Below, piece by piece: positions 1 through 64,000 of a DNA stretch of 64,000 nucleotides (position 1 is the first letter of the stretch; every line of letters begins with the position of its first letter). Under the pieces are notes generated by a model. That model ran no database searches, was not told where the DNA came from, and was given only the letters and a program-made list of their open reading frames with translations. Origin of the DNA: Cyanobium sp. M30B3 (GTDB lineage: Bacteria; Cyanobacteriota; Cyanobacteriia; PCC-6307; Cyanobiaceae); the NCBI GenBank assembly GCA_018399015.1, contig CP073761.1, positions 1,612,001 to 1,676,000 on the forward strand. The letters are read 5' to 3'. The position numbers and the translations under genes were made by a program.

Positions 1-1
1 T

Positions 2-613
2 CTCGTCCAGGTGGGCCTGCTCGGGTTGCTGCGGGCCGCAGAGCTCTACTGCCGCCAGCGCCAGACCCCCTTCGACGCCTTTGCCCGCCCCCATATCCGT
101 GGTGCGATCCTCCACTACCTGCGGGACACCGCGCCGGCGGTGCGGCTGCCCCGCAGACTGGCGGAGCAGCACCAGCAGCTCGCCCAGCTGCGGCGGCGGT
201 CGGTTGAGCCGGCATCGCCTGAACAGCTGCGTGAGGCCATGGGACTCAGCCCCGTGCAGTGGCAGAGGCTGCTGGACAGCACGCCCCATCGACGCACTGT
301 CAGCCTGGACCAGCTGCTGCTGGACCCGGAAGGGGCCGACAGGCTCGAACTGGGCGGGAGCTCCAGTGCAGCGGTACAGCCGCCGGGCCAGGGCGATGTT
401 CAGGGCCTGCTCAGTCAGCTGGAGAGCAGCCAGCGGGCGGTGCTGGAGCGGGTGGTGCTGGCCGGCTGGAGCTACCGGCGAACCGGAGAGGCCCTGCAGA
501 TCAGCCCGATGACGGTGCAACGCCGGCTGCACAGCGGCCTGGCCCGCCTGCACCAGCTGCTCAGGCCTGGGGTTCCTGGGGTGTGCGTTGCATCTGCTGC
601 TCCAGGGTGCTGA
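2..613 (+). CDS. Sigma-70 family RNA polymerase sigma factor, 5' end outside window
   Basis: Directs RNA polymerase core to a subset of promoters. The reading frame is open from base 2, so the N-terminus lies before the window; the GTG at base 11 is internal. The visible start (VGLLGLLRAAELY) is the end of region 2.1/2.2, followed by the region 2.3/2.4 helix (FDAFARPHIRGAILHYLRD) that melts and reads the -10 box. A region 3-like stretch follows. Near visible residues 135-190 is region 4, with a helix-turn-helix (YRRTGEALQISPMTVQRRL) for the -35 box. It is short and lacks the long region 1 of principal sigma factors, so a group 3 (SigF-like) alternative sigma is inferred. Its 3' end overlaps the convergent small gene by about 50 bases. 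The exact Sig class cannot be decided from this fragment. Confidence 0.85.
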   Translation, partial: LVQVGLLGLLRAAELYCRQRQTPFDAFARPHIRGAILHYLRDTAPAVRLPRRLAEQHQQLAQLRRRSVEPASPEQLREAMGLSPVQWQRLLDSTPHRRTVSLDQLLLDPEGADRLELGGSSSAAVQPPGQGDVQGLLSQLESSQRAVLERVVLAGWSYRRTGEALQISPMTVQRRLHSGLARLHQLLRPGVPGVCVASAAPGC

Positions 614-755
614 TCGAGGCGTCGAGGGCGGCCAGCTGCCGCTCCACACCGTCGCGCCAGAAGCGCAGCATCCGCAGGCGGCGCTCCTGGTAACGACGCA
701 TGGCCTGGTGGGGATCACCGTCTGGTCCTGGGCAACACCCGAAGAGGGGAATCAT
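561..755 (-). CDS. Small conserved helical protein of unknown function
   Basis: A 64-residue protein starting at ATG 755. After a short N-terminal part (MIPLFGCCPG) it is charged and helix-forming (AMRRYQERRLRMLRFWRDG), followed by a heptad-like segment (LAALDASISTLEQQM) that could form a short coiled coil. I recognise no catalytic motif. It is convergent with the sigma factor gene, and the two overlap by 53 bases at their 3' ends. The reading frame stays open upstream to 896, but the residues there look like non-coding translation. The repeated hydrophobic/charged pattern supports a real gene; the function is unknown. Confidence 0.55.
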   Translation of the reverse strand: MIPLFGCCPGPDGDPHQAMRRYQERRLRMLRFWRDGVERQLAALDASISTLEQQMQRTPQEPQA

Positions 756-955
756 GGATCTATGCTCCGGAACGTTCTTTTTAGCGAGTCGTTCCCCGCG
801 AACGAGAGGGCAGGTGGCCTGCGGGCAGGTTGCTCCCAACGGTTCGGCAGCAGACCGGCCACCCTGCACCCCCACCTGCGACAGACTCCCAGCCATTTCG
901 AGGCGGCCCCAGTCCTCCGCCCTCGGCCGTCCAGCCGTTCATTCATCGATCCAGT

Positions 956-2485
956 TTGATTGCAATCACCCTGTTTCCTGCCATAGCCGGTGTGGTGGTT
1001 GGCCTCGCCACCGTGATCCCCGCATCCCCCGCCCATGCCTACGTGGCCCTGATGGCCGGGCAGCGGGCCAAGCCCCTCGACGGCAGCTTCAACCGCGTAC
1101 CTGTCCTGCACTCCAACCAGCCGGAGGAGGTGGAAGGGCCAGGCATCCTGATCTCCACCGCGCCGGGGTACAGCTATGCCGCGGAGAACGGCATGGCGCT
1201 GGCCAATGCCGAATACACCTTCAACGGTGACTTCGGCCTGCACCTGCACCACAAATATTTTCCTGCCTACCGCAGCCAGATCCGGGCCGATCAACGCCGC
1301 AGCGAACTCACCCTGGGCGTGATTCTGATCAACCCCGGTCCCCGGCCGGTAACGATTCAGTTCGAGCGCGGCGCCGTGCGCAACAGCTTCCAGGCGCCCT
1401 ACCTGGCCAACCATCTGATGGGGGTGAAGCCCCTCGGCCCGCGCCCCTGGAACACCGGGCCAGGTGATGCCACCGCTGTGCAGATGCTGCGCAATCAGCT
1501 GGATCGCGATCTCACCAAGGCAGTGGTGCTCCCGCCCCGCAGCCGCATGGTGCTGCTCAGCACCCGTCTGCCCGCCCTGGGGATCGCCAATGGCCTGCTG
1601 CGCGGCCGCAGCAGCGGCCCCTTTCAGATGGCCGTGGTGGCCGGCGGCAACGGGGCCAGTGAGGCCGACCTGATCGCAGTGCTCGACAGCCGCCGTCTGG
1701 CGGCGGGACGGGTTTACCTCAGCCGCTTGGCGGACATCCAGAGCCGGCGCATCTTCTCCCGGGTGGGAGGGGTGGCCCTGGGCGACAGTTACCAGGCCGA
1801 GGTGCGCCATGATCTCAAGGCCGAGGGGCCGTTGCATGTGCCGCTCACCAGCACCGTTCGCCATCACTTCGGCACCCGCGACGTGCAGGTCAACCCCCTA
1901 GCCGTGCGCATGGCCGATTCGGCGCTGGACAACGTGGGCACCTATGGCGTGCGCTTCGATGTGGATCTCAACCTCTATGGATCGGGGCCCTATGAACTGG
2001 TGATGAGCCACCCCATCCCCTCTGGCGGCACCCGGCCATTCACCGCCTTCCGCGGTTCCCTGCAGGTTCAGACCAGCGAGGGACTGCAGGAGATGCATCT
2101 CGGCATGCGCTCAGGCGAGAGCCATGCCCTCACCACGCTCAACCTGCGCCCAGGCGTCAGCAACCCAGTGCGGGTGAGCCTGGTCTATCCCGCCGACGCC
2201 ACCCCGGGCCACCTGCTCAGCGTCGTTCCCGCCAGCCAGCTGGCGATGCTGCAACAACAGCAGCGCAGCACGCCGCCGCCGCTTGTGGCTGCCCCGACCC
2301 CGGCATCCAGGCCCGTTCCCGCGACTCCCAACCCCCTGCTCGGTCCGGCCCCCATCCGCCCACCGGCAGCGTTGCCATCGCGGCGCCCCATCCAGAGTTC
2401 GGGTGTGAATGCCCGGCAGGTGGACCGCTATCAGCAGGCGATCGAAGCCCAGCAGGAGATGATGCGCCAGTTGATGGGCCGTTGA
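956..2485 (+). CDS. Secreted DUF3370-family protein
   Basis: Cyanobacterial exported protein of unknown function. From the TTG at 956 the product is 509 residues and opens directly with a signal peptide (hydrophobic core FPAIAGVVVGLATVIP, cleavage after ASPAHA near residue 28). The only in-frame ATG upstream is at 830, which would put about 42 proline- and serine-rich residues before the signal, so TTG 956 is preferred. The body is beta-rich and matches DUF3370 as I know it (LHSNQPEEVEGPGILIS near the start of the mature protein). The C-terminus has a proline-rich linker and a short helical tail (RYQQAIEAQQEMMRQLM). Likely located in the periplasm or cell envelope. The next gene starts 18 bases downstream and may be co-transcribed. 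Confidence 0.7.
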   Translation: MIAITLFPAIAGVVVGLATVIPASPAHAYVALMAGQRAKPLDGSFNRVPVLHSNQPEEVEGPGILISTAPGYSYAAENGMALANAEYTFNGDFGLHLHHKYFPAYRSQIRADQRRSELTLGVILINPGPRPVTIQFERGAVRNSFQAPYLANHLMGVKPLGPRPWNTGPGDATAVQMLRNQLDRDLTKAVVLPPRSRMVLLSTRLPALGIANGLLRGRSSGPFQMAVVAGGNGASEADLIAVLDSRRLAAGRVYLSRLADIQSRRIFSRVGGVALGDSYQAEVRHDLKAEGPLHVPLTSTVRHHFGTRDVQVNPLAVRMADSALDNVGTYGVRFDVDLNLYGSGPYELVMSHPIPSGGTRPFTAFRGSLQVQTSEGLQEMHLGMRSGESHALTTLNLRPGVSNPVRVSLVYPADATPGHLLSVVPASQLAMLQQQQRSTPPPLVAAPTPASRPVPATPNPLLGPAPIRPPAALPSRRPIQSSGVNARQVDRYQQAIEAQQEMMRQLMGR

Positions 2486-2503
2486 GCAGCCAGCAGCAGA
2501 CCT

Positions 2504-3541
2504 GTGCCCGAGGATGAACTGCAGCAACGCCGCACGATCAACCTCAAGCTTCCCGCTGAGCTGATCAGTCGCCTGGATGCCCTCAAGGGGGAATTCGGCC
2601 TGCGCAGCCGCGGCGCCATCGTGGAGCGGCTTCTCAATGAGCTGTTCAAACCCGAGGCTGCCGCCACCAGCGATGGCGAGGCCGCTGTTGCCGACCCACC
2701 GTCCGCCGCGGGTGAACCATCCGGAGCCTTCGACGAGCAGGGTGCCCTGGTGCTCGTGAGCCGGGGCGGCGGTGAGGAAGCCCAAGTGGATCTGGCCCTC
2801 CGGCGCGATCCGGCCGATTCCCAGGAGAGCGATCCGAGCCGGGCCGCCGGATCCCGGCCACGCGGAATCGATCTGCCCGGCTTCGTCCGCCGCCAGTCGG
2901 AACAGGTGCGGCGCAGCCTCCAGCCCCGACCACGCCCTGGGGCTGAGTCACTGGATCTGCTCCCCCAGATCCCGATCGAGCTGCTCGATCAGGCCCTGGA
3001 GCGGGTGAGGGGTCACTGGTTCGAGCTCTATGGCCAGTCAGCCAATGAAGCGGTGCTGGAGGCCGCGATGGTGTGGCTTGCGCAGGACATCTGGCCCCAG
3101 AGCGATCAGAGCGAGGGGCGCCCCTTCAGCTGGACGCTGGTGACGGAGGTGATGGCGAGCCTGGCGCCCTGCTGGCAACCCGGCCCCCCCTCCTTCGAGC
3201 GGGTGATGGTGGCCGCCGGACTCCTGGAGGATCCCTTCAGTGGCTCCACCCTGGTGGTGCGGCTGCCCACCCTGATCCGCCGCTTCGTGCATCGCTTCCG
3301 GCGTCGACGGGGGGCCTCATTCCAGACCCTGGAACACACCATGACCCTGCATGGGGCCCTGAAGCTGCTGAACCTGCCCACCACCCCAGGCCACCGACTC
3401 ACCCTGCCCCAGATCCGGGAGGCCTACCGGGAGCTGGCCCTGGCCCACCACCCCGATTCGGGCGGCACCGATGAAGGCATGCGTCGGCTGAATGAGGCCT
3501 ACCAGCTGCTCAAGGAGCTCTACCGCAGCCCCACAGCGTGA
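2504..3541 (+). CDS. Ribbon-helix-helix / J-domain fusion protein
   Basis: 345 residues from a GTG start 18 bases after the DUF3370 gene. Residues about 8-50 read as a ribbon-helix-helix DNA-binding fold: a short strand (RRTINLKLP) and two helices (AELISRLDALKGEFGL; SRGAIVERLLNELF). A low-complexity, Gly/Pro/Arg-rich linker follows to about residue 150. A helical middle region (ELLDQALERVRGHWFELYG) comes next, then a J domain at about 285-343 with the HPD motif at 316-318 (LALAHHPDSGGTDEGMRRL). J domains stimulate Hsp70 ATPase, so a role linking DnaK to a DNA-bound or oligomeric partner is possible. That is inference; the family has no function I can name. Confidence 0.75.
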   Translation: MPEDELQQRRTINLKLPAELISRLDALKGEFGLRSRGAIVERLLNELFKPEAAATSDGEAAVADPPSAAGEPSGAFDEQGALVLVSRGGGEEAQVDLALRRDPADSQESDPSRAAGSRPRGIDLPGFVRRQSEQVRRSLQPRPRPGAESLDLLPQIPIELLDQALERVRGHWFELYGQSANEAVLEAAMVWLAQDIWPQSDQSEGRPFSWTLVTEVMASLAPCWQPGPPSFERVMVAAGLLEDPFSGSTLVVRLPTLIRRFVHRFRRRRGASFQTLEHTMTLHGALKLLNLPTTPGHRLTLPQIREAYRELALAHHPDSGGTDEGMRRLNEAYQLLKELYRSPTA

Positions 3542-3746
3542 ATCGGCCGTCTTGACTGCGACGCGTTTAGGGACTCTCTCCAAGACTCATCAGGGACCAC
3601 TCAGAAAATTACTCTTTTGCATCTCATCAGAGACCCGTTCCTAGTCCGCTACCGAGACTTGAATGATATCGTCGAACAGGCGGGCTGACTCAAGCCTCCT
3701 GAATGAGACTCGCAAAAATTGCCGATTTCAGCTGTCATCACAAAGC

Positions 3747-3782
3747 AGGAGCCAGGAGCCAGGAGCCAGAGGAGCCAGGAGG
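3747..3782. repeat. Tandem AGGAGCC heptamer repeat
   Basis: Three perfect head-to-tail copies of AGGAGCC (3747-3767), then a copy displaced by two bases (3770-3776) and a partial one. It resembles slippage-generated simple sequence in non-coding DNA. Confidence 0.8.
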
Positions 3783-4010
3783 TGATGGTTCTGGTGTCAC
3801 TGCTTGCGTGGGTGGCTCCGTTCGATCTCCTGGGCAGTCATCGAGGATTGCAAGGGCCGCCAGTCGCCATGGGGTGTTCACGGGCCTGGCGGCTGCACCA
3901 CGTTTCAGCTGGAACAGCGTTGTCCAAAAGCACAGACAGGGATTGTCCAAGGCGAACCAGCAGGGAATCAGATGCAGTCACTCCAACGGATTTGAGCCTC
4001 CCGCAGGGAT

Positions 4011-4039
4011 TGCGTATCTGCCTTTGACACAGATACGCA
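4011..4039. repeat. Perfect 10-bp inverted repeat
   Basis: TGCGTATCTG (4011-4020) and CAGATACGCA (4030-4039) are exact reverse complements separated by nine bases (CCTTTGACA). No T-run follows on either side, so it is not an ordinary intrinsic terminator. Confidence 0.85.
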
Positions 4040-4127
4040 GGATGGTCGAGCCCCTGGACGGGCCCGGCTCTTCCTGACCCTGCCGGCACCGGAGCAGGCT
4101 GACCATGGCAATCTGGCGTGTATCGCA

Positions 4128-4161
4128 TGAGACCCAGGACCAGACCTGAATAGGGTCTCAT
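4128..4161. repeat. 9-bp inverted repeat ATGAGACCC / GGGTCTCAT
   Basis: ATGAGACCC and GGGTCTCAT flank a spacer of about 16 bases. The core GAGAC/GTCTC recurs elsewhere in the same gap, which hints at a family of related sites. Confidence 0.75.
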
Positions 4162-4347
4162 CTGCTCTTGCTGGGATCAGCGCTGGCTCCCAGCTTCGGG
4201 TCACCGCGACCGACCAACCATGGCCACTCGGGTAGCGAGAGGCCCCGGGAGGGAGTTGGTTTCAGGTCTCAGGAATCCCACCTGGATCGCGCTAGAAGAC
4301 CTATGGCGAGACTGATGCGAGAAGGCCTGGAGCAGAAGATCACCTCA

Positions 4348-4380
4348 CCCAGGCTGGTCTTGTATCAAGACCAGCCTGGG
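4348..4380. repeat. Perfect 15-bp stem with 3-base loop
   Basis: The arms at 4348-4362 (CCCAGGCTGGTCTTG) and 4366-4380 (CAAGACCAGCCTGGG) are exact reverse complements around TAT. It is the strongest dyad in the window. It lacks an adjacent T-run, so its use as a terminator is doubtful; an RNA hairpin or a recombination/processing site are alternatives. Confidence 0.9.
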
Positions 4381-4441
4381 GTCCCGTACGAGACGCACGA
4401 GGCAGAGGAGCATGCGCCCCTGGCCCCCGGCTTGCGCGGAT

Positions 4442-4467
4442 AAAAAAAGCCGTGGCTGACCACCGGC
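4442..4467 (-). terminator. Intrinsic terminator of apcD
   Basis: On the minus strand a GC-rich stem (GCCGGTGG / CCACGGC, loop TCAG, one bulge) is followed by seven T residues. It lies about 70 bases beyond the apcD stop. A further 13-bp stem with one mismatch (4485-4515) sits between the stop codon and this terminator. Confidence 0.85.
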
Positions 4468-4534
4468 GTCGTTGTGCTGGTCGTGCGGGCTGGAGCGTGG
4501 ACCGCTTCAGCCCGCTGGATGGTCGGCTGTCGAA

Positions 4535-5029
4535 TCAGGTGCTGGTCTGCATGCCCTGGATCAGAAAGTCGAAGTAGGGGCCGGCGAGGGCGGCATCGTC
4601 CGTGCCCAGCAGGGCAATGGCCGCATCCTTCATCGTGCGCATCGCCTCCACCATGCCGGGCATCGGCACACCAAGACTGTTGTACATCTCTCTGGCACCC
4701 TCCAGGCCGATCTTCTGGATCAGTTCGGTGCTGCCGGCGAGAACCCCATAGGTCACGAGCCGCAGATACCAGCTGTAGTCGCGCAGGCACTGGGCCCGTT
4801 GCTTCTGGCCGTAGGCATTGCCGCCGGGTGCCACGTACTCCGGCTTGCGGGCAAACAGCTGCTTGGCAGCCTCGTCGACGATCTTTTTCTCGTTTTCGGT
4901 GAGCACCCGCACCACCGAAAGCCGCCGTGATCCCCCGTTGAGGAAATCCACCATCGAGCGGAGTTCACCGCCACTGGGGTAACGGAGCTGATCGTCTGCC
5001 TGAAGAATCAGATCCCGAACGACGCTCAT
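4535..5029 (-). CDS. apcD: Allophycocyanin alpha-B subunit
   Basis: Terminal-emitter pigment protein of the phycobilisome core that passes energy to photosystems, especially PSI. It carries one phycocyanobilin on a conserved cysteine. The 164-residue length fits the family. The start at ATG 5029 ([20 protein letters not shown]) matches ApcD N-termini, and upstream in-frame ATGs give no family sequence. The chromophore cysteine is Cys81 in [26 protein letters not shown] and [12 protein letters not shown] are globin-fold phycobiliprotein signatures of the alpha type. ApcD is preferred over ApcA because of the N-terminus and the isolated position; ApcA normally sits with apcB and apcC. The gene appears to be a single-gene unit with its own terminator. 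Confidence 0.88.
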
Positions 5030-5148
5030 CGCAGCGACCACACGCGCAGCCATCGTATCGAGTGGAACCCGATTCCCCCCCAGGGATGCGCAAGGTGTAA
5101 CGGCACTTTGCACGGCGTAGGGTCAACAGGTGAGCAGCAGCGAATGGG

Positions 5149-6540
5149 ATGCAGTGCCAGGCAGGGGCCAACGCTGGGCTGCGGGTGGGGCAGCTGTTGG
5201 AGTGTGCGGTGAGCGGCCTCAGTCACGACGGCCGGGGGGTGGTGGCACTGGCGGGCAGTGTGGCCTTCGTGGGCGGTGCCGTTCCCGGGGATCGGGTGCG
5301 CCTGCGCCTGGAACACCGGGCCAGGCGCCACTGGCTGGCAAGGCTGGAGGCCGTGCTGGAGCCCTCCGCCCAGCGCTGCCGCCCGGCCTGTGTGCTGGCC
5401 GACCGCTGCGGCGGCTGCAGCCTGCAGCACCTGGAGCTGCAGGCCCAGCGCCAGTGGAAGCGGCGCCAGGTGGTGGACGCCCTGCAGCGCATCGCCCACC
5501 TGCCAGCAGCCGAGCAGCTGGTGGCAACCGGCATCAGCGCCGGTGAGGGCCTGGGCTACCGCAACCGGGCCACCTTGCCCCTGGAGCGCCGCCCCGATGG
5601 AACGCTGCGGGCCGGGTACTACCGCCACGGCAGCCACACGCTGGTGAACGTGAACCACTGCCCGGTGCTCGATCCCCGGCTCGACCAGCTGGTCGCCCCG
5701 CTCAAGCACGACCTGGAGAGCAGCCCATGGCCGGTGGATCGCCACCTGCAGGCCGAAGGTGGCCTGCGGCACCTGGCACTGCGCCTGGGACAGCACAGCG
5801 GCGAGCTGCTGGTGACCCTGGTGAGCAGCCATGGGAACCTCCCGGGGCTGGAGCGCTGGGCTGAGCGCTGGCTGCAGCGCTGGCCCCAGCTGGTGGGGGT
5901 TTGCCTGAACATCCAGGACCGTCCCAGCAACGTGCTGCTGGGGCCCCACACCGAGGTGGTGGCCGGTCGTGGCTGGATCGTGGAGCGCTTCGCGGGCCTG
6001 AGCCTCAGCATCGGCGCCGACACCTTCTTCCAGGTGAACACACCCATGGCCGAGCAGGTGGTGCCGCTGCTGCTGGAGGGGCTGGAGGGGCTGGAGCCCG
6101 GTCTGCTGCTCGACGCCTACTGCGGCATCGGCACCTTCAGCCTGCCCCTGGCCGCCGCCGGCTGGCAGGTGCTGGGCATCGAGCTCGGTGCAGCTTCGGT
6201 GGCACGGGCCCGTCTCAACGCCGAGCGCAACCAACTCAGCGCCCGTTGCCGCTTCGAGGAGGGGGCGGTGGCAGCGTTGCTGGCCGAGCACCTCAATGGT
6301 GCCAGGGCCCTGCTGCTGGACCCACCGCGCAAGGGGCTCGATGCGAAGGCACTGGCGGCGATCCTGGCTTCACCACCCGAGCGGCTCCTCTACCTCAGCT
6401 GCGATCCGGCCACCCTGGCCCGGGATCTGGCCGCCCTGGCGGGGGCTGATGGTCCCTACCGCCTGAGCGCGGTACAGCCCCTCGACTTCTTTCCCATGAC
6501 CAGCCACGTGGAGACCCTGGCCACCCTGGTGCGGCACTAG
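5149..6540 (+). CDS. rlmD: 23S rRNA (uracil-5-)-methyltransferase, RlmD/RumA family
   Basis: SAM-dependent enzyme that methylates C5 of a uridine in 23S rRNA. Of its 463 residues, about 11-70 form a TRAM RNA-binding domain. Cys77, Cys81, Cys87 and Cys90 (CRPACVLADRCGGC) can hold the [4Fe-4S] cluster typical of RumA. The SAM-binding motif is LLDAYCGIGTFSL. The nucleophilic Cys418 lies in LSCDPATLARDL, and the general base Glu455 is in the HVETLATL tail. It diverges from apcD. Its TAG stop overlaps the pheT stop on the opposite strand by two bases, so the two genes converge with no spacer. Whether it modifies one site (RlmD) or two (RlmCD) cannot be told from the sequence. Confidence 0.88.
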   Translation: MQCQAGANAGLRVGQLLECAVSGLSHDGRGVVALAGSVAFVGGAVPGDRVRLRLEHRARRHWLARLEAVLEPSAQRCRPACVLADRCGGCSLQHLELQAQRQWKRRQVVDALQRIAHLPAAEQLVATGISAGEGLGYRNRATLPLERRPDGTLRAGYYRHGSHTLVNVNHCPVLDPRLDQLVAPLKHDLESSPWPVDRHLQAEGGLRHLALRLGQHSGELLVTLVSSHGNLPGLERWAERWLQRWPQLVGVCLNIQDRPSNVLLGPHTEVVAGRGWIVERFAGLSLSIGADTFFQVNTPMAEQVVPLLLEGLEGLEPGLLLDAYCGIGTFSLPLAAAGWQVLGIELGAASVARARLNAERNQLSARCRFEEGAVAALLAEHLNGARALLLDPPRKGLDAKALAAILASPPERLLYLSCDPATLARDLAALAGADGPYRLSAVQPLDFFPMTSHVETLATLVRH

Positions 6541-8984
6541 CGCAGGGTGGCGCCGAACTGCTTCTCCAGTGCCGCACGCACGGCGGCGTGGGCCTGCTCC
6601 ACCTGCTCGTCGGTGAGGGTGCGCTGGGGGTCGCGGTAGCGCAGCCGGAAGGCCTGGCTGCAGGCGTCGGCATCCAGTTGGCTGCCCTCATAGCGGTCGA
6701 TCAGTTCCGCGTGCTCCAGCAGGGGCTTGCCGGCCTTGCGGATCGTGGTGAGCAGGGCCGAGGCCAGGGTGCTGCGGGGCACCACCAGGGCCAGATCTCT
6801 CTCGGCCGCAGGCACGGTGGGATAGGCCCTGAAGGCCGGCTGCCAGCGGTTGCGACGGGTGGCCGCCGTCAGCAGGGCGGCCAGATCCAGTTCAAACAGG
6901 TGGGTGGCCTCCGGGAGGTCTGCCTCCTCGGCCTGCTGGGGGTGGAGCTGGCCAAACCAGCCGGCGGGCTGGCCTTCCAGCACCAGTTGGGCCGCCCGGC
7001 CTGGGTGGAGCAGGGGGTGCTGCGGGAGCGGCCGATTGTCCAGGCTGAGCTGCAGGCTGGCGAGGGCCTGCTGCAGGGCGCCGCGGGCCTGGAAATAGTC
7101 GGCCGGCAGCTGCTTGCCGCTGCTGCGCCAGCGCTCGGCCCGCCGCTCCCCGCAGATCACGCCCACCAGCTGGGTGCGGCTGCCCTCGCCGGCAGAGCTG
7201 TAGACCGTGCCGATCTCGAACCCCCAGAAGCCGGGCTGGCCGCTCTGCAGGTTGCGCCGCGCCGCCGCCAGCAACTCCTCCGCCAGGTTGTCGCGCAGAT
7301 GGCCGTAGTCGGCCAGCAGGGGGTTGGCCAGGGGAATCCGGCCGGGGGCTGCCGGCACCAGCGAGAAGCTGCACACTTCCTGCAGGCCGGCATGGCAGAG
7401 GGCCCGCCGCAGCCGCCGCTCCGCCGCCTGTTCGGGGGTGAGGCCGCCTGGCTCGAGCGGGTCGGGCAGGTGGCAGGCGAACTGGTCGTAGCCCACCAGC
7501 CTGGCCACCTCCTCGATCAGGTCCACCTCTCGCCGCAGGTCGATCGCCCGGGCCGGCGGCACGAGCACGTGCCAGCCCTCGCCCTGGTCCGCCACCGTGC
7601 AGCCCAGGGCCTCCAGGGTGGCCCTGATGCGCCCGTCGTCGAGGTCCTGCAGCTCGCCATCCACCAGCACCGGTCCCAGCAGGTTGTGCAGGGCATCGCG
7701 GCGCAGATGCAGGGGCGCCACCGGCTCCTGGGGGCGGGCGTACAGCCAGCGGCCCACCACCCGGCCTCCCGCCAGTTCGCCCAGCAGGGCGCAGGCCCGG
7801 TCGGCCGCCGCCAGGGAGGCCTCGAGGGGCAGTCCTTTCTCGAAGCGGCTGCTGGCCTCGGTGCGCAGGCCCACGCTGCGGGCCGACTGGCGCACCAGCT
7901 GGGGGGCGAACACCGCCGCCTCCAGCCAGATTGCGGTGGTGGCGTCCGACACGGCCTCCCCAGCCCCGCCGATCACGCCGGCCAGGGCGATCGGCCGGTC
8001 GGCGTAGGTCACGGTGAGGGCCATGTCGCTGAGCTGGCGCTCCTCGCCATCGAGGCTGGTGAAGCACTCGCCGGGGCGGGCCTGGCGCAGACCCAGGGCC
8101 GACGGCTGGGCCTCCCCGCCCGTGAAGGCTGCCAGCCGCTCGCGATCGAAGGCGTGCAGCGGTTGCCCGGTTTCCAGCATCACCAGATTGGTGACATCCA
8201 CGATCGTGTTGATCGGGCGGATGCCGGCCTTCTCCAGTCGCCGCTGCAACCATGCCGGCGAAGGCCCGATCCGCAGCCCCTCCAGAGCGGTCACGCTGAA
8301 CAGTCCGCCCTGCTCCATGGCCTGCAGGCTGGCCTGATCCACCTCCAGTGGGGCCACATCGGTCACCGGCGGCACCGGGGAGAAGCAGGTGCGACCGCCA
8401 CTGAGGGCCGCCACTTCGCGGGCGATGCCCTGCATGGACAGCCCATCCGGACGGTTGGCGGTGATCGCCAGCTCCAGCACCTGGTCGTCCAGGCCGAGAG
8501 CGGGCCCCACCGGCGCGCCCAGGGGCGGAACCACTTCGAGCAGCTGGTCCAGTTCAGCGATGCCGTCTGAGCCATCGCTCAGGCCCAGCTCCGCCAGCGA
8601 GCAGATCATCCCGCAGCTGGCCACGCCCCTCAGCTCAGCGGGTTTGATCGTGAGGTTCACGGCGGGCAAGCTGGCGCCCACCAGGGCCACGGGCACGTGC
8701 AGGCCAGCGCGCACATTGGCGGCGCCGCACACGATCTGCAGGGTCTCGGCCTGGCCCACATCCACCTGGCAGACGCTCAGCTTGCCGGCGTCGGGATGGG
8801 GCTGGCGGTCCAGCACCTTGCCCACCACCACGCCTTCGGCCTGGGCGGCCAGGTCCTCGATGCTCTCCACCTCAAAACCGGCGATCGAGAGGCGCTCAGC
8901 CAGGGCTTCCAGTGGCAGCTCCAGTTCAGCCTGGCCCTCCGGGCCCCTCACCAGCTCCCGCAGCCACTGGTGTGAGACGCGCAT
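6537..8984 (-). CDS. pheT: Phenylalanine--tRNA ligase beta subunit
   Basis: Beta chain of the alpha2-beta2 enzyme that charges tRNA-Phe. It starts at ATG 8984 (MRVSHQWLRELV); the 126 in-frame codons above it are not family-like. The 815-residue length is normal. An EMAP/OB tRNA-binding domain lies at about 40-155 (VGKVLDRQPHPDAGKLSVC). The B3/B4 editing domain, B5 domain and catalytic-like core follow, and a C-terminal anticodon-binding FDX-ACB domain ends the protein (FRLRYRDPQRTLTDEQVEQ). pheS is not in the window. The gene is divergent from rpmG across a spacer of about 150 bases. Confidence 0.95.
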   Translation of the reverse strand: MRVSHQWLRELVRGPEGQAELELPLEALAERLSIAGFEVESIEDLAAQAEGVVVGKVLDRQPHPDAGKLSVCQVDVGQAETLQIVCGAANVRAGLHVPVALVGASLPAVNLTIKPAELRGVASCGMICSLAELGLSDGSDGIAELDQLLEVVPPLGAPVGPALGLDDQVLELAITANRPDGLSMQGIAREVAALSGGRTCFSPVPPVTDVAPLEVDQASLQAMEQGGLFSVTALEGLRIGPSPAWLQRRLEKAGIRPINTIVDVTNLVMLETGQPLHAFDRERLAAFTGGEAQPSALGLRQARPGECFTSLDGEERQLSDMALTVTYADRPIALAGVIGGAGEAVSDATTAIWLEAAVFAPQLVRQSARSVGLRTEASSRFEKGLPLEASLAAADRACALLGELAGGRVVGRWLYARPQEPVAPLHLRRDALHNLLGPVLVDGELQDLDDGRIRATLEALGCTVADQGEGWHVLVPPARAIDLRREVDLIEEVARLVGYDQFACHLPDPLEPGGLTPEQAAERRLRRALCHAGLQEVCSFSLVPAAPGRIPLANPLLADYGHLRDNLAEELLAAARRNLQSGQPGFWGFEIGTVYSSAGEGSRTQLVGVICGERRAERWRSSGKQLPADYFQARGALQQALASLQLSLDNRPLPQHPLLHPGRAAQLVLEGQPAGWFGQLHPQQAEEADLPEATHLFELDLAALLTAATRRNRWQPAFRAYPTVPAAERDLALVVPRSTLASALLTTIRKAGKPLLEHAELIDRYEGSQLDADACSQAFRLRYRDPQRTLTDEQVEQAHAAVRAALEKQFGATLR

Positions 8985-9134
8985 GAAGGGAGGTGACGAG
9001 ACGGCTGCTGATCCTAGGCAGCCACCGTCTGGGCCCTGGAGCAACGTCCGCCACTGCACAGGGGGGGCGTTGACCGCCACCCGGTAAGGTGGATCCTTGT
9101 CAATTCGCATCGCACACGCGGCGCAACGTCCTTC

Positions 9135-9329
9135 ATGGCTAAGAACAAGGGCGTCCGGATCGTGATCACCCTCGAGTGCACGGAATGCCGGTCCAACCCC
9201 GCCAAGCGGTCTCCTGGTGTGTCCCGTTACACCACCGAGAAGAACCGCCGCAACACCACCGAACGGCTGGAGCTGAAGAAGTTCTGCCCCCACTGCAACA
9301 AGTCGACCGTTCACAAGGAAATCAAGTGA
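9135..9329 (+). CDS. rpmG: 50S ribosomal protein L33
   Basis: A 64-residue large-subunit protein. Two CxxC pairs, Cys15/Cys18 (LECTECRSN) and Cys51/Cys54 (KKFCPHCNK), form the zinc ribbon of the cysteine-containing L33 type. The gene starts at ATG 9135 and is followed after 80 bases by rpsR, the usual cyanobacterial order. Confidence 0.96.
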
Positions 9330-9409
9330 ATCCGACCACCTGATCCGCAACAGCTGCGGCACAGGTGTTGCAACGGCACGCTCTCTCCTTTTCCACCTCC
9401 GTTCCCCCC

Positions 9410-9631
9410 ATGGCCAGTTCCTTTTTCAAGAAGCGCCTGTCGCCGATCAAGCCAGGCGATCCGATCGACTACAAGGACGTCGATCTGCTCAAGAAGTTCA
9501 TCACCGAGCGCGGCAAGATCCTGCCCCGCCGCCTCACCGGCCTCACGGCCAAGCAGCAGCGCGACCTCACCAACGCGGTGAAGCGGGCCCGGATTGTGGC
9601 CCTGCTGCCCTTCGTGAACCCTGAGGGCTGA
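9410..9631 (+). CDS. rpsR: 30S ribosomal protein S18
   Basis: 73-residue small-subunit protein that binds S6 and 16S rRNA in the platform. It starts at ATG 9410 ([17 protein letters not shown]). The signatures [20 protein letters not shown] and [20 protein letters not shown] are those of S18. It is expected to be co-transcribed with rpmG. The next gene begins almost at its stop codon, suggesting read-through into the exoribonuclease gene. Confidence 0.96.
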
Positions 9632-9638
9632 GTTCACC

Positions 9639-11687
9639 CTGGCCCAGGCTCGCTTCCATCCAGGCGACCTGGTCGGCCTGACGCCCGACCGGGGCAACGA
9701 CAGCCAGCCCCGACTGGCCGTTGTCCAGGCCGTGCAGGCCAGCCGATTGCAGCTAGCGGTCGGGCCCACCGCCCGGGCCCAGCTGGTCCCCCAGCGGGAT
9801 GTGGAGCTGATCTGCCCCCTGCCGGCCGGTGCCGACCCACCGCTCCGACTGGGGGTTTCGCCATGGACCTTCAGCCCTGAGCAGCTCGCTACGGCCCTGC
9901 CGCCGGCCCGGGAGCGGGCCACCGCCTGGCTGCTGCTCCAGGACGATCCGGGCGATGGCCTCGACCTGGCTGGTTGGTGCGACCTGGTGGCCGGCAGCCA
10001 GACCCCCGCCGCGCTGGCGGCGGCCTGGCTGTGGCTTCATGGCGACCAGCTCTGGTTCCGCCTGCGCCAGCAGCGGATCAGTGCCAGGGCTCCCGTCGAC
10101 CTGCACCAGCTGCGACAGGCCCGCCACCGCCAGCGTCGCCAGCAGCGGCAGGAGCGGGCCTGGCAGGAGATCCTGCGGGCCCGCCAGCCCTTCGACCCCG
10201 GGCTGCTGGAGGAGCATCAACGGCGCGAGTTGCAGCTGCTGGAGCAGTGGGCCAGCGGTGACAGCAGCGAACCCCTGCCGCCAGCGTTGCGCCAGGCCCT
10301 GCAGGCGGCCCACTGCCAGGCCGAAACCGGCGCGATCCGCCACCTGCTGGTGGACCTGGGTCGCTGGCAGCCCCACCACCTGCCCTCCCTGAGCTGCAGC
10401 AGCTGGGAGCTCGGCTTCAGCCCCGAGCTGGAGGCGGAGGCGACTCGCCTGCTGGCCGCCCACCGGACCCCCCAGCCTGGTGATGAACGGCGGCTGGACC
10501 TCTGCGGCCAGCACTGCCTCACCATTGACGACGACGATACCGAGGACATCGACGATGGCCTCGCCCTGGAGCGCCTGGCAGGAGGCGGCGAGCGCCTGTG
10601 GATTCACGTGGCCGATCCCGGCCGGCTGGTGCCCATGGGTTCCCCCCTCGACCTGGAAGCCAGGCGTCGGGGCACCAGCCTCTACCTGGCGCGGGGCACC
10701 CTGCCGATGTTTCCGCTCCAGCTCAGCACCGGGCCCTTCAGCCTGCGGGCCGGCCACCGCTGCGCGGCCTGGAGCGTGTGGGTGGAGCTCGATGCCGGCG
10801 GCGCGGTGGCGGCCAGCGGCGTGGAGCGCAGCTGGGTGAAGCCGGCCTACCGCCTCTCCTACGCCGACGCCGATGAGCTGATTGAGCTGGCCCCGCCCGA
10901 GGAGCCGGATCCGGCGGCGCTGCATGCCCTGTTGCTGCGCCGCCGCCAGTGGCGCCTGGCCAGGGGGGCACTGCTGCTCGATCAGCCGGAGGGGCGGATC
11001 CGCGAGGCCGCCGGCGAGCCGCGGCTGGAGATCAGCGATCCGGGAGCGGCGCGGTCGATGGTGGCCGAAGCCATGATTCTGGCGGGCGCCGTGGTGGCCG
11101 AGCTGGGCCGCGAACACCAGCTGGCCCTGCCCTACCGCAGCCAGCTGCCGGCGGCGCTGCCCCCGGCCAGCGAGCTCGATGCCCTGCCCGCCGGGCCCGT
11201 GCGCCATGCCGCGATCAAGCGCTGCCTGAGCCGCGGCATCAGCGGCAGCCAGCCCGCACCCCACTTCAGCCTGGGACTGCCGGCCTACGTGCAGGCCACC
11301 TCGCCGATCCGCCGCTATGGCGATCTAATGGTGCAGCGCCAGTTGCTGGCCCTGAAGGAAGGCCAGGCGCCCCTCAGCGGCGATCAGCTGCTGGCGCTGC
11401 TGGCAGAGCTGGAATCGCCCCTGCGCCAGGCCGCGCAGATCAGCCGCGACGACCAGCGCCACTGGCAGCAGGTGTGGTTCGACGCCCACCGCGGCCAGGC
11501 CTGGCGGGCCCAGTTCCTGCGCTGGCTGCGCCCCCAGGACCAGCTCGGCCTGGTGCACGTGGAGGAGCTGGCCATGGATCTGGCGGCCGAGTGCCCGGTG
11601 GGCAGCGAACCGGGCCTCCAGCTGATGCTGCGGGTGCACCAGGTGGACCCCCTGCGCGACCTGCTGCGCCTGATCACCAGCCGCTGA
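9639..11687 (+). CDS. RNase R/RNase II-family exoribonuclease
   Basis: Processive 3'-to-5' hydrolytic exoribonuclease of RNA turnover. The RNB catalytic domain is recognised by its aspartate cluster (TIDDDDTEDIDDGLALE, about 295 residues in) and by TSPIRRYGDLMVQRQLL further on. The first ATG/GTG/TTG codon in frame is GTG 9732. However, the preceding codons (RFHPGDLVGLTPDRG, PRLAVVQAV) look like the beta-rich N-terminus of the family, and the only plausible initiator before them is CTG 9639, eight bases after the rpsR stop. I therefore extend the gene to 9639; the product is about 682 residues from there, or 651 from GTG 9732. Neither a classical S1 extension nor a lysine-rich tail is obvious, so I do not choose between rnr and rnb. 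Confidence 0.82.
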   Translation: MAQARFHPGDLVGLTPDRGNDSQPRLAVVQAVQASRLQLAVGPTARAQLVPQRDVELICPLPAGADPPLRLGVSPWTFSPEQLATALPPARERATAWLLLQDDPGDGLDLAGWCDLVAGSQTPAALAAAWLWLHGDQLWFRLRQQRISARAPVDLHQLRQARHRQRRQQRQERAWQEILRARQPFDPGLLEEHQRRELQLLEQWASGDSSEPLPPALRQALQAAHCQAETGAIRHLLVDLGRWQPHHLPSLSCSSWELGFSPELEAEATRLLAAHRTPQPGDERRLDLCGQHCLTIDDDDTEDIDDGLALERLAGGGERLWIHVADPGRLVPMGSPLDLEARRRGTSLYLARGTLPMFPLQLSTGPFSLRAGHRCAAWSVWVELDAGGAVAASGVERSWVKPAYRLSYADADELIELAPPEEPDPAALHALLLRRRQWRLARGALLLDQPEGRIREAAGEPRLEISDPGAARSMVAEAMILAGAVVAELGREHQLALPYRSQLPAALPPASELDALPAGPVRHAAIKRCLSRGISGSQPAPHFSLGLPAYVQATSPIRRYGDLMVQRQLLALKEGQAPLSGDQLLALLAELESPLRQAAQISRDDQRHWQQVWFDAHRGQAWRAQFLRWLRPQDQLGLVHVEELAMDLAAECPVGSEPGLQLMLRVHQVDPLRDLLRLITSR

Positions 11688-11711
11688 GGCCGGTATGTCA
11701 CGGTTGCGATC

Positions 11712-13553
11712 TCAGCTGGCCAGGCGCGACACCCGCAGCCAGGGTCCCCAGGGGTTGGCCGTGCCCACAAGCCTCACCGGACCCCCACTGGCCTGGGCCA
11801 GCCAGTGGTGCAGCGCGGGCTCCAGGGTGATCAGGGGCCAGCCGCCCTCCGGAGCCCCGGGCACGCCGGTGAGCCGGTAACTCCCCGGGCCTGGGATCTG
11901 CAGATGGCCCTGCCAGAGCTGCTCTCCCGGTTCGGCGGGGGCCTGCTCGGGCCCCAGATCAGCCCCCAGATCACCGGCCTGCTTGCGGCTGGCGTCCAGC
12001 TGGCCCTGGGCATCCAGCAGGCTGGGATCGGCCTGCACGGCCAGCTGGCGCTGGCGCCAGGCCGGGTGGTGCCAGGGGGTGTCCCAGAGGGGCAGCGGGC
12101 CCGCCGGCGCCTGGGGATCCTCGATCAGGGCCCGTTGCAAGGCGCTGACAGGCAGCTCAGCGGGCAGGCAACCCCGCTGCACGCAGAGCGCGGCGGCCTG
12201 GCCGGCGGCCTGCCCCAGGTTGAGGATCTGGGGTTGCAGGCGGGTGGCGCCGTTGGCCATGTGGCTCACGCTGAATCCCTTCTCAGCGGCCAACAGGTTC
12301 ACGGTGTCGGCGCTCACCAGGGCTCCGTAGGGGATGGCGAACGGCGTGCCGCTCCAGCGCCCGCCCCAGGGGCAGCTCTTGGGGGCCAGGGGCCAGTCGG
12401 GCCCGGGGTAGTGGTGGTCGTTGGCGTAGTTGCCCACCACCAGGGCATCCACGGCGCCATCGCGGTGGGGCAGGGCGGCGATCGAGGCCCCAGGGCCCTG
12501 GGGCAGCAGCTGCTGCTCAATCAACGTGCTCAACCCCACCAGCCGCCGCCCCTCGCGCCAGTAGGGCATCAGCGCCAGGGGGCAGTCGCCCGTGAGGCTG
12601 CTCGCGGCGGCGGCGGTATCGGGGAACAGGCCCTCCAGTTGCAGCATGCCGTCACTGGCCGCCGCCAGAGCGCGGCCGAACTGGAGGCTGTGCGCGCGCA
12701 TCTCAGCGAACAGCTCGGCCTCGGCAACAGGATCGTCACCGAAGGCCCGCTCCAGCCCCCGGTGCCAGTCGTTGCCGTGCAGCGGCCAGTTGAGCATCAC
12801 CCGGTCGCCGGGAAGGCGGCCGTAGGTGAGGGTGCGCTCCAGGCCGAAACTGGCCGTGGCCTGGCTGAACGGTTCCGGCAGTGGAACTCCGGCATCGGGG
12901 CAGGCCCGCTCAGGCCGCAGCCTGCCGATGGCCACCCAGGTGGGCGACTGCAGCGGCTGCTGCGCAAAGAAGGGCTCGCTGGCCAGCCGTTCCGCCTCGG
13001 GAGCGCTGGGCTCCTGCCACTGCTCGCGCGGCTCCCAGCCCAGGCGGTGGGCGGCGCCACTCAGGCCGGTGAGCTCGCCGCGGTCGCTGCCATCGATGGC
13101 GATCTGAGGAATCACCAGCTCCACCGTGCTGCCGCCGTGGCCCGCGCTAGCACGGTCCACCTCCAGCCCCGTGATCCGCTGGCCCTGGCGGCGCACACCG
13201 CGCAGGCGGCACCCGCTCCACCACTGCAGCCCGCCGGCTTCGGCCACCCAGCGCCGCAGGATCGCCTCGGCGGTGGCCGGCTGATAGCCGAAGCAGCTCA
13301 CCCAGTTGTGGTCGAGTCCTGTGGGTTCACAGCGGGCCAGCTCGCGCAGAAAGGCCCCCCACAGGCCGGTCTGCCAGGGGCTGAGCTCGTTACCGTCCGG
13401 GCAGCACACCCCGGCCGCGCTCACCATGCCCCCCAGCCAGGGCCCTGGGGTGAGCAGCAGGGTGGTGGCTCCGCTGCGGGCCGACTGCAGCGCGGCAGCC
13501 ACGCCGCCGGTGCCGCCGCCCCACACCACAACGGGAACCTGGTGCTCGTGCAT
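11712..13553 (-). CDS. FAD-dependent oxidoreductase (FAD_oxidored family)
   Basis: A flavoprotein of 613 residues. The N-terminus holds a Rossmann dinucleotide-binding motif (VVVWGGGTGGVAAALQSARSG), and PQIAIDGSDRGELTGLSG is characteristic of the PF12831 group. MANGATRLQPQILNLGQAAG near residue 440 matches the C-terminal FAD-contact segment. The final 170 residues are an extension of unknown fold. ATG 13553 places the flavin motif close to the N-terminus; an upstream in-frame start at 13592 would add 13 residues. The substrate is unknown. It is divergent from metG and converges on the exoribonuclease gene. Confidence 0.75.
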   Translation of the reverse strand: MHEHQVPVVVWGGGTGGVAAALQSARSGATTLLLTPGPWLGGMVSAAGVCCPDGNELSPWQTGLWGAFLRELARCEPTGLDHNWVSCFGYQPATAEAILRRWVAEAGGLQWWSGCRLRGVRRQGQRITGLEVDRASAGHGGSTVELVIPQIAIDGSDRGELTGLSGAAHRLGWEPREQWQEPSAPEAERLASEPFFAQQPLQSPTWVAIGRLRPERACPDAGVPLPEPFSQATASFGLERTLTYGRLPGDRVMLNWPLHGNDWHRGLERAFGDDPVAEAELFAEMRAHSLQFGRALAAASDGMLQLEGLFPDTAAAASSLTGDCPLALMPYWREGRRLVGLSTLIEQQLLPQGPGASIAALPHRDGAVDALVVGNYANDHHYPGPDWPLAPKSCPWGGRWSGTPFAIPYGALVSADTVNLLAAEKGFSVSHMANGATRLQPQILNLGQAAGQAAALCVQRGCLPAELPVSALQRALIEDPQAPAGPLPLWDTPWHHPAWRQRQLAVQADPSLLDAQGQLDASRKQAGDLGADLGPEQAPAEPGEQLWQGHLQIPGPGSYRLTGVPGAPEGGWPLITLEPALHHWLAQASGGPVRLVGTANPWGPWLRVSRLAS

Positions 13554-13687
13554 GGAGGGGACGACAGAAGGTGATGGGTAAGATCCGCTCACGGCGCCGG
13601 ACGGCCTCCGAGCCGGCAGGCCAGAGCTGCGCTGGCCCAGAGCTGCGATCGAGCGGCCGCGCGCATTGCCAGGCCCTCGACCGCCGC

Positions 13688-15289
13688 ATGTCCTACACCC
13701 TCACCACCCCGCTCTATTACGTCAACGACCGGGCCCACCTCGGCAGCACTTACACCACGCTTGCCTGTGACGCCATCGCCCGGTATCAGCGGCTCTGCGG
13801 TGAACAGGTGACCTTCATCACCGGCTGTGATGAGCACGGCCAGAAGATCCAGCGCACCGCCGAGGCCGCCGGTCTCAGCCCCCAGGCCCACTGCGACCGG
13901 GTGAGCGAGGGCTACCGCGATCTCTGGCAGCGCTGGCAGATCAGCAACAACCGCTTCATCCGCACCACCGCGCCGCGGCACCGGGAGCTGGTGGAGCAGT
14001 TCTTCGCCCGGGTGGAGGCCAGTGGCGATGTGCTGGAAGGGCGCCAGCAGGGCTGGTACTGCGTGGCCTGCGAAGAGTTCAAGGACGATCCCCACGAGGC
14101 CCAGGACCCGGAGTGTGCGATCCATCGCAAACCGCTGGAGTGGCGCGATGAGGTGAACCTGTTCTTTCGCCTCTCCCGCTATCAGAGCCAGATCGAGGAG
14201 CTGATCCGGCGGCCCGGCTTCATCACTCCGGCCAGCCGCCAGAAGGAGGTGGAGAACTTCGTGGCCCAGGGCCTGCGCGATTTCTCGATTTCGAGGGTTG
14301 ATCTGCCCTGGGGCATCCCGGTGCCCGGCCATCCGGGTCACACGTTTTATGTGTGGTTCGATGCCCTGCTGGGCTACCTCAGTGCCCTGCTGCAGCCTGA
14401 CCAAGCCGATGCCAGCGGCCCCGCGAACCCGGATCCAGCCGTCGCTCTCGAGCAGGTGCTGCAGCGGGGCTGGCCCGCCCAGCTGCACGTGATCGGCAAG
14501 GACATCCTGCGCTTCCATGCCGTGTACTGGCCGGCGATGCTGCTCTCGGCCGGCCTGCCCCTGCCCGAGCGGGTGTTCGGCCATGGCTTCCTCACCCGCG
14601 AGGGCCAGAAGATGGGCAAGTCGCTGGGCAACGTGCTCGACCCCGAGGTGCTGCTGGAGCGCTGCGGCCGCGATGCCGTGCGCTGGTACCTGCTGCGCGA
14701 CATCCCCTTCGGCGAGGACGGCGACTTCCAGCAACAGCGCTTCAGCGATCTGGTGAACAACGATCTGGCCAACACGATCGGCAACCTGCTCAACCGCACC
14801 AGCTCGATGGCGCGCAAGTGGTTTGCCGAGGCCGTGCCCCCAGCCGGCGACGCCGCCAGCGGCGACCATCCCCTGGCCCAGGGCGCCGCAAAAGCAGTGG
14901 CACAGTTCCGCCAGGCCATGGATCGCCTGGAGTTCAGGCCCGCCGCCGAGGCCATCCTGCAGCTGGCCACCACCGCCAACGGCTACCTCAATGAGCGGGC
15001 CCCCTGGTCGGCGATGAAGCAACCCGGCCAGCAAGGGCAGGTGGGCCGTGATCTCTATGCGGTGCTGGAGGCGAGCCGGATCGTGGCCGTGCTGCTGGCA
15101 CCGCTGCTACCAGAGCTCTCGGCCCGCATGCTCGAGCAGCTCGGCCAGCAGCCCTTTGATTCCGCAGGGTCCACGCTGGATGCCCCGCGGTGGGGGAGCG
15201 CCCTGTCCTGGGCCGGCCTGGAGGCCGGTCAGCTCCTGCCCCAACCCCAGCCGGTGATGCAGCGTCTCGAGCTCGACGGACCGCTGTGA
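13688..15289 (+). CDS. metG: Methionine--tRNA ligase
   Basis: Class I synthetase that charges tRNA-Met. The product is 533 residues from ATG 13688 (MSYTLTTPLYYVNDRAHLGS). HLGS is the HIGH-box equivalent, and GQKMGKSLGN holds the KMSKS equivalent. A metal-binding insertion is visible (WYCVACEEF ... CAIHRKPLEW). The C-terminal tRNA-binding (EMAP-like) domain found in longer enzymes is absent, so this is the short form. The stop codon overlaps the GTG start of lptC (GTGA), which implies translational coupling. Confidence 0.96.
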   Translation: MSYTLTTPLYYVNDRAHLGSTYTTLACDAIARYQRLCGEQVTFITGCDEHGQKIQRTAEAAGLSPQAHCDRVSEGYRDLWQRWQISNNRFIRTTAPRHRELVEQFFARVEASGDVLEGRQQGWYCVACEEFKDDPHEAQDPECAIHRKPLEWRDEVNLFFRLSRYQSQIEELIRRPGFITPASRQKEVENFVAQGLRDFSISRVDLPWGIPVPGHPGHTFYVWFDALLGYLSALLQPDQADASGPANPDPAVALEQVLQRGWPAQLHVIGKDILRFHAVYWPAMLLSAGLPLPERVFGHGFLTREGQKMGKSLGNVLDPEVLLERCGRDAVRWYLLRDIPFGEDGDFQQQRFSDLVNNDLANTIGNLLNRTSSMARKWFAEAVPPAGDAASGDHPLAQGAAKAVAQFRQAMDRLEFRPAAEAILQLATTANGYLNERAPWSAMKQPGQQGQVGRDLYAVLEASRIVAVLLAPLLPELSARMLEQLGQQPFDSAGSTLDAPRWGSALSWAGLEAGQLLPQPQPVMQRLELDGPL

Positions 15290-16476
15290 ACCGAGGCGGC
15301 CCCTGGATCGCGTCTCTGCTGCTGCTGGGTTGCGGGCTGGCGGTGGCGAGCTGTCGCCCCCAGGCCATTGAGGCAGACAGCCCGACCCCCTTCGTGTTCC
15401 GGGAGCTGAACCTGCGCCAGCAGGATCCCCAGGGCCGGCCGCTCTGGGAGATCAGCAGTCCGGAAACCCGCTACGACCTCAGTCGTCGTATCGCCCAGGC
15501 GCGCCAGCTCAAGGGGGTGCTCTACCGCGACGGCAAACCCCTCTACAGACTCACCGCCAGTACGGCGGTGGTGGTGAACGACGGGGAGGTGGTGCAACTG
15601 GAGGGGCCCACCCGCCTGCAGCGCCTCGATCCCGAGCGCCCCGCGGAACTGACGGCCCTGCGGGTCCGCTGGTACCCCTCCCAGCAGCGGATGGAACTCG
15701 ACCGCTCGCCCAGGCTGGTGCAGGGTGACCTGCAGCTCACGGCCGGGCTGGCCCGCTTTCTGATCAATGTGGAGCGGCTGGAGTTGCGCCGCACCGCCCT
15801 TCTGCAGCGGCGCGGACCGGAACCGATCCGCCTGGCGCTGGGCCCCCTCGACTGGGTGGCGAGCAGCGGCGCCCTCACGGCCAGGGGGCCCATACGGGGC
15901 GACCGCCGCCTGGGGGATGGGTCCCTGCAGCGGATCACGGCCCCGGCCCTCAGCGGCAACAGCCTCAGCCAGACCCTGGATCTGCAGGCACCCGTGCGCA
16001 TGGAGGAACCCAGCCGCCAGGCCTGGCTGGAGGCGGGTGCCACCCGGCTGGAGCTGGCGAGCCGCACCGCCAGCAGCCAGGCCCCGTTCCAGGGGCGCTA
16101 CGGCAAAACCCAGCTCAGCGGAAACGGCTTCCTGCTCAACCTGCCAGCCCAGACGGTGGAGGTGCGATCAGCCTGCCAGCTGCGCCAGCCTGGGGATCAG
16201 CTCAGTGCCGACCGCTGCCGCTGGAACTGGCGCAGTGGGGAGGCCAGCGCGTCGGGGCAGGTGGTACTGCAGCGTCGGGCCAATGGTCAGGTGTCCCGTG
16301 CTGGGCAGCTGAAAGGGCGGATCGGCGAGGACGGGTTCGCGGAATTCAGCTCACCGGGGGGTGGCCGCGTCCGCACCCAGCTGAACCTGCCTCCCAGCGC
16401 GGCTCGTCAGACCCCGGCTCCCTCGCGGCGTCCTGTGCAGCAGCGGGGTCCCCGAGCTCCGGCATTTCAGCTGTGA
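15286..16476 (+). CDS. LptC-like lipopolysaccharide-transport periplasmic protein
   Basis: Likely component of the envelope bridge that moves lipopolysaccharide from the inner to the outer membrane. The 396-residue product starts at GTG 15286, overlapping the metG stop. Residues 8-23 form a short hydrophobic signal ending in a possible lipobox (LAVASC, Cys23). The mature part is beta-rich, opening with FRELNLRQQDPQGRPLWEIS, the pattern of LptC (YvbK/DUF1239) domains. It continues with repeated strands resembling the LptA/LptC jelly roll. It is about twice the length of E. coli LptC, as is common in cyanobacteria. The partner genes lptA, lptB and lptF lie at 39.5-41.9 kb. Its 3' end overlaps the convergent gene by 131 bases. 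Confidence 0.72.
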   Translation: MNRGGPWIASLLLLGCGLAVASCRPQAIEADSPTPFVFRELNLRQQDPQGRPLWEISSPETRYDLSRRIAQARQLKGVLYRDGKPLYRLTASTAVVVNDGEVVQLEGPTRLQRLDPERPAELTALRVRWYPSQQRMELDRSPRLVQGDLQLTAGLARFLINVERLELRRTALLQRRGPEPIRLALGPLDWVASSGALTARGPIRGDRRLGDGSLQRITAPALSGNSLSQTLDLQAPVRMEEPSRQAWLEAGATRLELASRTASSQAPFQGRYGKTQLSGNGFLLNLPAQTVEVRSACQLRQPGDQLSADRCRWNWRSGEASASGQVVLQRRANGQVSRAGQLKGRIGEDGFAEFSSPGGGRVRTQLNLPPSAARQTPAPSRRPVQQRGPRAPAFQL

Positions 16477-17077
16477 GCCGCTGGGCCCAGCCCTCCACCC
16501 ACACCAGATCACTGCGACTGAAGCACCGGGGCGACCAGCCACCGAGCAGCACCAGTCCCTGGCCGGCGATCGGTTGAACCAACACGGCAGGCAGGCCCGG
16601 CAGCAGGCTGTCGAACTCATCGCGGCCGGGATAGAGGGCCAGGTTCACCAGCGAGATCGCCTGGCCGCGCTCCAGGGCACGGGCACAGATCGGGCCAGGG
16701 ACGAAGCTCCGGGGGCCCAGCAATCCGCGCCGCAGCAGCACCTGGCCGCGCCAGAGCACCACGACCACCGCCGCCGGACTGGCGGTGAGCAGCATCTGGC
16801 TGCCCCAGCCGAGGTCCTGCACCAACTGGGGCGGCAAGCCCGAGGCCAGTTCCAGGCCCTCCTCGCCCTGGAGGTTCACGCGCTCGGCCGCTTCCGGCAC
16901 CGCCCGGGTCCACAGCACAGCCACCAGCATCAGCCCCACCGCGAACAGGGACGCCAGCCCACTGGCTCGCACCAGGGATGGTTCGGGCAGCGGCGCGCTC
17001 AGCTGGTTGAGCACCACCAGAAGCAATCCGCTCGCGCCGGTGCCCAGACTGACCCTGGCTGGCAACGGAAGGGCCAT
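16346..17077 (-). CDS. CCB2/CCB4-like complex C cofactor assembly protein
   Basis: Membrane protein of 243 residues. Two hydrophobic segments (about 12-30 and 40-57) are followed by a soluble domain with RGQVLLRRGLLG, ISLVNLALYPGRDEFDSLLP, VLVQPIAGQGLVLLGGWS and CFSRSDLVWVEGWAQRL. I recognise these as the cyanobacterial relatives of algal and plant CCB2/CCB4, which help attach haem c(i) to cytochrome b6 of the b6f complex. Activity in cyanobacteria is inferred from that homology. The Gly/Pro-rich C-terminal tail is encoded in the overlap with the lptC-like gene. The 5' end faces psb32 across 64 bases. Confidence 0.65.
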   Translation of the reverse strand: MALPLPARVSLGTGASGLLLVVLNQLSAPLPEPSLVRASGLASLFAVGLMLVAVLWTRAVPEAAERVNLQGEEGLELASGLPPQLVQDLGWGSQMLLTASPAAVVVVLWRGQVLLRRGLLGPRSFVPGPICARALERGQAISLVNLALYPGRDEFDSLLPGLPAVLVQPIAGQGLVLLGGWSPRCFSRSDLVWVEGWAQRLTAEMPELGDPAAAQDAAREPGSDEPRWEAGSAGCGRGHPPVS

Positions 17078-17141
17078 GGAGGGGAGACAGCGGCAACCAT
17101 TGGCGGCAAACTAGAACCTTCCAGGCCTGCCCCCGCTTCAA

Positions 17142-17834
17142 GTGCCCTGCCTGAATTCCGCCGTCCCAGCCCCACTCCGCCGGCTGCTGCAGACCTGCCT
17201 GCTGGTGCTGCTCCTGGCCGCTCCTGTGGCGCCGGCCCTCGCCGTTTCAGCCTCGTCCTTCAGTGAAGCCCTTCCCCAGGAACGGGTGCTGGATCAGGCG
17301 GGGGTGCTCAGCCGCGCCGCCAGCACCGATGTGTCCCGCCAGCTGGAGGCGCTCACGGCGGAGCGGGTGGACGCCCACCTGATCACACTCAAACAGCTCG
17401 ACTACGGCCTCAGCCTCAACCAGCTGGGTGATGCCCTCCTGCAGCGCTGGCAGCCCAGTGGCGATGCCAATGGGCTGCTGCTGTTTCTGATCGACGCCCA
17501 GACCAACAGCTCAGCCGTCGTGGCTTCCCCCTCGCTGTCGGGCCAGCTCAGTGCCGACCTGCTGCGCAGTACGGCGCGTTTCACCATGACAACGCCGATC
17601 CGCGATGGAGCCCGGTTCCGTCAGGCCAGCCTGGACGGGATCCAGCGCATCGGCACCGTGCTGCGTGGCGGTGAGGACCCCGGCGTCCCCCAGGTGGCCG
17701 AGGAGATCAGCCCCACCAGCAATGTGCCCAGCCGCGAGCAGACCGAGTCGAGCAATGCCTTCACCTGGGTTGTGGTGCTGCTGGTGGTGGGCACGGTGGT
17801 GCCCATGGCCACCTGGTGGGTGTTCTCCCGCTGA
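17142..17834 (+). CDS. psb32: TPM-domain protein Psb32 (photosystem II repair)
   Basis: Thylakoid-associated protein with a signal peptide (LLQTCLLVLLLAAPVAPALA, residues about 15-34), a lumenal TPM domain (about 45-180; VLDQAGVLSRAAS opens it, NGLLLFLIDA is its core strand) and one C-terminal transmembrane helix (FTWVVVLLVVGTVVPMATWWVF). In Synechocystis, Psb32 protects PSII from photodamage and speeds its repair. It starts at GTG 17142. pxcA begins seven bases after the stop codon, so the two are probably one operon. Other TPM proteins (YgcG type) share the fold; the cyanobacterial context and single C-terminal helix favour Psb32. Confidence 0.75.
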   Translation: MPCLNSAVPAPLRRLLQTCLLVLLLAAPVAPALAVSASSFSEALPQERVLDQAGVLSRAASTDVSRQLEALTAERVDAHLITLKQLDYGLSLNQLGDALLQRWQPSGDANGLLLFLIDAQTNSSAVVASPSLSGQLSADLLRSTARFTMTTPIRDGARFRQASLDGIQRIGTVLRGGEDPGVPQVAEEISPTSNVPSREQTESSNAFTWVVVLLVVGTVVPMATWWVFSR

Positions 17835-17840
17835 TCCGCT

Positions 17841-18989
17841 ATGGGATTGCAGAACTGGATCGGAACCTTCGGCAAGTCCCAGGGACTGCGGATCAGCCAG
17901 GACCTGGAACGGTCCTACGAGGCCGCCCTGCTGATCCAGAGCATTGAGCTGGAGCACTACAACGACCGGCCCGTCCGGCCAGAGGTCAATCTGCCCCTGC
18001 CCCGCTCCAGCCAGGCCCAGCTGCTGCGTCGCTTTCAGGCGGCCCTGGATGTGTGCCGCCAGTGCCTGCTGACGCTTGAGGCCCATCGCGCCCAGCTGGC
18101 GGGCCAGGAGCTTCGCCAGCTGCAGTTGGTGGAATCGGTGGTGGCCCGCTACGACAGGGCTGGCCGCAAACCTCTCCCGGCCATCAGCCGCTCACCGGAG
18201 GTGTTGCCGCGCAGTCTGATCGGCGTGGTGGATCAGGTGAGGCGTCAGCTGGATCCTGAAGCGGAAGCGGATGTGCTGGCGGGTTTCCGCCGCCGCAGGG
18301 ATTCCACCCTGGTGTCCCTGCGCATCCTGCTGCTGCTGATTCTGGTGCCTCTGCTGGTGCAGCAGATGAGCCGAAGCTATGTGATGGGACCGCTGGTGGA
18401 TCGCTATGCCCCGGTGAGTGCCTTCATCAGCTACCCCAAGCCCCATCTGGAGGAAAAGGCCGTGGAAAAGCTGAGGGTGTTCAAGGCCGAGGTCGAGTTC
18501 GCTGCCCTGCTGGAGGGCAAACCGCTGCCCAGCCCTGAGGAACTGCAACGGCAACTGGCCGATCGAGCCCAGGAACTCAAGCAGGAAGCAGACAGTGAAA
18601 GTACTGAGGCCATCAAGAATGTGCTCGCTGACATCGCAGCAGTTGCGGGCTTTGTGGTTGTGTGCATTGTCGGAAAGCGCGACATCCAGGTCCTACGTGG
18701 CTTTATCGATGAATTGATCTATGGTCTCAGTGATAGCGCCAAGGCATTTGCGATCATCTTGTTCACCGATATCTTTGTCGGCTTTCATAGCCCCGAGGGC
18801 TGGACGGTTCTCCTGGATGGTGTTGCCAATCACCTTGGCTTGCCGGCAAGGGAAAACTTCATCATGTTGTTCATCGCCACCTTTCCTGTGGTTCTGGCAA
18901 CCATCTTCAAGTACTGGATCTTCCGCTATCTCAACCGCGTGTCTCCCTCCTCTGTGGCGACCCTGCGCAATATGAATGGGGGTGGCTGA
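17841..18989 (+). CDS. pxcA: Proton extrusion protein PxcA (CemA family)
   Basis: Integral membrane protein of 382 residues required in Synechocystis for light-driven proton export and acclimation of CO2 uptake. The N-terminal 150 residues are soluble (EHYNDRPVRPEV is a family motif). Four hydrophobic segments follow: LRILLLLILVPLLVQQM, IAAVAGFVVVCIVG, KAFAIILFTDIFVGFHSPEG and LFIATFPVVLATIFKYWIF, as in chloroplast CemA. The GFHSPEGW signature is diagnostic. It lies directly behind psb32. A GC drop is visible in the last third of the gene (18600-18930). Confidence 0.9.
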   Translation: MGLQNWIGTFGKSQGLRISQDLERSYEAALLIQSIELEHYNDRPVRPEVNLPLPRSSQAQLLRRFQAALDVCRQCLLTLEAHRAQLAGQELRQLQLVESVVARYDRAGRKPLPAISRSPEVLPRSLIGVVDQVRRQLDPEAEADVLAGFRRRRDSTLVSLRILLLLILVPLLVQQMSRSYVMGPLVDRYAPVSAFISYPKPHLEEKAVEKLRVFKAEVEFAALLEGKPLPSPEELQRQLADRAQELKQEADSESTEAIKNVLADIAAVAGFVVVCIVGKRDIQVLRGFIDELIYGLSDSAKAFAIILFTDIFVGFHSPEGWTVLLDGVANHLGLPARENFIMLFIATFPVVLATIFKYWIFRYLNRVSPSSVATLRNMNGGG

Positions 18990-19044
18990 TCGGCAGATCC
19001 CAGCCCCCTTGGCAGGCTTGGCTGCTCCCTCAGCAACCTCCGGC

Positions 19045-19590
19045 ATGGCCCTGGCCCTCGAACTGATCACAGGTCCTGCCCGATGCGGCAAGAGTCGCTG
19101 GGCCGAGCACCGCGCCGCCCGTTCAGGTCAGCGGGTGCGTTACCTCGCCACCGGGCCCCTGCTGCCCGACGACCCCGACTGGCAGGACCGCCTGCGGCGC
19201 CATCGCCTGCGCCGGCCCGCCGACTGGCTCTGTGAAGACGTGGGCCTGGCCTTGCCGGCAGCGCTCGGGCAGCTCAGCGCCGGGGACATCGCCCTGGTGG
19301 ATTCGCTCGGCACCTGGGTGAGCGCCGGACTCGATCTCGATGGCAGCAACTGGCTCGAGCACACCGAGAGGTTTCTCACCAGCCTGAGCCGCTGCCGCGG
19401 CAGGGTGTTGCTGGTGAGCGAACAGGTGGGCTGGGGCGTGGTGCCTCCCACGGCCATCGGCGGGCGGTTCCGCGACCGCCTCGGCAGCCTGGAAGAGCTG
19501 ATCACCCCCCACTGCCAGCATCTCTGGCTGGTGGTCGCCGGCCGGGCCCTCGACCTGCTGCCGATCACGGAACCCGTCCCGCCCGAGTGA
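19045..19590 (+). CDS. cobU: Adenosylcobinamide kinase / adenosylcobinamide-phosphate guanylyltransferase
   Basis: Bifunctional enzyme of the lower-loop assembly of cobalamin: it phosphorylates adenosylcobinamide and then transfers GMP to it. The 181 residues start at ATG 19045. The P-loop is GPARCGKSRWAE near residue 10, and the RRHRLRRPADW region corresponds to the loop bearing the guanylylated histidine. VDSLGTWVSAGL and VSEQVGWGVVPP are further family signatures. The stop codon lies immediately ahead of trmL. Picocyanobacteria make pseudocobalamin, so the product here may be that variant. Confidence 0.9.
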   Translation: MALALELITGPARCGKSRWAEHRAARSGQRVRYLATGPLLPDDPDWQDRLRRHRLRRPADWLCEDVGLALPAALGQLSAGDIALVDSLGTWVSAGLDLDGSNWLEHTERFLTSLSRCRGRVLLVSEQVGWGVVPPTAIGGRFRDRLGSLEELITPHCQHLWLVVAGRALDLLPITEPVPPE

Positions 19591-19592
19591 GC

Positions 19593-20075
19593 ATGCCCCG
19601 CGTGGTGCTGTACCAGCCCCAGATTCCACCCAACACCGGCAATGTGGCCCGGAGTTGTGCGGCCACCGAGCAGGAGCTGCACCTGGTCGCCCCCCTCGGG
19701 TTTGAGATCACGGACCGGCAAGTGCGGCGGGCTGGGTTGGACTACTGGCCCTACGTTCCCCTGCATCAGCATGGCAACTGGCACGCTTTTCAACAGGAAC
19801 GGCTACGCCGCGGCGGTCGGCTGGTGGGGCTGAGCGCCCTCACCGATGCCCCTTACACCCGGTTCAGATTCACGCAGGACGACTGGCTCCTGTTCGGCCG
19901 GGAAACGGACGGGCTACCAGCAGAGGTCCAGGCCGAGTGTGATGCCCTGCTCACGATTCCGATGGCCCGGCCCCGCTCCCACCCCGGAGGTGGCGTCCGC
20001 AGCCTCAACCTGGCTTCAGCAGTGGCCATCGTGCTGTTCGAAGCCCTGCGCCAACTGGATTCAGCCGGCGTCTGA
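19593..20075 (+). CDS. trmL: tRNA (cytidine/uridine-34-2'-O)-methyltransferase, TrmL family
   Basis: SPOUT-class methyltransferase of about 160 residues acting on the wobble base of tRNA-Leu. Its N-terminus PRVVLYQPQIPPNTGNVAR is the motif 1 pattern. LLFGRETDGLP and IPMARPRSHPGGGVRSLNLA form the knotted SAM-binding region. A GTG at 19587 would overlap the cobU stop; the ATG at 19593 fits the family N-terminus better. Co-transcription with cobU is likely. Confidence 0.9.
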   Translation: MPRVVLYQPQIPPNTGNVARSCAATEQELHLVAPLGFEITDRQVRRAGLDYWPYVPLHQHGNWHAFQQERLRRGGRLVGLSALTDAPYTRFRFTQDDWLLFGRETDGLPAEVQAECDALLTIPMARPRSHPGGGVRSLNLASAVAIVLFEALRQLDSAGV

Positions 20076-20111
20076 CCCCCCCGTTCACACCAGCGGTGGT
20101 GCCCGGTGCGC

Positions 20112-20140
20112 TTGCTCCCCCATGGACAGTCCGCTACTGT
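20112..20140 (+). promoter_or_regulatory. Candidate sigma-70 promoter of the M23 peptidase gene
   Basis: TTGCTC (20112-20117) and TACTGT (20135-20140) are separated by 17 bases, an optimal spacing. They lie 58 bases upstream of the start codon, and no other gene intervenes. Confidence 0.45.
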
Positions 20141-20197
20141 CTGCGCGGTCCGTGGATGTTGGCTTCTCCGCCGGGCTTTGATCTCTGGGGACACTGA

Positions 20198-21253
20198 ATG
20201 ACAGCACCGAAGCCTCGCCTGTTCAGCCGCCGATCCCTGCCGATCGGTGTTGTGCTGGCCCTGCCGATTGCAGCCGCCATTCCGGCTGTCGGATTTTCTC
20301 TCAGGGGCGAGGTGCAGGAGCAGGCCTCTGTGGACGACCAGCTTCTGGCCGCGTCGCTCCCCTCCACCGATCGCCTCTGGGTGCAGGCGCGCCAGCCCGT
20401 TGGCCTGGTGGAAATCTCCCGCCAGCTGCGGGTCTCTCCCGCCACCATGGCCGGTCTCAACGGCGTGGACGCCAATCACCGCTTCCGTCAGGGTGACTGG
20501 CTGGTGGTCCCCGCCGAACAGCGCCGGGTCGCCGGCCAGGTGGCTGCCCTCGACACCCGTGACGTGCGTCGCACTCCCCCCTCCCCCAAGGCCCCACCGC
20601 CGGTACCCACCAAGGGGGTGGTGAAGCTGGGTGACACCCTGTTCAAGATTGCTCAGCGCTACAGCATGAGCATGCAGGAGATCCTGCGCCTCAATCCTGG
20701 GCTGGACACGGCTCGCCTGGTGGCAGGCACTGAAATCCAGCTCGTTCAGGCCGCCCCTCCGCGCCAGCGGGCGGTTCTGGGCCTGCGTCCAACCACCAGT
20801 GGCGGCCTGAGCTGGCCCGATGCCCCGCAATACGGACCCAACGGCGGCCAACAGTTCGATAATCGCCACGCCACCACCTGGATCTGGCCCACCAAGGGCG
20901 TGTTCACCTCGGGCTACGGCTGGCGCTGGGGCCGCATGCACCGTGGTATTGACATGGCCAACAATGTGGGCACGCCGATTCTGGCTGCCCGCACCGGCAG
21001 GGTGGTGTTCTCCGGTTGGCATGACGGTGGTTTCGGTTATCTGGTGACCCTCCAGCACCCCGACGGCAGCCGCTCGCTCTACGCCCACAACAGCCGCCTG
21101 ATGGTGAGCAACGGCCAGGAGGTGCGTCAGGGCACAGTGATCGCCCTGATGGGGAGCACCGGCCGCAGCACAGGACCTCACCTGCACTTTGAGATTCACC
21201 CACCTGGAGCTGGGGCCGTGGACCCCCTCACGGTGCTGCCGCCCCGCGCCTGA
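20198..21253 (+). CDS. LysM-domain M23 family metallopeptidase
   Basis: Envelope peptidoglycan hydrolase or hydrolase activator of the NlpD/EnvC type, 351 residues. A signal or membrane anchor lies at about 12-35 (SLPIGVVLALPIAAAIPAVG). Two LysM-like modules follow (about 60-105, and 146-190 with VKLGDTLFKIAQRYSMSMQE). A proline-rich linker separates them. The C-terminal M23 domain (about 235-350) holds HRGIDMANN (first zinc ligands) and HLHFEIHPP (the HxH motif), so the metal site looks intact and the enzyme may be active, unlike degenerate NlpD. tRNA-Met follows 17 bases after the stop codon. Confidence 0.88.
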   Translation: MTAPKPRLFSRRSLPIGVVLALPIAAAIPAVGFSLRGEVQEQASVDDQLLAASLPSTDRLWVQARQPVGLVEISRQLRVSPATMAGLNGVDANHRFRQGDWLVVPAEQRRVAGQVAALDTRDVRRTPPSPKAPPPVPTKGVVKLGDTLFKIAQRYSMSMQEILRLNPGLDTARLVAGTEIQLVQAAPPRQRAVLGLRPTTSGGLSWPDAPQYGPNGGQQFDNRHATTWIWPTKGVFTSGYGWRWGRMHRGIDMANNVGTPILAARTGRVVFSGWHDGGFGYLVTLQHPDGSRSLYAHNSRLMVSNGQEVRQGTVIALMGSTGRSTGPHLHFEIHPPGAGAVDPLTVLPPRA

Positions 21254-21259
21254 TAAGAT
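21254..21259 (+). promoter_or_regulatory. Candidate -10 box of tRNA-Met
   Basis: TAAGAT lies 11 bases before the mature tRNA 5' end, directly after the peptidase stop codon. No clear -35 hexamer is seen at the expected distance. Confidence 0.35.
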
Positions 21260-21270
21260 TCGGCCATCAC

Positions 21271-21344
21271 GGCTCGGTAGCTCAGCTGGTTAGAGCGTGG
21301 GATTCATAACCCCAAGGTCGGGAGTTCAAGTCTCCCCCGAGCCA
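21271..21344 (+). tRNA. tRNA-Met (anticodon CAT)
   Basis: A 74-base cloverleaf can be folded by hand. The acceptor stem is GGCTCGG (21271-21277) with CCGAGCC (21337-21343), and the discriminator is A21344. The D stem is GCTC/GAGC. The anticodon loop is TTCATAA with anticodon CAT, on a stem with one A-C mismatch at its top. The T arm is GGGAG-TTCAAGT-CTCCC. The 3' CCA is not encoded. The paired first acceptor position (G-C) and lack of initiator features favour elongator tRNA-Met; a CAT tRNA read as Ile after lysidine modification is a less likely alternative. Confidence 0.93.
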
Positions 21345-21346
21345 TT

Positions 21347-21406
21347 GTGTCTGCCTACTGGAAATAGTGTCTGCCTACTGGACATTATGTGCCTCAACTG
21401 GAATGC
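21347..21406. repeat. Three 20-bp tandem repeats beside the tRNA
   Basis: Two near-identical units (GTGTCTGCCTACTGGA plus four bases) begin at 21347 and 21367, and a diverged third begins at 21387. The period is exactly 20 bases. They start three bases after the tRNA 3' end and run towards the 3' end of the SepF-like gene. Confidence 0.75.
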
Positions 21407-21437
21407 GATCACCCTTTCTCTGCCGACCCTGAACCAA

Positions 21438-21767
21438 TCAAACTTCCCGCCCCGAATCGGTTCCGTTCACTCTGGTCTGGGCGGGGGTGAACAGAAACAC
21501 CTCCTCGGCGATGCGGTGAGCAGCACCGCCCATGGCCTCCAGGCCACCGCAGACGAAATCAATCAGGCGTTGGCCCGACGCATCTTCCAACCAGCTTGAA
21601 TTCACCACCACACTGGTGTTCTCACGCACGGCCTGCAGCACGGTCGCCCCATCCCTGAGCTGGCGCGGCGTGACCACGAGCACGGAGCGGCTGCCCGTGG
21701 GCCATGGCGCCGAGGGAAGTGAAGTGCGCTCAATCTGGGGGGGAGCTGACGGTGTCTGCATCTCCAC
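21438..21767 (-). CDS. Short SepF-like (DUF552) protein
   Basis: 109 residues from GTG 21767, or 107 from the in-frame ATG 21761. After a proline-rich N-terminal 25 residues, the sequence follows the SepF fold: VLVVTPRQLRDGATVLQAVR, SVVVNSSWLEDASGQRLIDF, VCGGLEAMGGAAHRIAEEVF and LFTP. SepF tethers FtsZ to the membrane and acts in early septum formation in cyanobacteria (Cdv2). This copy lacks the N-terminal amphipathic membrane helix and long linker of full-length SepF (usually 150-200 residues), so it may be a paralogue or regulator rather than the main SepF. It lies downstream of the Crp-type gene on the same strand. Confidence 0.6.
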   Translation of the reverse strand: MEMQTPSAPPQIERTSLPSAPWPTGSRSVLVVTPRQLRDGATVLQAVRENTSVVVNSSWLEDASGQRLIDFVCGGLEAMGGAAHRIAEEVFLFTPAQTRVNGTDSGREV

Positions 21768-21883
21768 ACCCTGGATGGTCAGCTGGCGCGAATGTGAGGA
21801 CCTTCAGAGCTTCTTCGGCTTTGGTCCGGGCTGGCTCAGCATTTCGTCATCAACCAGGGATGCCGCAGCCGCCCGGCCATCCA

Positions 21884-22477
21884 TCAGGCGGCGAGGGGCG
21901 CCGAGTCCACCAGGGCCGGTGCCAGGTGCAGACCGGGCGACCCCTGGGGAACACGAATCATCTCTGCGCTGCGGAAGCGCGAGATCAGGCGCGTGGTGGT
22001 GACTCTGGTGGTGCCGATCAGCTCCCCGATCCGTTCATGGGTGAGGCGGAAGGGCAGATCACACCACTCCCCACAGCGCCGCCCCAGCCGTGTCACCAGC
22101 AGCCCGAGCAGGGCATGGAGCCGCTGCTCGGCGGAACTGAGGTGGCGAATGCGCAGCAGCTGCAGGGTCCATTCATTCACGGCGTCAAAGCCATGGCCAT
22201 CCACGCCCTCGGCGTGATTGCGGAAGCAGAGGGGCGTGAGGGCCTCGACACAGACCCCTTCGCTGCAGAGTCGATCGGTGCGCAGTTGGTCGCCGGCCTG
22301 GAGGAACGCCAGGGTCATCCCCTCGGTTTCCTCGCAGGGGCAGTACACCCGGGCCACGCCCTCCAGCACTTCAATCGTGCCGCTACCCACCCGCAGGGAG
22401 CGGTCGATCAGCACGGTCTGACCGGCGGGCACACGCACCGCGGCCACAGCCTCATCAGGAAGGAAACGGAATCCCAT
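21884..22477 (-). CDS. Crp/Fnr-family transcriptional regulator
   Basis: 197 residues from ATG 22477 (MGFRFLPDEAV). The N-terminal 120 residues form a cyclic-nucleotide-binding-like beta roll with weak conservation (VLEGVARVYCPCEETEGMTL). A long dimer helix follows, and the C-terminal winged helix-turn-helix reads LTHERIGELIGTTRVTTTRL. The Arg-rich phosphate cassette that binds cAMP is not evident, so the signal is probably not cAMP. Iron-responsive IdiB and phosphate-responsive PtrA of cyanobacteria belong to this superfamily and are possible relatives; the sequence alone does not decide. A dyad sits just upstream of its start. Confidence 0.8.
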   Translation of the reverse strand: MGFRFLPDEAVAAVRVPAGQTVLIDRSLRVGSGTIEVLEGVARVYCPCEETEGMTLAFLQAGDQLRTDRLCSEGVCVEALTPLCFRNHAEGVDGHGFDAVNEWTLQLLRIRHLSSAEQRLHALLGLLVTRLGRRCGEWCDLPFRLTHERIGELIGTTRVTTTRLISRFRSAEMIRVPQGSPGLHLAPALVDSAPLAA

Positions 22478-22494
22478 CGCGGGCAACCAGCTTG

Positions 22495-22515
22495 TTGCGA
22501 ATGAATCGCATTCTA
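22495..22515 (-). promoter_or_regulatory. Candidate operator dyad upstream of the Crp-type gene
   Basis: The sequence TTGCGAATGAATCGCATTCTA contains GAATG-AATCG-CATTC, a 5-bp inverted repeat around five bases, nested with GCGA/TCGC. It lies about 20 bases before the regulator's ATG, where autoregulation or Fur-type control would act. It resembles a Fur-like palindrome only loosely. Confidence 0.3.
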
Positions 22516-22669
22516 AATGCCTGCCGGCGCTTTTGCAAGCGATTCTCAGTAGCAGCGACGACGCAGCCTGGCGCCACTCGAGCGTCAGCCTCCAGCTGCA
22601 GGGCCACGCCGGGTCGTCCGCCAACGGCTCCAGGCTCCGGCAGCGCCAGGCCGTGACCAGCGCCCCAGG

Positions 22670-22870
22670 TCAGCCCGCGGCGGATCGGCTGCGGGCCGCT
22701 CTGGCCTCCATGGCCCGGATCAGCCCCTTGCTGCGGTTCACATCGCCGATGCGCTCCCCTTCCCCCGGACGAACCAGCGGCTTGTCGCGCAGCTCCGTGC
22801 GCAGCTGGCTGAGCAGGCGAAAGTGGCTGGTGCTGTTGTACTTGCGCAGCACACCGGGCTCCCAGGGCAT
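22670..22870 (-). CDS. Small conserved hypothetical protein
   Basis: 66 residues from ATG 22870 (MPWEPGVLRKYNSTSHFRLL), followed by SQLRTELRDKPLVRPGEGER. The tryptophan-proline start and basic amphipathic helix are a pattern I associate with small conserved picocyanobacterial proteins. There is no known domain, signal peptide or metal motif. It stands divergent from the peroxiredoxin gene and upstream of the Crp-type gene on the same strand. The frame is open further upstream to 23104, but that part reads like non-coding sequence. Confidence 0.5.
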   Translation of the reverse strand: MPWEPGVLRKYNSTSHFRLLSQLRTELRDKPLVRPGEGERIGDVNRSKGLIRAMEARAARSRSAAG

Positions 22871-23035
22871 CGAGAATCCAACGTTGTTTCCCCACCCTAT
22901 GGCGGGGAAGCACCGGGCCCGTGGTAAAGTGTTGATACAACTGGTAGTCGTTCCGAGTTCAGCCTTTCTGGTGAGAGAGCGTTGGCAGGGCCAGCGCTGC
23001 TCAGCTGGATCACCTGAATGGAATGTCCAAGGGTT

Positions 23036-23052
23036 GCCCTTCTCGCAAGGGC
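23036..23052 (+). repeat. Leader hairpin upstream of the peroxiredoxin gene
   Basis: GCCCTT (23036-23041) and AAGGGC (23047-23052) form a 6-bp stem with loop CTCGC, 54 bases before the start codon. No T-run follows. It could be a leader structure or a protein-binding dyad. Confidence 0.45.
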
Positions 23053-23106
23053 TTGCACTGGTCAAACGACCTACCGGTTCGCCACCAACCCCAATCCCTC
23101 TCAAGC

Positions 23107-23697
23107 ATGTCGCGCCTCGTCGGTCTGCAGGCCCCTGATTTCACCGCCACCGCTGTGGTGGACCAGGAATTTCAGACGGTCTCCCTGAGTCAGTACCGCG
23201 GCAAATACGTGGTGCTGTTCTTCTATCCGCTCGATTTCACCTTCGTCTGCCCCACGGAGATCACCGCGTTCTCCGACCGTTACGCCGACTTCACCGGCAA
23301 GAACACCGAAGTGCTGGGTGTGTCGGTGGACAGCCAGTTCTCCCACCTGGCCTGGGTGCAGACCGACCGCAAGAACGGCGGGCTGGGCGAGTGCAAGTAC
23401 CCCCTGGTGGCCGACCTCAAGAAAGAGATCGCCCGTGCCTACGAGGTGCTCGATGAGGAGGCCGGCGTGGCTCTGCGCGGTCTGTTCATCATCGATCCCG
23501 AGGGCGTGATCATGCACAGCACGATCAACAACCTGCCCGTGGGCCGCAGCGTGGACGAAACCCTGCGGGTGCTGCAGGCCTTCCAGTATGTGCAGAGCCA
23601 TCCCGATGAGGTCTGCCCCGCCAACTGGCAGCCCGGCGACAAGACCATGAACCCCGATCCGGTGAAGTCGAAGGATTTCTTCGCTGCGGTGAACTGA
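23107..23697 (+). CDS. 2-Cys peroxiredoxin (AhpC/TSA family)
   Basis: Thioredoxin-dependent peroxidase that removes H2O2 and alkyl peroxides. The 196 residues start at ATG 23107 ([18 protein letters not shown]). The peroxidatic cysteine is Cys48 in [11 protein letters not shown]; the resolving cysteine is Cys170 in EVCPANW, so this is a typical 2-Cys enzyme working as a homodimer or decamer. A GGLG element (residues 91-94) linked to sensitivity towards over-oxidation is present. The C-terminal YF motif that usually accompanies it is not seen, and the tail ends KDFFAAVN. A strong terminator follows. Confidence 0.93.
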
Positions 23698-23746
23698 GCT
23701 GCGGTTAACTGAGCTGCGTTGGTGTTCGCCTTGCGAGCGTAACCAT

Positions 23747-23768
23747 GGGGGCTAAGGGCCCCCTTTTT
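23747..23768 (+). terminator. Intrinsic terminator of the peroxiredoxin gene
   Basis: GGGGGC (23747-23752), loop TAAGG and GCCCCC (23758-23763) are followed by TTTTT, 50 bases after the stop codon. Confidence 0.85.
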
Positions 23769-23858
23769 GATGGCCGAGTGATGGCTGTGCTGGGTTCGGT
23801 TGGTGGTGGCTTGGTCGTGGATTGATCGTTTCTAGATGCCGTGCCGCGTAGGGGGGGG

Positions 23859-24512
23859 TCAGGCCCCCAGGGTGGAGAACAGCCGGACCCCGTCGATCCC
23901 CCCGGTGACGCCATCGCAGGCGCGCTCGGGGTGGGGCATCAGGCCCAGCACATTGCCGGCCCGGTTGGTGAGACCGGCCACGTCGCCCACGGAACCGTTG
24001 GGGTTGGCGGCGTAGCGCAGCACGATCTGGCCTTGGTCTGCCAGTTGCTCCAGGGTATCGGCCTCGCACTGGTAGCGGCCCTCACCGTGGGCAATGGGCA
24101 AGCGGATCATTTCGCCTTCGCCATAGTTGCGCAGCCAGCGGCAATGCCCCGGACTCACGCTGAGCTGGGCCGACTCACACACAAAGTGCAGCCTGGCATT
24201 GCGGGTGAGGGCACCGGGCAGCAGGCCCATCTCCGTGAGCACCTGGAAACCGTTGCAGATGCCCAGCACCGGTCCACCCCGTTCGGCGAACACCTTCACC
24301 TCCTGGAGCAGCGGCGCAAAGCGGGCAATCGCCCCGCAGCGCAGGTAGTCGCCGTAGCTGAAGCCGCCAGGGATCACCACCGCATCCAGGCCCGTCAGAT
24401 CCCGTTTCTCGTGCCAGAGGAAGCGGGTGGGAACACCCAGGCAACCCTCCAGCGCCCAGCGCACGTCCCGGTCGCAGTTGGAGCCGGGGAACACCACCAC
24501 ACCGATGGTCAT
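23859..24512 (-). CDS. purQ: Phosphoribosylformylglycinamidine synthase, glutaminase subunit
   Basis: Supplies ammonia from glutamine to PurL in step four of purine synthesis. The 217 residues open with [17 protein letters not shown]. The nucleophilic cysteine is in [11 protein letters not shown], and the class I amidotransferase His/Glu pair lies near the C-terminus (LMPHPERA). The start codon overlaps the purS stop (ATGA). purL is not in the window. Confidence 0.96.
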
Positions 24513-24781
24513 GCCTGCTGCACCTCAGCGGAATCCTCGAGCTCCAGGGTCCAGTTCTCGATTACCGGATTGGCCAGCAGTCGATCGCTGAGCTGCTCAA
24601 GCTGGGCCTGAGCCGTCGCCCGATCGGGCGCCTCGAGTTCCAGTTCGACAGCCTTGCCGATGCGCAGACGCCGCACTCCAGCCACGCCGAGACGCGCTGC
24701 GGCAGCACGGGTTGCCTCCCCGGCCGGATCGAGAACCGATGGTCTCAGGGAGACCAGAACACGCGCTTGGTAGAGGGGCAC
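24509..24781 (-). CDS. purS: Phosphoribosylformylglycinamidine synthase subunit PurS
   Basis: Small 90-residue subunit that bridges PurQ and PurL in the three-part FGAM synthase. The start is GTG 24781 ([19 protein letters not shown]). The motifs [17 protein letters not shown] and [14 protein letters not shown] match the family. It is translationally coupled to purQ. Confidence 0.94.
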
Positions 24782-24870
24782 CTGGGCAGGGGGAGTTTTG
24801 TTAAATCTTGGCAGGCCACTGGGTCAGCCCCCGGCGGGACCGGCAGCTTGAAAGCAGCCGCTGCGGCGCC

Positions 24871-25311
24871 ATGGTTCCCCCGCTTCAGCCATCCCTCCAG
24901 CCGTGCCAGCGGCCTCGGCCGGGTCTGGGCCCACAGGCTCGCGCACTGGGCCCACAGGCTCGCCATGGCTTGATCACCCTGGTGGCGCTGGCCCTGCTGG
25001 CCATCACCGCAGCGGGCCAACCGGCCTGGGCGGATGGGGCCCCTGGGCATGGGCAGGGTTTCAGCGTGCCGCTGCGCTGCCAGGTGGACGGCGGAGCCTG
25101 GCGCGATTGCCAGATGGTGGTGGAGCAGGTGGGTGCCCTGTGGCAGCTGGTGCTGGGTCACGAGCGCTATGGCTTCCAGCACGATGGCCGCGGGCTGGTG
25201 CGGATGCGGCGGGGGTCGGGAGCGTGGACGCCCGTGCAGACCCGCTGGAGCGCCGATGCGTCTCTCTGCTGGGATGGCCTCTGCGCCCAGGGCGCCATCC
25301 CCCTCGACTGA
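24871..25311 (+). CDS. Secreted hypothetical protein
   Basis: Of the in-frame starts, ATG 24808, ATG 24871 and TTG 24973, none is clearly best. All lead into one signal-peptide core (LITLVALALLAITAAGQPAWA) with cleavage before DGAPGH. The mature domain of about 85 residues contains three cysteines (LRCQVDGG, WRDCQMVVE, SLCWDGLCAQG has two more) and a WQLVLGHERYGFQHDG segment, suggesting a small disulfide-stabilised periplasmic domain. The N-terminal coding part includes two copies of GGGCCCACAGGCTCGC (about 24928 and 24948), so the correct start is probably at or after them. Function unknown. Confidence 0.55.
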   Translation: MVPPLQPSLQPCQRPRPGLGPQARALGPQARHGLITLVALALLAITAAGQPAWADGAPGHGQGFSVPLRCQVDGGAWRDCQMVVEQVGALWQLVLGHERYGFQHDGRGLVRMRRGSGAWTPVQTRWSADASLCWDGLCAQGAIPLD

Positions 25312-25357
25312 GCTCCCTGGTTTGGTTGGGCCATCCCTGGCCAATCAGCCGGAGAAT

Positions 25358-26452
25358 TCAGCCGGAGACGCCCGCAGCTGTTCGGCTGAGGCCGCTCAGG
25401 GCTGCCGACAGCACCTCTCGCTGCAAATTGAATCCCAGCAGCACCAGCTCCAACCCGGGGGGACGGGGCGCGGCGGCATCGCTGGCGAACCAGCTCTCCA
25501 GGCGCGGGCCCACCGCCTGGATCTCCAGGGGCCGCGCCTTGCCCTGCAGCCAGAGCCTGCCCTTGACACGCACCAGGTGGTGGTCGCGGATCAGCTGCAG
25601 CACGGCCTGCTCCAGGCTGGGGCGGTCGAGTTCGCCCGTGAGCCGCACCACCTGCGCCTCGATCGCCACATGGCTGTGGTCGTGATGCCCGTGGTCGTGA
25701 TGCCCGTGGTCGTGATGGCTGTGGTCCGCTGAAGCCGTGTCGTGGCCGCTGGTCGCCAGGCCGATCACCAGCTGCGGGTCGATGGCGCCACGCACCAGGG
25801 GCAGCACGGCCGTTCCAGGCCGGATCAGGGGCAGGACGCGCTGGCGCACGGACTCGATCTGCTCTCCGTTCACCTGGTCGGCCCGGCTGAGCAGCACCAG
25901 ATCGGCACACTCCAGCTGCTCGGCGAACAGTTCGTCCAGGGCAGTGACATGGTCGAGGCTCGGGTCCGCCAGCCGCTGCGCGTCCAGGGCGGCGCGGTCG
26001 CCCACCACCGCCCCCTGGGCCAGGGCTTCGGCGTCCACCAGCGTGACCACGCCGTTCACCCAGATGCGGCTGCGGATCTCCGGCCACTGGAAGGCGGCCA
26101 GCAGGGGCTCCGGCAGGGCCAGACCACTGGTCTCCACCAGAATTCCATCCAACTGGTGGGCCCGTTGCAGCAGGGTCTGCATGGTGGGCAGGAAGTCGTC
26201 CTGCACCGTGCAGCACAGGCAGCCGTTGGCCAGCTCCAGCACCCGGCCCTCGATCTCCTCCTCGGGGCAGAAGCCGCAGCTGCGCAGCAGATCGCCGTCA
26301 ATCCCCACCTCCCCGAACTCATTCACCAGTACCGCCAGGCGCTGACCGGATTGCAGCAGCAGGTGGCGCAGCAGGGTGGTTTTGCCGGCACCGAGAAACC
26401 CGGTGATCACCGTCACCGGCAGCCGCCCACTGGCGGCAGGTTGGCTCAGCAT
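25358..26452 (-). CDS. CobW-family GTP-binding metallochaperone
   Basis: G3E-family GTPase of 364 residues, start ATG 26452. The P-loop is GFLGAGKTTLL (about 18-28). The metal-binding CxCC motif GCLCC is at 77-81, and LVLLSRADQ is the NKxD-like guanine site in a changed form. A histidine-aspartate-rich insert (about 243-262, repeating HHDHG) should bind divalent metal. A C-terminal CobW domain follows. The start is one base after the hupE stop. The riboswitch upstream of this pair argues for a role in cobalt delivery to cobalamin rather than zinc homeostasis. Confidence 0.88.
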   Translation of the reverse strand: MLSQPAASGRLPVTVITGFLGAGKTTLLRHLLLQSGQRLAVLVNEFGEVGIDGDLLRSCGFCPEEEIEGRVLELANGCLCCTVQDDFLPTMQTLLQRAHQLDGILVETSGLALPEPLLAAFQWPEIRSRIWVNGVVTLVDAEALAQGAVVGDRAALDAQRLADPSLDHVTALDELFAEQLECADLVLLSRADQVNGEQIESVRQRVLPLIRPGTAVLPLVRGAIDPQLVIGLATSGHDTASADHSHHDHGHHDHGHHDHSHVAIEAQVVRLTGELDRPSLEQAVLQLIRDHHLVRVKGRLWLQGKARPLEIQAVGPRLESWFASDAAAPRPPGLELVLLGFNLQREVLSAALSGLSRTAAGVSG

Positions 26453-26453
26453 G

Positions 26454-27074
26454 TCAGCCCAGCTCCGTGGCCAGGGCCAGCACCAGGGAGGTGCCCACCA
26501 GCCCCAGGCCAAACCAGCGGCGGCCAGGCCTGGTCAGCCGCTCCGCCAGGGGGCGTAGAACCTGCAGGGCCAGCAGCAGCAGCGCACCCTGGCTGATCAG
26601 CAGCCCCACGAGGTAGCTGAGCAGGGGCATGGTGGTCCAGCCCAGAACCGCCTCGCTGAGCACATAGCCATGCAGGGCCATGGCGGGCACCACCAGCACC
26701 GCGGGCAGCCGGCCCAGCAGCACCCCACCCACGAGGGCCAGGGTGGCTGCCACGAGCAGTTCTGCCTGGGGCAGACCGGGCAACACCAGGCCGGCGGCGC
26801 TGCCCGCCAGCCCCACGGTGAGCAGCAGGAGCATCCAGCGGCTGCGCTGTTGCAGACCAAGCAGGGACAGGGCCAACAGGAAGAGCAGGTGATCCGGGCC
26901 GATCACGGGGTGGGCCAGGCCGCTGAGCAGCCCGTTGACGACCGTGGGCTGCAGCCCCGTGAGCTCAACGACATGGTGGGCATGGGCCGGTGCCTGGCTG
27001 AGGCCGGCAAGGCACAGCAATCCTGTGGGCGCGGCAAGGGCGAGGGCCCGGCCGCGAACTGAAGCTGAAATCAT
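26454..27074 (-). CDS. hupE: HupE/UreJ-family metal permease
   Basis: Small integral membrane transporter of nickel or cobalt, 206 residues from ATG 27074. It has a signal-like first segment ending in APAHAHH and six hydrophobic helices. The family signature HPVIGPDHLLFLLAL (HPxxGxDH, metal-selecting) is intact. A second histidine, in ALHGYVLSEA, is also family-typical. A cobalamin riboswitch covers its leader, so cobalt uptake is the best inference; nickel uptake is less likely in this context. It forms an operon with cobW. Confidence 0.88.
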   Translation of the reverse strand: MISASVRGRALALAAPTGLLCLAGLSQAPAHAHHVVELTGLQPTVVNGLLSGLAHPVIGPDHLLFLLALSLLGLQQRSRWMLLLLTVGLAGSAAGLVLPGLPQAELLVAATLALVGGVLLGRLPAVLVVPAMALHGYVLSEAVLGWTTMPLLSYLVGLLISQGALLLLALQVLRPLAERLTRPGRRWFGLGLVGTSLVLALATELG

Positions 27075-27094
27075 GGAGAACGGTCCGCGCCGAA

Positions 27095-27250
27095 GGTGAA
27101 CTGAGCCGGCGGGCGTTCTGACTGGAGCGGCCTGACCGCTCTTCAGCGGGCAGACCACTCTTCACAGCTGCGGGACAGTGCCGGAATCCCACCGGTCTTT
27201 CCCCGTTGCCTCCGGTGGCTGATCCCCACCGGAACCGGTGCTCGCATCGT
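27095..27250 (-). promoter_or_regulatory. Cobalamin (B12) riboswitch controlling hupE-cobW
   Basis: Reading the minus strand, the leader contains the core GGGAAAGACCGGTGGGATTC with CCGGCACTGTCCCGC and GCTGTGA, then the B12 box CCAGTCAGAACGCCCGCC (27108-27125). These elements occur in the order and spacing of the AdoCbl/MeCbl riboswitch. The end of the box lies about 35 bases before the hupE ATG, so control of translation initiation is more likely than of termination. The outer limits are approximate. Confidence 0.9.
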
Positions 27251-27264
27251 ATCCGTGGATGCCG

Positions 27265-27780
27265 TCAGCGGCAGCCGAGGCTGTCGCGGGTGCCCACACC
27301 GGTGAACGGATTGCTGCCGGAGGCCCTGGCGCAGAGAGCCTTCTGCTCCGGCAGATCGAGCACCGCATCGGTGAAATCGGCACCGTCGATCACCGCATCG
27401 CGGAAACGGCTCTGCATCAACATCCCGTTGGCCAGGCGGGCATTGCTCAGATCACTGCCCTGGAAGCGGGTGGCGTAGGCCACCACGTCCTCGAGGTTGG
27501 CCCCGCGCAGATTGGCTCCCTCCAGATCGGAGCCATTGAACACGGCCCCGCGCAGATCCGCGTCGCTGAAGTCGTAGCCCGCCAGGGGGGCCTTGAGAAA
27601 TTCGGCCTGCTGGAGGTTGCGGCCATGCATGTCGGGCTGGAGGTCCTGCAGAGCGCGCTGGCCGCGCAGCTCGGGGGCCGTGATCGCCTCGGCCGGAGGC
27701 TGCCACAGGAACAGGGACAGCACGGCGATCAGTCCGGCCCACAGGCAGCAGAGCTTCAGGCGGGGCAAGGGGCGGGCCAT
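27265..27780 (-). CDS. Exported pentapeptide-repeat protein
   Basis: 171 residues with a signal peptide (LWAGLIAVLSLFLWQPPAEA, cleaved before ITAPEL). About 16 pentapeptide repeats of the A(D/N)LxX type follow (DLRGAVFNGSDLEGANLRGA), which fold as a right-handed quadrilateral beta helix. The C-terminal tail has two cysteines (KALCARASG ... LGCR) that could form a disulfide, as in thylakoid-lumen proteins such as TL17. A lumenal or periplasmic location is inferred. It diverges from the UPRTase-like gene. Confidence 0.8.
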   Translation of the reverse strand: MARPLPRLKLCCLWAGLIAVLSLFLWQPPAEAITAPELRGQRALQDLQPDMHGRNLQQAEFLKAPLAGYDFSDADLRGAVFNGSDLEGANLRGANLEDVVAYATRFQGSDLSNARLANGMLMQSRFRDAVIDGADFTDAVLDLPEQKALCARASGSNPFTGVGTRDSLGCR

Positions 27781-27810
27781 GGCCGCAGACCTACGTTGGA
27801 CCCACAACTT

Positions 27811-28467
27811 ATGGCAACCATGGCGATGACCCTGCGGGTGGTGGTTCCCCCCCACCCCCTGATCGGGCACTGGCTGAGCGTGCTGCGTGACCGGCAGACG
27901 CCTGCCCCCGTCTATGTGACCGCCACCAATGAACTGGGCCGCTGGCTCACCTACGAGGCCCTGCGCCAGTGGCTTCCCCATCGCTCCGTGGAGGTGGAAA
28001 CCGACCACGGCAGCACCTCCGGCCAGGTGGTGGACGGGACTGTGCCGATCCTGGCCTGTGTGCTCGGCACCAGCGCCCTGGGCCTGTGGGATGGGGCGCG
28101 GCCCGTGCTGCCCAACACCCGGGTGCTCCATCTCGACGAAAAGGAGCCCCAGCTGCCCCAGCAGCTGGACAGCCGCAGCGGCGTGCTGATCTTCAGCGCC
28201 GAGGTGGCCAGTGGCGCCAGCCTGGAGCGCCTGCTGCAGGCGCTGGCGGAGCGGGGTCTCAGCGGTGAACGGGTGCGGGTGATCACCACCCTGGTGGCCA
28301 ATCCGGGATTGCAGCGGCTGGCTGAGCGGTTTCCGGATCTCACCCTGCACACGGCCTGTATCGATGCCGAGGTGGATGCCAGCGGCCAGATCAGGCCGGG
28401 CATCGGCCGCGTGCGGGAGCGCCTGTTCGCGGGTTCCGCGCTGGATGCCACGCCCCACCCTGCCTAG
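27811..28467 (+). CDS. Uracil phosphoribosyltransferase-like protein with altered PRPP loop
   Basis: 218 residues (ATGs at 27811, 27820 and 27826 are all possible). The N-terminal half resembles cyanobacterial UPRTases: VVVPPHPLIGHWLSVLRD, GRWLTYEALRQWLPHR, then GLWDGARPVLPNTRVLHL. The segments that should bind substrate are changed. The PRPP loop, normally like FDPMLATGG, reads IFSAEVASGAS, and the PxLRAG motif reads ACVLGTSALG. The acidic residues that contact ribose are missing. It may therefore be a non-catalytic or re-purposed homologue rather than the salvage enzyme. Confidence 0.7.
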   Translation: MATMAMTLRVVVPPHPLIGHWLSVLRDRQTPAPVYVTATNELGRWLTYEALRQWLPHRSVEVETDHGSTSGQVVDGTVPILACVLGTSALGLWDGARPVLPNTRVLHLDEKEPQLPQQLDSRSGVLIFSAEVASGASLERLLQALAERGLSGERVRVITTLVANPGLQRLAERFPDLTLHTACIDAEVDASGQIRPGIGRVRERLFAGSALDATPHPA

Positions 28468-28497
28468 GCTCCAGGCAACGACGTGGCAACAGGGCCC

Positions 28498-28806
28498 ATG
28501 GCAGCACGGGATCGGGCACAGACGGCGGGCAGTTCCGGCGCCCTGGCCAGTGCCGTGGCCGGCGCGGTGATCGGTGCCGCAGGCCTGGCCTGGTGGCTGC
28601 TGTCGGAGGCGGAGCGGCGCCGCAGTGGGGTGGGACAACGGCGCCATCCCAGGCTCTCCCGCCTGCAGAGCGCGCTGGAGACCAGCGAAGCCACGGCTCT
28701 GAACCACCCGCCCAGGGACCGGGAGCTGCACCAGAAGGTGCAGGAGCTGAACCAGGCCATCGACAGTGTGCGTCGGCAGCTGGAACAGCTCCAACCCCAG
28801 CGCTGA
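28498..28806 (+). CDS. Small single-pass membrane protein, unknown
   Basis: 102 residues from ATG 28498 (a GTG at 28483 would add five). One hydrophobic segment (LASAVAGAVIGAAGLAWWLL) is followed by a basic stretch. The C-terminal helix has coiled-coil character (LHQKVQELNQAIDSVRRQLEQL). I recognise no family. It lies between the UPRTase-like gene and ilvD on the same strand. Confidence 0.55.
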   Translation: MAARDRAQTAGSSGALASAVAGAVIGAAGLAWWLLSEAERRRSGVGQRRHPRLSRLQSALETSEATALNHPPRDRELHQKVQELNQAIDSVRRQLEQLQPQR

Positions 28807-28861
28807 GACCGGCACCGGTGCCTGGGTAGGTTGAAGCCTGCGCATGCCTGCCTGCCTGCCC

Positions 28862-30550
28862 ATGCTCCGCTCCGCCGCCATCACCCAGGGGATCCAGCGC
28901 TCCCCCAACCGCGCCATGCTGCGGGCCGTGGGCTTCGGTGACGGCGACTTCAACAAGCCGATCATCGGCATTGCCAACGCTTACAGCACGATCACTCCCT
29001 GCAATCTGGGCCTCAACGACCTGGCCCGCCGGGCGGAGCAGGCGGCCCACCAGGTGGGGGCCATGCCGCAGATGTTCGGCACGATCACGGTGAGCGACGG
29101 CATCTCCATGGGCACCGAGGGGATGAAGTACTCCCTGGTGAGCCGTGAGGTGATCGCCGACTCGATCGAGACGGCCTGCAACGGCCAGAGCATGGACGGC
29201 CTGCTGGCAATCGGCGGCTGCGACAAGAACATGCCCGGCGCCATGCTGGCCATGGCCCGCATGAACATCCCCGCGATCTTCGTGTACGGGGGCACGATCA
29301 AACCGGGCAAGTTGGGCGCCTGCGACCTCACCGTGGTGAGCGCCTTCGAGGCGGTGGGTCAGTACAGCGGCGGCCAGATCGACGAGCAGCAGCTCAGCGC
29401 CATTGAAAAGAACGCCTGCCCCGGGGCGGGAAGCTGCGGCGGCATGTTCACCGCCAACACGATGAGCGCGGCGTTCGAAACCATGGGGCTGAGCTTGCCC
29501 TACAGCTCCACCATGGCGGCCGAAGATGCGGAGAAGGCCGACAGCGCCGCCCGCAGCGCCGAGGTGCTCGCCCAGGCGATCGGGGCCAACATCCGCCCCC
29601 GCGACCTGATGACGCGGGAGGCCTTTGAAAATGCCATCGCCGTGATCATGGCGGTGGGGGGCTCCACCAACTCGGTGCTGCACCTGCTGGCCGTGGCCCG
29701 CACCGCCGGGGTGGACCTCTCGATCGACGACTTCGAGAGGATCCGCCAGCGGGTGCCGGTGATCTGCGACCTCAAGCCCAGCGGCCGCTATGTGACCGTG
29801 GACCTGCACCAGGCCGGTGGTATCCCCCAGGTGATGAAGCTGCTGCTCGATGCCGGCCTGCTCCACGGCGACTGCAAGACGATTGAGGGCAGGACCCTGC
29901 GGGAGGTGCTCGCCGATGTGCCGTCTGAGCCACCGGCTGGCCAGGACGTGATCCGCCCGCTGAGCAATCCGCTCTACGCCAAGGGCCACCTGGCGATCCT
30001 CAAGGGCAACCTGGCCGAGGAGGGCGCCGTGGCCAAGATCAGCGGCGTCAAGAACCCGGTGATCACCGGCCCGGCGCGTGTGTTCGAGAGCGAGGAGACC
30101 TGCCTGGCCGCCATCCTCGACAAGCGGATCAACCCCGGTGATGTGGTGGTGGTGCGGAATGAGGGGCCCGTCGGTGGGCCCGGCATGCGCGAGATGCTCA
30201 GCCCCACTGCGGCGATCGTGGGCCAGGGCCTGCTGGATTCAGTGGCGCTGATCACCGACGGCCGCTTCTCGGGTGGCTCGTTTGGCCTGGTGATCGGCCA
30301 CATCGCCCCCGAGGCCGCCGTGGGCGGCACCATCGGCCTAGTGCAGGAGGGCGACAGCATCACCGTGGATGCCAACCAGCTGCTGATCCAGCTGAACGTG
30401 CCGGAGGAGGAGATCGCCCGCCGCCGCGCCGTCTGGGTGAAGCCAGAGCCCCGCTACCGCACGGGCGTGCTGGGCAAGTACGCGCGGCTGGTGAGCTCCA
30501 GCAGCAAGGGCGCGGTGACCGACCAGCTCGAGCTCACCGCCAACCGCTGA
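28862..30550 (+). CDS. ilvD: Dihydroxy-acid dehydratase
   Basis: Fe-S enzyme that dehydrates 2,3-dihydroxyacids to 2-oxoacids in branched-chain amino-acid and CoA synthesis. The product is 562 residues from ATG 28862 ([20 protein letters not shown]). The cluster cysteines are in [18 protein letters not shown] and [28 protein letters not shown] is a C-terminal signature. An upstream ATG at 28844 would add six residues. It converges on the hypothetical gene, whose stop codon abuts its own. Confidence 0.96.
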
Positions 30551-31015
30551 TCAGCCGAGCAGGGCCCGCAACCGCCGGGCCAGTGCTTCCAGAGGAGCCC
30601 CGTCCAGGGGACGCTCACAGCGGCTGCCGCTCAGGCCAGCCATCCACACCGGGTGGCTGCCCTGCCAGAGCATGGGGCGGTCCGCATCGGCAACCCAGGC
30701 CAGGGTGAGGTGGAGCTGTTCACCACTGGTGTAGACCTCCAGCTCCAGGTCGTGCTCCGGGCAGCGTTCTCCGCCCGGGTCGCGAACCTCCAGCACCAGG
30801 GTGCAGTCGAAGGGGTGCCCCGCCGGCCCGGCAGCGACGGCCGATGCCTCGGCCAGCCGCACGGCATGGCGCCAGGGCTTGCGGCAGAGATCGGCAGCGG
30901 CGGCCACCAGCTGGCAGAGATCGGCCTGGGGGGGCGGATCAGGGGTAGGCACGGATGGCGTGCAGGGTGAAGGTGATGGCTCCTGCGCGGAAGCCGGCAT
31001 TGGGTTGTCCGTCAT
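30551..31015 (-). CDS. Conserved hypothetical cyanobacterial protein
   Basis: 154 residues; ATG 31015 or ATG 31000. The first 30 residues are proline- and serine-rich and probably disordered. The rest is a compact alpha/beta domain (DLCQLVAAAADLCRKPWRHA; FDCTLVLEVRDPGGERCPEHD; LTLAWVADADRPMLWQG). No motif was recognised. It begins inside the 3' end of the CIA30 gene (77-base overlap) and is the last gene of the glpX-to-pgl cluster. Confidence 0.6.
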   Translation of the reverse strand: MTDNPMPASAQEPSPSPCTPSVPTPDPPPQADLCQLVAAAADLCRKPWRHAVRLAEASAVAAGPAGHPFDCTLVLEVRDPGGERCPEHDLELEVYTSGEQLHLTLAWVADADRPMLWQGSHPVWMAGLSGSRCERPLDGAPLEALARRLRALLG

Positions 31016-31508
31016 CGCCGAACCGGGAGTGGAGCAGCTGCAGGCGGTTCACCCGGGCCGCGTCGAAGCGCAGCAGCGGCATGCCCAGGGGCTGGGCGCG
31101 CACGGAGGGGCGCAGGCTGGTGAAGGGAATGCGCACCAGGGTGGTGCCCTGGGCCTCGGTGGCGAATGCGTGTACCCAGCGCAGGCCACCGGGGATCAGC
31201 TCGGTGAGGCCGGCCAGGCCATCGGCGCAGGCCACGGCCAACTTGAAGTGCCGGCCCTCGCCGCTGATCTCCAGTTCCAGACCGCTGTGGCCCGAGAGAT
31301 CGAGCGGCGGCGAAAACAAGGGGGAGCGGCAGCTGATGAAGCCGCCCCCCTCGGCAATCAGGTCCCCGTCGAACACCAGCCCAGCCGGCCCGGCCTGGCA
31401 GCTGCCGCTGCTGCGGCCGCCCATGATCCGGTCGTTGAGGGCATGCCAGCCACTGAATCCTGTGGCGGTGACCAGGGTGAGCAAGAGATCAACGGGGCGC
31501 TGCCCCAT
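30939..31508 (-). CDS. CIA30-family protein (NDUFAF1-like)
   Basis: 189 residues with the CIA30 galactose-binding-like fold: FSGWHALNDRIMGGRSSGSC at the start, FDGDLIAEGGGFISCRSPLF next, and ILLHSRFGDDGQPNAGFRAG-like sequence near the end. Mitochondrial CIA30 helps assemble complex I; cyanobacterial relatives may act in NDH-1 or cytochrome complex assembly, but this is unproven. It starts 20 bases inside pgl and is probably translationally coupled to it. Confidence 0.8.
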   Translation of the reverse strand: MGQRPVDLLLTLVTATGFSGWHALNDRIMGGRSSGSCQAGPAGLVFDGDLIAEGGGFISCRSPLFSPPLDLSGHSGLELEISGEGRHFKLAVACADGLAGLTELIPGGLRWVHAFATEAQGTTLVRIPFTSLRPSVRAQPLGMPLLRFDAARVNRLQLLHSRFGDDGQPNAGFRAGAITFTLHAIRAYP

Positions 31509-32208
31509 TGTCGGCCAGCACCAGCACGGGCGTGGATGGCTGCACCAGCCGGGCCGGGGTGCGCTCCGGCGACTCGCTGGGGTCGAGCAGGCGGCTGAGG
31601 GCCTGGCGCTTGCCCTCGCCGCTCACCAGGAACACCACCTGGCGGGCCGCCGAGAGCACCGGCGCGGTGAGGGTGATGCGGGCCAGACCCTTGCCATCCC
31701 CCACGGTCACCGTGCGCTGGCGCTCACGGGTGGCGGCGGTGCCCGGGAAGAGCGAGGCGGTGTGGCCGTCGTCGCCCAGGCCCAGCAGCACCAGATCCAG
31801 CACCGGCGGCTGTCCGCCGCACAGCTGGGCCAGGGTGGCGGCATAGGCCTCAGCCCCCTGCACGGGATCGGCGAGCTGGGTGGGCACCGGGTGCAGGCAG
31901 GCCGCCTGCCCGGGCCCTGCGGCCATCAGCGTCTCGCGCACCAGACGGGCATTGCTGGCCGGATCGTCGGCACTCACCCAGCGCTCATCACCGAGCAGCA
32001 GGTCCACCCGCTCCCAGGGGAGGTGCTGCTGGCCGAGGTAGCGATAGGCGGCGGCGGGGGTGGTGCCACCGGCCAGGGCGATCTGGCAGCGGTCCCGCTG
32101 GGCCAGGGCCAGATCAATCGCGGAGGCGATGGTCTCGGCGCAGCGGCGGGCCAGGGCGTCGCCGGACTCCACCACCACCAGGCGGGGAGATGGGGAATTC
32201 GCGCTCAT
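31489..32208 (-). CDS. pgl: 6-Phosphogluconolactonase
   Basis: Hydrolyses 6-phosphogluconolactone in the oxidative pentose phosphate pathway, the main NADPH source at night. The product is 239 residues from ATG 32208 (MSANSPSPRLVVVES). It belongs to the SOL/DevB type: ALAGGTTPAAAYRYL, VDLLLGDERWVSADDP and LLGLGDDGHTASLFPG are all present. It begins eight bases after gnd, so the two enzymes of consecutive steps are made together. Confidence 0.95.
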   Translation of the reverse strand: MSANSPSPRLVVVESGDALARRCAETIASAIDLALAQRDRCQIALAGGTTPAAAYRYLGQQHLPWERVDLLLGDERWVSADDPASNARLVRETLMAAGPGQAACLHPVPTQLADPVQGAEAYAATLAQLCGGQPPVLDLVLLGLGDDGHTASLFPGTAATRERQRTVTVGDGKGLARITLTAPVLSAARQVVFLVSGEGKRQALSRLLDPSESPERTPARLVQPSTPVLVLADNGAAPR

Positions 32209-32216
32209 GGAGGGCC

Positions 32217-33635
32217 TCAATCCAGCCACTCGGTGTGGAAGCTGCCCGGCTTGTCCACCCGCTCATAGGTGTGGGAGCCGAAGCAGTCGCGCATGGCCTG
32301 CACCAGGTTCTGGGGCAACCGGCCACTGCGGTAGCTGTCGATGTAGTCGAGGCTGCTGGACAGACAGGGCACGGGGATTCCCGCCAGGGCGGCGCCGGCC
32401 ACCACCTGGCGCAGCCCGGGCAGGCAGCGGTTGATCTCGGCGGCGAACCAGGGATCGAGGATCAGATTGGGCAGGCTCTGGTTGGCGGTGTAGGCGTTCT
32501 GGATGCGCTGCAGCAGCCGGGCGCGGATGATGCAGCCCCCCTTCCAGATCTGACCGATGGCGGCAAAGTCGAGGTTGTAGTTGTGCAGGGCCGAGGCCTC
32601 CTGCAGCAGGGCCATGCCCTGGCCGTAGCTCACGATGCAGGCGGCGATGCAGGCATCGCGCAGGGGCGCCATGGCATCAGCTGGGGTGCCCAGGGCAAAG
32701 CTGTGGGCTGGCGGTGGAGGCAGCAGCGCGCCCGCCTCGAGACGCTGACTGCGCAGGGAGCTGAGCACCCGGGCATTGAGGGCCGCGTAGATGGTGGGCA
32801 CCGGCACCCCCATCTCCAGGGCACTCACCACCGTCCACAGGCCGGTGCCCTTCTGGCCGGCGGAATCCACGATGGCCTCCACCAGATCAGCGCCGGTTTC
32901 GGGGTCCTTGGTGCGCAGGCACACCTCGGTGATCTCCACGAGGAAGGAGGCCAGTTCCTCACTCTGGTTCCACTGGGCCAGCACGTCGGCCATCTGGTCG
33001 CCGTTCATCCCAGCCACCCGCTTCATCAGGTCGTAGGCCTCGGCCAGGATCTGCTCGATGCCGTACTCAATGCCGTTGTGCACGGTCTTGACGAAATGGC
33101 CGGCACCACCTGGTCCGATGTAGGTGACGCAGGGGCCGTCATCCACCTGGGCGGCCATCTTGCGCACCAGCGGTTCAATGGCGTCGTAGGCGGCCTTGGT
33201 GCCCCCGGGCATCATGCTGGGTCCCTCCAGGGCTCCCTTGGCGCCGCCGGAGACACCCATGCCGATGTAGCCGAAACTGCGGCTCTCCAGATCGGCCACC
33301 CGGCGTTCGGTGTCGGCGTAGAGGGAGTTGCCGCCGTCAATCAGCAGATCCCCTTCCTCCAGCAGAGGGGCAATCGACGCGATCGTGGCGTCCACCGGAT
33401 CACCGGCCTTCACCATCATCAGGATGCGCCTGGGCCGCTCCAGGGCCGCCACGAAGTCCTCCAGGGTGGCGGCGCCCACGATGTCCTTGCCGGCACCTCG
33501 GCCTGCGAGGAAGGCCTCCGTCTTGGCCCAGGTGCGGTTGTAAACAACACTGGAGAAACCGTTGCGCTCAGCGTTGAGCACCAGGTTTTCTCCCATGACA
33601 CCCAGGCCGATCAGGCCGAAATGCGCCTTGCCCAT
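32217..33635 (-). CDS. gnd: 6-Phosphogluconate dehydrogenase, decarboxylating
   Basis: Converts 6-phosphogluconate and NADP to ribulose-5-phosphate, CO2 and NADPH. The 472 residues are normal for the long form. The dinucleotide fold reads FGLIGLGVMGENLVLN. The substrate and catalytic signature is IGPGGAGHFVKTVHNGIEYG (the Lys and Asn of KxxHNG), and the C-terminal helix tail ends FHTEWLD. It lies between glgC and pgl. Confidence 0.97.
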   Translation of the reverse strand: MGKAHFGLIGLGVMGENLVLNAERNGFSSVVYNRTWAKTEAFLAGRGAGKDIVGAATLEDFVAALERPRRILMMVKAGDPVDATIASIAPLLEEGDLLIDGGNSLYADTERRVADLESRSFGYIGMGVSGGAKGALEGPSMMPGGTKAAYDAIEPLVRKMAAQVDDGPCVTYIGPGGAGHFVKTVHNGIEYGIEQILAEAYDLMKRVAGMNGDQMADVLAQWNQSEELASFLVEITEVCLRTKDPETGADLVEAIVDSAGQKGTGLWTVVSALEMGVPVPTIYAALNARVLSSLRSQRLEAGALLPPPPAHSFALGTPADAMAPLRDACIAACIVSYGQGMALLQEASALHNYNLDFAAIGQIWKGGCIIRARLLQRIQNAYTANQSLPNLILDPWFAAEINRCLPGLRQVVAGAALAGIPVPCLSSSLDYIDSYRSGRLPQNLVQAMRDCFGSHTYERVDKPGSFHTEWLD

Positions 33636-33754
33636 GACTGCGTTGCTCTGGCATTCCCCGCCAGTGTGACCAAGCCTGCAGCGGGGAGGCCAGTTCCTTT
33701 ACAACCTGGTGGCTCTCTGTCAGGGACTCCTGTCATGGCTGGACTGGTGGGCGG

Positions 33755-35050
33755 TCAGATCACGGTGCCATCGGCAATGGTGCCGTTTTTCACCACCACC
33801 ACAATGCCGTTGCGAATGTAGAAATTCAGCTCCGGCCGATCGGCTTCCTCGATCCGGTCCTTGTTGATGATGGTGACGTTGCTACCGATCCGCACGTTCT
33901 TGTCGATGATCGCCCCCTTCACCGTGGTGCCTTGGCCGATCCCCATGGGGATCCCACCCCGTTCGCGCAGCAGGGCCCTCTCTTCGGATGACTCAAAGAA
34001 ATCGCAACCCATCACCAGGGTGTCCTGGAGAACCACCTCATCCTCCACCCGGCTTCGTACACCGAGCACACAGTGATGGATGCTGCACGCCTTCAGCAGT
34101 GAACCTTCGCCGATGATCGACTCGGTGACCTGGGCATCCTGCAGCTTGCTGGGCGGCAAGTAACGCGGTCTCGTGTAGATGGGGAATTTCTCGTCGTAGA
34201 ACGAGAACGGTGGGTTGGGCTGCTGGGTGAGGGCCAGGTTGGCTTCGTAGAAGGCGCCGATGGTCCCGATATCCTCCCAGTAGTCGTCAAAGAGATAGCT
34301 CTGCAAGCGATCGCCACGGGCCAGGGAGGCAGGAATCAGCTCCTTGCCGAAATCAGTGGCATTGGGATTGGTGGCCAGCAGATCAAACAGAGTGTCCCTG
34401 CTGAACACATAGATCCCCATCGAGGCGAGGTGGGGGCGCCGTTGAGCTTCCTCCGGCGAGAGTCCGAGACTCTGGGTATCCACCCGCATCGCCTGGAGGG
34501 CATCGCCCTTGGGCTTTTCCCTGAATTCCTGAATGCGACCATCCGAATCGGTGCGCATCAGCCCGAATGATTGGGCCTGCTCGGGATCCACCGGCAGGGC
34601 ACCCACCGAAAGCTGGGCTTTGGTGTCGATGTGGTGCTGCACAAAGCGGCTGTAATCCATCCGGTAAAGCTGGTCACCGGAGAGGATCAGGTAGTGGTCC
34701 ACATCCCACTCCTGAAAAAGCCACTGGTATTTGCGTACGGCATCGGCTGTACCTTCAAACCAGCTGGGGCTGTCGGGCGTTTGCTGCGCTGCCAGCACTT
34801 CCACAAAACCCTGGCCAAAACCAGCGGAGAGGTTGTAGCTCATCGTCAGGTGACGGTTGAGCGAAGCGCTGTTGAATTGGGTCAACACATAGATCTTATT
34901 GATCTCCGAGTTGATGCAGTTGCTGATCGGGATATCAATGAGCCTGTATTTGCCAGCCAGGGGGACCGCCGGCTTGGCCCGCATCTTGGTGAGGGGATAG
35001 AGGCGAGTGCCTGCCCCGCCGCCCAGGATGATCGCCAGTACTCGCTTCAT
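33755..35050 (-). CDS. glgC: Glucose-1-phosphate adenylyltransferase
   Basis: Makes ADP-glucose for glycogen synthesis, the committed and regulated step (3-phosphoglycerate activates, phosphate inhibits). The 431 residues start at ATG 35050 ([20 protein letters not shown]). [19 protein letters not shown] is the ADP-glucose/catalytic region, [11 protein letters not shown] is the metal site, and a left-handed beta-helix domain ends the protein. The in-frame extension to 35065 is not needed. Confidence 0.97.
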
Positions 35051-35155
35051 GCCGCCAGGGTCCATCCATGGGATGCTGCGACCGTAGGGGACAGCACTGC
35101 CATCAGGCGAGATCCGCCAACACGGACGGCACGAACTGTTGCAGACAGGTGCTGC

Positions 35156-36466
35156 TCATCCGGGTTGCACGGGATCGGCCAGGTCAAACAGCTCCTCGAG
35201 CACACGCATGGCGGAGTGGCGCTGCTGGCGCGGCTGGGGGGCGCGGATGTTGGTGACCGGAGTGTGGAGAATCTTATTGATGATGCCCTTGCTGAGGGCC
35301 TCCACCACCTTGCGCTCGCGGGCGGAGAGGTCGGGGCCCATGCGGCTGAGTGCCTTCTGCAGTTCCTGCTCGCGGATGTCCTCGAGGTGGCGACGCAGGC
35401 GATTGACAACCGGCACCGCCTCCAGACCATCCCACCACTCCAGGAACAGCCGGGCCTCCTCAGCGAGCATGCCCTCGGCCTCGGCGGCGACTTCACGGCG
35501 AGCCTCCTGGTTGCGGGCCACCACCTCCTGCAGGTCGTCCACATCAAACGACTGCACTCCACTGAGACCGGCCGCGTCGGCCGCAATGTTGCGTGGTACG
35601 CCGATATCAATCAACATCAGGGAGCTGCGCCGGTTCAGCTGGGCGAGCCGCCCGGCCGTGATGATCGGTTCATCGGCAGCGGTGCTGGTAAAGATCAGCG
35701 AGCAGGTGCTGAGGCAGTGGTCCAGATCCGCAAGGGGACGGCACTGCACCGGCAGGGCAGGGAAGTCTGCGGCCAGCAGTTCGGCCCTGCTCACCGTGCG
35801 GTTGAGCAGCACCACACCCCGGCAACCCTTGGCCTGCAGGTGCTGGAGCAGCAGGCGGGACATGCGTCCAGCGCCCACCACCGCCACCTGTTCCTGATCG
35901 AGGGGCACCAGTTCATCGAGGCCGCGGCTCTGCCCCACCTTCAGCTGGGCGAGTTCAACGGCCGCGGAACTGATCGACACCGCGCCGGTGCCCAGGTTGG
36001 TTTCGGTGCGCACCCGTTTGCCCGTGCTCACCGCCTGGTTGAGCAGGCGGTTGAGGATGGGCCCCACGGACTGGTGCTCCTGGCCCAGCCGCACCATGCG
36101 TTTCACCTGGGAGAGAATCTGGCCTTCGCCGAGGACCAGGGAGTCGAGACCAGCGGCAACGCGCAGCAGGTGGCCGATCGCCTCTTCGTGGTGGTAGGTG
36201 AACAGATGGGGCGAGAGTTCATCCAGCTCCAGGCCGGAATGCTGGCTGAGAAAGGAGCCCACGGCGTGGATCCCCTGCTCCGGGTGGCGGAGCAGGGTGT
36301 AGATCTCCAGCCGGTTGCAGGTGCTGAGGATCGAGGCCTCCAGCACCTGGTCGTCGCTGCGGAGCTGCTGGAGGGAGTTCTCCATGGTCTGCTCCGGGAT
36401 GCTGAGCCGCTCCCGGATTTCCACCGGGGCGGTGCGATGGCTCAGTCCGACGACCGCGATGTGCAT
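35156..36466 (-). CDS. hemA: Glutamyl-tRNA reductase
   Basis: NADPH-dependent reduction of glutamyl-tRNA to glutamate-1-semialdehyde, the first step of haem, chlorophyll and bilin synthesis. Of 436 residues, Cys50 in ILSTCNRLEIY is the nucleophile. GLSHRTAPVEIRE is the N-terminal signature, LGEGQILSQVK is also conserved, and the NADP fold is AVVGAGRMSRLLLQHL. The C-terminal dimer helix ends the protein. Its position in a carbon-metabolism cluster links pigment supply with carbon status. Confidence 0.97.
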   Translation of the reverse strand: MHIAVVGLSHRTAPVEIRERLSIPEQTMENSLQQLRSDDQVLEASILSTCNRLEIYTLLRHPEQGIHAVGSFLSQHSGLELDELSPHLFTYHHEEAIGHLLRVAAGLDSLVLGEGQILSQVKRMVRLGQEHQSVGPILNRLLNQAVSTGKRVRTETNLGTGAVSISSAAVELAQLKVGQSRGLDELVPLDQEQVAVVGAGRMSRLLLQHLQAKGCRGVVLLNRTVSRAELLAADFPALPVQCRPLADLDHCLSTCSLIFTSTAADEPIITAGRLAQLNRRSSLMLIDIGVPRNIAADAAGLSGVQSFDVDDLQEVVARNQEARREVAAEAEGMLAEEARLFLEWWDGLEAVPVVNRLRRHLEDIREQELQKALSRMGPDLSARERKVVEALSKGIINKILHTPVTNIRAPQPRQQRHSAMRVLEELFDLADPVQPG

Positions 36467-36504
36467 GGTGGGAACAGAGAGCGTCGATAGCAGGCGCGAC
36501 CCGG

Positions 36505-37509
36505 TCAGCGCAGAGCGATGCTCTGGGCGCCGTCCTTGATATGGATGGTGTTGGTGAACCGGGCGGTGTTGTCGAGGGTACTGATCACCAGGGAGCTGGT
36601 GCGAATGCAGTCCTTTTCAAACTTCACACCGTGGAACAGCAGACCATCGGTGATGCCACTACCAGCGAACACCACGTTCTCACCGGAGGCCAGTTCCTCG
36701 GCTTCGTAAATCTTATCCACGTCGGTGATGCCCATCTCATTGAGGCGGGCGATGTTGCCTTCCTTGGTGTAATCGGCCCACTCAGAGGTCTGAGCAATGG
36801 CAGGGTCGTACACCAGCTGACCCTGGAAGTGGCCACCCAGGGCCCGCATGGCAGCCGCAGAGATCACCCCTTCGGGGGCGGCGCCGATACCCATCAGGCA
36901 GTGGGTGCCCGTGCCGGCAAAACCGCAGGCAATGGCAGCCTGCACATCACCGTCGGAGATGGGCTGCACGCGGGCCCCGGTGGCCCGGATCTCGGCGATC
37001 AGATCCTTGTGGCGGGCTCGGTCCATCACCACGATGGTGAGCTCGCTGGCGGCCAGCCCCAGGCACTGGCTGAGGATCTGGATGTTTTCAGTGGCCGACT
37101 TGCGGATGTCCACCTTGCCCTTGGCGGCCGGGGGTGCCGCCAGCTTCTTCATGTAGAAGTCGGGGGCGTTGAACAGGCCACCGCGGTCGGAGGCCGCGAG
37201 CACGGCCATGGATCCCCGCTGGCTGTTGGCGCAGAGGTTGGTTCCCTCGCAGGGATCCACGGCGAAGTCCACGCCAGGGCCGGTGCCGCTGCCCACCTCT
37301 TCGCCGATGTAGAGCATCGGCGCCTCGTCGCGCTCGCCCTCACCGATCACGATGCGCCCCTGCATCTGAATCTGGCCCATGCGCTTGCGCATGGCTTCCA
37401 CTGCAGCTGCGTCGGCTTCGTCCTTCTTGCCCAGGCCGGTCAGTTCGGCGGAGGCAATGGCGGCCTGTTCAACGACCTCGAGAATTTCCTGAATGAGGGT
37501 GCGATCCAC
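36505..37509 (-). CDS. glpX: Class II fructose-1,6-/sedoheptulose-1,7-bisphosphatase
   Basis: The cyanobacterial bifunctional Calvin-cycle phosphatase of the GlpX type. It starts at GTG 37509 ([18 protein letters not shown]), giving exactly 334 residues, the family length. [18 protein letters not shown] and [14 protein letters not shown] form the metal and phosphate site, and [20 protein letters not shown] is a later signature. It is the first gene of the hemA-glgC-gnd-pgl run and is divergent from rpe. Confidence 0.96.
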
Positions 37510-37719
37510 GGTGATCCGGCTGGGGGGAGGGAGACTGGAGGCGCGGGAGCCGGGAGCACAGAATCCAGGGTTGGCTGGATGGCCCTCGGGGCCAGGCTGG
37601 ACAAAGTCCTGTCGCTGCGCGGCCTCTCGGGCCTGAAGCGGGGTCACTGTATCAGCGCCGCATCAGCCGCTCCCGGCCCCGGCAGGCCGCGATCCCTGGG
37701 GGCTGACAGGCGAGCTGCC

Positions 37720-37725
37720 TAGAAT
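37720..37725 (+). promoter_or_regulatory. Candidate -10 box of rpe
   Basis: TAGAAT lies 28 bases before the rpe start codon. A convincing -35 element is not seen. Confidence 0.35.
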
Positions 37726-37752
37726 CTTCACCTCCAAGCCCGAGCCATTCCC

Positions 37753-38436
37753 ATGACCAGCAAGTCCCTGGTGGTGTCGCCGTCGATCCTCTCGGCCGAC
37801 TTTTCGCGCCTGGGTGAGGACGTGCGTGCTGTGGATCAGGCCGGTGCCGACTGGATCCACGTGGATGTGATGGACGGCCGCTTTGTGCCCAACATCACCA
37901 TTGGTCCCCTGATCGTGGAGGCCCTTCGGCCTGTCACCAGCAAACCGCTGGACGTTCATCTGATGATCGTGGAGCCCGAGAAGTACGTGGCCGACTTCGC
38001 CAGGGCGGGAGCCGACATCATCTCGGTGCAAGTGGAGGCCTGCCCTCACCTGCACAGGAACCTGGCCCAGATCAAGGATCTCGGCAAGATGGCCGGTGCC
38101 GTGCTCAACCCCAGCACCCCCCTCGACACCCTGGAGTACTGCCTGGAACTCTGCGACCTGGTGCTGGTGATGAGCGTGAACCCTGGCTTCGGCGGCCAGA
38201 GCTTCATCGAGAGCCAGGTGCAGAAGATCCGCGATCTGCGCCGCCTGTGCGACGAGAAGGGACTCGACCCCTGGATCGAAGTGGACGGCGGCATCAAGCC
38301 CGCCAATGCCTGGAAGGTGATCGAAGCGGGAGCCAACGCGATCGTGAGTGGCTCCGGCGTGTTCGGAGCCGCCGACTACGCCCAGGCGATTCAGGGGATC
38401 CGCAGCAGCCGCCGGCCTGAGCCGGCGCTGGTGTGA
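37753..38436 (+). CDS. rpe: Ribulose-phosphate 3-epimerase
   Basis: Interconverts ribulose-5-phosphate and xylulose-5-phosphate in the Calvin and pentose phosphate cycles. 227-residue TIM barrel. Metal and catalytic motifs are [37 protein letters not shown] and [11 protein letters not shown]. It is divergent from glpX, so Calvin-cycle genes face each other across a 243-base spacer. An intrinsic terminator follows. Confidence 0.97.
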
Positions 38437-38489
38437 GCCCCGGCCCATCCGAAGCCGTTCAACGGCCTGACAACTGCCTGAATGCATCT

Positions 38490-38519
38490 GGGGAGCATCG
38501 CGCTCCCCTTGTTTGGTTT
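38490..38519 (+). terminator. Intrinsic terminator of rpe
   Basis: GGGGAGC (38490-38496), loop ATCGC and GCTCCCC (38502-38508) are followed by the T-rich TTGTTTGGTTT. It lies just before the ccsA stop codon on the other strand. Confidence 0.75.
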
Positions 38520-38533
38520 GAAAGGCTGTCTGC

Positions 38534-39457
38534 TCAGCTCTCGAAGAACCAGCCGTAGCTGTGCAGGCCGATGCCGAGCAGGTTCACACCGATGTAGCAG
38601 ACGGCGATCACCACTAGGCCCACCGAGGCCACGATCGCCGGCCGGCGCCCCTGCCAGCCGCGAATCAGCCGGGTGTGGAGGTAGGCGGCATAGACCAGCC
38701 AGCAGATCAGGGCCCAGGTTTCCTTCGGGTCCCAGCTCCACCAGCTGCCCCAGGCCTCATTGGCCCACACAGCTCCGCTCACCAGGCCCACAGAAAGCAA
38801 CAGAAAGCCCACCGTGATCGTGCGGTAGCTGAGGGAGTCGAGTTGCTCAGCCAGCGAGAGGTTCACGCTGCTCAGGTTCAGAGGAGCAGCCATCGCGCCA
38901 GGTCCGTCACTGGCCAGGGAGGCCTGGCGGAAGCCACCGCTGCCGATGGAGCTGCTGCGCAGCTCCACTTGCTGATCCCGGTCGGTGACCAACACGGCCA
39001 CGGAGAGCAGCGAGCCCACCAGCAGGGCCGCATAGCTGAGCATGATCACGCTCACGTGCATCACCAGCCAGCTGGATCGCAGGGCCGGCACCAGGGGGGA
39101 GGCCGACTGCAGCCGGTCGGGCAGGGCGAAGCTGGCAAAGGCCACACAGCCGAGCGCCATGGGGGTGGCGGCGGCAGGCACCAGGGGGGAGGGCCAGGTG
39201 CGCTCCACCAGCAACTGGGTGAGGGTGCAGCCCCAGGCCAGGAAGCAGAGCGACTCGTAGAGATTGCTGATCGGGAAATGGCCGGAGTCGAGCCAGCGCA
39301 GCACCAGCTGGGCCGTGAGGCAGAGATTGGCGCTGGCCACCAGTACACGCACCCAGGGATTGGCCCTGCCGCCACTCACCGACCAGAAGGCCAGGGGCAA
39401 CACCAGCAACAGCAACGCAAAGGCCGCCAGTCCCAGACCCAGAACCGGGTCACGCAT
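38534..39457 (-). CDS. ccsA: Cytochrome c biogenesis protein CcsA
   Basis: Membrane haem-handling subunit of the System II (Ccs1-CcsA) apparatus that attaches haem to apocytochromes c on the lumenal side. The 307 residues start at ATG 39457. Several hydrophobic helices surround the tryptophan-rich haem signature [29 protein letters not shown] and [15 protein letters not shown] carry conserved histidines. The start could also be a TTG nine bases upstream. It follows lptF in the same transcriptional direction. Confidence 0.92.
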
Positions 39458-39523
39458 CAGGTCAGTCAAGGGCTCAGCAACACCTCGGCCCAGTCTGCCG
39501 TGTGCCAGGCCCAAGCTGGGCGT

Positions 39524-40702
39524 TCAGCGGCTGGCCCGACGCAGCAGTACCAGGCCGATCAGCACGAAGATCAGCACCGGTGCCCAGGCCGTCATGAGCG
39601 GTGGCAGGGCCCCGTTCACCCCCATGGCACTGAAGCTGAAGGCCACCAGGTAATAGCTGAAGATCAACACCACACTCAGGCCGAAACCCTGGCTGCGGCT
39701 GCGCTTGGAATTGGGCCTGACGCCCAGGCTGCTGCCCAGCAGACCGAACACCAGGCACACGGCCGGGAAGGAGAACTTCTCGGCAATGCGCACGCGCATC
39801 TTGCGGGCTGCCTGGCGGTCGCCGGACTCGCGCAGCAGCCGTTCCGCCGTGCGTGCCTGGCCGATGGTCATGGTGTTGGCATCCGTGGGCAGTTCGGCGA
39901 CCCGGATCGGTTGATTGCCCAGGGGGTAGAGATACCGATCAAACCGGGCGGAGGTGTTGGGGGCATCTTCACCATCGGCAACCACATAGACATGGCCGTT
40001 GATGAATTCCCACTGGGCCTCCTTCTCACTCCACCGGGCCTTCTCGGCGGTGAGCATCAAGCGCTGGCCTGCCCGGGAGAGATCGAGCAGCGTGACCTGT
40101 TCCATCACCCCCTCATTGAAACGCTGGGCATAGAAGAAATGGGTGAGTGCCCTCTCTTTGGTGCCATCCTCTGCAACGATCTGGCCGAAACGGGTGTAGG
40201 TGACGCGGTTCCTCTGTTCACCTGCCACGGCCCGGCCGATCGCCCGATTGAGGGTGGCCTTGGCCTGCACCAGGGTGTGCGGCACCAGGGCCTCGTTGAA
40301 GGAGAAGGTGAGCAGGGTCATCACCAGGGCCAGGCCCAGGGCTGGCACCACCATCCGCCAGGTGGGCACGCCCACGCTGCGCAGAGCGGTGAGTTCGCTG
40401 TTTCCCGTGAGCTTGCTGTAGGTGAGCAGGGTGGCCATCAACGTGGCCATCGGGAACGAGAGCACCAGGAACGAAGGCAGCTCCAGCAGCAGCACGCGGG
40501 CGGCCACATCCAGGGGCAAACCGGATTCAGCGATGCGGCGCACCAGCTCGAACACGGCGCCAACGGAGAGGGAGACCGCCGTGAAGGAGGCGATGCCGAA
40601 CAGCAGAGGACCCAGCAGTTCGGAGAGCAACCAGCGATCCAGCAGCGGAACGCGAGTCCTGATCTGCCCAAGCGGCCTGAACCGGCGCATCAGGGCGTTC
40701 AC
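39524..40702 (-). CDS. LptF/LptG-family permease of LPS export
   Basis: Transmembrane subunit (YjgP/YjgQ family) of the ABC transporter that extracts LPS from the inner membrane. 392 residues with three N-terminal helices (LDRWLLSELLGPLLFGIASF; PSFLVLSFPMATLMATLL; VVPALGLALVMTLLTFSFN), a periplasmic beta-jellyroll domain and three C-terminal helices. Only one such gene is present, as is common in cyanobacteria, so it may act as a homodimer in place of LptF plus LptG. The GTG start overlaps the lptB stop (GTGA); an in-frame ATG lies four codons later. Confidence 0.9.
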   Translation of the reverse strand: MNALMRRFRPLGQIRTRVPLLDRWLLSELLGPLLFGIASFTAVSLSVGAVFELVRRIAESGLPLDVAARVLLLELPSFLVLSFPMATLMATLLTYSKLTGNSELTALRSVGVPTWRMVVPALGLALVMTLLTFSFNEALVPHTLVQAKATLNRAIGRAVAGEQRNRVTYTRFGQIVAEDGTKERALTHFFYAQRFNEGVMEQVTLLDLSRAGQRLMLTAEKARWSEKEAQWEFINGHVYVVADGEDAPNTSARFDRYLYPLGNQPIRVAELPTDANTMTIGQARTAERLLRESGDRQAARKMRVRIAEKFSFPAVCLVFGLLGSSLGVRPNSKRSRSQGFGLSVVLIFSYYLVAFSFSAMGVNGALPPLMTAWAPVLIFVLIGLVLLRRASR

Positions 40703-41427
40703 AACCGGAAGCCCTCCCCGAGATAGTGGCGCCGCACCTGGGGATCATCCCCCACGGTGGTGGAGTCACCGGCCGCCAGAATCGCGCCCTGCGAAAGGAT
40801 GTAGGCCCGGTCGGTGATGGCCAGGGTCTCGCGCACGTTGTGGTCGGTGATCAGGATTCCCATGCCGCGCTGGCGCAGCCCGGCGATCAGCTCCTGCAGA
40901 TCGGCCACAGCGATGGGATCCACTCCGGCGAATGGCTCATCGAGCAGCAGGTAGCGGGGCCCGCGCGCTCCCACCGCCAGGGCGCGGGCCACTTCACAGC
41001 GTCGGCGCTCCCCACCGGAGAGCTGCTGGCCGCGACTGTGCTGGAAGGCCGTGAGGTGGAACTCCTCCACCAGGGAATCCAGCCTGCTGCGCCGCTGCGG
41101 CCGCTCGAGCCCACTCTGTTCCAGGGCAAGTTCCAGGTTCTGACGAACACTGAGCTGACGGAACACACTGGCCTCCTGGGGCAGGTAGCCGATTCCCAGT
41201 CGCGCCCGTTGGGGCATCGCGTACGCCTCGATGCTGTGCCCGTCCAGCAGCACCCGGCCGTGGTCGGGGCGGAGCAGGCCTGTGACCAGGCCGAAGGTGG
41301 TGGTCTTTCCAGCCCCGTTCGGACCGAGCAGTCCCACCACCTCACCGGGTTCGAGCTGGATGGACACGTGGTTCACGAGCACCCGGCCGCCGATGGCCAG
41401 CACGACGTCGTCGAGCGCAAGGCTCAT
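40699..41427 (-). CDS. lptB: LPS export ABC transporter ATP-binding protein
   Basis: 242-residue ATPase powering LPS extraction. Walker A is GPNGAGKTTTF, the signature motif is QLSGGERRRCEVARAL, Walker B is YLLLDEPFAGVDPI, and the H-loop is ILITDHNVRE. GYLPQEASVFRQLSV around the Q-loop is the LptB pattern. Its start overlaps the lptA stop (ATGA), and its end overlaps the permease. Confidence 0.96.
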   Translation of the reverse strand: MSLALDDVVLAIGGRVLVNHVSIQLEPGEVVGLLGPNGAGKTTTFGLVTGLLRPDHGRVLLDGHSIEAYAMPQRARLGIGYLPQEASVFRQLSVRQNLELALEQSGLERPQRRSRLDSLVEEFHLTAFQHSRGQQLSGGERRRCEVARALAVGARGPRYLLLDEPFAGVDPIAVADLQELIAGLRQRGMGILITDHNVRETLAITDRAYILSQGAILAAGDSTTVGDDPQVRRHYLGEGFRL

Positions 41428-41888
41428 GGCGTGGTGCGATCGGGCTTGTCAGCCGTCAGGGGAGCGATCGGAAAGCTGCTGAGCACCTGCTGGCCCGCAG
41501 TGGGTTCGGCCACCAATCGCTGCTGGTCCACCAGATAGGTGATGCGCTCAGCCCGCAGCGACGGGCCGTCGGCCTGGATCACATCCACGTCGCCACTGAG
41601 CACAACCCGACCCTCCCGGCTGAAGTACTGGGCCTGGCGGGCCGTGGCCACCAGGCGGCGGTCGGGATAGACGATGCGCACGTTGCCACTGGCCGTGACC
41701 ACGCCGGTGAGATTGTCGGCCCGCTGGACGTCCGATTCGATCGACACCACCCCGGTGGTGGGCGTCACCACCTGAGGCTCGGCGTGGCCCACGCTGCCGG
41801 CGGCAAGGGTACACAGAGTGAGGCCGAGGACCAGTCCAGGAGAGCGGACGTGACGCAACAGGGCAGAGATGGGCTGGGCTCGGGGCAT
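41424..41888 (-). CDS. lptA: LptA-like periplasmic LPS transport protein
   Basis: 154-residue OstA-domain protein forming the periplasmic bridge for LPS. The start is ATG 41888 (MPRAQPISALL), with a signal peptide (LVLGLTLCTLAAGSVGHA). The mature part has the LptA strands VSIESDVQRADNLTGVVTAS, NVRIVYPDRRLVATARQAQY and GDVDVIQADGPSLRAERITY. It lies 11 bases after the DUF309 gene and is coupled to lptB. Confidence 0.88.
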   Translation of the reverse strand: MPRAQPISALLRHVRSPGLVLGLTLCTLAAGSVGHAEPQVVTPTTGVVSIESDVQRADNLTGVVTASGNVRIVYPDRRLVATARQAQYFSREGRVVLSGDVDVIQADGPSLRAERITYLVDQQRLVAEPTAGQQVLSSFPIAPLTADKPDRTTP

Positions 41889-41899
41889 CGCTTCCAAAT

Positions 41900-42301
41900 T
41901 TACAGAGAGCCCGGGGGTTGCACACGCCGGAGGGTGGGCGGGGGGAGCCGGTTGGTGTCCTCCTCCAGCTGCAGGGCCTGGAGCCACTCGGTGGCCTGGC
42001 CCCGCAGGGCCTGCAGATCCAGGCCAAGGGCCTGATCACCGCATCGGCGCAGGCGACCCAGACCCTCCCCGGTGAGGATCTGGGCGCCTCGCTGATTGCC
42101 CCGGCTGAGATGGAGCTGGCCCACGGCGATCTGCAGGATGCCCTGGAGTACGGGGCGCATCACCCCAGCGGTCTCATGCCAGAGCTCTTCGAGTCCATCG
42201 TGGCAGGCATACCACTCGCCGGCATTGAACTGGTCCACCGCAGCCCACAGGCGCGGGTCGCGGCTCAAGGCCCGTTCATCGGCGTCCTGGGAATCCAACA
42301 C
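41900..42301 (-). CDS. DUF309 family protein
   Basis: About 133 residues. The conserved core is FNAGEWYACHDGLEELWHE, the DUF309 signature with E, H, E/D and H residues that could hold a metal. An all-helical domain follows. Possible starts are TTG 42304, GTG 42301 and TTG 42298; I chose GTG. Function unknown. It is placed between typA and lptA in one minus-strand run. Confidence 0.88.
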   Translation of the reverse strand: MLDSQDADERALSRDPRLWAAVDQFNAGEWYACHDGLEELWHETAGVMRPVLQGILQIAVGQLHLSRGNQRGAQILTGEGLGRLRRCGDQALGLDLQALRGQATEWLQALQLEEDTNRLPPPTLRRVQPPGSL

Positions 42302-42329
42302 CAACCCGATCAGCAGCTGTTGGTGGATC

Positions 42330-44138
42330 TCAGCGCTTGGCCGGCTTCTTGGCGGGCAGCTTGCGCAGGCGGATGGAATCGGGAGTCACCTCCAGCATCT
42401 CGTCGGGACCGATGTACTCAAGGGCCCTCTCCAGGGTCATCTGCACCGGGGCCTGCAGGGTGTCGAGCTCTTCGGCACCGGCCGAGCGCATGTTGGTGAG
42501 CTGCTTGGTCTTGCAGACGTTGATCTCCAGATCCTGGGGCCTGTTGTTCTCTCCGATGATCATGCCCTTGTACACCTTGGTGCCGGGGGTGATGAAGAAC
42601 TGGCCGCGATCCTCGGCGTTCTTCAGGGCGTAGAAGGTGGCGGTGCCCTCCTCAAAGGCGATCAGCACGCCGTTGCGGCGGGTGTCGAAGTCGCCCTGCA
42701 TCGGCCGGTAATCGAGGAAGGAGTGGCTCATGATCCCCTCGCCGCGGGTGGCGCGGATGAACTCACCGCGGAAGCCGATCAGGCCCCTGGAGGGCACCAC
42801 GAATTCCAACTGGGTGCGGCCGTCGTTGGTGTTCTCCATGTTCTGCATCTCGGCCTTGCGGATGCCGAGCTTCTCGATGCAGGCACCAACCGCCTCCTCG
42901 GGCACATCGAGCACCAGGGTTTCAAAGGGCTCGTGTGGGGTGCCGTCGATGGTGCGGAAGATCACCTGGGGCTGGCTCACCTGGAACTCGTAGCCCTCGC
43001 GGCGCATCGTTTCGATCAGGATGCCCAGGTGCAGCTCACCGCGGCCGCTCACCGCCCAGCGGTCGGGCGAATCGGTGTCTTCCACCCGCAGGGCCACGTT
43101 GGTGAGCAGTTCCCGCTGCAGGCGGTCGCGCACCTGGCGGCTGGTGACGAACTTGCCCTCCTTGCCGGCGAAGGGGGAGTCGTTGACGACGAAGGTCATC
43201 TGCAGGGTGGGCTCGTCCACCTTGATCAGGGGCAGGGCCTCGGGGTTGTCCGGACAGGCGATCGTCTCACCGATGTTCACCTCATCGAAACCGGCCACGG
43301 CCACCAGGTCACCGGCGCTGGCCTGCTCGATCTCCACCCGCTGCAGCCCCTGGAAACCCAGCAGCTTGCTGATGCGGCCGCGCTTGACGCTGCCGTCGTC
43401 GCGCAGCAGGGCGGCGGGCTGGCCGGCCCTGATCACACCGTTGTGGATGCGGCCGATCATGATCCGGCCCAGAAAATCGCTGTAATCCAGGGTGGTGACC
43501 TGGAGCTGCAGGGGCTTCTCGGGGTCGCCCACCGGCGGCGGCACATGGCGCAAGATGGCATCGAACAGCGGCTTCATCGTGTCGCTGTCGGTCTTCATGT
43601 CGGGCTTGGCGTAGCCGCCCATGCCGCTGCCGAACAGGTAGGGGAAGTCGCACTGATCGTCGTCGGCGCCCAGTTCCAGGAACAGGTCCAGCACCTTGTC
43701 GACGGCCACCTCGGGATCCACCCGGGCCCGGTCGATCTTGTTGACGAACACGATCGGGCGCAGACCCTTCTCCAGGGCCTTCTTGAGCACGAAGCGGGTC
43801 TGGGGCATCGGCCCCTCGTTGGCGTCCACGATCAGCAGACAGCCATCCACCATGCCGAGCACCCGCTCCACCTCACCACCGAAGTCGGCGTGACCGGGGG
43901 TGTCCACGATGTTGATGCGAATCCCCTCGTAGTCCACCGCGGTGTTCTTGGAGAGGATGGTGATGCCGCGCTCCCGCTCCAGGTCGTTGGAGTCCATCAC
44001 GCAGGTGGGCACCGCCTCGTTGTCGCGGAAGATGCCCGACTGGGCCAGCAGCGCATCCACCAGGGTGGTCTTGCCGTGGTCAACGTGGGCAATGATCGCG
44101 ATATTGCGAATCGGCGTGCCGGGATGGACGGCGCTCAT
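42330..44138 (-). CDS. typA: GTP-binding translational regulator TypA/BipA
   Basis: Ribosome-binding GTPase of the EF-G class involved in ribosome assembly and stress growth. The 602 residues start at ATG 44138. G motifs: [15 protein letters not shown] (P-loop), [12 protein letters not shown] (switch I), [15 protein letters not shown] and [12 protein letters not shown]. The C-terminal domain ends in a lysine-rich tail ([12 protein letters not shown]). DUF309, lptA, lptB, lptF and ccsA follow closely on the same strand. Confidence 0.97.
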
Positions 44139-44369
44139 AAACAATCCTGGATGGGAAAGGGGTGGTGGCTGGTGCAGCCAGGGGAACACGGAGGTCCGTG
44201 GGGTGTGGGCGGGATCGACAGCGAGGCAGCGGGCGGGGGCGATCCGGGCTGAAGGCAGGTGAATCTGGCCAGGCGAGCTGTCTCAGGCAAGCCTCAGGAC
44301 AGGCCCCCCGATCGACAGCGCTGCCCGCACGGGGTGGGCACCCACTGAACCGTGATAGTTCAGCTTATC

Positions 44370-46943
44370 TCAGCCTGTCCCAGCTCTGGAACGATCGCCG
44401 CTGGACAGCTGGGGCTTGAGGCTGCCCCGGGTCACGCCGAGGCGACTGTCCAGCTGTTCGCGTTGCCAGAGCTCGCGGCCCGTGAGGCGACCCTGGAGCA
44501 CCTCGAGATAGAGCCCCACGCGCCGGCGGGTCGTGCTGGCATCCTCGTCCAGCAGCTCCAGTCTGAGGTGGGTCACACCGTGCTCCAGCAGCAGGGGAAT
44601 GGCCTCCGCCGCCGACTGGGCCCTGGCGTTGAACAGGGTGTTGCGGCAGCCCAGGTCAGCTCGCAGGGGATGGTCGGCCCCGGACCGGTCGCGCAACTGC
44701 ACCACATGCTGCTCACAGGGGCGCCCGCAGTCGGTGTGGTCGTGGCCGTCGGAGAGAAAGGCGCAGAACAGGCAGTGCTCCATGTGGAAGAGGGGCATGT
44801 GCTGGTGCACCGTCACCTCCAGGCGACCCGCCGGCGAGCCCCGCAGCAGCGCCAGCAGCTGCGGTAGATCGAGGTCGTAGCTGGCGCAGACCCGCTCGAG
44901 CCGCCAGTGGTCGAGGAACCAGGCCAGGGAGAGGGGGTTGGCCACATTCAGGCTGAAATCCCCCACGCAGGGGGCCAGGCCGGTGAGTCGCTCCAGCTGG
45001 TCGGCATTGCGCACCAGATAGCCGTCGGCACGGCTGCGCAGCAGGGGCTCCAGGCTCCAGGCCTCATCGGGCCGGGTGATGCGGGGCCCGGCCAGCCACA
45101 CCCCTCCGGGCCAGCAGCCCTGGCCGATGGCCACCGCCTCGCGCAACTGGCGCGGCTGGTCCAGATCGGCCACCACGCTGTGCAGGGGCAGATCGCGCAG
45201 GGCCCGCAGCTGCGCCAGATCGCGCACAAGCACCACCAGGCCTGGCCCCATGGGAGCAGGAGGGGGCGCGTTAGCAGTGAGCTGCTTGATCAGCAGGGGC
45301 AGAGCGGGGCCAGGTTCCCAGCCGGTCTTCGGAGCCGTGATGCCAGGGGCCAGGCCGCCACGCTCCCCAAGCAGGGCCAGCTGATCCACCAGCTGGCGGC
45401 GCAGGCGATTGAGTTCGGCCACGGGCAGAAACAGGCCATCCGCAAGCTGCAACTCCAGCTCCGCCAGCTCCCAGCCGGTGCCGCCCAGGCGGCCCAGTTG
45501 CGCCAGGAGGCGATCCCGGTCGAGACCGGCAGCCCGCGCCCGCTCCAGGGGCGTGGCACTGAGCACCTGCAGGTCCTGGAGTTGAGCAGCGGCGAGCGGG
45601 GGCGCGGCGAGCACCCTGATCCGCAGGGGCTCCCCCAAGCCACCCAGCACCTGGAGCGCCAGCGGACGGGCCCGCTCCGGGGTGTGCTGGCGGGCCAGGC
45701 GCTGCGCCTGGCGCTCCAGCGCCGGATCGCTGGTGAGCCAGCAGGGACCTCCCGGGGCGAGCTGGGCGAGGGGCACCCTGGCCGGACCGAGGCGCACGGC
45801 CTGCAGCCCAGGCCCGCGGCTGGCCACGGCCATCACCCGGCCTCCCACCTCCTGGGGAGGGGAGAGGGGATCACGGACGCGGGCCTCGAACACCAGGCCA
45901 TCGCCGGGCTTGAGGACTTCCGGCGTACGCAGCACACACCAGCCACCAGGCTCCAGGGCCTCCAGCCTGCCGATCAACGGACCCCGCTTCTTGCTCCAGC
46001 GTCCGTGCACCAGCTGGCGATGGTCGATACCGGCAAGCCAGCCCGTGGAGAGGCCCCTGGAGAAACTGAGCTCCAGACTGCGCCGCTCACTGCTGGAGAG
46101 GACTTCGGCGGCGTGCCCCTCCTGCCAGTGATCGAGGCTGCGGCGGTAGGCATCGGTGACCACTGCCACATAGCTGGCCTCCTTGAGCCGGCCCTCGATC
46201 TTGAGGCTGGCGATCCCCAGCTCGGCCAGCTGGGGCACCAGCTCCCAGGCGGCCAGATCCTGGGGGGAGAGCAGATAGCGCTGATCGTCGAGATCCAGGG
46301 GTTGGCCGTCCACCAGGAGTTGGTAGGGCAAGCGGCATGCCTGGGCACATTCGCCGCGGTTGGCACTGCGCTGGCCGAGAGCCTCACTGGTGAGGCACTG
46401 GCCGGAGTAGGCCACGCACAGGGCACCGTGCACGAACACCTCCAGGGGCACCTTGAGCCCGCGCTCACCCAGCTGGCTCTGAATCCGTTGCAGATCGCGC
46501 AGGCTCAGCTCCCGGGCCAGCACCACCTGGCGGCAGCCGAGGGCCACGGCCTGGGCCACGCCGGCGGCACTGGTGATCGACATCTGGGTGGAGGCATGCA
46601 GCGGCAGGTCCGGTGCCAGAGCCGCCGCCAGGCGGGCCAGGCCGATGTCCTGGACGATCAGGGCGTCCACCCCGGCGGCGGCGGCGGCCAGGACCAGCTG
46701 GCCGGCCTGGTCCAGCTCGTCGCTGAACACAAGCACATTGAGGGTGAGATAGGCCTTCACGCCGCGCCGGTGCAGCCACTCGGCAATGGCGGGCAGCTCC
46801 CGCACCTGAAAATTGGCCGCGCGCATGCGCGCGTTGAAGCTCTCCACGCCGAAGTACACGGCATCGGCGCCGTTGGCGGCGGCGGCCCGCAGGGCCTCCC
46901 AGGTGCCGGCGGGAGCCAGCAGCTCGGGAGTGCGGGACCCCAT
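44370..46943 (-). CDS. Peptidase U32 family protein, RlhA-like
   Basis: 857 residues. The N-terminal U32 domain begins ELLAPAGTWEALRAAAANGA and contains the U32 signature EVFVHGALCVAYSGQCL with a cysteine cluster (ANRGECAQACRLPY). A long C-terminal part with further conserved cysteines (MEHCLFCAFLS, CGRPCEQH) fits the collagenase-like DUF3656 extension seen in RlhA, which hydroxylates C2501 of 23S rRNA. RNA hydroxylation, not proteolysis, is therefore the better guess. ATG 46943 overlaps the vanY stop (ATGA); a TTG just before it is possible. Confidence 0.85.
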   Translation of the reverse strand: MGSRTPELLAPAGTWEALRAAAANGADAVYFGVESFNARMRAANFQVRELPAIAEWLHRRGVKAYLTLNVLVFSDELDQAGQLVLAAAAAGVDALIVQDIGLARLAAALAPDLPLHASTQMSITSAAGVAQAVALGCRQVVLARELSLRDLQRIQSQLGERGLKVPLEVFVHGALCVAYSGQCLTSEALGQRSANRGECAQACRLPYQLLVDGQPLDLDDQRYLLSPQDLAAWELVPQLAELGIASLKIEGRLKEASYVAVVTDAYRRSLDHWQEGHAAEVLSSSERRSLELSFSRGLSTGWLAGIDHRQLVHGRWSKKRGPLIGRLEALEPGGWCVLRTPEVLKPGDGLVFEARVRDPLSPPQEVGGRVMAVASRGPGLQAVRLGPARVPLAQLAPGGPCWLTSDPALERQAQRLARQHTPERARPLALQVLGGLGEPLRIRVLAAPPLAAAQLQDLQVLSATPLERARAAGLDRDRLLAQLGRLGGTGWELAELELQLADGLFLPVAELNRLRRQLVDQLALLGERGGLAPGITAPKTGWEPGPALPLLIKQLTANAPPPAPMGPGLVVLVRDLAQLRALRDLPLHSVVADLDQPRQLREAVAIGQGCWPGGVWLAGPRITRPDEAWSLEPLLRSRADGYLVRNADQLERLTGLAPCVGDFSLNVANPLSLAWFLDHWRLERVCASYDLDLPQLLALLRGSPAGRLEVTVHQHMPLFHMEHCLFCAFLSDGHDHTDCGRPCEQHVVQLRDRSGADHPLRADLGCRNTLFNARAQSAAEAIPLLLEHGVTHLRLELLDEDASTTRRRVGLYLEVLQGRLTGRELWQREQLDSRLGVTRGSLKPQLSSGDRSRAGTG

Positions 46944-47776
46944 CAACGGGCCAGACGCTGGGCCGGTTCGAACTGCCTGAGGGCCTCGGCGGTGCCCTCG
47001 AAGCGCCAGTGCCAGGGTTCGTAGTTCACCCCCTGGGGATTGCCGGCAGGGAAGGAGAGAACGAAGTGATGGCGCGCAGCGTTGGCCTGCAGCCAGCGGA
47101 AGGCGTCCGTGGCGGCGAAGCGTTCCGAGAGATTGGCCTGGGGCGCCCGGCCATCCCCGAGATCCACGGCATAGCCGGTGCTGTGTTCGGAAAACCCTGG
47201 GGGCGCGCTCACGCGGGAGCGCTGCAGGGCGCTCTGGTTGCGCTCGGATTTCACCTCAAAGAAGAGGTCTTTCTGCAGGGCGACGGGGCGGAAGGCACTC
47301 AGCACGGTGAGGCTGATGCCGTCCGCGGCGGCGGCCCGTTGCATGGCCAGCAAGGCAGAGGCAGCGTCCCGGTGCAGCGCCTGGCCGGGACTCACCTCCA
47401 CCAGGTCGTCCCCGGAGGCCTCGGGATAGGGGAAGTGACCGAGCAGCCGGCCATCCGCGCTGAGCCGGGCATTCAGACCGTCCACAGGGGGCGGGGTGAG
47501 CCAGCGGCGAATCGGTGCGGGAAACACCAGCACCAGGCCGCCCCCGAGCAGCAGCGTGGCCAGGCCGACAAGGCCAACACGGCTGAGCAGCCCCGGGCGC
47601 GAGGGCAAGGCGGGGGTGGAGCGCTGGGCGATGGGGATGTCGTCATTGGCCCTGCGGCGGCCCCGTCCTCCCTGAAGGGCACGCAGAGCCCGACCACCGG
47701 TGGGCTCAGGCGGTGAAGGAAGGGATGCTGAACGGGAAGGGCGGCTGGCGATGGCGTTCGACCGGCTGGCAGACAA
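46943..47776 (-). CDS. VanY-type D-alanyl-D-alanine carboxypeptidase (M15B)
   Basis: Membrane-anchored zinc peptidase trimming D-Ala from peptidoglycan stem peptides. 277 residues from TTG 47776. The long basic N-terminus is followed by one hydrophobic anchor (VGLVGLATLLLGGGLVLVF, about 65-85). Zinc and catalytic motifs are PGFSEHSTGYAVDLGD (HxxxxxxD) and EPWHWRF. The start is uncertain because no ATG or GTG precedes the anchor convincingly. It is coupled to the U32 gene and divergent from chlP. Confidence 0.82.
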   Translation of the reverse strand: MSASRSNAIASRPSRSASLPSPPEPTGGRALRALQGGRGRRRANDDIPIAQRSTPALPSRPGLLSRVGLVGLATLLLGGGLVLVFPAPIRRWLTPPPVDGLNARLSADGRLLGHFPYPEASGDDLVEVSPGQALHRDAASALLAMQRAAAADGISLTVLSAFRPVALQKDLFFEVKSERNQSALQRSRVSAPPGFSEHSTGYAVDLGDGRAPQANLSERFAATDAFRWLQANAARHHFVLSFPAGNPQGVNYEPWHWRFEGTAEALRQFEPAQRLAR

Positions 47777-47806
47777 CAGGCATGAAGATCCTAGGCGGCA
47801 CGGCCG

Positions 47807-47829
47807 GATCGGGCCCCATTCGCCCGATC
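47807..47829. repeat. 8-bp inverted repeat between vanY and chlP
   Basis: GATCGGGC and GCCCGATC are exact reverse complements separated by CCCATTC. They lie 50 bases before the chlP ATG and 31 bases from the vanY start, as an operator for divergent genes would. Confidence 0.6.
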
Positions 47830-47878
47830 GGCAGTGTTAACTTCCAGCCACTTCTCAATCCGGGCGGAGCGTTCCTCG

Positions 47879-49285
47879 ATGTTGCGTGTGGCAGTGGTGG
47901 GCGGCGGCCCCAGTGGCTCCTGCGCCGCTGAGGTGCTGGCCAAGGCAGGCATCCAGACCTGGATCTTTGAACGCAAGCTCGACAACGCCAAGCCCTGTGG
48001 TGGCGCCATTCCGCTCTGCATGGTGGCGGAGTTCGACCTGCCGGAGTCGATCATCGACCGCAAGGTCCGCAACATGCGGATGATCTCCCCTTCCAACCGG
48101 GAGGTGGACATTCACCTTGACAACGCCGATGAATACATCGGCATGTGCCGCCGGGAGGTGATGGATGCCTTCCTGCGCAATCGGGCCGCCGACCTGGGCG
48201 CCACCCTCGTGAACGGGCTGGTGACCAAGATCGACACCGGTGCCAACCGCCAGGGGCCCTACACCCTCACCTACTCGGACTACAGCGAGGGTGAGGCCAC
48301 CGGCGTGAGCCAAACGCTCGAGGTGGATCTGATCATCGGCGCCGATGGGGCCAACAGCCGGGTGGCCAAGGCCATGGATGCCGGCGATTACAACGTGGCC
48401 ATCGCCTTCCAGGAGCGCATCAAGCTGCCCCCGGAGGAGATGAAGTACTACGAAGACCTGGCGGAGATGTATGTGGGCACGGATGTCTCCCCAGATTTCT
48501 ATGCCTGGGTGTTCCCCAAATACGACCATGTGGCCGTGGGCACCGGTACCATGCAGGAGAACCAGTCGCTGATCAAGAGTCTGCAGGTGGGCATCCGCGA
48601 GCGGGCCCGCAAGCGTCTTGTGAATGGCGAGGTGATCAAGGTGGAGGCCCACCCCATCCCCGAGCATCCCCGCCCCCGGCGCGTGGTGGGCCGCATGGCG
48701 CTAGTGGGTGATGCCGCGGGCTACGTGACCAAGAGCTCGGGCGAAGGGATCTATTTCGCCGCCAAGAGCGGCCGGATGTGCGCCGAGGAGATCGTGGCCG
48801 CCAGCCAGGGCGGCAAGCGGGTGCCCAGCGAGGCCGATCTCAAGAAGTACCTGAAGAAGTGGGATCGCCAGTACGGCGCCACCTACAAGGTGCTGGAGAT
48901 TCTCCAGAATATTTTTTATCGCAACGACGCGGCCCGTGAAGCGTTCGTGGAGATGTGCGATGACAAGGACGTGCAGCGCCTCACCTTCGACAGCTATCTC
49001 TACAAGCGGGTGGTGGCGATGAACCCCTGGCAGCAGCTGAAGCTCACCTTCCTCACCCTCGGCGCCGTGCTGCGGGGCAACGCCCTGGCTCCCCAGACCT
49101 ACAAGCCCGTGCCCAGCACGGTGCGCTCTGACGACGAGGTCAACGCCATGCTGGCCGTGAGCAGCATCAAGGGCGGCATCAACGCGTCCCGCGAGAAGAA
49201 GCAGGCCCTTGGCACTGTGCAAACCCCCACCCAAGCCGACTCCGCCCAGGAGATGGAGGAGCGGGAGCCGGCAGGGGTGGCCTGA
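47879..49285 (+). CDS. chlP: Geranylgeranyl diphosphate/geranylgeranyl-chlorophyll reductase
   Basis: NADPH-dependent reduction of geranylgeranyl groups to phytyl for chlorophyll, tocopherol and phylloquinone. The 468 residues start at ATG 47879 (MLRVAVVGGGPSGSCAAEVL, the FAD-binding fold). CGGAIPLCMVAEFDLP and FERKLDNAKPCGG are family-typical. GRMALVGDAAGYVTKSSGEG is the second FAD motif. It stands between two minus-strand genes, with no spacer of note on the 3' side. Confidence 0.95.
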   Translation: MLRVAVVGGGPSGSCAAEVLAKAGIQTWIFERKLDNAKPCGGAIPLCMVAEFDLPESIIDRKVRNMRMISPSNREVDIHLDNADEYIGMCRREVMDAFLRNRAADLGATLVNGLVTKIDTGANRQGPYTLTYSDYSEGEATGVSQTLEVDLIIGADGANSRVAKAMDAGDYNVAIAFQERIKLPPEEMKYYEDLAEMYVGTDVSPDFYAWVFPKYDHVAVGTGTMQENQSLIKSLQVGIRERARKRLVNGEVIKVEAHPIPEHPRPRRVVGRMALVGDAAGYVTKSSGEGIYFAAKSGRMCAEEIVAASQGGKRVPSEADLKKYLKKWDRQYGATYKVLEILQNIFYRNDAAREAFVEMCDDKDVQRLTFDSYLYKRVVAMNPWQQLKLTFLTLGAVLRGNALAPQTYKPVPSTVRSDDEVNAMLAVSSIKGGINASREKKQALGTVQTPTQADSAQEMEEREPAGVA

Positions 49286-49303
49286 GCCCTTCGGCGCCCA
49301 GGC

Positions 49304-49335
49304 CCGACTTCAGCCTGAGATTCTGCTGAAGTCGG
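49304..49335. terminator. Hairpin shared by the chlP and glyS 3' ends
   Basis: CCGACTTCAGC (49304-49314) and GCTGAAGTCGG (49325-49335) form an 11-bp perfect stem with a ten-base loop. It covers the glyS stop codon and lies 19 bases after the chlP stop. No T-run is present, so a Rho-independent terminator is only possible. Confidence 0.4.
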
Positions 49336-51475
49336 CCAGCACGGACGCCTGGTTGGTGAGCAGGCCCAGCAGGTTGAGGCGGTTGGCCCGGATGGCCAGG
49401 TCCTCCGCCATCACCATCACGCTCTGGTCGCCGTCAAAGAAGGCAGCCAGCGTGGGCGCGGCGGCGGCCAGGCCATCCGCCAGACGGCCATAGCGATCCT
49501 CAGCGCTGCTGGTGGCCACAGGGGCCAGCTGCTCGAGCACCTGAAGCATGGCGTCCTCGCTGCCGGTTTCAAACAGCGCTGCGTTCACCACCCCCCCGGG
49601 CTCCAGCAGGCCTGGGGGCAGATCCCCCTTGCTGGCCAGGCGGGCGGCCCGGGTGACCACCGCCCGCACCGCCTCCAGGCGGCCGCTGGCACGCAGGTCG
49701 GCGAGCAGCGCGGCCCGTCCATGGGCGTCGGCAGGGTCGCGCAACAGGCGCTCCAGCGGCACCGAATCGCCTGCCACGGCCTGCACCAGATCCCCATCCA
49801 TGCCCTGGTCCTCCAGCAGGCTCACCAGCCGCTGGCGCAACAGGTCGCCGAGGTCGTGGCTGAGCTGCTGGGGCTGGACAGCCAGCTGGGGCAGGGAGTC
49901 GGCCCAGTGGCCAGCGGCCCGCTGCAGCAGGGCCTGCAGATCCAGCCGCCAGCCCTTGCTCCACAGGATCTGGAGGATGCCGTTGCCAGCCCGCCGCAGG
50001 GCGTAAGGATCGGATGAGCCGCTGGGCCGCTCCCCCTTGGCATAGATGCTCAGCAGCAGCTCCAGCCGCTCAGCCAGGGCCAGCACCGCCCCCGCATCGG
50101 AGGCCGGCAGGGCATCGCCGGCGCCGCGGGGGAGGTAGTGCTCCAGCACGGCCAGGGCCACCGCGCGCGGTTCCCCCTCGGCCACCAGGTATTTGGCGCC
50201 CATCACCCCCTGCAGCTCAGGGAATTCGCCCACCATCTGGCTCACCAGATCGTGCTTGCAGAGATGGGCGGCGCGGCGGGCGTGGACGGCGTCGCCGGGA
50301 CTGAGGGGCAACAGCTCCAGCAGGGCGTCGGTGAACCACTCCAGCCGGTCCACCCGGTCGCGCAGCGACCCGAGGCCGGCCGCAAACGTGACGCTGGCCA
50401 GCTGGTCGCGGCGATCGATGCTGGCCACGGCGCGGTCGGCCTGCAGGAAGAACACGGCATCGGCCAGCCGGGCCTTGAGCACCCGTTCATTGCCGCGCCG
50501 CACCGTGGCCTCGGCGGCAGCCAGGCCATTGCCGATGCAGAGAAAGTGGGGCTGCACGATGCCGCGGGCCTGGAGGGCCAGGGGGTCGGGGGCGGCCTGG
50601 CGGTGGATCAGGGGCACGTAGCGCTGGTGGGCACGCATCACGGTGCAGAGCACCTCTGCCGGCAGGTCGAGGTAGCGGTCGGCAATCGTGCCCTCCAGGG
50701 GCAGGGGGGCCTCCACCAGATCCACCAGTTCCTCGAACAGCTGCGGCGGCAGGTCAGGCTCGGCCTGATGGCGACTGGCCGCTGCGGCCACTGCAGCCCG
50801 AATCGTGCTGGCCCGGCTGGCCCGGTCCACCTCCACGCCCGCCGCCGCCAGGTCCTGGCGGTAGCTGGAGGCGGAATGGATCGGCACCTGCGCCGCCACC
50901 AGTCGGTGGCCACGGCTGAGGGCCTGGGCCTCCAGCGGCGGATCGCAGCTGGTGAGACGCACCGGCAGCACGCTGGCGTCGAGCAGGGCCACCAACCAGC
51001 GGATCGGCCGGGAGAAGCGGTAGTCGCCCTCCCCCCAGCGCATGAAGCGGCGGCCCTGCAGGGTCTCGATCCAGGCCGGCACCAACTCCGCCAGCAGGCT
51101 GGCCGTGTCACGCCCCCGCTCCACCACCAGGGCATACACGAACGGTCCCTTGGGCGTGTCGCGCACCTCCAGGGCCGCTGGATCCACGCCGCAGCGCCTG
51201 GCGAATCCCACCGCCGCCGGGCCGGGTGTGCCGTTCTGGAAGGCCTGGGCGGCAGGCGGCCCCTTGCGTTGCTCCTGGCGATCGGGCTGGCCGGCCGCCA
51301 GACCCTCCACCACCAGCGCCAGGCGGCGGGGGGTGCTGGTCACCTGGAGGGAGTCGAAGGGCAGGCGCAGCTGCTCCAGGTCGCGCCGTGCCTGCGTCTC
51401 CAGCTGGGGCAGGGCCAGGCGGGCGAAATCAGCCGGCAGCTCCTCAGTTCCGATCTCCAGCAGAAAGGTCGACAC
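49310..51475 (-). CDS. glyS: Glycine--tRNA ligase beta subunit
   Basis: Beta chain of the bacterial alpha2-beta2 glycyl-tRNA synthetase. The 721 residues start at GTG 51475 (VSTFLLEIGTEELPADFAR). The N-terminal motif EIGTEELPA, then QRYVPLIHRQ, GLGSLRDRVDRLE and SDPYALRRAGNGILQIL are signatures. The C-terminal anticodon region has DQSVMVMAEDLAIRANRLNL. It is divergent from sir. glyQ is not in the window. Confidence 0.96.
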   Translation of the reverse strand: MSTFLLEIGTEELPADFARLALPQLETQARRDLEQLRLPFDSLQVTSTPRRLALVVEGLAAGQPDRQEQRKGPPAAQAFQNGTPGPAAVGFARRCGVDPAALEVRDTPKGPFVYALVVERGRDTASLLAELVPAWIETLQGRRFMRWGEGDYRFSRPIRWLVALLDASVLPVRLTSCDPPLEAQALSRGHRLVAAQVPIHSASSYRQDLAAAGVEVDRASRASTIRAAVAAAASRHQAEPDLPPQLFEELVDLVEAPLPLEGTIADRYLDLPAEVLCTVMRAHQRYVPLIHRQAAPDPLALQARGIVQPHFLCIGNGLAAAEATVRRGNERVLKARLADAVFFLQADRAVASIDRRDQLASVTFAAGLGSLRDRVDRLEWFTDALLELLPLSPGDAVHARRAAHLCKHDLVSQMVGEFPELQGVMGAKYLVAEGEPRAVALAVLEHYLPRGAGDALPASDAGAVLALAERLELLLSIYAKGERPSGSSDPYALRRAGNGILQILWSKGWRLDLQALLQRAAGHWADSLPQLAVQPQQLSHDLGDLLRQRLVSLLEDQGMDGDLVQAVAGDSVPLERLLRDPADAHGRAALLADLRASGRLEAVRAVVTRAARLASKGDLPPGLLEPGGVVNAALFETGSEDAMLQVLEQLAPVATSSAEDRYGRLADGLAAAAPTLAAFFDGDQSVMVMAEDLAIRANRLNLLGLLTNQASVLADFSRISG

Positions 51476-51595
51476 GCAGGCAGGCCATGGCAGTCGCCAA
51501 CTCTATGGATTCATCCGCTCTCGCCTGTTGCGGAGATCGACGCCTGACCGCCGTCGGTCCCAGCCCGTTCGCTACGGTCGGGTGGTCCATGAAGC

Positions 51596-53353
51596 ATGCG
51601 TGTGGCCGTGTCTGCCGGGGTGTCTGCCGGGGTATCTGCTGGCCCCACCAAGTTTGAGCAGTTGAAGGCGGGCAGCGGCCATCTACGCGAACCGCTGTAC
51701 ACCGAGCTGGGCAACGAGCTGCCCAATTTCAGTGAGAACGCGGTTCAGATTCTCAAGTTTCACGGCAGCTACCAACAGGACAATCGCGACAACCGCCAGA
51801 AGGGTCGCGAGAAGGACTGGCAGATGATGTTGCGGTTGCGCAGTCCCGGCGGGCGCATCTCCAGTGACCTGTTCCTGGCCATGGATGAGCTGGCCGACCG
51901 CCTGGGCAATGGCACGCTGCGGGTCACCACCCGCCAGGCCTTCCAGATGCACGGGGTGCGCAAGGAGAACCTCAAGGAGGTGATCGGCACGATCGTGCGC
52001 CATCTGGGCTCCACCCTGGCCGCCTGTGGCGACATCAACCGCAATGTGATGGCTCCGGCGGCCCCCTACGCCAAAGGGGGGTATCCGGCGGCCCGCCAGC
52101 TGGCGGATGACATCGCCGATCTGCTCTCGCCCCAGGCCGCCGAGGGCTCTTACCTGGACATGTGGGTGGACGGCGACCTGAGCTTCCGGATCAAACCCAC
52201 AGCCCCCACCCGCCGGGTGAAGGAGCGCCAGCGCGAGGGTGCCGTGTTCAGCGGCGATGGCCAGGAGCCGCTCTATGGCGACACCTACATGCCACGCAAG
52301 TTCAAGGTGGCCGTCACCGTGCCCGGGGACAACTCCGTGGACCTGCTCACCCAGGACGTGGGCCTGGTGCTCTTCAGTGATCCCCAGGGCCGCCCCCAGG
52401 GCTGCAATGTGTACGTGGGCGGCGGCATGGGGCGGACCCACAACAAGGAGGAGACCTTCGCCCGCACAGCCGACCCCCTGGGCTACGTGGCCCAGGAACA
52501 TGTGCGCGATCTGGTGCAGGCGATCGTGGCCCTGCAGCGCGACCACGGCGACCGCCAGCAGCGGCGGCATGCCCGGATGAAGTACCTCATTCACGACAGG
52601 GGTGTGGACTGGTTCCGCGATGAGCTGAAGGCGCGTTATTTCAGCCATCCGATCCGCAGCCTTCGGCCTGAACCCCCCCGCAAACTGGAGGACTACCTGG
52701 GCTGGCACCGCCAGAGCTCCGGGCTCTGGTTCGTGGGGCTCCCCCTGCTCTGCGGCCGCCTCAGCGGCGCCCAGAAACAGGGGCTGCGCGCACTGGTGAA
52801 CACGTTCAAGCTGGAGCTGCGGCTCACCCCCAACCAGGACATCCTGCTCTGCAACATCGGCACCAGCCAGCGCGGCAGCCTGCGCCAGAAGCTGGCCGAG
52901 CTGGGCTGGGAGAAGCCCGAGCAGACCAGCCTGCTCAGCCGCCACGGCATCGCCTGTCCGGCCCTGCCCCTCTGCGGCCTGGCGGTCACCGAAGCCGAGC
53001 GCATCTTCCCGGCCGTGCTGGAACGGCTGGAGACCCTGCTTGAGCGACTGGACATCAGCAAGCCGGTGCTGGTGCGCATGACCGGCTGCCCGAATGGCTG
53101 CGCCCGTCCCTACATGGCCGAGATCGGCCTCGTGGGCAGTGGGGTGGATCAGTACCAGCTATGGCTGGGGGGCAGTGCCCAGCTCAGCCGACTGGCCGAG
53201 CCCTACCTGGAGAAGATGCCGCTGCAGGTGATGGAGGCCACCCTGGAGCCGCTGCTGCTGGCCTGGCGCCAGAGCGGCATGCGCAGGGGTTTCGGCGACT
53301 TTGTGGTGAGTAGCGGCCGCGAGGAGGTACAGCGCCTGCTGGCCGTGGCCTAA
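51596..53353 (+). CDS. sir: Ferredoxin--sulfite reductase
   Basis: Reduces sulfite to sulfide with six electrons from ferredoxin in assimilation of sulfate. 585 residues. Duplicated nitrite/sulfite reductase halves are visible (MLRLRSPGGRISSDLFLAMD and the NTFKLELRLTPNQDILLCN strand). Siroheme/[4Fe-4S] cysteines are in CPALPLCGLAVTEAER and MTGCPNGCARPYMAE. The N-terminus carries an unusual VSAGVSAGVSAG stretch. Nitrite reductase is excluded by the arginine/lysine-rich sulfite-site sequences and family length. Its stop codon overlaps the vanX stop on the opposite strand. Confidence 0.94.
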   Translation: MRVAVSAGVSAGVSAGPTKFEQLKAGSGHLREPLYTELGNELPNFSENAVQILKFHGSYQQDNRDNRQKGREKDWQMMLRLRSPGGRISSDLFLAMDELADRLGNGTLRVTTRQAFQMHGVRKENLKEVIGTIVRHLGSTLAACGDINRNVMAPAAPYAKGGYPAARQLADDIADLLSPQAAEGSYLDMWVDGDLSFRIKPTAPTRRVKERQREGAVFSGDGQEPLYGDTYMPRKFKVAVTVPGDNSVDLLTQDVGLVLFSDPQGRPQGCNVYVGGGMGRTHNKEETFARTADPLGYVAQEHVRDLVQAIVALQRDHGDRQQRRHARMKYLIHDRGVDWFRDELKARYFSHPIRSLRPEPPRKLEDYLGWHRQSSGLWFVGLPLLCGRLSGAQKQGLRALVNTFKLELRLTPNQDILLCNIGTSQRGSLRQKLAELGWEKPEQTSLLSRHGIACPALPLCGLAVTEAERIFPAVLERLETLLERLDISKPVLVRMTGCPNGCARPYMAEIGLVGSGVDQYQLWLGGSAQLSRLAEPYLEKMPLQVMEATLEPLLLAWRQSGMRRGFGDFVVSSGREEVQRLLAVA

Positions 53354-54087
53354 AACGTGCTGTCGATCCGGCCGTAGTGAGCCAGGGGAGCACCGCTCCG
53401 CCAGGCCCAGAGCTGATCGCCCCAGCTGAAGTGCCACCACTCATTGGGGTGCTGCACGAAGCCGGCCTCCTGCATCGCATCGCGCAGGGCCTGGCGATGG
53501 CCATGCCAGGTCTGAAAGATGCGCTGCTGCTGGGCATCAGCGCATACGGCGGCCCGCTCGCCGAAGTGATCGGGCTCGGAGACCGCACCGATCGCGTCGA
53601 TCTCCGAGCCCATCTCCAGCAGTTCGTGCTCCCCCGTGTCCAGCAGCCGGGCCAGGGTGAGATCCACGGCGGCCCCGGTGCTGTGGGGCGGTGGAGCAGC
53701 TGGATCGGGATTGGGTGGTGCCCAGAACCGGCCCACATCGGCCACGGCCTGCTCTCGCGCCGCCGAAGGCTGGGCGGGATCGATGCCCCGCTGGTGGCAC
53801 AGCTCGCCGATCGCGTGGTCCACCATGAAGGCCTGCACGGCCAGGGGGCGCCAGGCATCAAAGATTGCCAGGCACCAGTGGGGGTGCTGGCGCTGCAGGT
53901 GGGCCTGGGCCTGCACCAGCCGCCGGATCACCCCCTGGCGCAGGCGGAACGGGCAGGCCCCGGGGCCGTAGGGAGCCCCCAGGTGGGCATAGGGGTGGGG
54001 TTCGAGCCTCAGGAGCTCGGGCGGCAGGGGCAGCAGCGACTCACCCGGATCGGCAATCGGCCGGTCGTTCCAGGGGCGTCGCTGCAT
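53350..54087 (-). CDS. VanX-type D-Ala-D-Ala dipeptidase (M15D)
   Basis: Zinc peptidase that splits D-Ala-D-Ala. 245 residues from ATG 54087 (MQRRPWNDRPIADPGESLLP). Motifs are FDAWRPLAVQ (Arg that stabilises the transition state), HSTGAAVDLTLA (SxHxxGxAxD) and NEWWHFSWGD (ExxWH). The metal site looks complete. No signal peptide is seen, so a cytoplasmic role in peptidoglycan recycling is more likely than glycopeptide resistance; no vanH or vanA is nearby. Confidence 0.85.
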   Translation of the reverse strand: MQRRPWNDRPIADPGESLLPLPPELLRLEPHPYAHLGAPYGPGACPFRLRQGVIRRLVQAQAHLQRQHPHWCLAIFDAWRPLAVQAFMVDHAIGELCHQRGIDPAQPSAAREQAVADVGRFWAPPNPDPAAPPPHSTGAAVDLTLARLLDTGEHELLEMGSEIDAIGAVSEPDHFGERAAVCADAQQQRIFQTWHGHRQALRDAMQEAGFVQHPNEWWHFSWGDQLWAWRSGAPLAHYGRIDSTF

Positions 54088-54161
54088 GGGCTTGACGTGC
54101 TTGCCACCAGTGTGCGGTTCAGCCGGAAACCACCGCAAGGGCCTAACCACCGCAAGGGCCT

Positions 54162-56663
54162 TCAGTTGAGCCGCACCGCCTCGCTGAGCTGCTGGCGCTG
54201 CTGCTGCTGCAGCCGGGCCAGCTCGGGGTGCCGCTGCAGCTGGGGATCGGCAGCGAGGATCTGCTCCGCCACCAGCCGGGCCCTCTCCAGCACTTCACCG
54301 TCGTCGCAGAGGCTGGCCAGGGCCAGATCGGGCAGGCCGCTCTGGCGGGTGCCCAGCACCTGGCCGGGGCCGCGCAGGCGCAGGTCCATCTCGGCGATCT
54401 CAAAGCCATCAGTGGAGCGCACCAGCACATCGAGCCGCTGGCGCGACTGGGAATTGCGACCCTCGTGGATCAGCAGGCAGTGGGAGGCGGCCGCCCCCCG
54501 GCCCACCCGGCCCCGCAGCTGGTGCAACTGGGCCAGACCGAAGCGCTCGGCATGCTCCACCACCATCACACTGGCCTCGGGCACATCCACCCCCACCTCC
54601 ACCACCGTGGTGCTCACCAGCACCTGGGTGTGGCCGGCGGCAAAGGCCGTGATCGCCGCCTGCTTGCCGGCGCTGGCCATGCGGCCATGCAGCAGCCCCA
54701 CCTGCAGGTCGGCGAACACCTCGCCGCTGAGCTGCTGGTGCACCTCCACCGCCGAGCGCAGGTCGCTGCTCTCCGATTCCTCCACCAGGGGCAGCACCAC
54801 GTAGGCCCGCTGGCCCGCCGCCACCTCTTGGCGGATCAGCTCGTAGGCCTGGTGGCGCTCTCCCCCCGAGAGCAGGCGGGTGCGGATAGGGGTGCGGCCG
54901 GGGGGCAGTTCGTCGATCTGGCTCACATCGAGATCGCCATGCACCGAGAGGGCCAGGGTGCGGGGGATGGGCGTGGCTGTCATGGTGAGCAGGTGGGGCT
55001 GCAGGCCCTTGTGCAGCAGGCGATCCCGCTGGCGCACGCCAAAGCGGTGCTGCTCGTCCACCACCACCAGCCCCAGCCGGGCGAATTGCACCGGGTCCTC
55101 CAGCAGCGCATGGGTGCCTACCAGCAGCTGCAGCTGGCCGTTGGCCAGGTCGGTGAGCAGCTGGCGGCGGCGGCGCATCGGCGTGGAGCCCGTGAGCAGG
55201 GCACAGCTCACGGGCAGCTGGGGCAGCCAACGGCAGAGGGTGGCGTAGTGCTGCTCGGCCAGCACCTCGGTGGGGGCCATCAGGGCCCCCTGGCAGCCGC
55301 TGTCGAGGGCCAGCAGCAGGGCGGCGATCGCCACCACGGTCTTGCCGCTGCCCACATCCCCCTGCACCAGTCGGGCCATCGGCTGGGGCCGGGCCAGGTC
55401 GGCCCTGATCTCGGCCAGCACCCGCTGCTGGGCGCCGGTGAGCCCGAAGGGCAACAGCGCCAGGAAGCGGTCGAGCAGGGCGGCGGCGGCAGGAGCGAGG
55501 CTGGGTGCGGGCCGCTGGCGCAGCTCCCGGCGCCGCTGCAGCAGGCCGAGCTGCATCAGCAGAAACTCATCGAACACCAGGCGCTGGCGGCTGGCCTGGA
55601 GTTCGGCCTGGTTCCGCGGCTGGTGGATGCGCAGCAGGGCGGTGGCCCGCTCCAGCAGACCCTCCCGCTGGCGCAGACCCTCAGGCAGCGGGTCGGGGCA
55701 GCGGGCCACCAGGGGCAGCACAGCCTCCATCACCTGGCGCATGCGGTCGGCACCGAGGCCCTCGGTGAGGCCATACACGGGGATCAGCCGGCCGATCTCC
55801 CTGGAGCGCACCGGTGCCTGGGGGCTCTCCAGCACCTCGATCAGGGGATCCTGGAACTGGGGGCCATAGGCGCTCTCCTTCACCAGTCCGCTCACGGCCA
55901 CCGTGGCCCCAGGGGGGAACTGGCGCTGCTGCAGCTTCAACCAGCCCGGGGTGGTGAAGCGGCGGCCGGCAAAGAAGCGGCTCACGCGCAGGCGGCCGGT
56001 GACATCGCCCAGCTGCAGCTCAAGAATGGCCAGCTGGGGATTGCGCGGACTGGTGAAGGCGTGGCTGCGGCGCACGGTGGCCACGATCGTGGCGGTGCGT
56101 CCCGGCTCCAGCCCACTGATGCGCACCAGGTTGGCGTAGTCGAGGTAGTCGCGCGGGTAGTAGCGCAGCAGGTCACGCACCACGAACAGCCCGAGCTGGG
56201 CCAGGCGGGCCGCGGTCTTCGGGCCGACCCCGCGCACCTCCCCAAGGGGCATCTCGAGGCGCAGGTGGCCGGCAGCAGGGATCGCCTCCGCATCGGTGGA
56301 TTCGGCCGGCGCCAGTCGCAGCCGGGGTGGGGCGAGCGGACGCGCGGGCCGCTGCTGCTGGCGCCACTGGTGCAGCTGTTGACGGCACTGGGCCACCAGG
56401 GCCTGCCGCTGGCTGACGCTGAGCTGGTCGTAGGCCTCGAAACGGCTGGACAGCTGCCTGAAGCTGGCCGGCGCCGGCGCACCGGGCGGAGCCTCGCGCA
56501 GGGAGCGGGCCAGAAAACCACTGAACCGCTCGCGGCGACCCATCAGGTTGGTGCAACCCCGCTCGGCCTCGAGCTGCAGGGCCTGCTGCAGGGTTTTCAG
56601 CCAGGCTTCGTCGAGGCCTGGCTGGGATTCGGCGGCTGCGGGCGGGGATTGTCCTGGTGCCAC
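54162..56663 (-). CDS. recG: ATP-dependent DNA helicase RecG
   Basis: Branch-migration helicase that reverses stalled replication forks. 833 residues from GTG 56663. An extra N-terminal helical region of about 110 residues is followed by the wedge/OB domain (VRGVGPKTAARLAQLGLFVV). Walker A is VQGDVGSGKTVVAIAALL, the DExH equivalent is VVVDEQHRFGVRQRD, and motif VI lies in HQLRGRVGRGAAASHCLL. The N-terminal extension is common in cyanobacterial RecG. The gene starts inside the 3' end of the upstream hypothetical gene (67-base overlap). Confidence 0.95.
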   Translation of the reverse strand: MAPGQSPPAAAESQPGLDEAWLKTLQQALQLEAERGCTNLMGRRERFSGFLARSLREAPPGAPAPASFRQLSSRFEAYDQLSVSQRQALVAQCRQQLHQWRQQQRPARPLAPPRLRLAPAESTDAEAIPAAGHLRLEMPLGEVRGVGPKTAARLAQLGLFVVRDLLRYYPRDYLDYANLVRISGLEPGRTATIVATVRRSHAFTSPRNPQLAILELQLGDVTGRLRVSRFFAGRRFTTPGWLKLQQRQFPPGATVAVSGLVKESAYGPQFQDPLIEVLESPQAPVRSREIGRLIPVYGLTEGLGADRMRQVMEAVLPLVARCPDPLPEGLRQREGLLERATALLRIHQPRNQAELQASRQRLVFDEFLLMQLGLLQRRRELRQRPAPSLAPAAAALLDRFLALLPFGLTGAQQRVLAEIRADLARPQPMARLVQGDVGSGKTVVAIAALLLALDSGCQGALMAPTEVLAEQHYATLCRWLPQLPVSCALLTGSTPMRRRRQLLTDLANGQLQLLVGTHALLEDPVQFARLGLVVVDEQHRFGVRQRDRLLHKGLQPHLLTMTATPIPRTLALSVHGDLDVSQIDELPPGRTPIRTRLLSGGERHQAYELIRQEVAAGQRAYVVLPLVEESESSDLRSAVEVHQQLSGEVFADLQVGLLHGRMASAGKQAAITAFAAGHTQVLVSTTVVEVGVDVPEASVMVVEHAERFGLAQLHQLRGRVGRGAAASHCLLIHEGRNSQSRQRLDVLVRSTDGFEIAEMDLRLRGPGQVLGTRQSGLPDLALASLCDDGEVLERARLVAEQILAADPQLQRHPELARLQQQQRQQLSEAVRLN

Positions 56664-57781
56664 AGCCGTTCTGCCTCGAGCCTCTGAAGTTGCCGCCGCA
56701 GGCGGCGCGTGCGCTCGGCCATTCTGCGTATCTGCTGGCGGTGCCGCTGCCAGCGGCTGCGGCAGCTGCGCAGTCTCGGTTGGTCGAGCTCCAGGTCGCT
56801 GAGCCGCAGCAACAGAGCCACACTGTCAAAGTCGCCGCCACTGTCCGGCGCCAGGGGCACCTGCAGGCGAAGCAGGTTGGCGGGGGCGGGCTGGGGCTCA
56901 AGCTGGCCCTGCAGGGCTGCCTGCAACAGGCTGGGGGGCAGGAGGCTGCGGCTGAGGCCGGAGCGCAGCAGTTCCACATTCAGGGCGTGTGAGAGGTTGC
57001 GCAGGCGGCGCACCAGGGCCCGCTCGAATCCCTCCAGCCACACCTGCAGGGCCAGGGGATCGGTAGGCAGGGCAGAGGAATCCCAGGGGGGGACAAGCCG
57101 GCCAGGGGCGGAGCCCTCCAGCAGGCTGTTCAGCAGGGCTTCCGCCTCCGGTCCAAGCAGGCCCTCCAGGGGATCGGCGGCCTCGGCCCCACCCTCTTCC
57201 TCCAGCAGATCTGCCTCGGCTTGGACAGGCGGCTCAGCTGCGGAGGGAATCAACCCCTGCCAGCGTTCCAGGTCGACGGGCAACCCCGCATTCAGACGGA
57301 TCGATCCCGCCGGTTCAGGCACCACGCCCCTCTCGTCACTGCCCTCCTCTGGTTCCGGCGGCCGATCGGAGATCTCATCGCCAGCCTTGCGCAACTGGGC
57401 AAGCCACTCCCGCTGCCGCCGCTGCTGCTGCTGGAGCCGCTCCCGTCCGATCTGGCCTGCAAGCTGCACCAGTTGCTCCACCGTGAGCACGCTGCAACAG
57501 CGCTGCACAAGCTCGCCGATACGCCCGTGCAGCCCAGCCCTCTGCTCCGGGGAAAGCGCGCAGTAACGCTCGGGGTAAAAGCGGGTGGCCAGATGAAAAC
57601 AGGCCTGCTGAACGCCGTTCAGCAGGCCCTCGCGCAACACCTGGAGGTAGAGCGCCAGGTCGCGATACAGCAGTGGATTACTGCCCTGCAGGTCGGCGTC
57701 AAAGGCCCTGAGCTGCCGACCCACATCCTCAATGTGGTCCACCAGGGCAGGAGGCAGATCGGGGCTGTGATCAGGCTGCAC
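56597..57781 (-). CDS. Conserved hypothetical protein between tsf and recG
   Basis: 394 residues from GTG 57781, which overlaps the tsf stop by 11 bases. The N-terminal 170 residues are helical ([39 protein letters not shown]). The middle is acidic and low in complexity. The C-terminus has a strongly basic helical tail ([20 protein letters not shown]). No domain was recognised. Its coupling to tsf and recG suggests a housekeeping role, but nothing more specific can be claimed. Confidence 0.65.
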
Positions 57782-58430
57782 CGCCCATGGCGGCCACTTC
57801 GGCTGCGAAGTCCATCTTCTCCACTTCGATGCCCTCACCCAGGTTGAAACGCACGAAGCGACGCACCTGGATGTTCTCGCCCACCTTGCCAGCCACCTGC
57901 TTGACCATCTCGGCCACGCTCATGGAGCTGTCCTTGATGTAGGGCTGGTCCATCAGGGCCATCTCCTTGAGCCGCTTGCCGATGCGCCCGGCCACAATCT
58001 TCTCCTTCATCTCCTCCTTCTTGCCGGCGAGGTCGTCGCGGCCCATCTCGATCTGCTTCTCCCGTTCTGCCACGTCGGAGGGGATATCCTCCACGCGCAC
58101 GAAGTCGACGGAGGGACAGGCGGCAACCTGCATCGCCACGTTGCGGATCAACTCCTGGAAGATCTCACCGCGGGCCACAAAGTCGGTCTCACAGTTCACC
58201 TCAACCAGCACACCGACGCGGGCACCGGTGTGGATATAGGAGCCGATGGCTCCCTCGGCGGCAGTGCGGCCCGCCTTCTTCTCGGCACTGGCGATGCCCT
58301 TCTGGCGCAGCCACTCGATCGCCTTGTCGGTGTCGCCGTTGGTCTCGGCAAGCGCCTTCTTGCAGTCCATCATCCCCGCGCCGGTCTTGTCGCGCAGGTC
58401 CTTGACGAGCTTCGCTGAAATCTCAGCCAT
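57771..58430 (-). CDS. tsf: Translation elongation factor Ts
   Basis: Nucleotide exchange factor of EF-Tu. 219 residues from ATG 58430, the short cyanobacterial form. The N-terminal UBA-like domain ([20 protein letters not shown]) and the [14 protein letters not shown] core are clear. It follows rpsB by about 50 bases, the usual bacterial order. Confidence 0.97.
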
Positions 58431-58480
58431 GGGTCAGCAAACGGGAGGGGTGGGTTTGGTTGGAGTGGCGGGGTTGGGCC

Positions 58481-59194
58481 TCAGCCCTGGTCGGCCTGAC
58501 CCTGGTCGCCGGCACCGTGGCGGCCTTCGTTGATGGCGTCCGCCAGGCGGCTGAGCACCAGGTGCACCGAGCGCACGGCGTCGTCGTTGCAGGGGATGGG
58601 CACGTCGCAGAGATCGGGATCACAGTTGGTGTCGAGCATCGACACCAGCGGAATATCCAGCTTGCGGGCCTCGAGCACGGCGTTGGTCTCACGGCGCTGG
58701 TCCACCAGCACCACGACGTCGGGCAGGCGGCGCATGTTCTTGAGGCCACCGAGGTACTTCTGCAGCCGGTCCAGTTCGCGGCGGAGCACGGCGGCTTCCT
58801 TCTTGGGGCGCATGGCGATCGCCCCGGAGCTCTCCATGCGCTCGAGGTCCTTGAGGCGCTCGATGCGGGCGCGCATGGTGGTCCAGTTGGTGAGCATGCC
58901 GCCCAACCAGCGCTGGTTCACATAGGAGGCACCGCAACGGGTGGCCTCCTGGGCGATCACCTCCGAGGCCTGCTTCTTGGTGCCCACAAACAGGAAACGC
59001 TTGCCGCTGCGGGCCGCGCTGCGGACCCACTTGTAAGCGTTGTTCATGCAGACGGCGGTCTGCACAAGATCGATGATGTGGACACCGTTGCGCGCGCAGT
59101 AGATGTAGCGCGACATCTTCGGATTCCAGCGGCGGGTCTGGTGCCCGAAGTGGGCACCCGCCTCCATCATTTCGGCGAGGGTGACAACAGCCAT
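58481..59194 (-). CDS. rpsB: 30S ribosomal protein S2
   Basis: 237-residue small-subunit protein starting at ATG 59194 ([20 protein letters not shown]). [32 protein letters not shown] and [16 protein letters not shown]-like segments match S2. The leader shows two mutually exclusive stems next to the start codon, as expected for autogenous control, though this is unproven. Confidence 0.97.
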
Positions 59195-59279
59195 GGTGAT
59201 CGGGTTTCGGGTTTGCCTCCACCTGCCAGGGATCGACCTGCCGCCCCGAGCAGGGCGCGGCACTCAGATCACCCGAAAC
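59195..59279 (-). promoter_or_regulatory. rpsB leader with alternative stem-loops
   Basis: On the minus strand, GTTTCGGGT (59279-59271) can pair with ACCCGAAAC (59212-59204). Sharing its last three bases, GGTGATC (59273-59267) can instead pair with GATCACC (59201-59195), which abuts the ATG. The two pairings cannot coexist. One would hide the bases directly before the start codon. Confidence 0.5.
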
Positions 59280-59316
59280 GCGCAGGTGTGCGGTGTTAAG
59301 GGACCTTGAGACCTTA

Positions 59317-60264
59317 TCAAACGATGCCGCCGGGCCCCTGGCGCCGCGCCAGCTGGAACAGGGTGTGCACGCCGACCCGGTTGAGCGGCAACCGCAGCAG
59401 CTCCATCGCCAGTGCGGGCTTGCCGCTCCGGATCAGCCAGCCCAGCAGGGGGCGCAGGCTGCGCACGTTGAGCAGGCCACCCAGGGTGAGCAGATTCCAG
59501 AGCAGCAGGTGCAGCCAGGTGTACTGAATGATGAACCGCACCCGCCAGCTGGGGTGCTTGCGGAAGAACACCAGGGCCATGCGGGCCCGCTCCTGCTCCA
59601 CCTGAACCAACCGGGGAATCTGCTCGAGGCTGAGGGCCGGATGCCAGTGATAGCCCACGGCGGCAGGGCAACGCACCAGGCGCACCCCCAGGAGCCGTAG
59701 CCGCTCTCCCAGTTCCAGGTCCTCCCAGCCGTAGAGGTGAAAGGCGGTGTCGAACAGCCCGGCCCGCTCCAGCAGGGCCCGCTCGATCGCCACGTTGCCG
59801 GTGGCGAAGTACGCCCAGGAGAGGTCACGCAACTTGTGGCGCTCGCCCGTGGGATTGTGGAAATCAGCCGTGTTCACCACCGCCCCGTAGGTGAAGCTGA
59901 GCCGGTTGCCCCAGCGGCGCCAGTCCGCTTCCAGGCTGCGGGCGTGGCAAAGCAGGAAGTGGGGCCCCACCACCAGATCGCTGTCGATGAACACGATCAC
60001 ATCGCCGCGGGCAGCCTCCACGCCGCGGTTGCGCCCCTGGGCAGGCCCACCGTGTGCCTGCTGGATGAGGCGCAGATGGGGAAGCTCACATGCGGCGGTG
60101 GCGGCCTCCAGCCAGGTCACCGTGGCATCGGTGGAGCCGTCATCCACCACCACCACCTCGTAGTCCGCGAGCGGCGGCTCCAGGTGCTGGCGCTCCAGGG
60201 CCTGGAGGCACTGGCGCAGGATCGGCAGCCGGTTGTAGGTGGGGATGACAACGCTCAGGAACAT
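59317..60264 (-). CDS. Family 2 glycosyltransferase
   Basis: 315-residue GT-A enzyme. The N-terminus has SVVIPTYNRLPILRQCLQAL, with VVVDDGSTDATVTWL (nucleotide site), VIVFIDSDLVVG (DxD-like) and FHLYGWEDLELGERLRLLG (the ED(L) acceptor/base motif). A C-terminal hydrophobic region (IIQYTWLHLLLWNLLTLGGL) could anchor it to the membrane. The likely product is an envelope glycan or lipid; the sugar is unknown. Confidence 0.82.
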   Translation of the reverse strand: MFLSVVIPTYNRLPILRQCLQALERQHLEPPLADYEVVVVDDGSTDATVTWLEAATAACELPHLRLIQQAHGGPAQGRNRGVEAARGDVIVFIDSDLVVGPHFLLCHARSLEADWRRWGNRLSFTYGAVVNTADFHNPTGERHKLRDLSWAYFATGNVAIERALLERAGLFDTAFHLYGWEDLELGERLRLLGVRLVRCPAAVGYHWHPALSLEQIPRLVQVEQERARMALVFFRKHPSWRVRFIIQYTWLHLLLWNLLTLGGLLNVRSLRPLLGWLIRSGKPALAMELLRLPLNRVGVHTLFQLARRQGPGGIV

Positions 60265-60329
60265 CGCTTGGCGGGATCGGGAGCGCGAGCGGCCGGTGCC
60301 GGGACTGGGCCTGGGGTCGGAGCTGGATC

Positions 60330-60357
60330 AAAAAAAGGGGGACCCCGGAGGATCCCC
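60330..60357 (-). terminator. Intrinsic terminator of the 51-residue basic protein gene
   Basis: On the minus strand a GGGGATCC / GGGGTCCCC stem is followed by seven T residues, about 30 bases after the small gene's stop codon. Confidence 0.75.
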
Positions 60358-60388
60358 AATCAGACACTGACGCAATGTCTGGACAGAG

Positions 60389-60544
60389 TCAGTCGGCGGC
60401 GCCACCGTTGTTGGCAGTGCCGGTCACGCCGTTGCCAGCACCTTCACCCCGCCCGTCGTTGCGCAGCTTGCGCTTCTTGAACTTGCGGGCATAGGCCCGG
60501 TTGCGCTCCTGCTTTTCCTTCTTCAGATTCCTGCGCTTTGCCAT
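60389..60544 (-). CDS. Small basic protein of 51 residues
   Basis: Starts ATG 60544. The first 28 residues are extremely lysine/arginine rich (MAKRRNLKKEKQERNRAYAR, then KFKKRKL), and the tail is Gly/Asn/Ala-rich and acidic-neutral. The composition suggests binding to rRNA, nucleic acid or ribosomes. A strong terminator follows. It is too short for a length-based gene call, but the clean frame, start and terminator support it. I do not recognise a named family. Confidence 0.7.
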   Translation of the reverse strand: MAKRRNLKKEKQERNRAYARKFKKRKLRNDGRGEGAGNGVTGTANNGGAAD

Positions 60545-60616
60545 GCAGCGGCGTTCCAGTAGGGATGTCCAACTCTCACCATACCCAACTGCCCGTGCAG
60601 TCAGCCAGAAACGGGA

Positions 60617-61324
60617 TCAGGGCTGGGCCACCAGCAGGCGGCCGTCCTCCATGCGCAGCAGGCGATCGGCCACATCGAGAATGCGTGGGTCGTGGGTCAC
60701 CATCAGCACGGCACAGCCCTGCTCCTTGGCCAGACGCTGCAGCAGCTCCACCACCTCCCGGCCGGTGCGCGAGTCGAGGGCGGCCGTGGGTTCGTCGGCG
60801 AGCAGCAGCTGGGGCTCGGCCGCCAGGGCCCTGGCAATGGCCACCCGCTGTTTCTGGCCGCCGGAGAGATCGTGGGGCAGCTTGTGCAGCTGATCGGCCA
60901 GACCCACATCCCGCAGCCAGCGGCGCGCCCGGTCACGGCGGCCCCGGTACCCCAGGCCGCTCAGCAGGTCGGCACCCATCTGCACGTTTTGTTCAGCGCT
61001 GAGGCAGCGCAGCAGGTTGTGGCCCTGAAAGATCATGCCGATGCGGCGGCGCAGCCGCTGCCGGGTGCTGCGGTCGGCGCCGCAGAGCTCCACCCCGAGC
61101 ACCCGCAGTGAGCCGCTCTGCACCTGGCGCAGGGCCCCCACCAGCGTGAGCAAAGTGGTCTTGCCACAGCCGGAGGGACCGGTGAGCAGCACCACCTCCC
61201 CGGGATCGATGCGCAGGTTCACCTCGCGCAGCACGTCCACCCGGGTGCCCCCCTGCCCGAAGCTGTGCACCAGGTTGTGGATCGCCACGCTGGCGCCCGC
61301 GGCGCCAGGGCTGGTGCCGGCCAT
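60617..61324 (-). CDS. devA: DevA-type ABC transporter ATP-binding protein
   Basis: 235 residues from ATG 61324, overlapping the devC stop (ATGA). Walker A is GPSGCGKTTLL, the signature motif is HDLSGGQKQRVAIARAL, and Walker B is LLLADEPTAALD; the MacB/LolD-like subgroup is indicated. With DevB and DevC it forms an export complex. In Anabaena, DevBCA exports heterocyst glycolipids with TolC; in a unicellular picocyanobacterium a different envelope substrate is expected. Confidence 0.88.
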   Translation of the reverse strand: MAGTSPGAAGASVAIHNLVHSFGQGGTRVDVLREVNLRIDPGEVVLLTGPSGCGKTTLLTLVGALRQVQSGSLRVLGVELCGADRSTRQRLRRRIGMIFQGHNLLRCLSAEQNVQMGADLLSGLGYRGRRDRARRWLRDVGLADQLHKLPHDLSGGQKQRVAIARALAAEPQLLLADEPTAALDSRTGREVVELLQRLAKEQGCAVLMVTHDPRILDVADRLLRMEDGRLLVAQP

Positions 61325-62496
61325 CAGAAGATCTCCGCCGGGTCGGCGTCCGCCAGCCGGCGCATCGCCAGGGCGGCCGAGGCCATGCACATCACCAGAA
61401 TCATCGCCAGCACCAGCCAGGCCCGCTGGGGATCCATGAACACCGGCAGGCGGGTGCCACTGCGCACCAGGGCGTAGAGCCCCAGCCCGGCCAGGTAGGC
61501 GGGCACGTAGCCCAGCACCGCCAGCAGCAGCCCCTCGCGGGCCACCACCCCGAGCAGCCGGGGCAGGGGGTAGCCCATCGCCATCAGGGTGGCGTATTCG
61601 GCCAGGTGATCACTCACATCGGAATAGAGAATCTGGTACACAATCACGCAGCCCACCACAAAACCCATCGCTGCCCCGAGGGTGAAGATGAAGCCGATGG
61701 CCGTGCTGGTGCGCCAGTAGGTCTTCTCGAACTCCTCGAACTGCTGCTTGGTGAGCACCTTCACGTCGGGGGGCAACAGCCGGCGCAGGCGCTCGGCCAC
61801 CGCCAGGGGGTCGGCGGACGGGGCCAGCCGGATCAGCCCCAGTTCAATGCTGCCCGGCGGAGTCTGGGGCATGAGGCTGAGAAAGGTTTCCCGACTGGTG
61901 AGCAGGTTGCCGTCGGCGCCGAAGGAGGGCCCCATGGTCACCAGACCCACCACCCGCACCCGCGTACCGGCCACCTCCGTTTCCACCACCTCACCGGCCC
62001 GGAAGCGCTCGGCGACGGGCCCGAACTCCGGCCGCGACTGCTCGTCAAACAGCACCCGGCCCTTCTGGGTGAGCAGCCGGGCCTGCTCGCTGAGCTGGGG
62101 GTCTGTGAACAGGGGGTCGCCCGGCTCAAAGCCCAGGGTGAGGATCGAGCGGGTGGAGCGGGTGTCCGGGTTGCGCCAGAGGAGCAGATTCCAGTGCACC
62201 GGCGTGATGCCGCGCACCTCTGGATCGGCCATCGCCTGCACCAGCCGGCGGCGGGGAAAGGCGGCCATGCCGATCGAACTCATGGTGCGCGGGCTGATCA
62301 GCACCAGATCGGCAGCGAACTGGCGGTGCACCGTGACGCTGGCCTCGAACAGGCCATCGCGGAAGCCCAGCTGCATGAACATCAGGATCCCGGCAAAGGC
62401 GATGCCTGCCAGGGCCACCGCCAACCGCACCGGCTGGCGGGTCAGCAACAGCCAGGCCAGGGGAATCCGCCGGGACGGCCAGAGGCGGTCGAACAT
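61324..62496 (-). CDS. devC: DevC-type ABC transporter permease
   Basis: 390 residues, FtsX/MacB-like topology: one N-terminal helix (LAVALAGIAFAGILMFMQLG), a large periplasmic domain, and three C-terminal helices (IGFIFTLGAAMGFVVGCVIV; LAEYATLMAMGYP is the coupling loop; LVLAMILVMCMASAALAM). ATGA overlaps join it to both devB and devA. Confidence 0.9.
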   Translation of the reverse strand: MFDRLWPSRRIPLAWLLLTRQPVRLAVALAGIAFAGILMFMQLGFRDGLFEASVTVHRQFAADLVLISPRTMSSIGMAAFPRRRLVQAMADPEVRGITPVHWNLLLWRNPDTRSTRSILTLGFEPGDPLFTDPQLSEQARLLTQKGRVLFDEQSRPEFGPVAERFRAGEVVETEVAGTRVRVVGLVTMGPSFGADGNLLTSRETFLSLMPQTPPGSIELGLIRLAPSADPLAVAERLRRLLPPDVKVLTKQQFEEFEKTYWRTSTAIGFIFTLGAAMGFVVGCVIVYQILYSDVSDHLAEYATLMAMGYPLPRLLGVVAREGLLLAVLGYVPAYLAGLGLYALVRSGTRLPVFMDPQRAWLVLAMILVMCMASAALAMRRLADADPAEIF

Positions 62497-63407
62497 CAGG
62501 GCTGGAAGCGGGCGATCACCTTCAGGCCACTGAGGGCGCGCACCCGCTGGGCGGACTCCGGCTCGAGGCCCACCCGCACCTCCACGATGCGGGCATCGGC
62601 GTCCTGGGTGGGGTCGGTGGCCAGCACCTCCCGCTGGCGCACCTGGGGACTGATGCGCAGCACCTGGCCCTGCAGGTTGCCCTCAAACCCGCCGTGTTCG
62701 CTGGTGAGGGTCACGGCCTGGCCCGGCCGCACCCGGGCGATGTCGCTCTCATACACCTCCACCAGGGCCTCCATGCGGTGGCTGGCCCCCAGCTCCAGTA
62801 CGCCCTGATCACCGGGGCGTTCGCCCTCGCGGGCATGCAGGCGCAGCACGGTGCCAGCGATCGGCGCCCGCAGGTCGGTGAGCTCCAGCTCCGCTTCCGT
62901 CTTGTCCAGCTCCGCCCTGGCCTCCAGTAGCTCACCCTGCAGCGCCAACAGCTCGGTTTCGCGGCCGTCAAGGTCGGCGCTGGCGATGGCGCCGCTGCGG
63001 GCCAGGCGCCGGTAGCGCTCGATATCCCGGCGCTGCAGGCTCAGCCGGGAGTCAAGGTTGCTGATCCGGGCCTGCAGGAGCCGCTGTTGGGCCAGCAGCG
63101 AGGGGGCTGTGTCGAACTGGGCCAGCAACTGGCCCGCCGTGACGCTCTGGCCTTCGCGCACCAGCAGGCGGGTGAGGCGTGGACTGCCGCCGATGCCGCT
63201 GATCGGCGCGGCCACACGGCGGATCTCACCGCGGGGATCGAGGCGGCCGAGGGCGGCCACGGCCTCGATCGGCCGGGGCTCGGGGGCGGCGGGTGGCGCA
63301 CTGGCGGCGGGGGTGCGGGGCTGGAGCAGCAGGCGAGAGGCCCCCACACCGGCGAGCAGCAGCAGGACCGCTGCGCCGGCCAGCACCAGCGGCCTGGGCG
63401 CGCTCAA
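62496..63407 (-). CDS. devB: DevB-type periplasmic adaptor (HlyD family)
   Basis: 303 residues from TTG 63407, which overlaps the pcyA stop. One N-terminal anchor ([21 protein letters not shown]), a split biotinyl-lipoyl domain, two coiled-coil helices ([40 protein letters not shown]) and a beta-barrel domain follow the HlyD/MacA plan. [15 protein letters not shown] near the start is DevB-typical. The partner outer-membrane channel is not in the window. The reading frame is open up to 63959, but it lies antiparallel in another frame of pcyA. Confidence 0.85.
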
Positions 63408-64000
63408 GGCCGCGGTGGATCGTCGAAGAGCAGCTCCTCGATGTAGCGGTCGGCCCAGGCGGGATCGAAGGCCTTCTCGAGCACCCGGCGGGTTTTGTCG
63501 TTTTGTTTCTGTTGCTTGCAATAGCGGAGCTGGCCCTGCCATCGCGCAACGGTAGTCGGATCGTCGGCAGCCGCGACAGGCACGCTGCGGCAAGCTGCGG
63601 CCAGAATCGCCAGGATTTCGCCCACTTCCTCCACGAACTGGCGGTCTTCGCCTGGCCCCGCCGGGCGCACGAAGCGCACGTGACGGGAGAAGATCGAGCC
63701 CCAGGGCGGCAGCTCGCGCGGCTGGCTGTAGCAGCGGGGGGGGCGGGCGGCGAGGGCGGCGTCGATGGCCTCCGGCAGCACGCCGCGCACCGGTGAGAGG
63801 TCCACGATCGCCGCCGAGACCCCGGCAGGCGTGGCCACGATGTCGGCGCCGAACACCGGCAGGTCGCAGCGGGGATCGGGAAACCACACGCAGTGGAGGA
63901 TCTGCAGGCCGGCACCGAGGCGGGCCGTTTCCAGGTGCAGCTTGCGCAGGCCCCGGCACCGCCAGAGCTCGTTGCGGATGAACAGGTGCTCGCCGTCGAG
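63404..64000 (-). CDS. pcyA: Phycocyanobilin:ferredoxin oxidoreductase, 5' end outside window
   Basis: Four-electron reduction of biliverdin IXalpha to phycocyanobilin, the chromophore of phycobiliproteins. Only the C-terminal 198 residues are visible, as the frame is open to base 64000. [20 protein letters not shown] carries the counterparts of Glu76 and His88 of Synechocystis PcyA, and [14 protein letters not shown] carries Asp105. The [20 protein letters not shown] and [11 protein letters not shown] tail is family-typical. It overlaps devB by four bases (TTGA), so it heads a pcyA-devBCA unit. Confidence 0.93.

Follow-up and report, generated by a model that had tools for sequence, protein, structure and literature searches.

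Passages of two reviews place hupE of (marine) cyanobacteria behind a B12 riboswitch and regard its product as a probable cobalt importer, and they describe a Synechocystis hupE mutant that could be rescued with either cobalt or methionine (PMC4284471, PMC7689651). CobW is presented there as supplying CobNST with cobalt (PMC7689651), and a metagenome survey records cobW, hupE, cobU and a desaturase gene behind B12 elements (PMC2211319). According to a passage of Haas et al. 2009, cyanobacterial cobW neither lies in a cluster with genes of B12 synthesis nor comes under the control of a B12 riboswitch (PMC2770081). A single table of changed genes in Acaryochloris includes both AM1_5965 (UreJ-HupE) and AM1_5964 (CobW), with values of 3.40 and 2.82 (PMC11633204), and for a cobalamin riboswitch of Anabaena, cobalt-dependent control and large mRNA changes have been described (PMC10878165). 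Our search of the open-access literature (titles, abstracts, and passages) found no description of a riboswitch-hupE-cobW operon in cyanobacteria.

Here, we analyzed such a locus in a stretch of 64,000 nucleotides from Cyanobium sp. M30B3 (referred to as the window). Like the hupE of marine cyanobacteria, it holds, behind a B12 riboswitch, a HupE/UreJ permease that can be read as a cobalt importer, but here the permease gene is followed by a cobW recognized by TIGR02475 and the riboswitch is preceded by a pentapeptide gene (compare passages of PMC4284471 and PMC7689651). With the proteobacterial B12-riboswitch cobW operons described in part of PMC2770081 it shares a true CobW in a B12-regulated cluster, whereas here cobW follows riboswitch and hupE, and cobN is not adjacent. 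The CbiMNQO cobalt ECF transporter likewise places cobalt import under a cobalamin riboswitch, but CbiMNQO and HupE belong to unrelated transporter families, and CbiM was not found in this genome.

A cobalamin riboswitch leads hupE and cobW

The first-pass annotation, made from the sequence alone, had proposed a B12 riboswitch core ahead of hupE with its B12 box at 27108-27125, and suggested a covariance search. When the whole window was scanned with cmscan, the Cobalamin model (RF00174), the best family of its Rfam clan, matched at 27251-27091 on the minus strand over its full length (model positions 1-189), scoring 56.8 bits (gathering score 31.5; E value 1.9e-11), which confirms the riboswitch. 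Both the conserved core and the B12 box are present in this match, and the position proposed for the box was correct, the minus strand reading CCAGUCAGAACGCC at 27125-27112 in the sequence and in the cmscan alignment. The gene order on the minus strand is pentapeptide-repeat gene (27265-27780; PF00805, E value 3.1e-15), riboswitch, hupE (26454-27074), and cobW (25358-26452), all codirectional. Thirteen bases separate the stop codon of the pentapeptide gene from the Rfam match, 16 bases separate the end of the aptamer from the hupE ATG, and the gap between the hupE stop and the cobW start is a single base.

The gene names given at first reading hold as well. The permease matches HupE_UreJ (PF04955) with 62.7 bits (cutoff of 23; E value 4.1e-17), and its translation carries the HupE/UreJ signature HPxxGxDH (as given in a passage of PMC7689651) in the form HPVIGPDH. 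The GTPase, described as a His-rich CobW, matches the Pfam cobW (PF02492; E value 4.6e-50) and CobW_C (E value 1.3e-13) models, its translation has the CxCC motif as CLCC together with the His-rich stretch HSHHDHGHHDHGHHDHSH, and it passes the TIGR02475 equivalog model with 361 bits against a curated cutoff of 332.1. Its nearest relatives in named genomes, among the best 80 of 548 loci, come from Cyanobium, Synechococcus, and Vulcanococcus. The cobU gene noted near 19.0 kb is found at 18976-19590 on the plus strand (PF02283, E value 3.8e-44), separated from cobW by 5.8 kb and from the riboswitch by 7.5 kb; lying on the opposite strand, it is a pathway neighbor outside the hupE-cobW operon.

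The genome (G000) is a single contig of 3.18 Mb with one further RF00174 match, at C1:1071188-1071390 on the minus strand (locus L002, 42.7 bits), which also lies 5' of a HupE gene. This second HupE is diverged, and its riboswitch stands downstream of a COG0523 paralog and of a neighboring gene that, from its translation, appears Fur/Zur-like. The paralog fails the TIGR02475 cutoff with 170.8 bits, and its best NCBIfam match, also below cutoff, is ZigA. Elsewhere in the genome, the CobN cobaltochelatase is encoded at C1:1597640-1600921 (TIGR02257, 1,471.7 bits against a cutoff of 822), about 36 kb from cobW. Since the corresponding passage of PMC2770081 has cobW adjoining cobN "in the majority of cases" only, we regard this adjacency as usual rather than defining for CobW. 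The genome also holds a B12-dependent methionine synthase (MetH) domain, and the genome search did not find MetE, suggesting that B12 made with cobalt is probably needed for methionine.

Across the family, the riboswitch accompanies the permease gene

We compared the locus with a family of genomes that we take, from the nearest CobW relatives, to be the Cyanobiaceae. For 61 of its 79 listed RF00174 matches, a listed HupE gene follows on the same strand within 400 bases; of the other 18, a HupE profile built in this work showed 13 to have HupE downstream, so that 74 of the 79 listed matches precede HupE. Among the last five, two precede CbiM, one runs off its contig, one lies 194 bases 5' of a frame for a fatty acid desaturase, and in one no HupE lies within the stretch. 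This last riboswitch (L184 of genome G085, 3001-3151, minus strand) scores above the Rfam cutoff and is followed after 284 bases by the start of an OprB porin frame; hupE may perhaps have been lost downstream of it. In two genomes of the group, a cobalamin riboswitch occurs about 200 bases 5' of a fatty acid desaturase frame, at L194 (3001-3175, minus strand) and at L286 (1501-1675, plus strand). Riboswitch-cbiM arrangements occur in G006, G065, and SynAce01, where one of three RF00174 matches precedes cbiM.

Seen from the permease, 61 of 109 listed HupE matches have a listed riboswitch. After removal of three matches shorter than 120 amino acids and rescanning with cmscan of 47 loci without a listed riboswitch, this becomes 72 of 106, or 73 if L078 is included. 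In a tree of these HupE sequences, the riboswitch is found in 24 of 25 members of the window's clade, in 29 of 32 of a second clade, in none of the 12 of another, and in 19 of the remaining 37, which contain a subclade with none in 8. For L078, the one exception in the window's clade, the DNA is identical to that of L284 where the two overlap, and there a match of 39.9 bits is obtained, making the clade 25 of 25; the fast filters of cmscan thus missed at least one riboswitch. Several HupE genes scored as riboswitch-less show pieces of a B12 box and the leader hairpin described below, so that all these counts are lower bounds. Four loci (L080, L281, L282, and L283) carry a back-to-back pair of riboswitch-hupE units whose divergent riboswitches are about 50 bases apart.

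A nickel setting was considered for the strong HupE clade without the riboswitch and was rejected: the locus examined, L071 of G002 (one of 8), holds on our reading further HupE-like genes but neither urease nor hydrogenase, and we therefore claim no metal for this clade.

Control of cobW would depend on gene order

CobW is encoded within 200 bases after riboswitch and hupE at 24 of the 61 listed loci; in each of these 24, a codirectional pentapeptide gene stands upstream. At the other 37, neither CobW nor the pentapeptide gene was found, although at 4 of the 61 loci fewer than 600 bases lie downstream, so that there the absence of cobW is no proof. A search of GTDB genomes for CobW gave 548 loci, of which we retained the best 80. 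At 21 of these 80, the pentapeptide gene precedes cobW, and the two classes separate cleanly: with hupE between the two genes, the riboswitch is present in 13 of 13, and where hupE was not found, as in Synechococcus sp. SynAce01, in 0 of 8, the eight gaps of 46 to 188 bases showing no riboswitch core motif. Seven of these eight genomes hold a riboswitch elsewhere, and among the 12 such loci listed, HupE follows the riboswitch in 10, CbiM in 1, and in 1 a fatty acid desaturase frame begins about 200 bases downstream; back-to-back riboswitch-hupE pairs occur in three of these genomes. G058 and G084 share contigs with GTDB genomes of the 21-locus count, and therefore the two genome sets overlap.

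Taken together, the split of 13 of 13 versus 0 of 8 and the riboswitch loci elsewhere in these genomes argue that the riboswitch goes with the permease rather than the chaperone, and hence that control of cobW would be a feature of the gene order in this lineage. The best 80 loci include 27 further ones with cyanobacterial titles, of which 13 were scanned: a riboswitch lies upstream of cobW in 7, with hupE recognized in between in 4. At L250 the riboswitch is directly 5' of cobW, and at L224 and L225 no HupE-like frame was found between the two. A record titled Bifidobacterium breve (L212) carries the cyanobacterial pentapeptide-riboswitch-hupE-cobW locus, and this metagenome-assembled genome is for that reason probably mislabeled.

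Cobalt is the favored metal

The first reading had taken the pair for a cobalt uptake and delivery system in spite of names that suggest nickel or hydrogenase. As a prediction, this is supported by the CobW above the TIGR02475 cutoff, by CobN, and by MetH in the apparent absence of MetE. It gains further support from the relatives in which riboswitch-cbiM takes the place of riboswitch-hupE and from the published work on Synechocystis hupE. The family data also favor cobalt over nickel, given that 74 of the 79 listed riboswitches precede HupE and 2 precede cbiM.

Metal selectivity is nevertheless the main doubt, because the genome encodes a urease (C1:28007-28360, locus L070) and no other recognized Ni/Co permease turned up in the families searched. 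HupE could thus carry nickel, or nickel as well as cobalt, with the B12 riboswitch gating both. We found neither a NicO/NiCoT nor a CbiM-family protein in the genome, and UreH/SodT was rejected as a separate nickel importer since the lone PF13386 match sits in a protein that, judging from the translations, resembles CcdA and is encoded next to a ccsB-like gene. The two HupEs are accordingly the sole recognized Ni/Co permeases among the NicO, CbiM, PF13386, and HupE_UreJ families. Against this reading, however, a B12 riboswitch precedes each of the two HupE genes, a CobW above the equivalog cutoff shares the operon with hupE, riboswitch-cbiM replaces riboswitch-hupE in some relatives, and Synechocystis HupE fails to replace the nickel importer of that organism according to a passage of PMC5904137. 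We therefore consider nickel transport by HupE unlikely and retain cobalt as its probable metal.

A broader reading, which is tentative and which we would sooner doubt than defend, joins two of these points. The riboswitch and the cobalt permease gene may behave as one movable unit in the family: placed between the pentapeptide gene and cobW, the unit would bring the chaperone under B12 control, and elsewhere it would stand alone, stand back to back with a second riboswitch-hupE unit, or be replaced by riboswitch-cbiM. On the same reading, B12 status may also throttle the nickel supply, because both recognized Ni/Co permeases lie behind B12 riboswitches while urease is kept and no other importer was found.

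The transcript probably starts at the aptamer

A likely -10 promoter element, TACGAT (27246-27251, minus strand), lies directly 5' of the aptamer. Among 78 leaders of the family (one of the 79 lacked the anchor and was omitted), 53 show the pattern TANNNT 14 to 23 bases 5' of the GGTT in the aptamer, compared with 11.1 expected after local shuffling and with 2, 4, and 8 leaders in the next three windows upstream. This conserved -10-like element suggests that the riboswitch probably starts its own transcript; as a scan of 26400-27400 for the two-box σ70 consensus found no promoter, it is on the conserved -10 box that the promoter call is based.

The riboswitch could instead lie inside a longer pentapeptide-hupE-cobW transcript and act mainly as an internal valve. 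The absence of a consensus promoter in that scan fits such an arrangement, as do the 13 bases between pentapeptide gene and aptamer in the window and the presence of the pentapeptide gene, upstream and codirectional, at all 24 riboswitch-hupE-cobW loci. The -10-like element, however, abuts the aptamer in the 53 of 78 leaders counted above, some of them without a pentapeptide neighbor, and 37 of the 61 riboswitch-hupE loci have no pentapeptide gene. We consider the internal valve unlikely. The pentapeptide gene is conserved beside cobW, and nothing links its own control to the riboswitch.

A hairpin complementary to L5 overlies the ribosome-binding region

In the translational cobalamin riboswitches of E. 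coli btuB and env8HyCbl, an L5-L13 kissing loop governs a hairpin at the ribosome-binding site (part of PMC10653944). The leader in the window is similarly built. Its P13-L13 hairpin, CGG-CGCGGA-CCG, occupies 27081-27092 (minus strand), with the loop at 27089-27084, so that the loop ends 9 bases and the stem 6 bases 5' of the hupE ATG. The L5 loop UCCCG (27171-27175, minus strand), which equals the L5 consensus given in PMC10653944, is complementary to the L13 loop CGCGGA over five pairs (U-A, C-G, C-G, C-G, and G-C) with one bulged C; a bulge in L13 is likewise described for env8 in part of PMC10653944. The L13 loops of the family leaders (CGAGGA, CGCGGA, or CGUGGA) themselves overlap the ribosome-binding region. 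A pairing between a GGUGAAA loop and a UUCAC stretch was also considered and was dropped, since the L5 consensus UCCCG fits the conserved hairpin loop better.

Both partners are conserved. In 92 family leaders (79 listed and 13 from rescanning, all related sequences and not independent events), UCCCG is kept in 91, and 86 have a hairpin in which three or more stem pairs enclose the loop CGNGGA, where dinucleotide shuffles would give 0.98. The P13 stem covaries, with the closing pair being GC in 50 and AT in 36 leaders and the fourth pair CG in 41, TA in 27, TG in 1, and AT in 1. The six leaders without the hairpin are the cbiM leaders of G065 and G006 (L193), two with CUCGGA (L081 of G079 and L084 of G030), one with CGAGGUA (L089 of G043), and the drifting leader of G039, where both UCCCG and the hairpin loop are lost. 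In this last genome, the riboswitch 5' of hupE (L165, 1283-1430, plus strand) appears to be decaying, with B12 box, L5, and L13 all drifted. Complementarity and family conservation thus point to a putative L5-L13 kissing loop.

The loop is not equally suited to ribosome binding in all leaders. CGAGGA, a good ribosome-binding sequence, is found in 37 of the 86 hairpin leaders, and the CGCGGA of the window is a weak one that holds just the GGA of such a site. Folding without ligand or pseudoknot, carried out for 75 of the 79 leaders (those without an exact CGNGGA being left out), pairs the L13 loop mostly elsewhere (mean of 0.63) and rarely forms the P13 hairpin (mean of 0.10, and 0.00 in the window). 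The case for P13-L13 is thus a comparative one, as energy-based folding fails to support the hairpin. In the best fold of the window's leader, the B12 box pairs with bases 5' of the ATG, so that the leader may not be open even in the absence of ligand; across the 75 leaders, this pairing has a mean of 0.19 and is no general feature.

Control by transcription termination, for which a terminator role postulated for the cobalamin riboswitch of Synechococcus PCC 7002 and the large mRNA changes in Anabaena could be cited (both from passages of PMC10878165), is the least probable alternative, since a terminator scan of 26400-27400 found no site (0.3 expected in shuffles) and the conserved hairpin over the ribosome-binding region has a loop complementary to L5.

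Discussion

The description of this locus as a canonical B12 riboswitch followed by a pair for cobalt uptake and delivery is well supported. We favor, with a probability of roughly 0.8, the reading that a repressing cobalamin riboswitch leads a two-gene cobalt supply operon, hupE-cobW, by means of a translational L5-L13 switch. Transcription would most likely start at the promoter abutting the aptamer. With enough adenosylated cobamide, the aptamer would bind this ligand, and L5 (UCCCG) would pair with L13 (CGCGGA), hiding the ribosome-binding region and lowering the synthesis of HupE; through translational coupling across the one-base gap, less CobW would be made as well. When B12 falls, the kissing loop would open, HupE (the predicted cobalt importer) would bring in cobalt, and CobW, as predicted cobalt chaperone, would hand it to the CobN chelatase.

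The link between riboswitch and hupE was already known, and this scheme fits the known one in which cells with enough B12 stop importing cobalt. What our analysis may add is modest: the extension to cobW, the possible movable unit, and the putative kissing loop over the ribosome-binding region, which would be a compact control design. The riboswitch-hupE-cobW loci go against the statement on cyanobacterial cobW quoted above from PMC2770081. The prediction for these abundant small cyanobacteria is that, with plentiful B12, they would shut off the import of cobalt and, in some lineages, the synthesis of its chaperone too.
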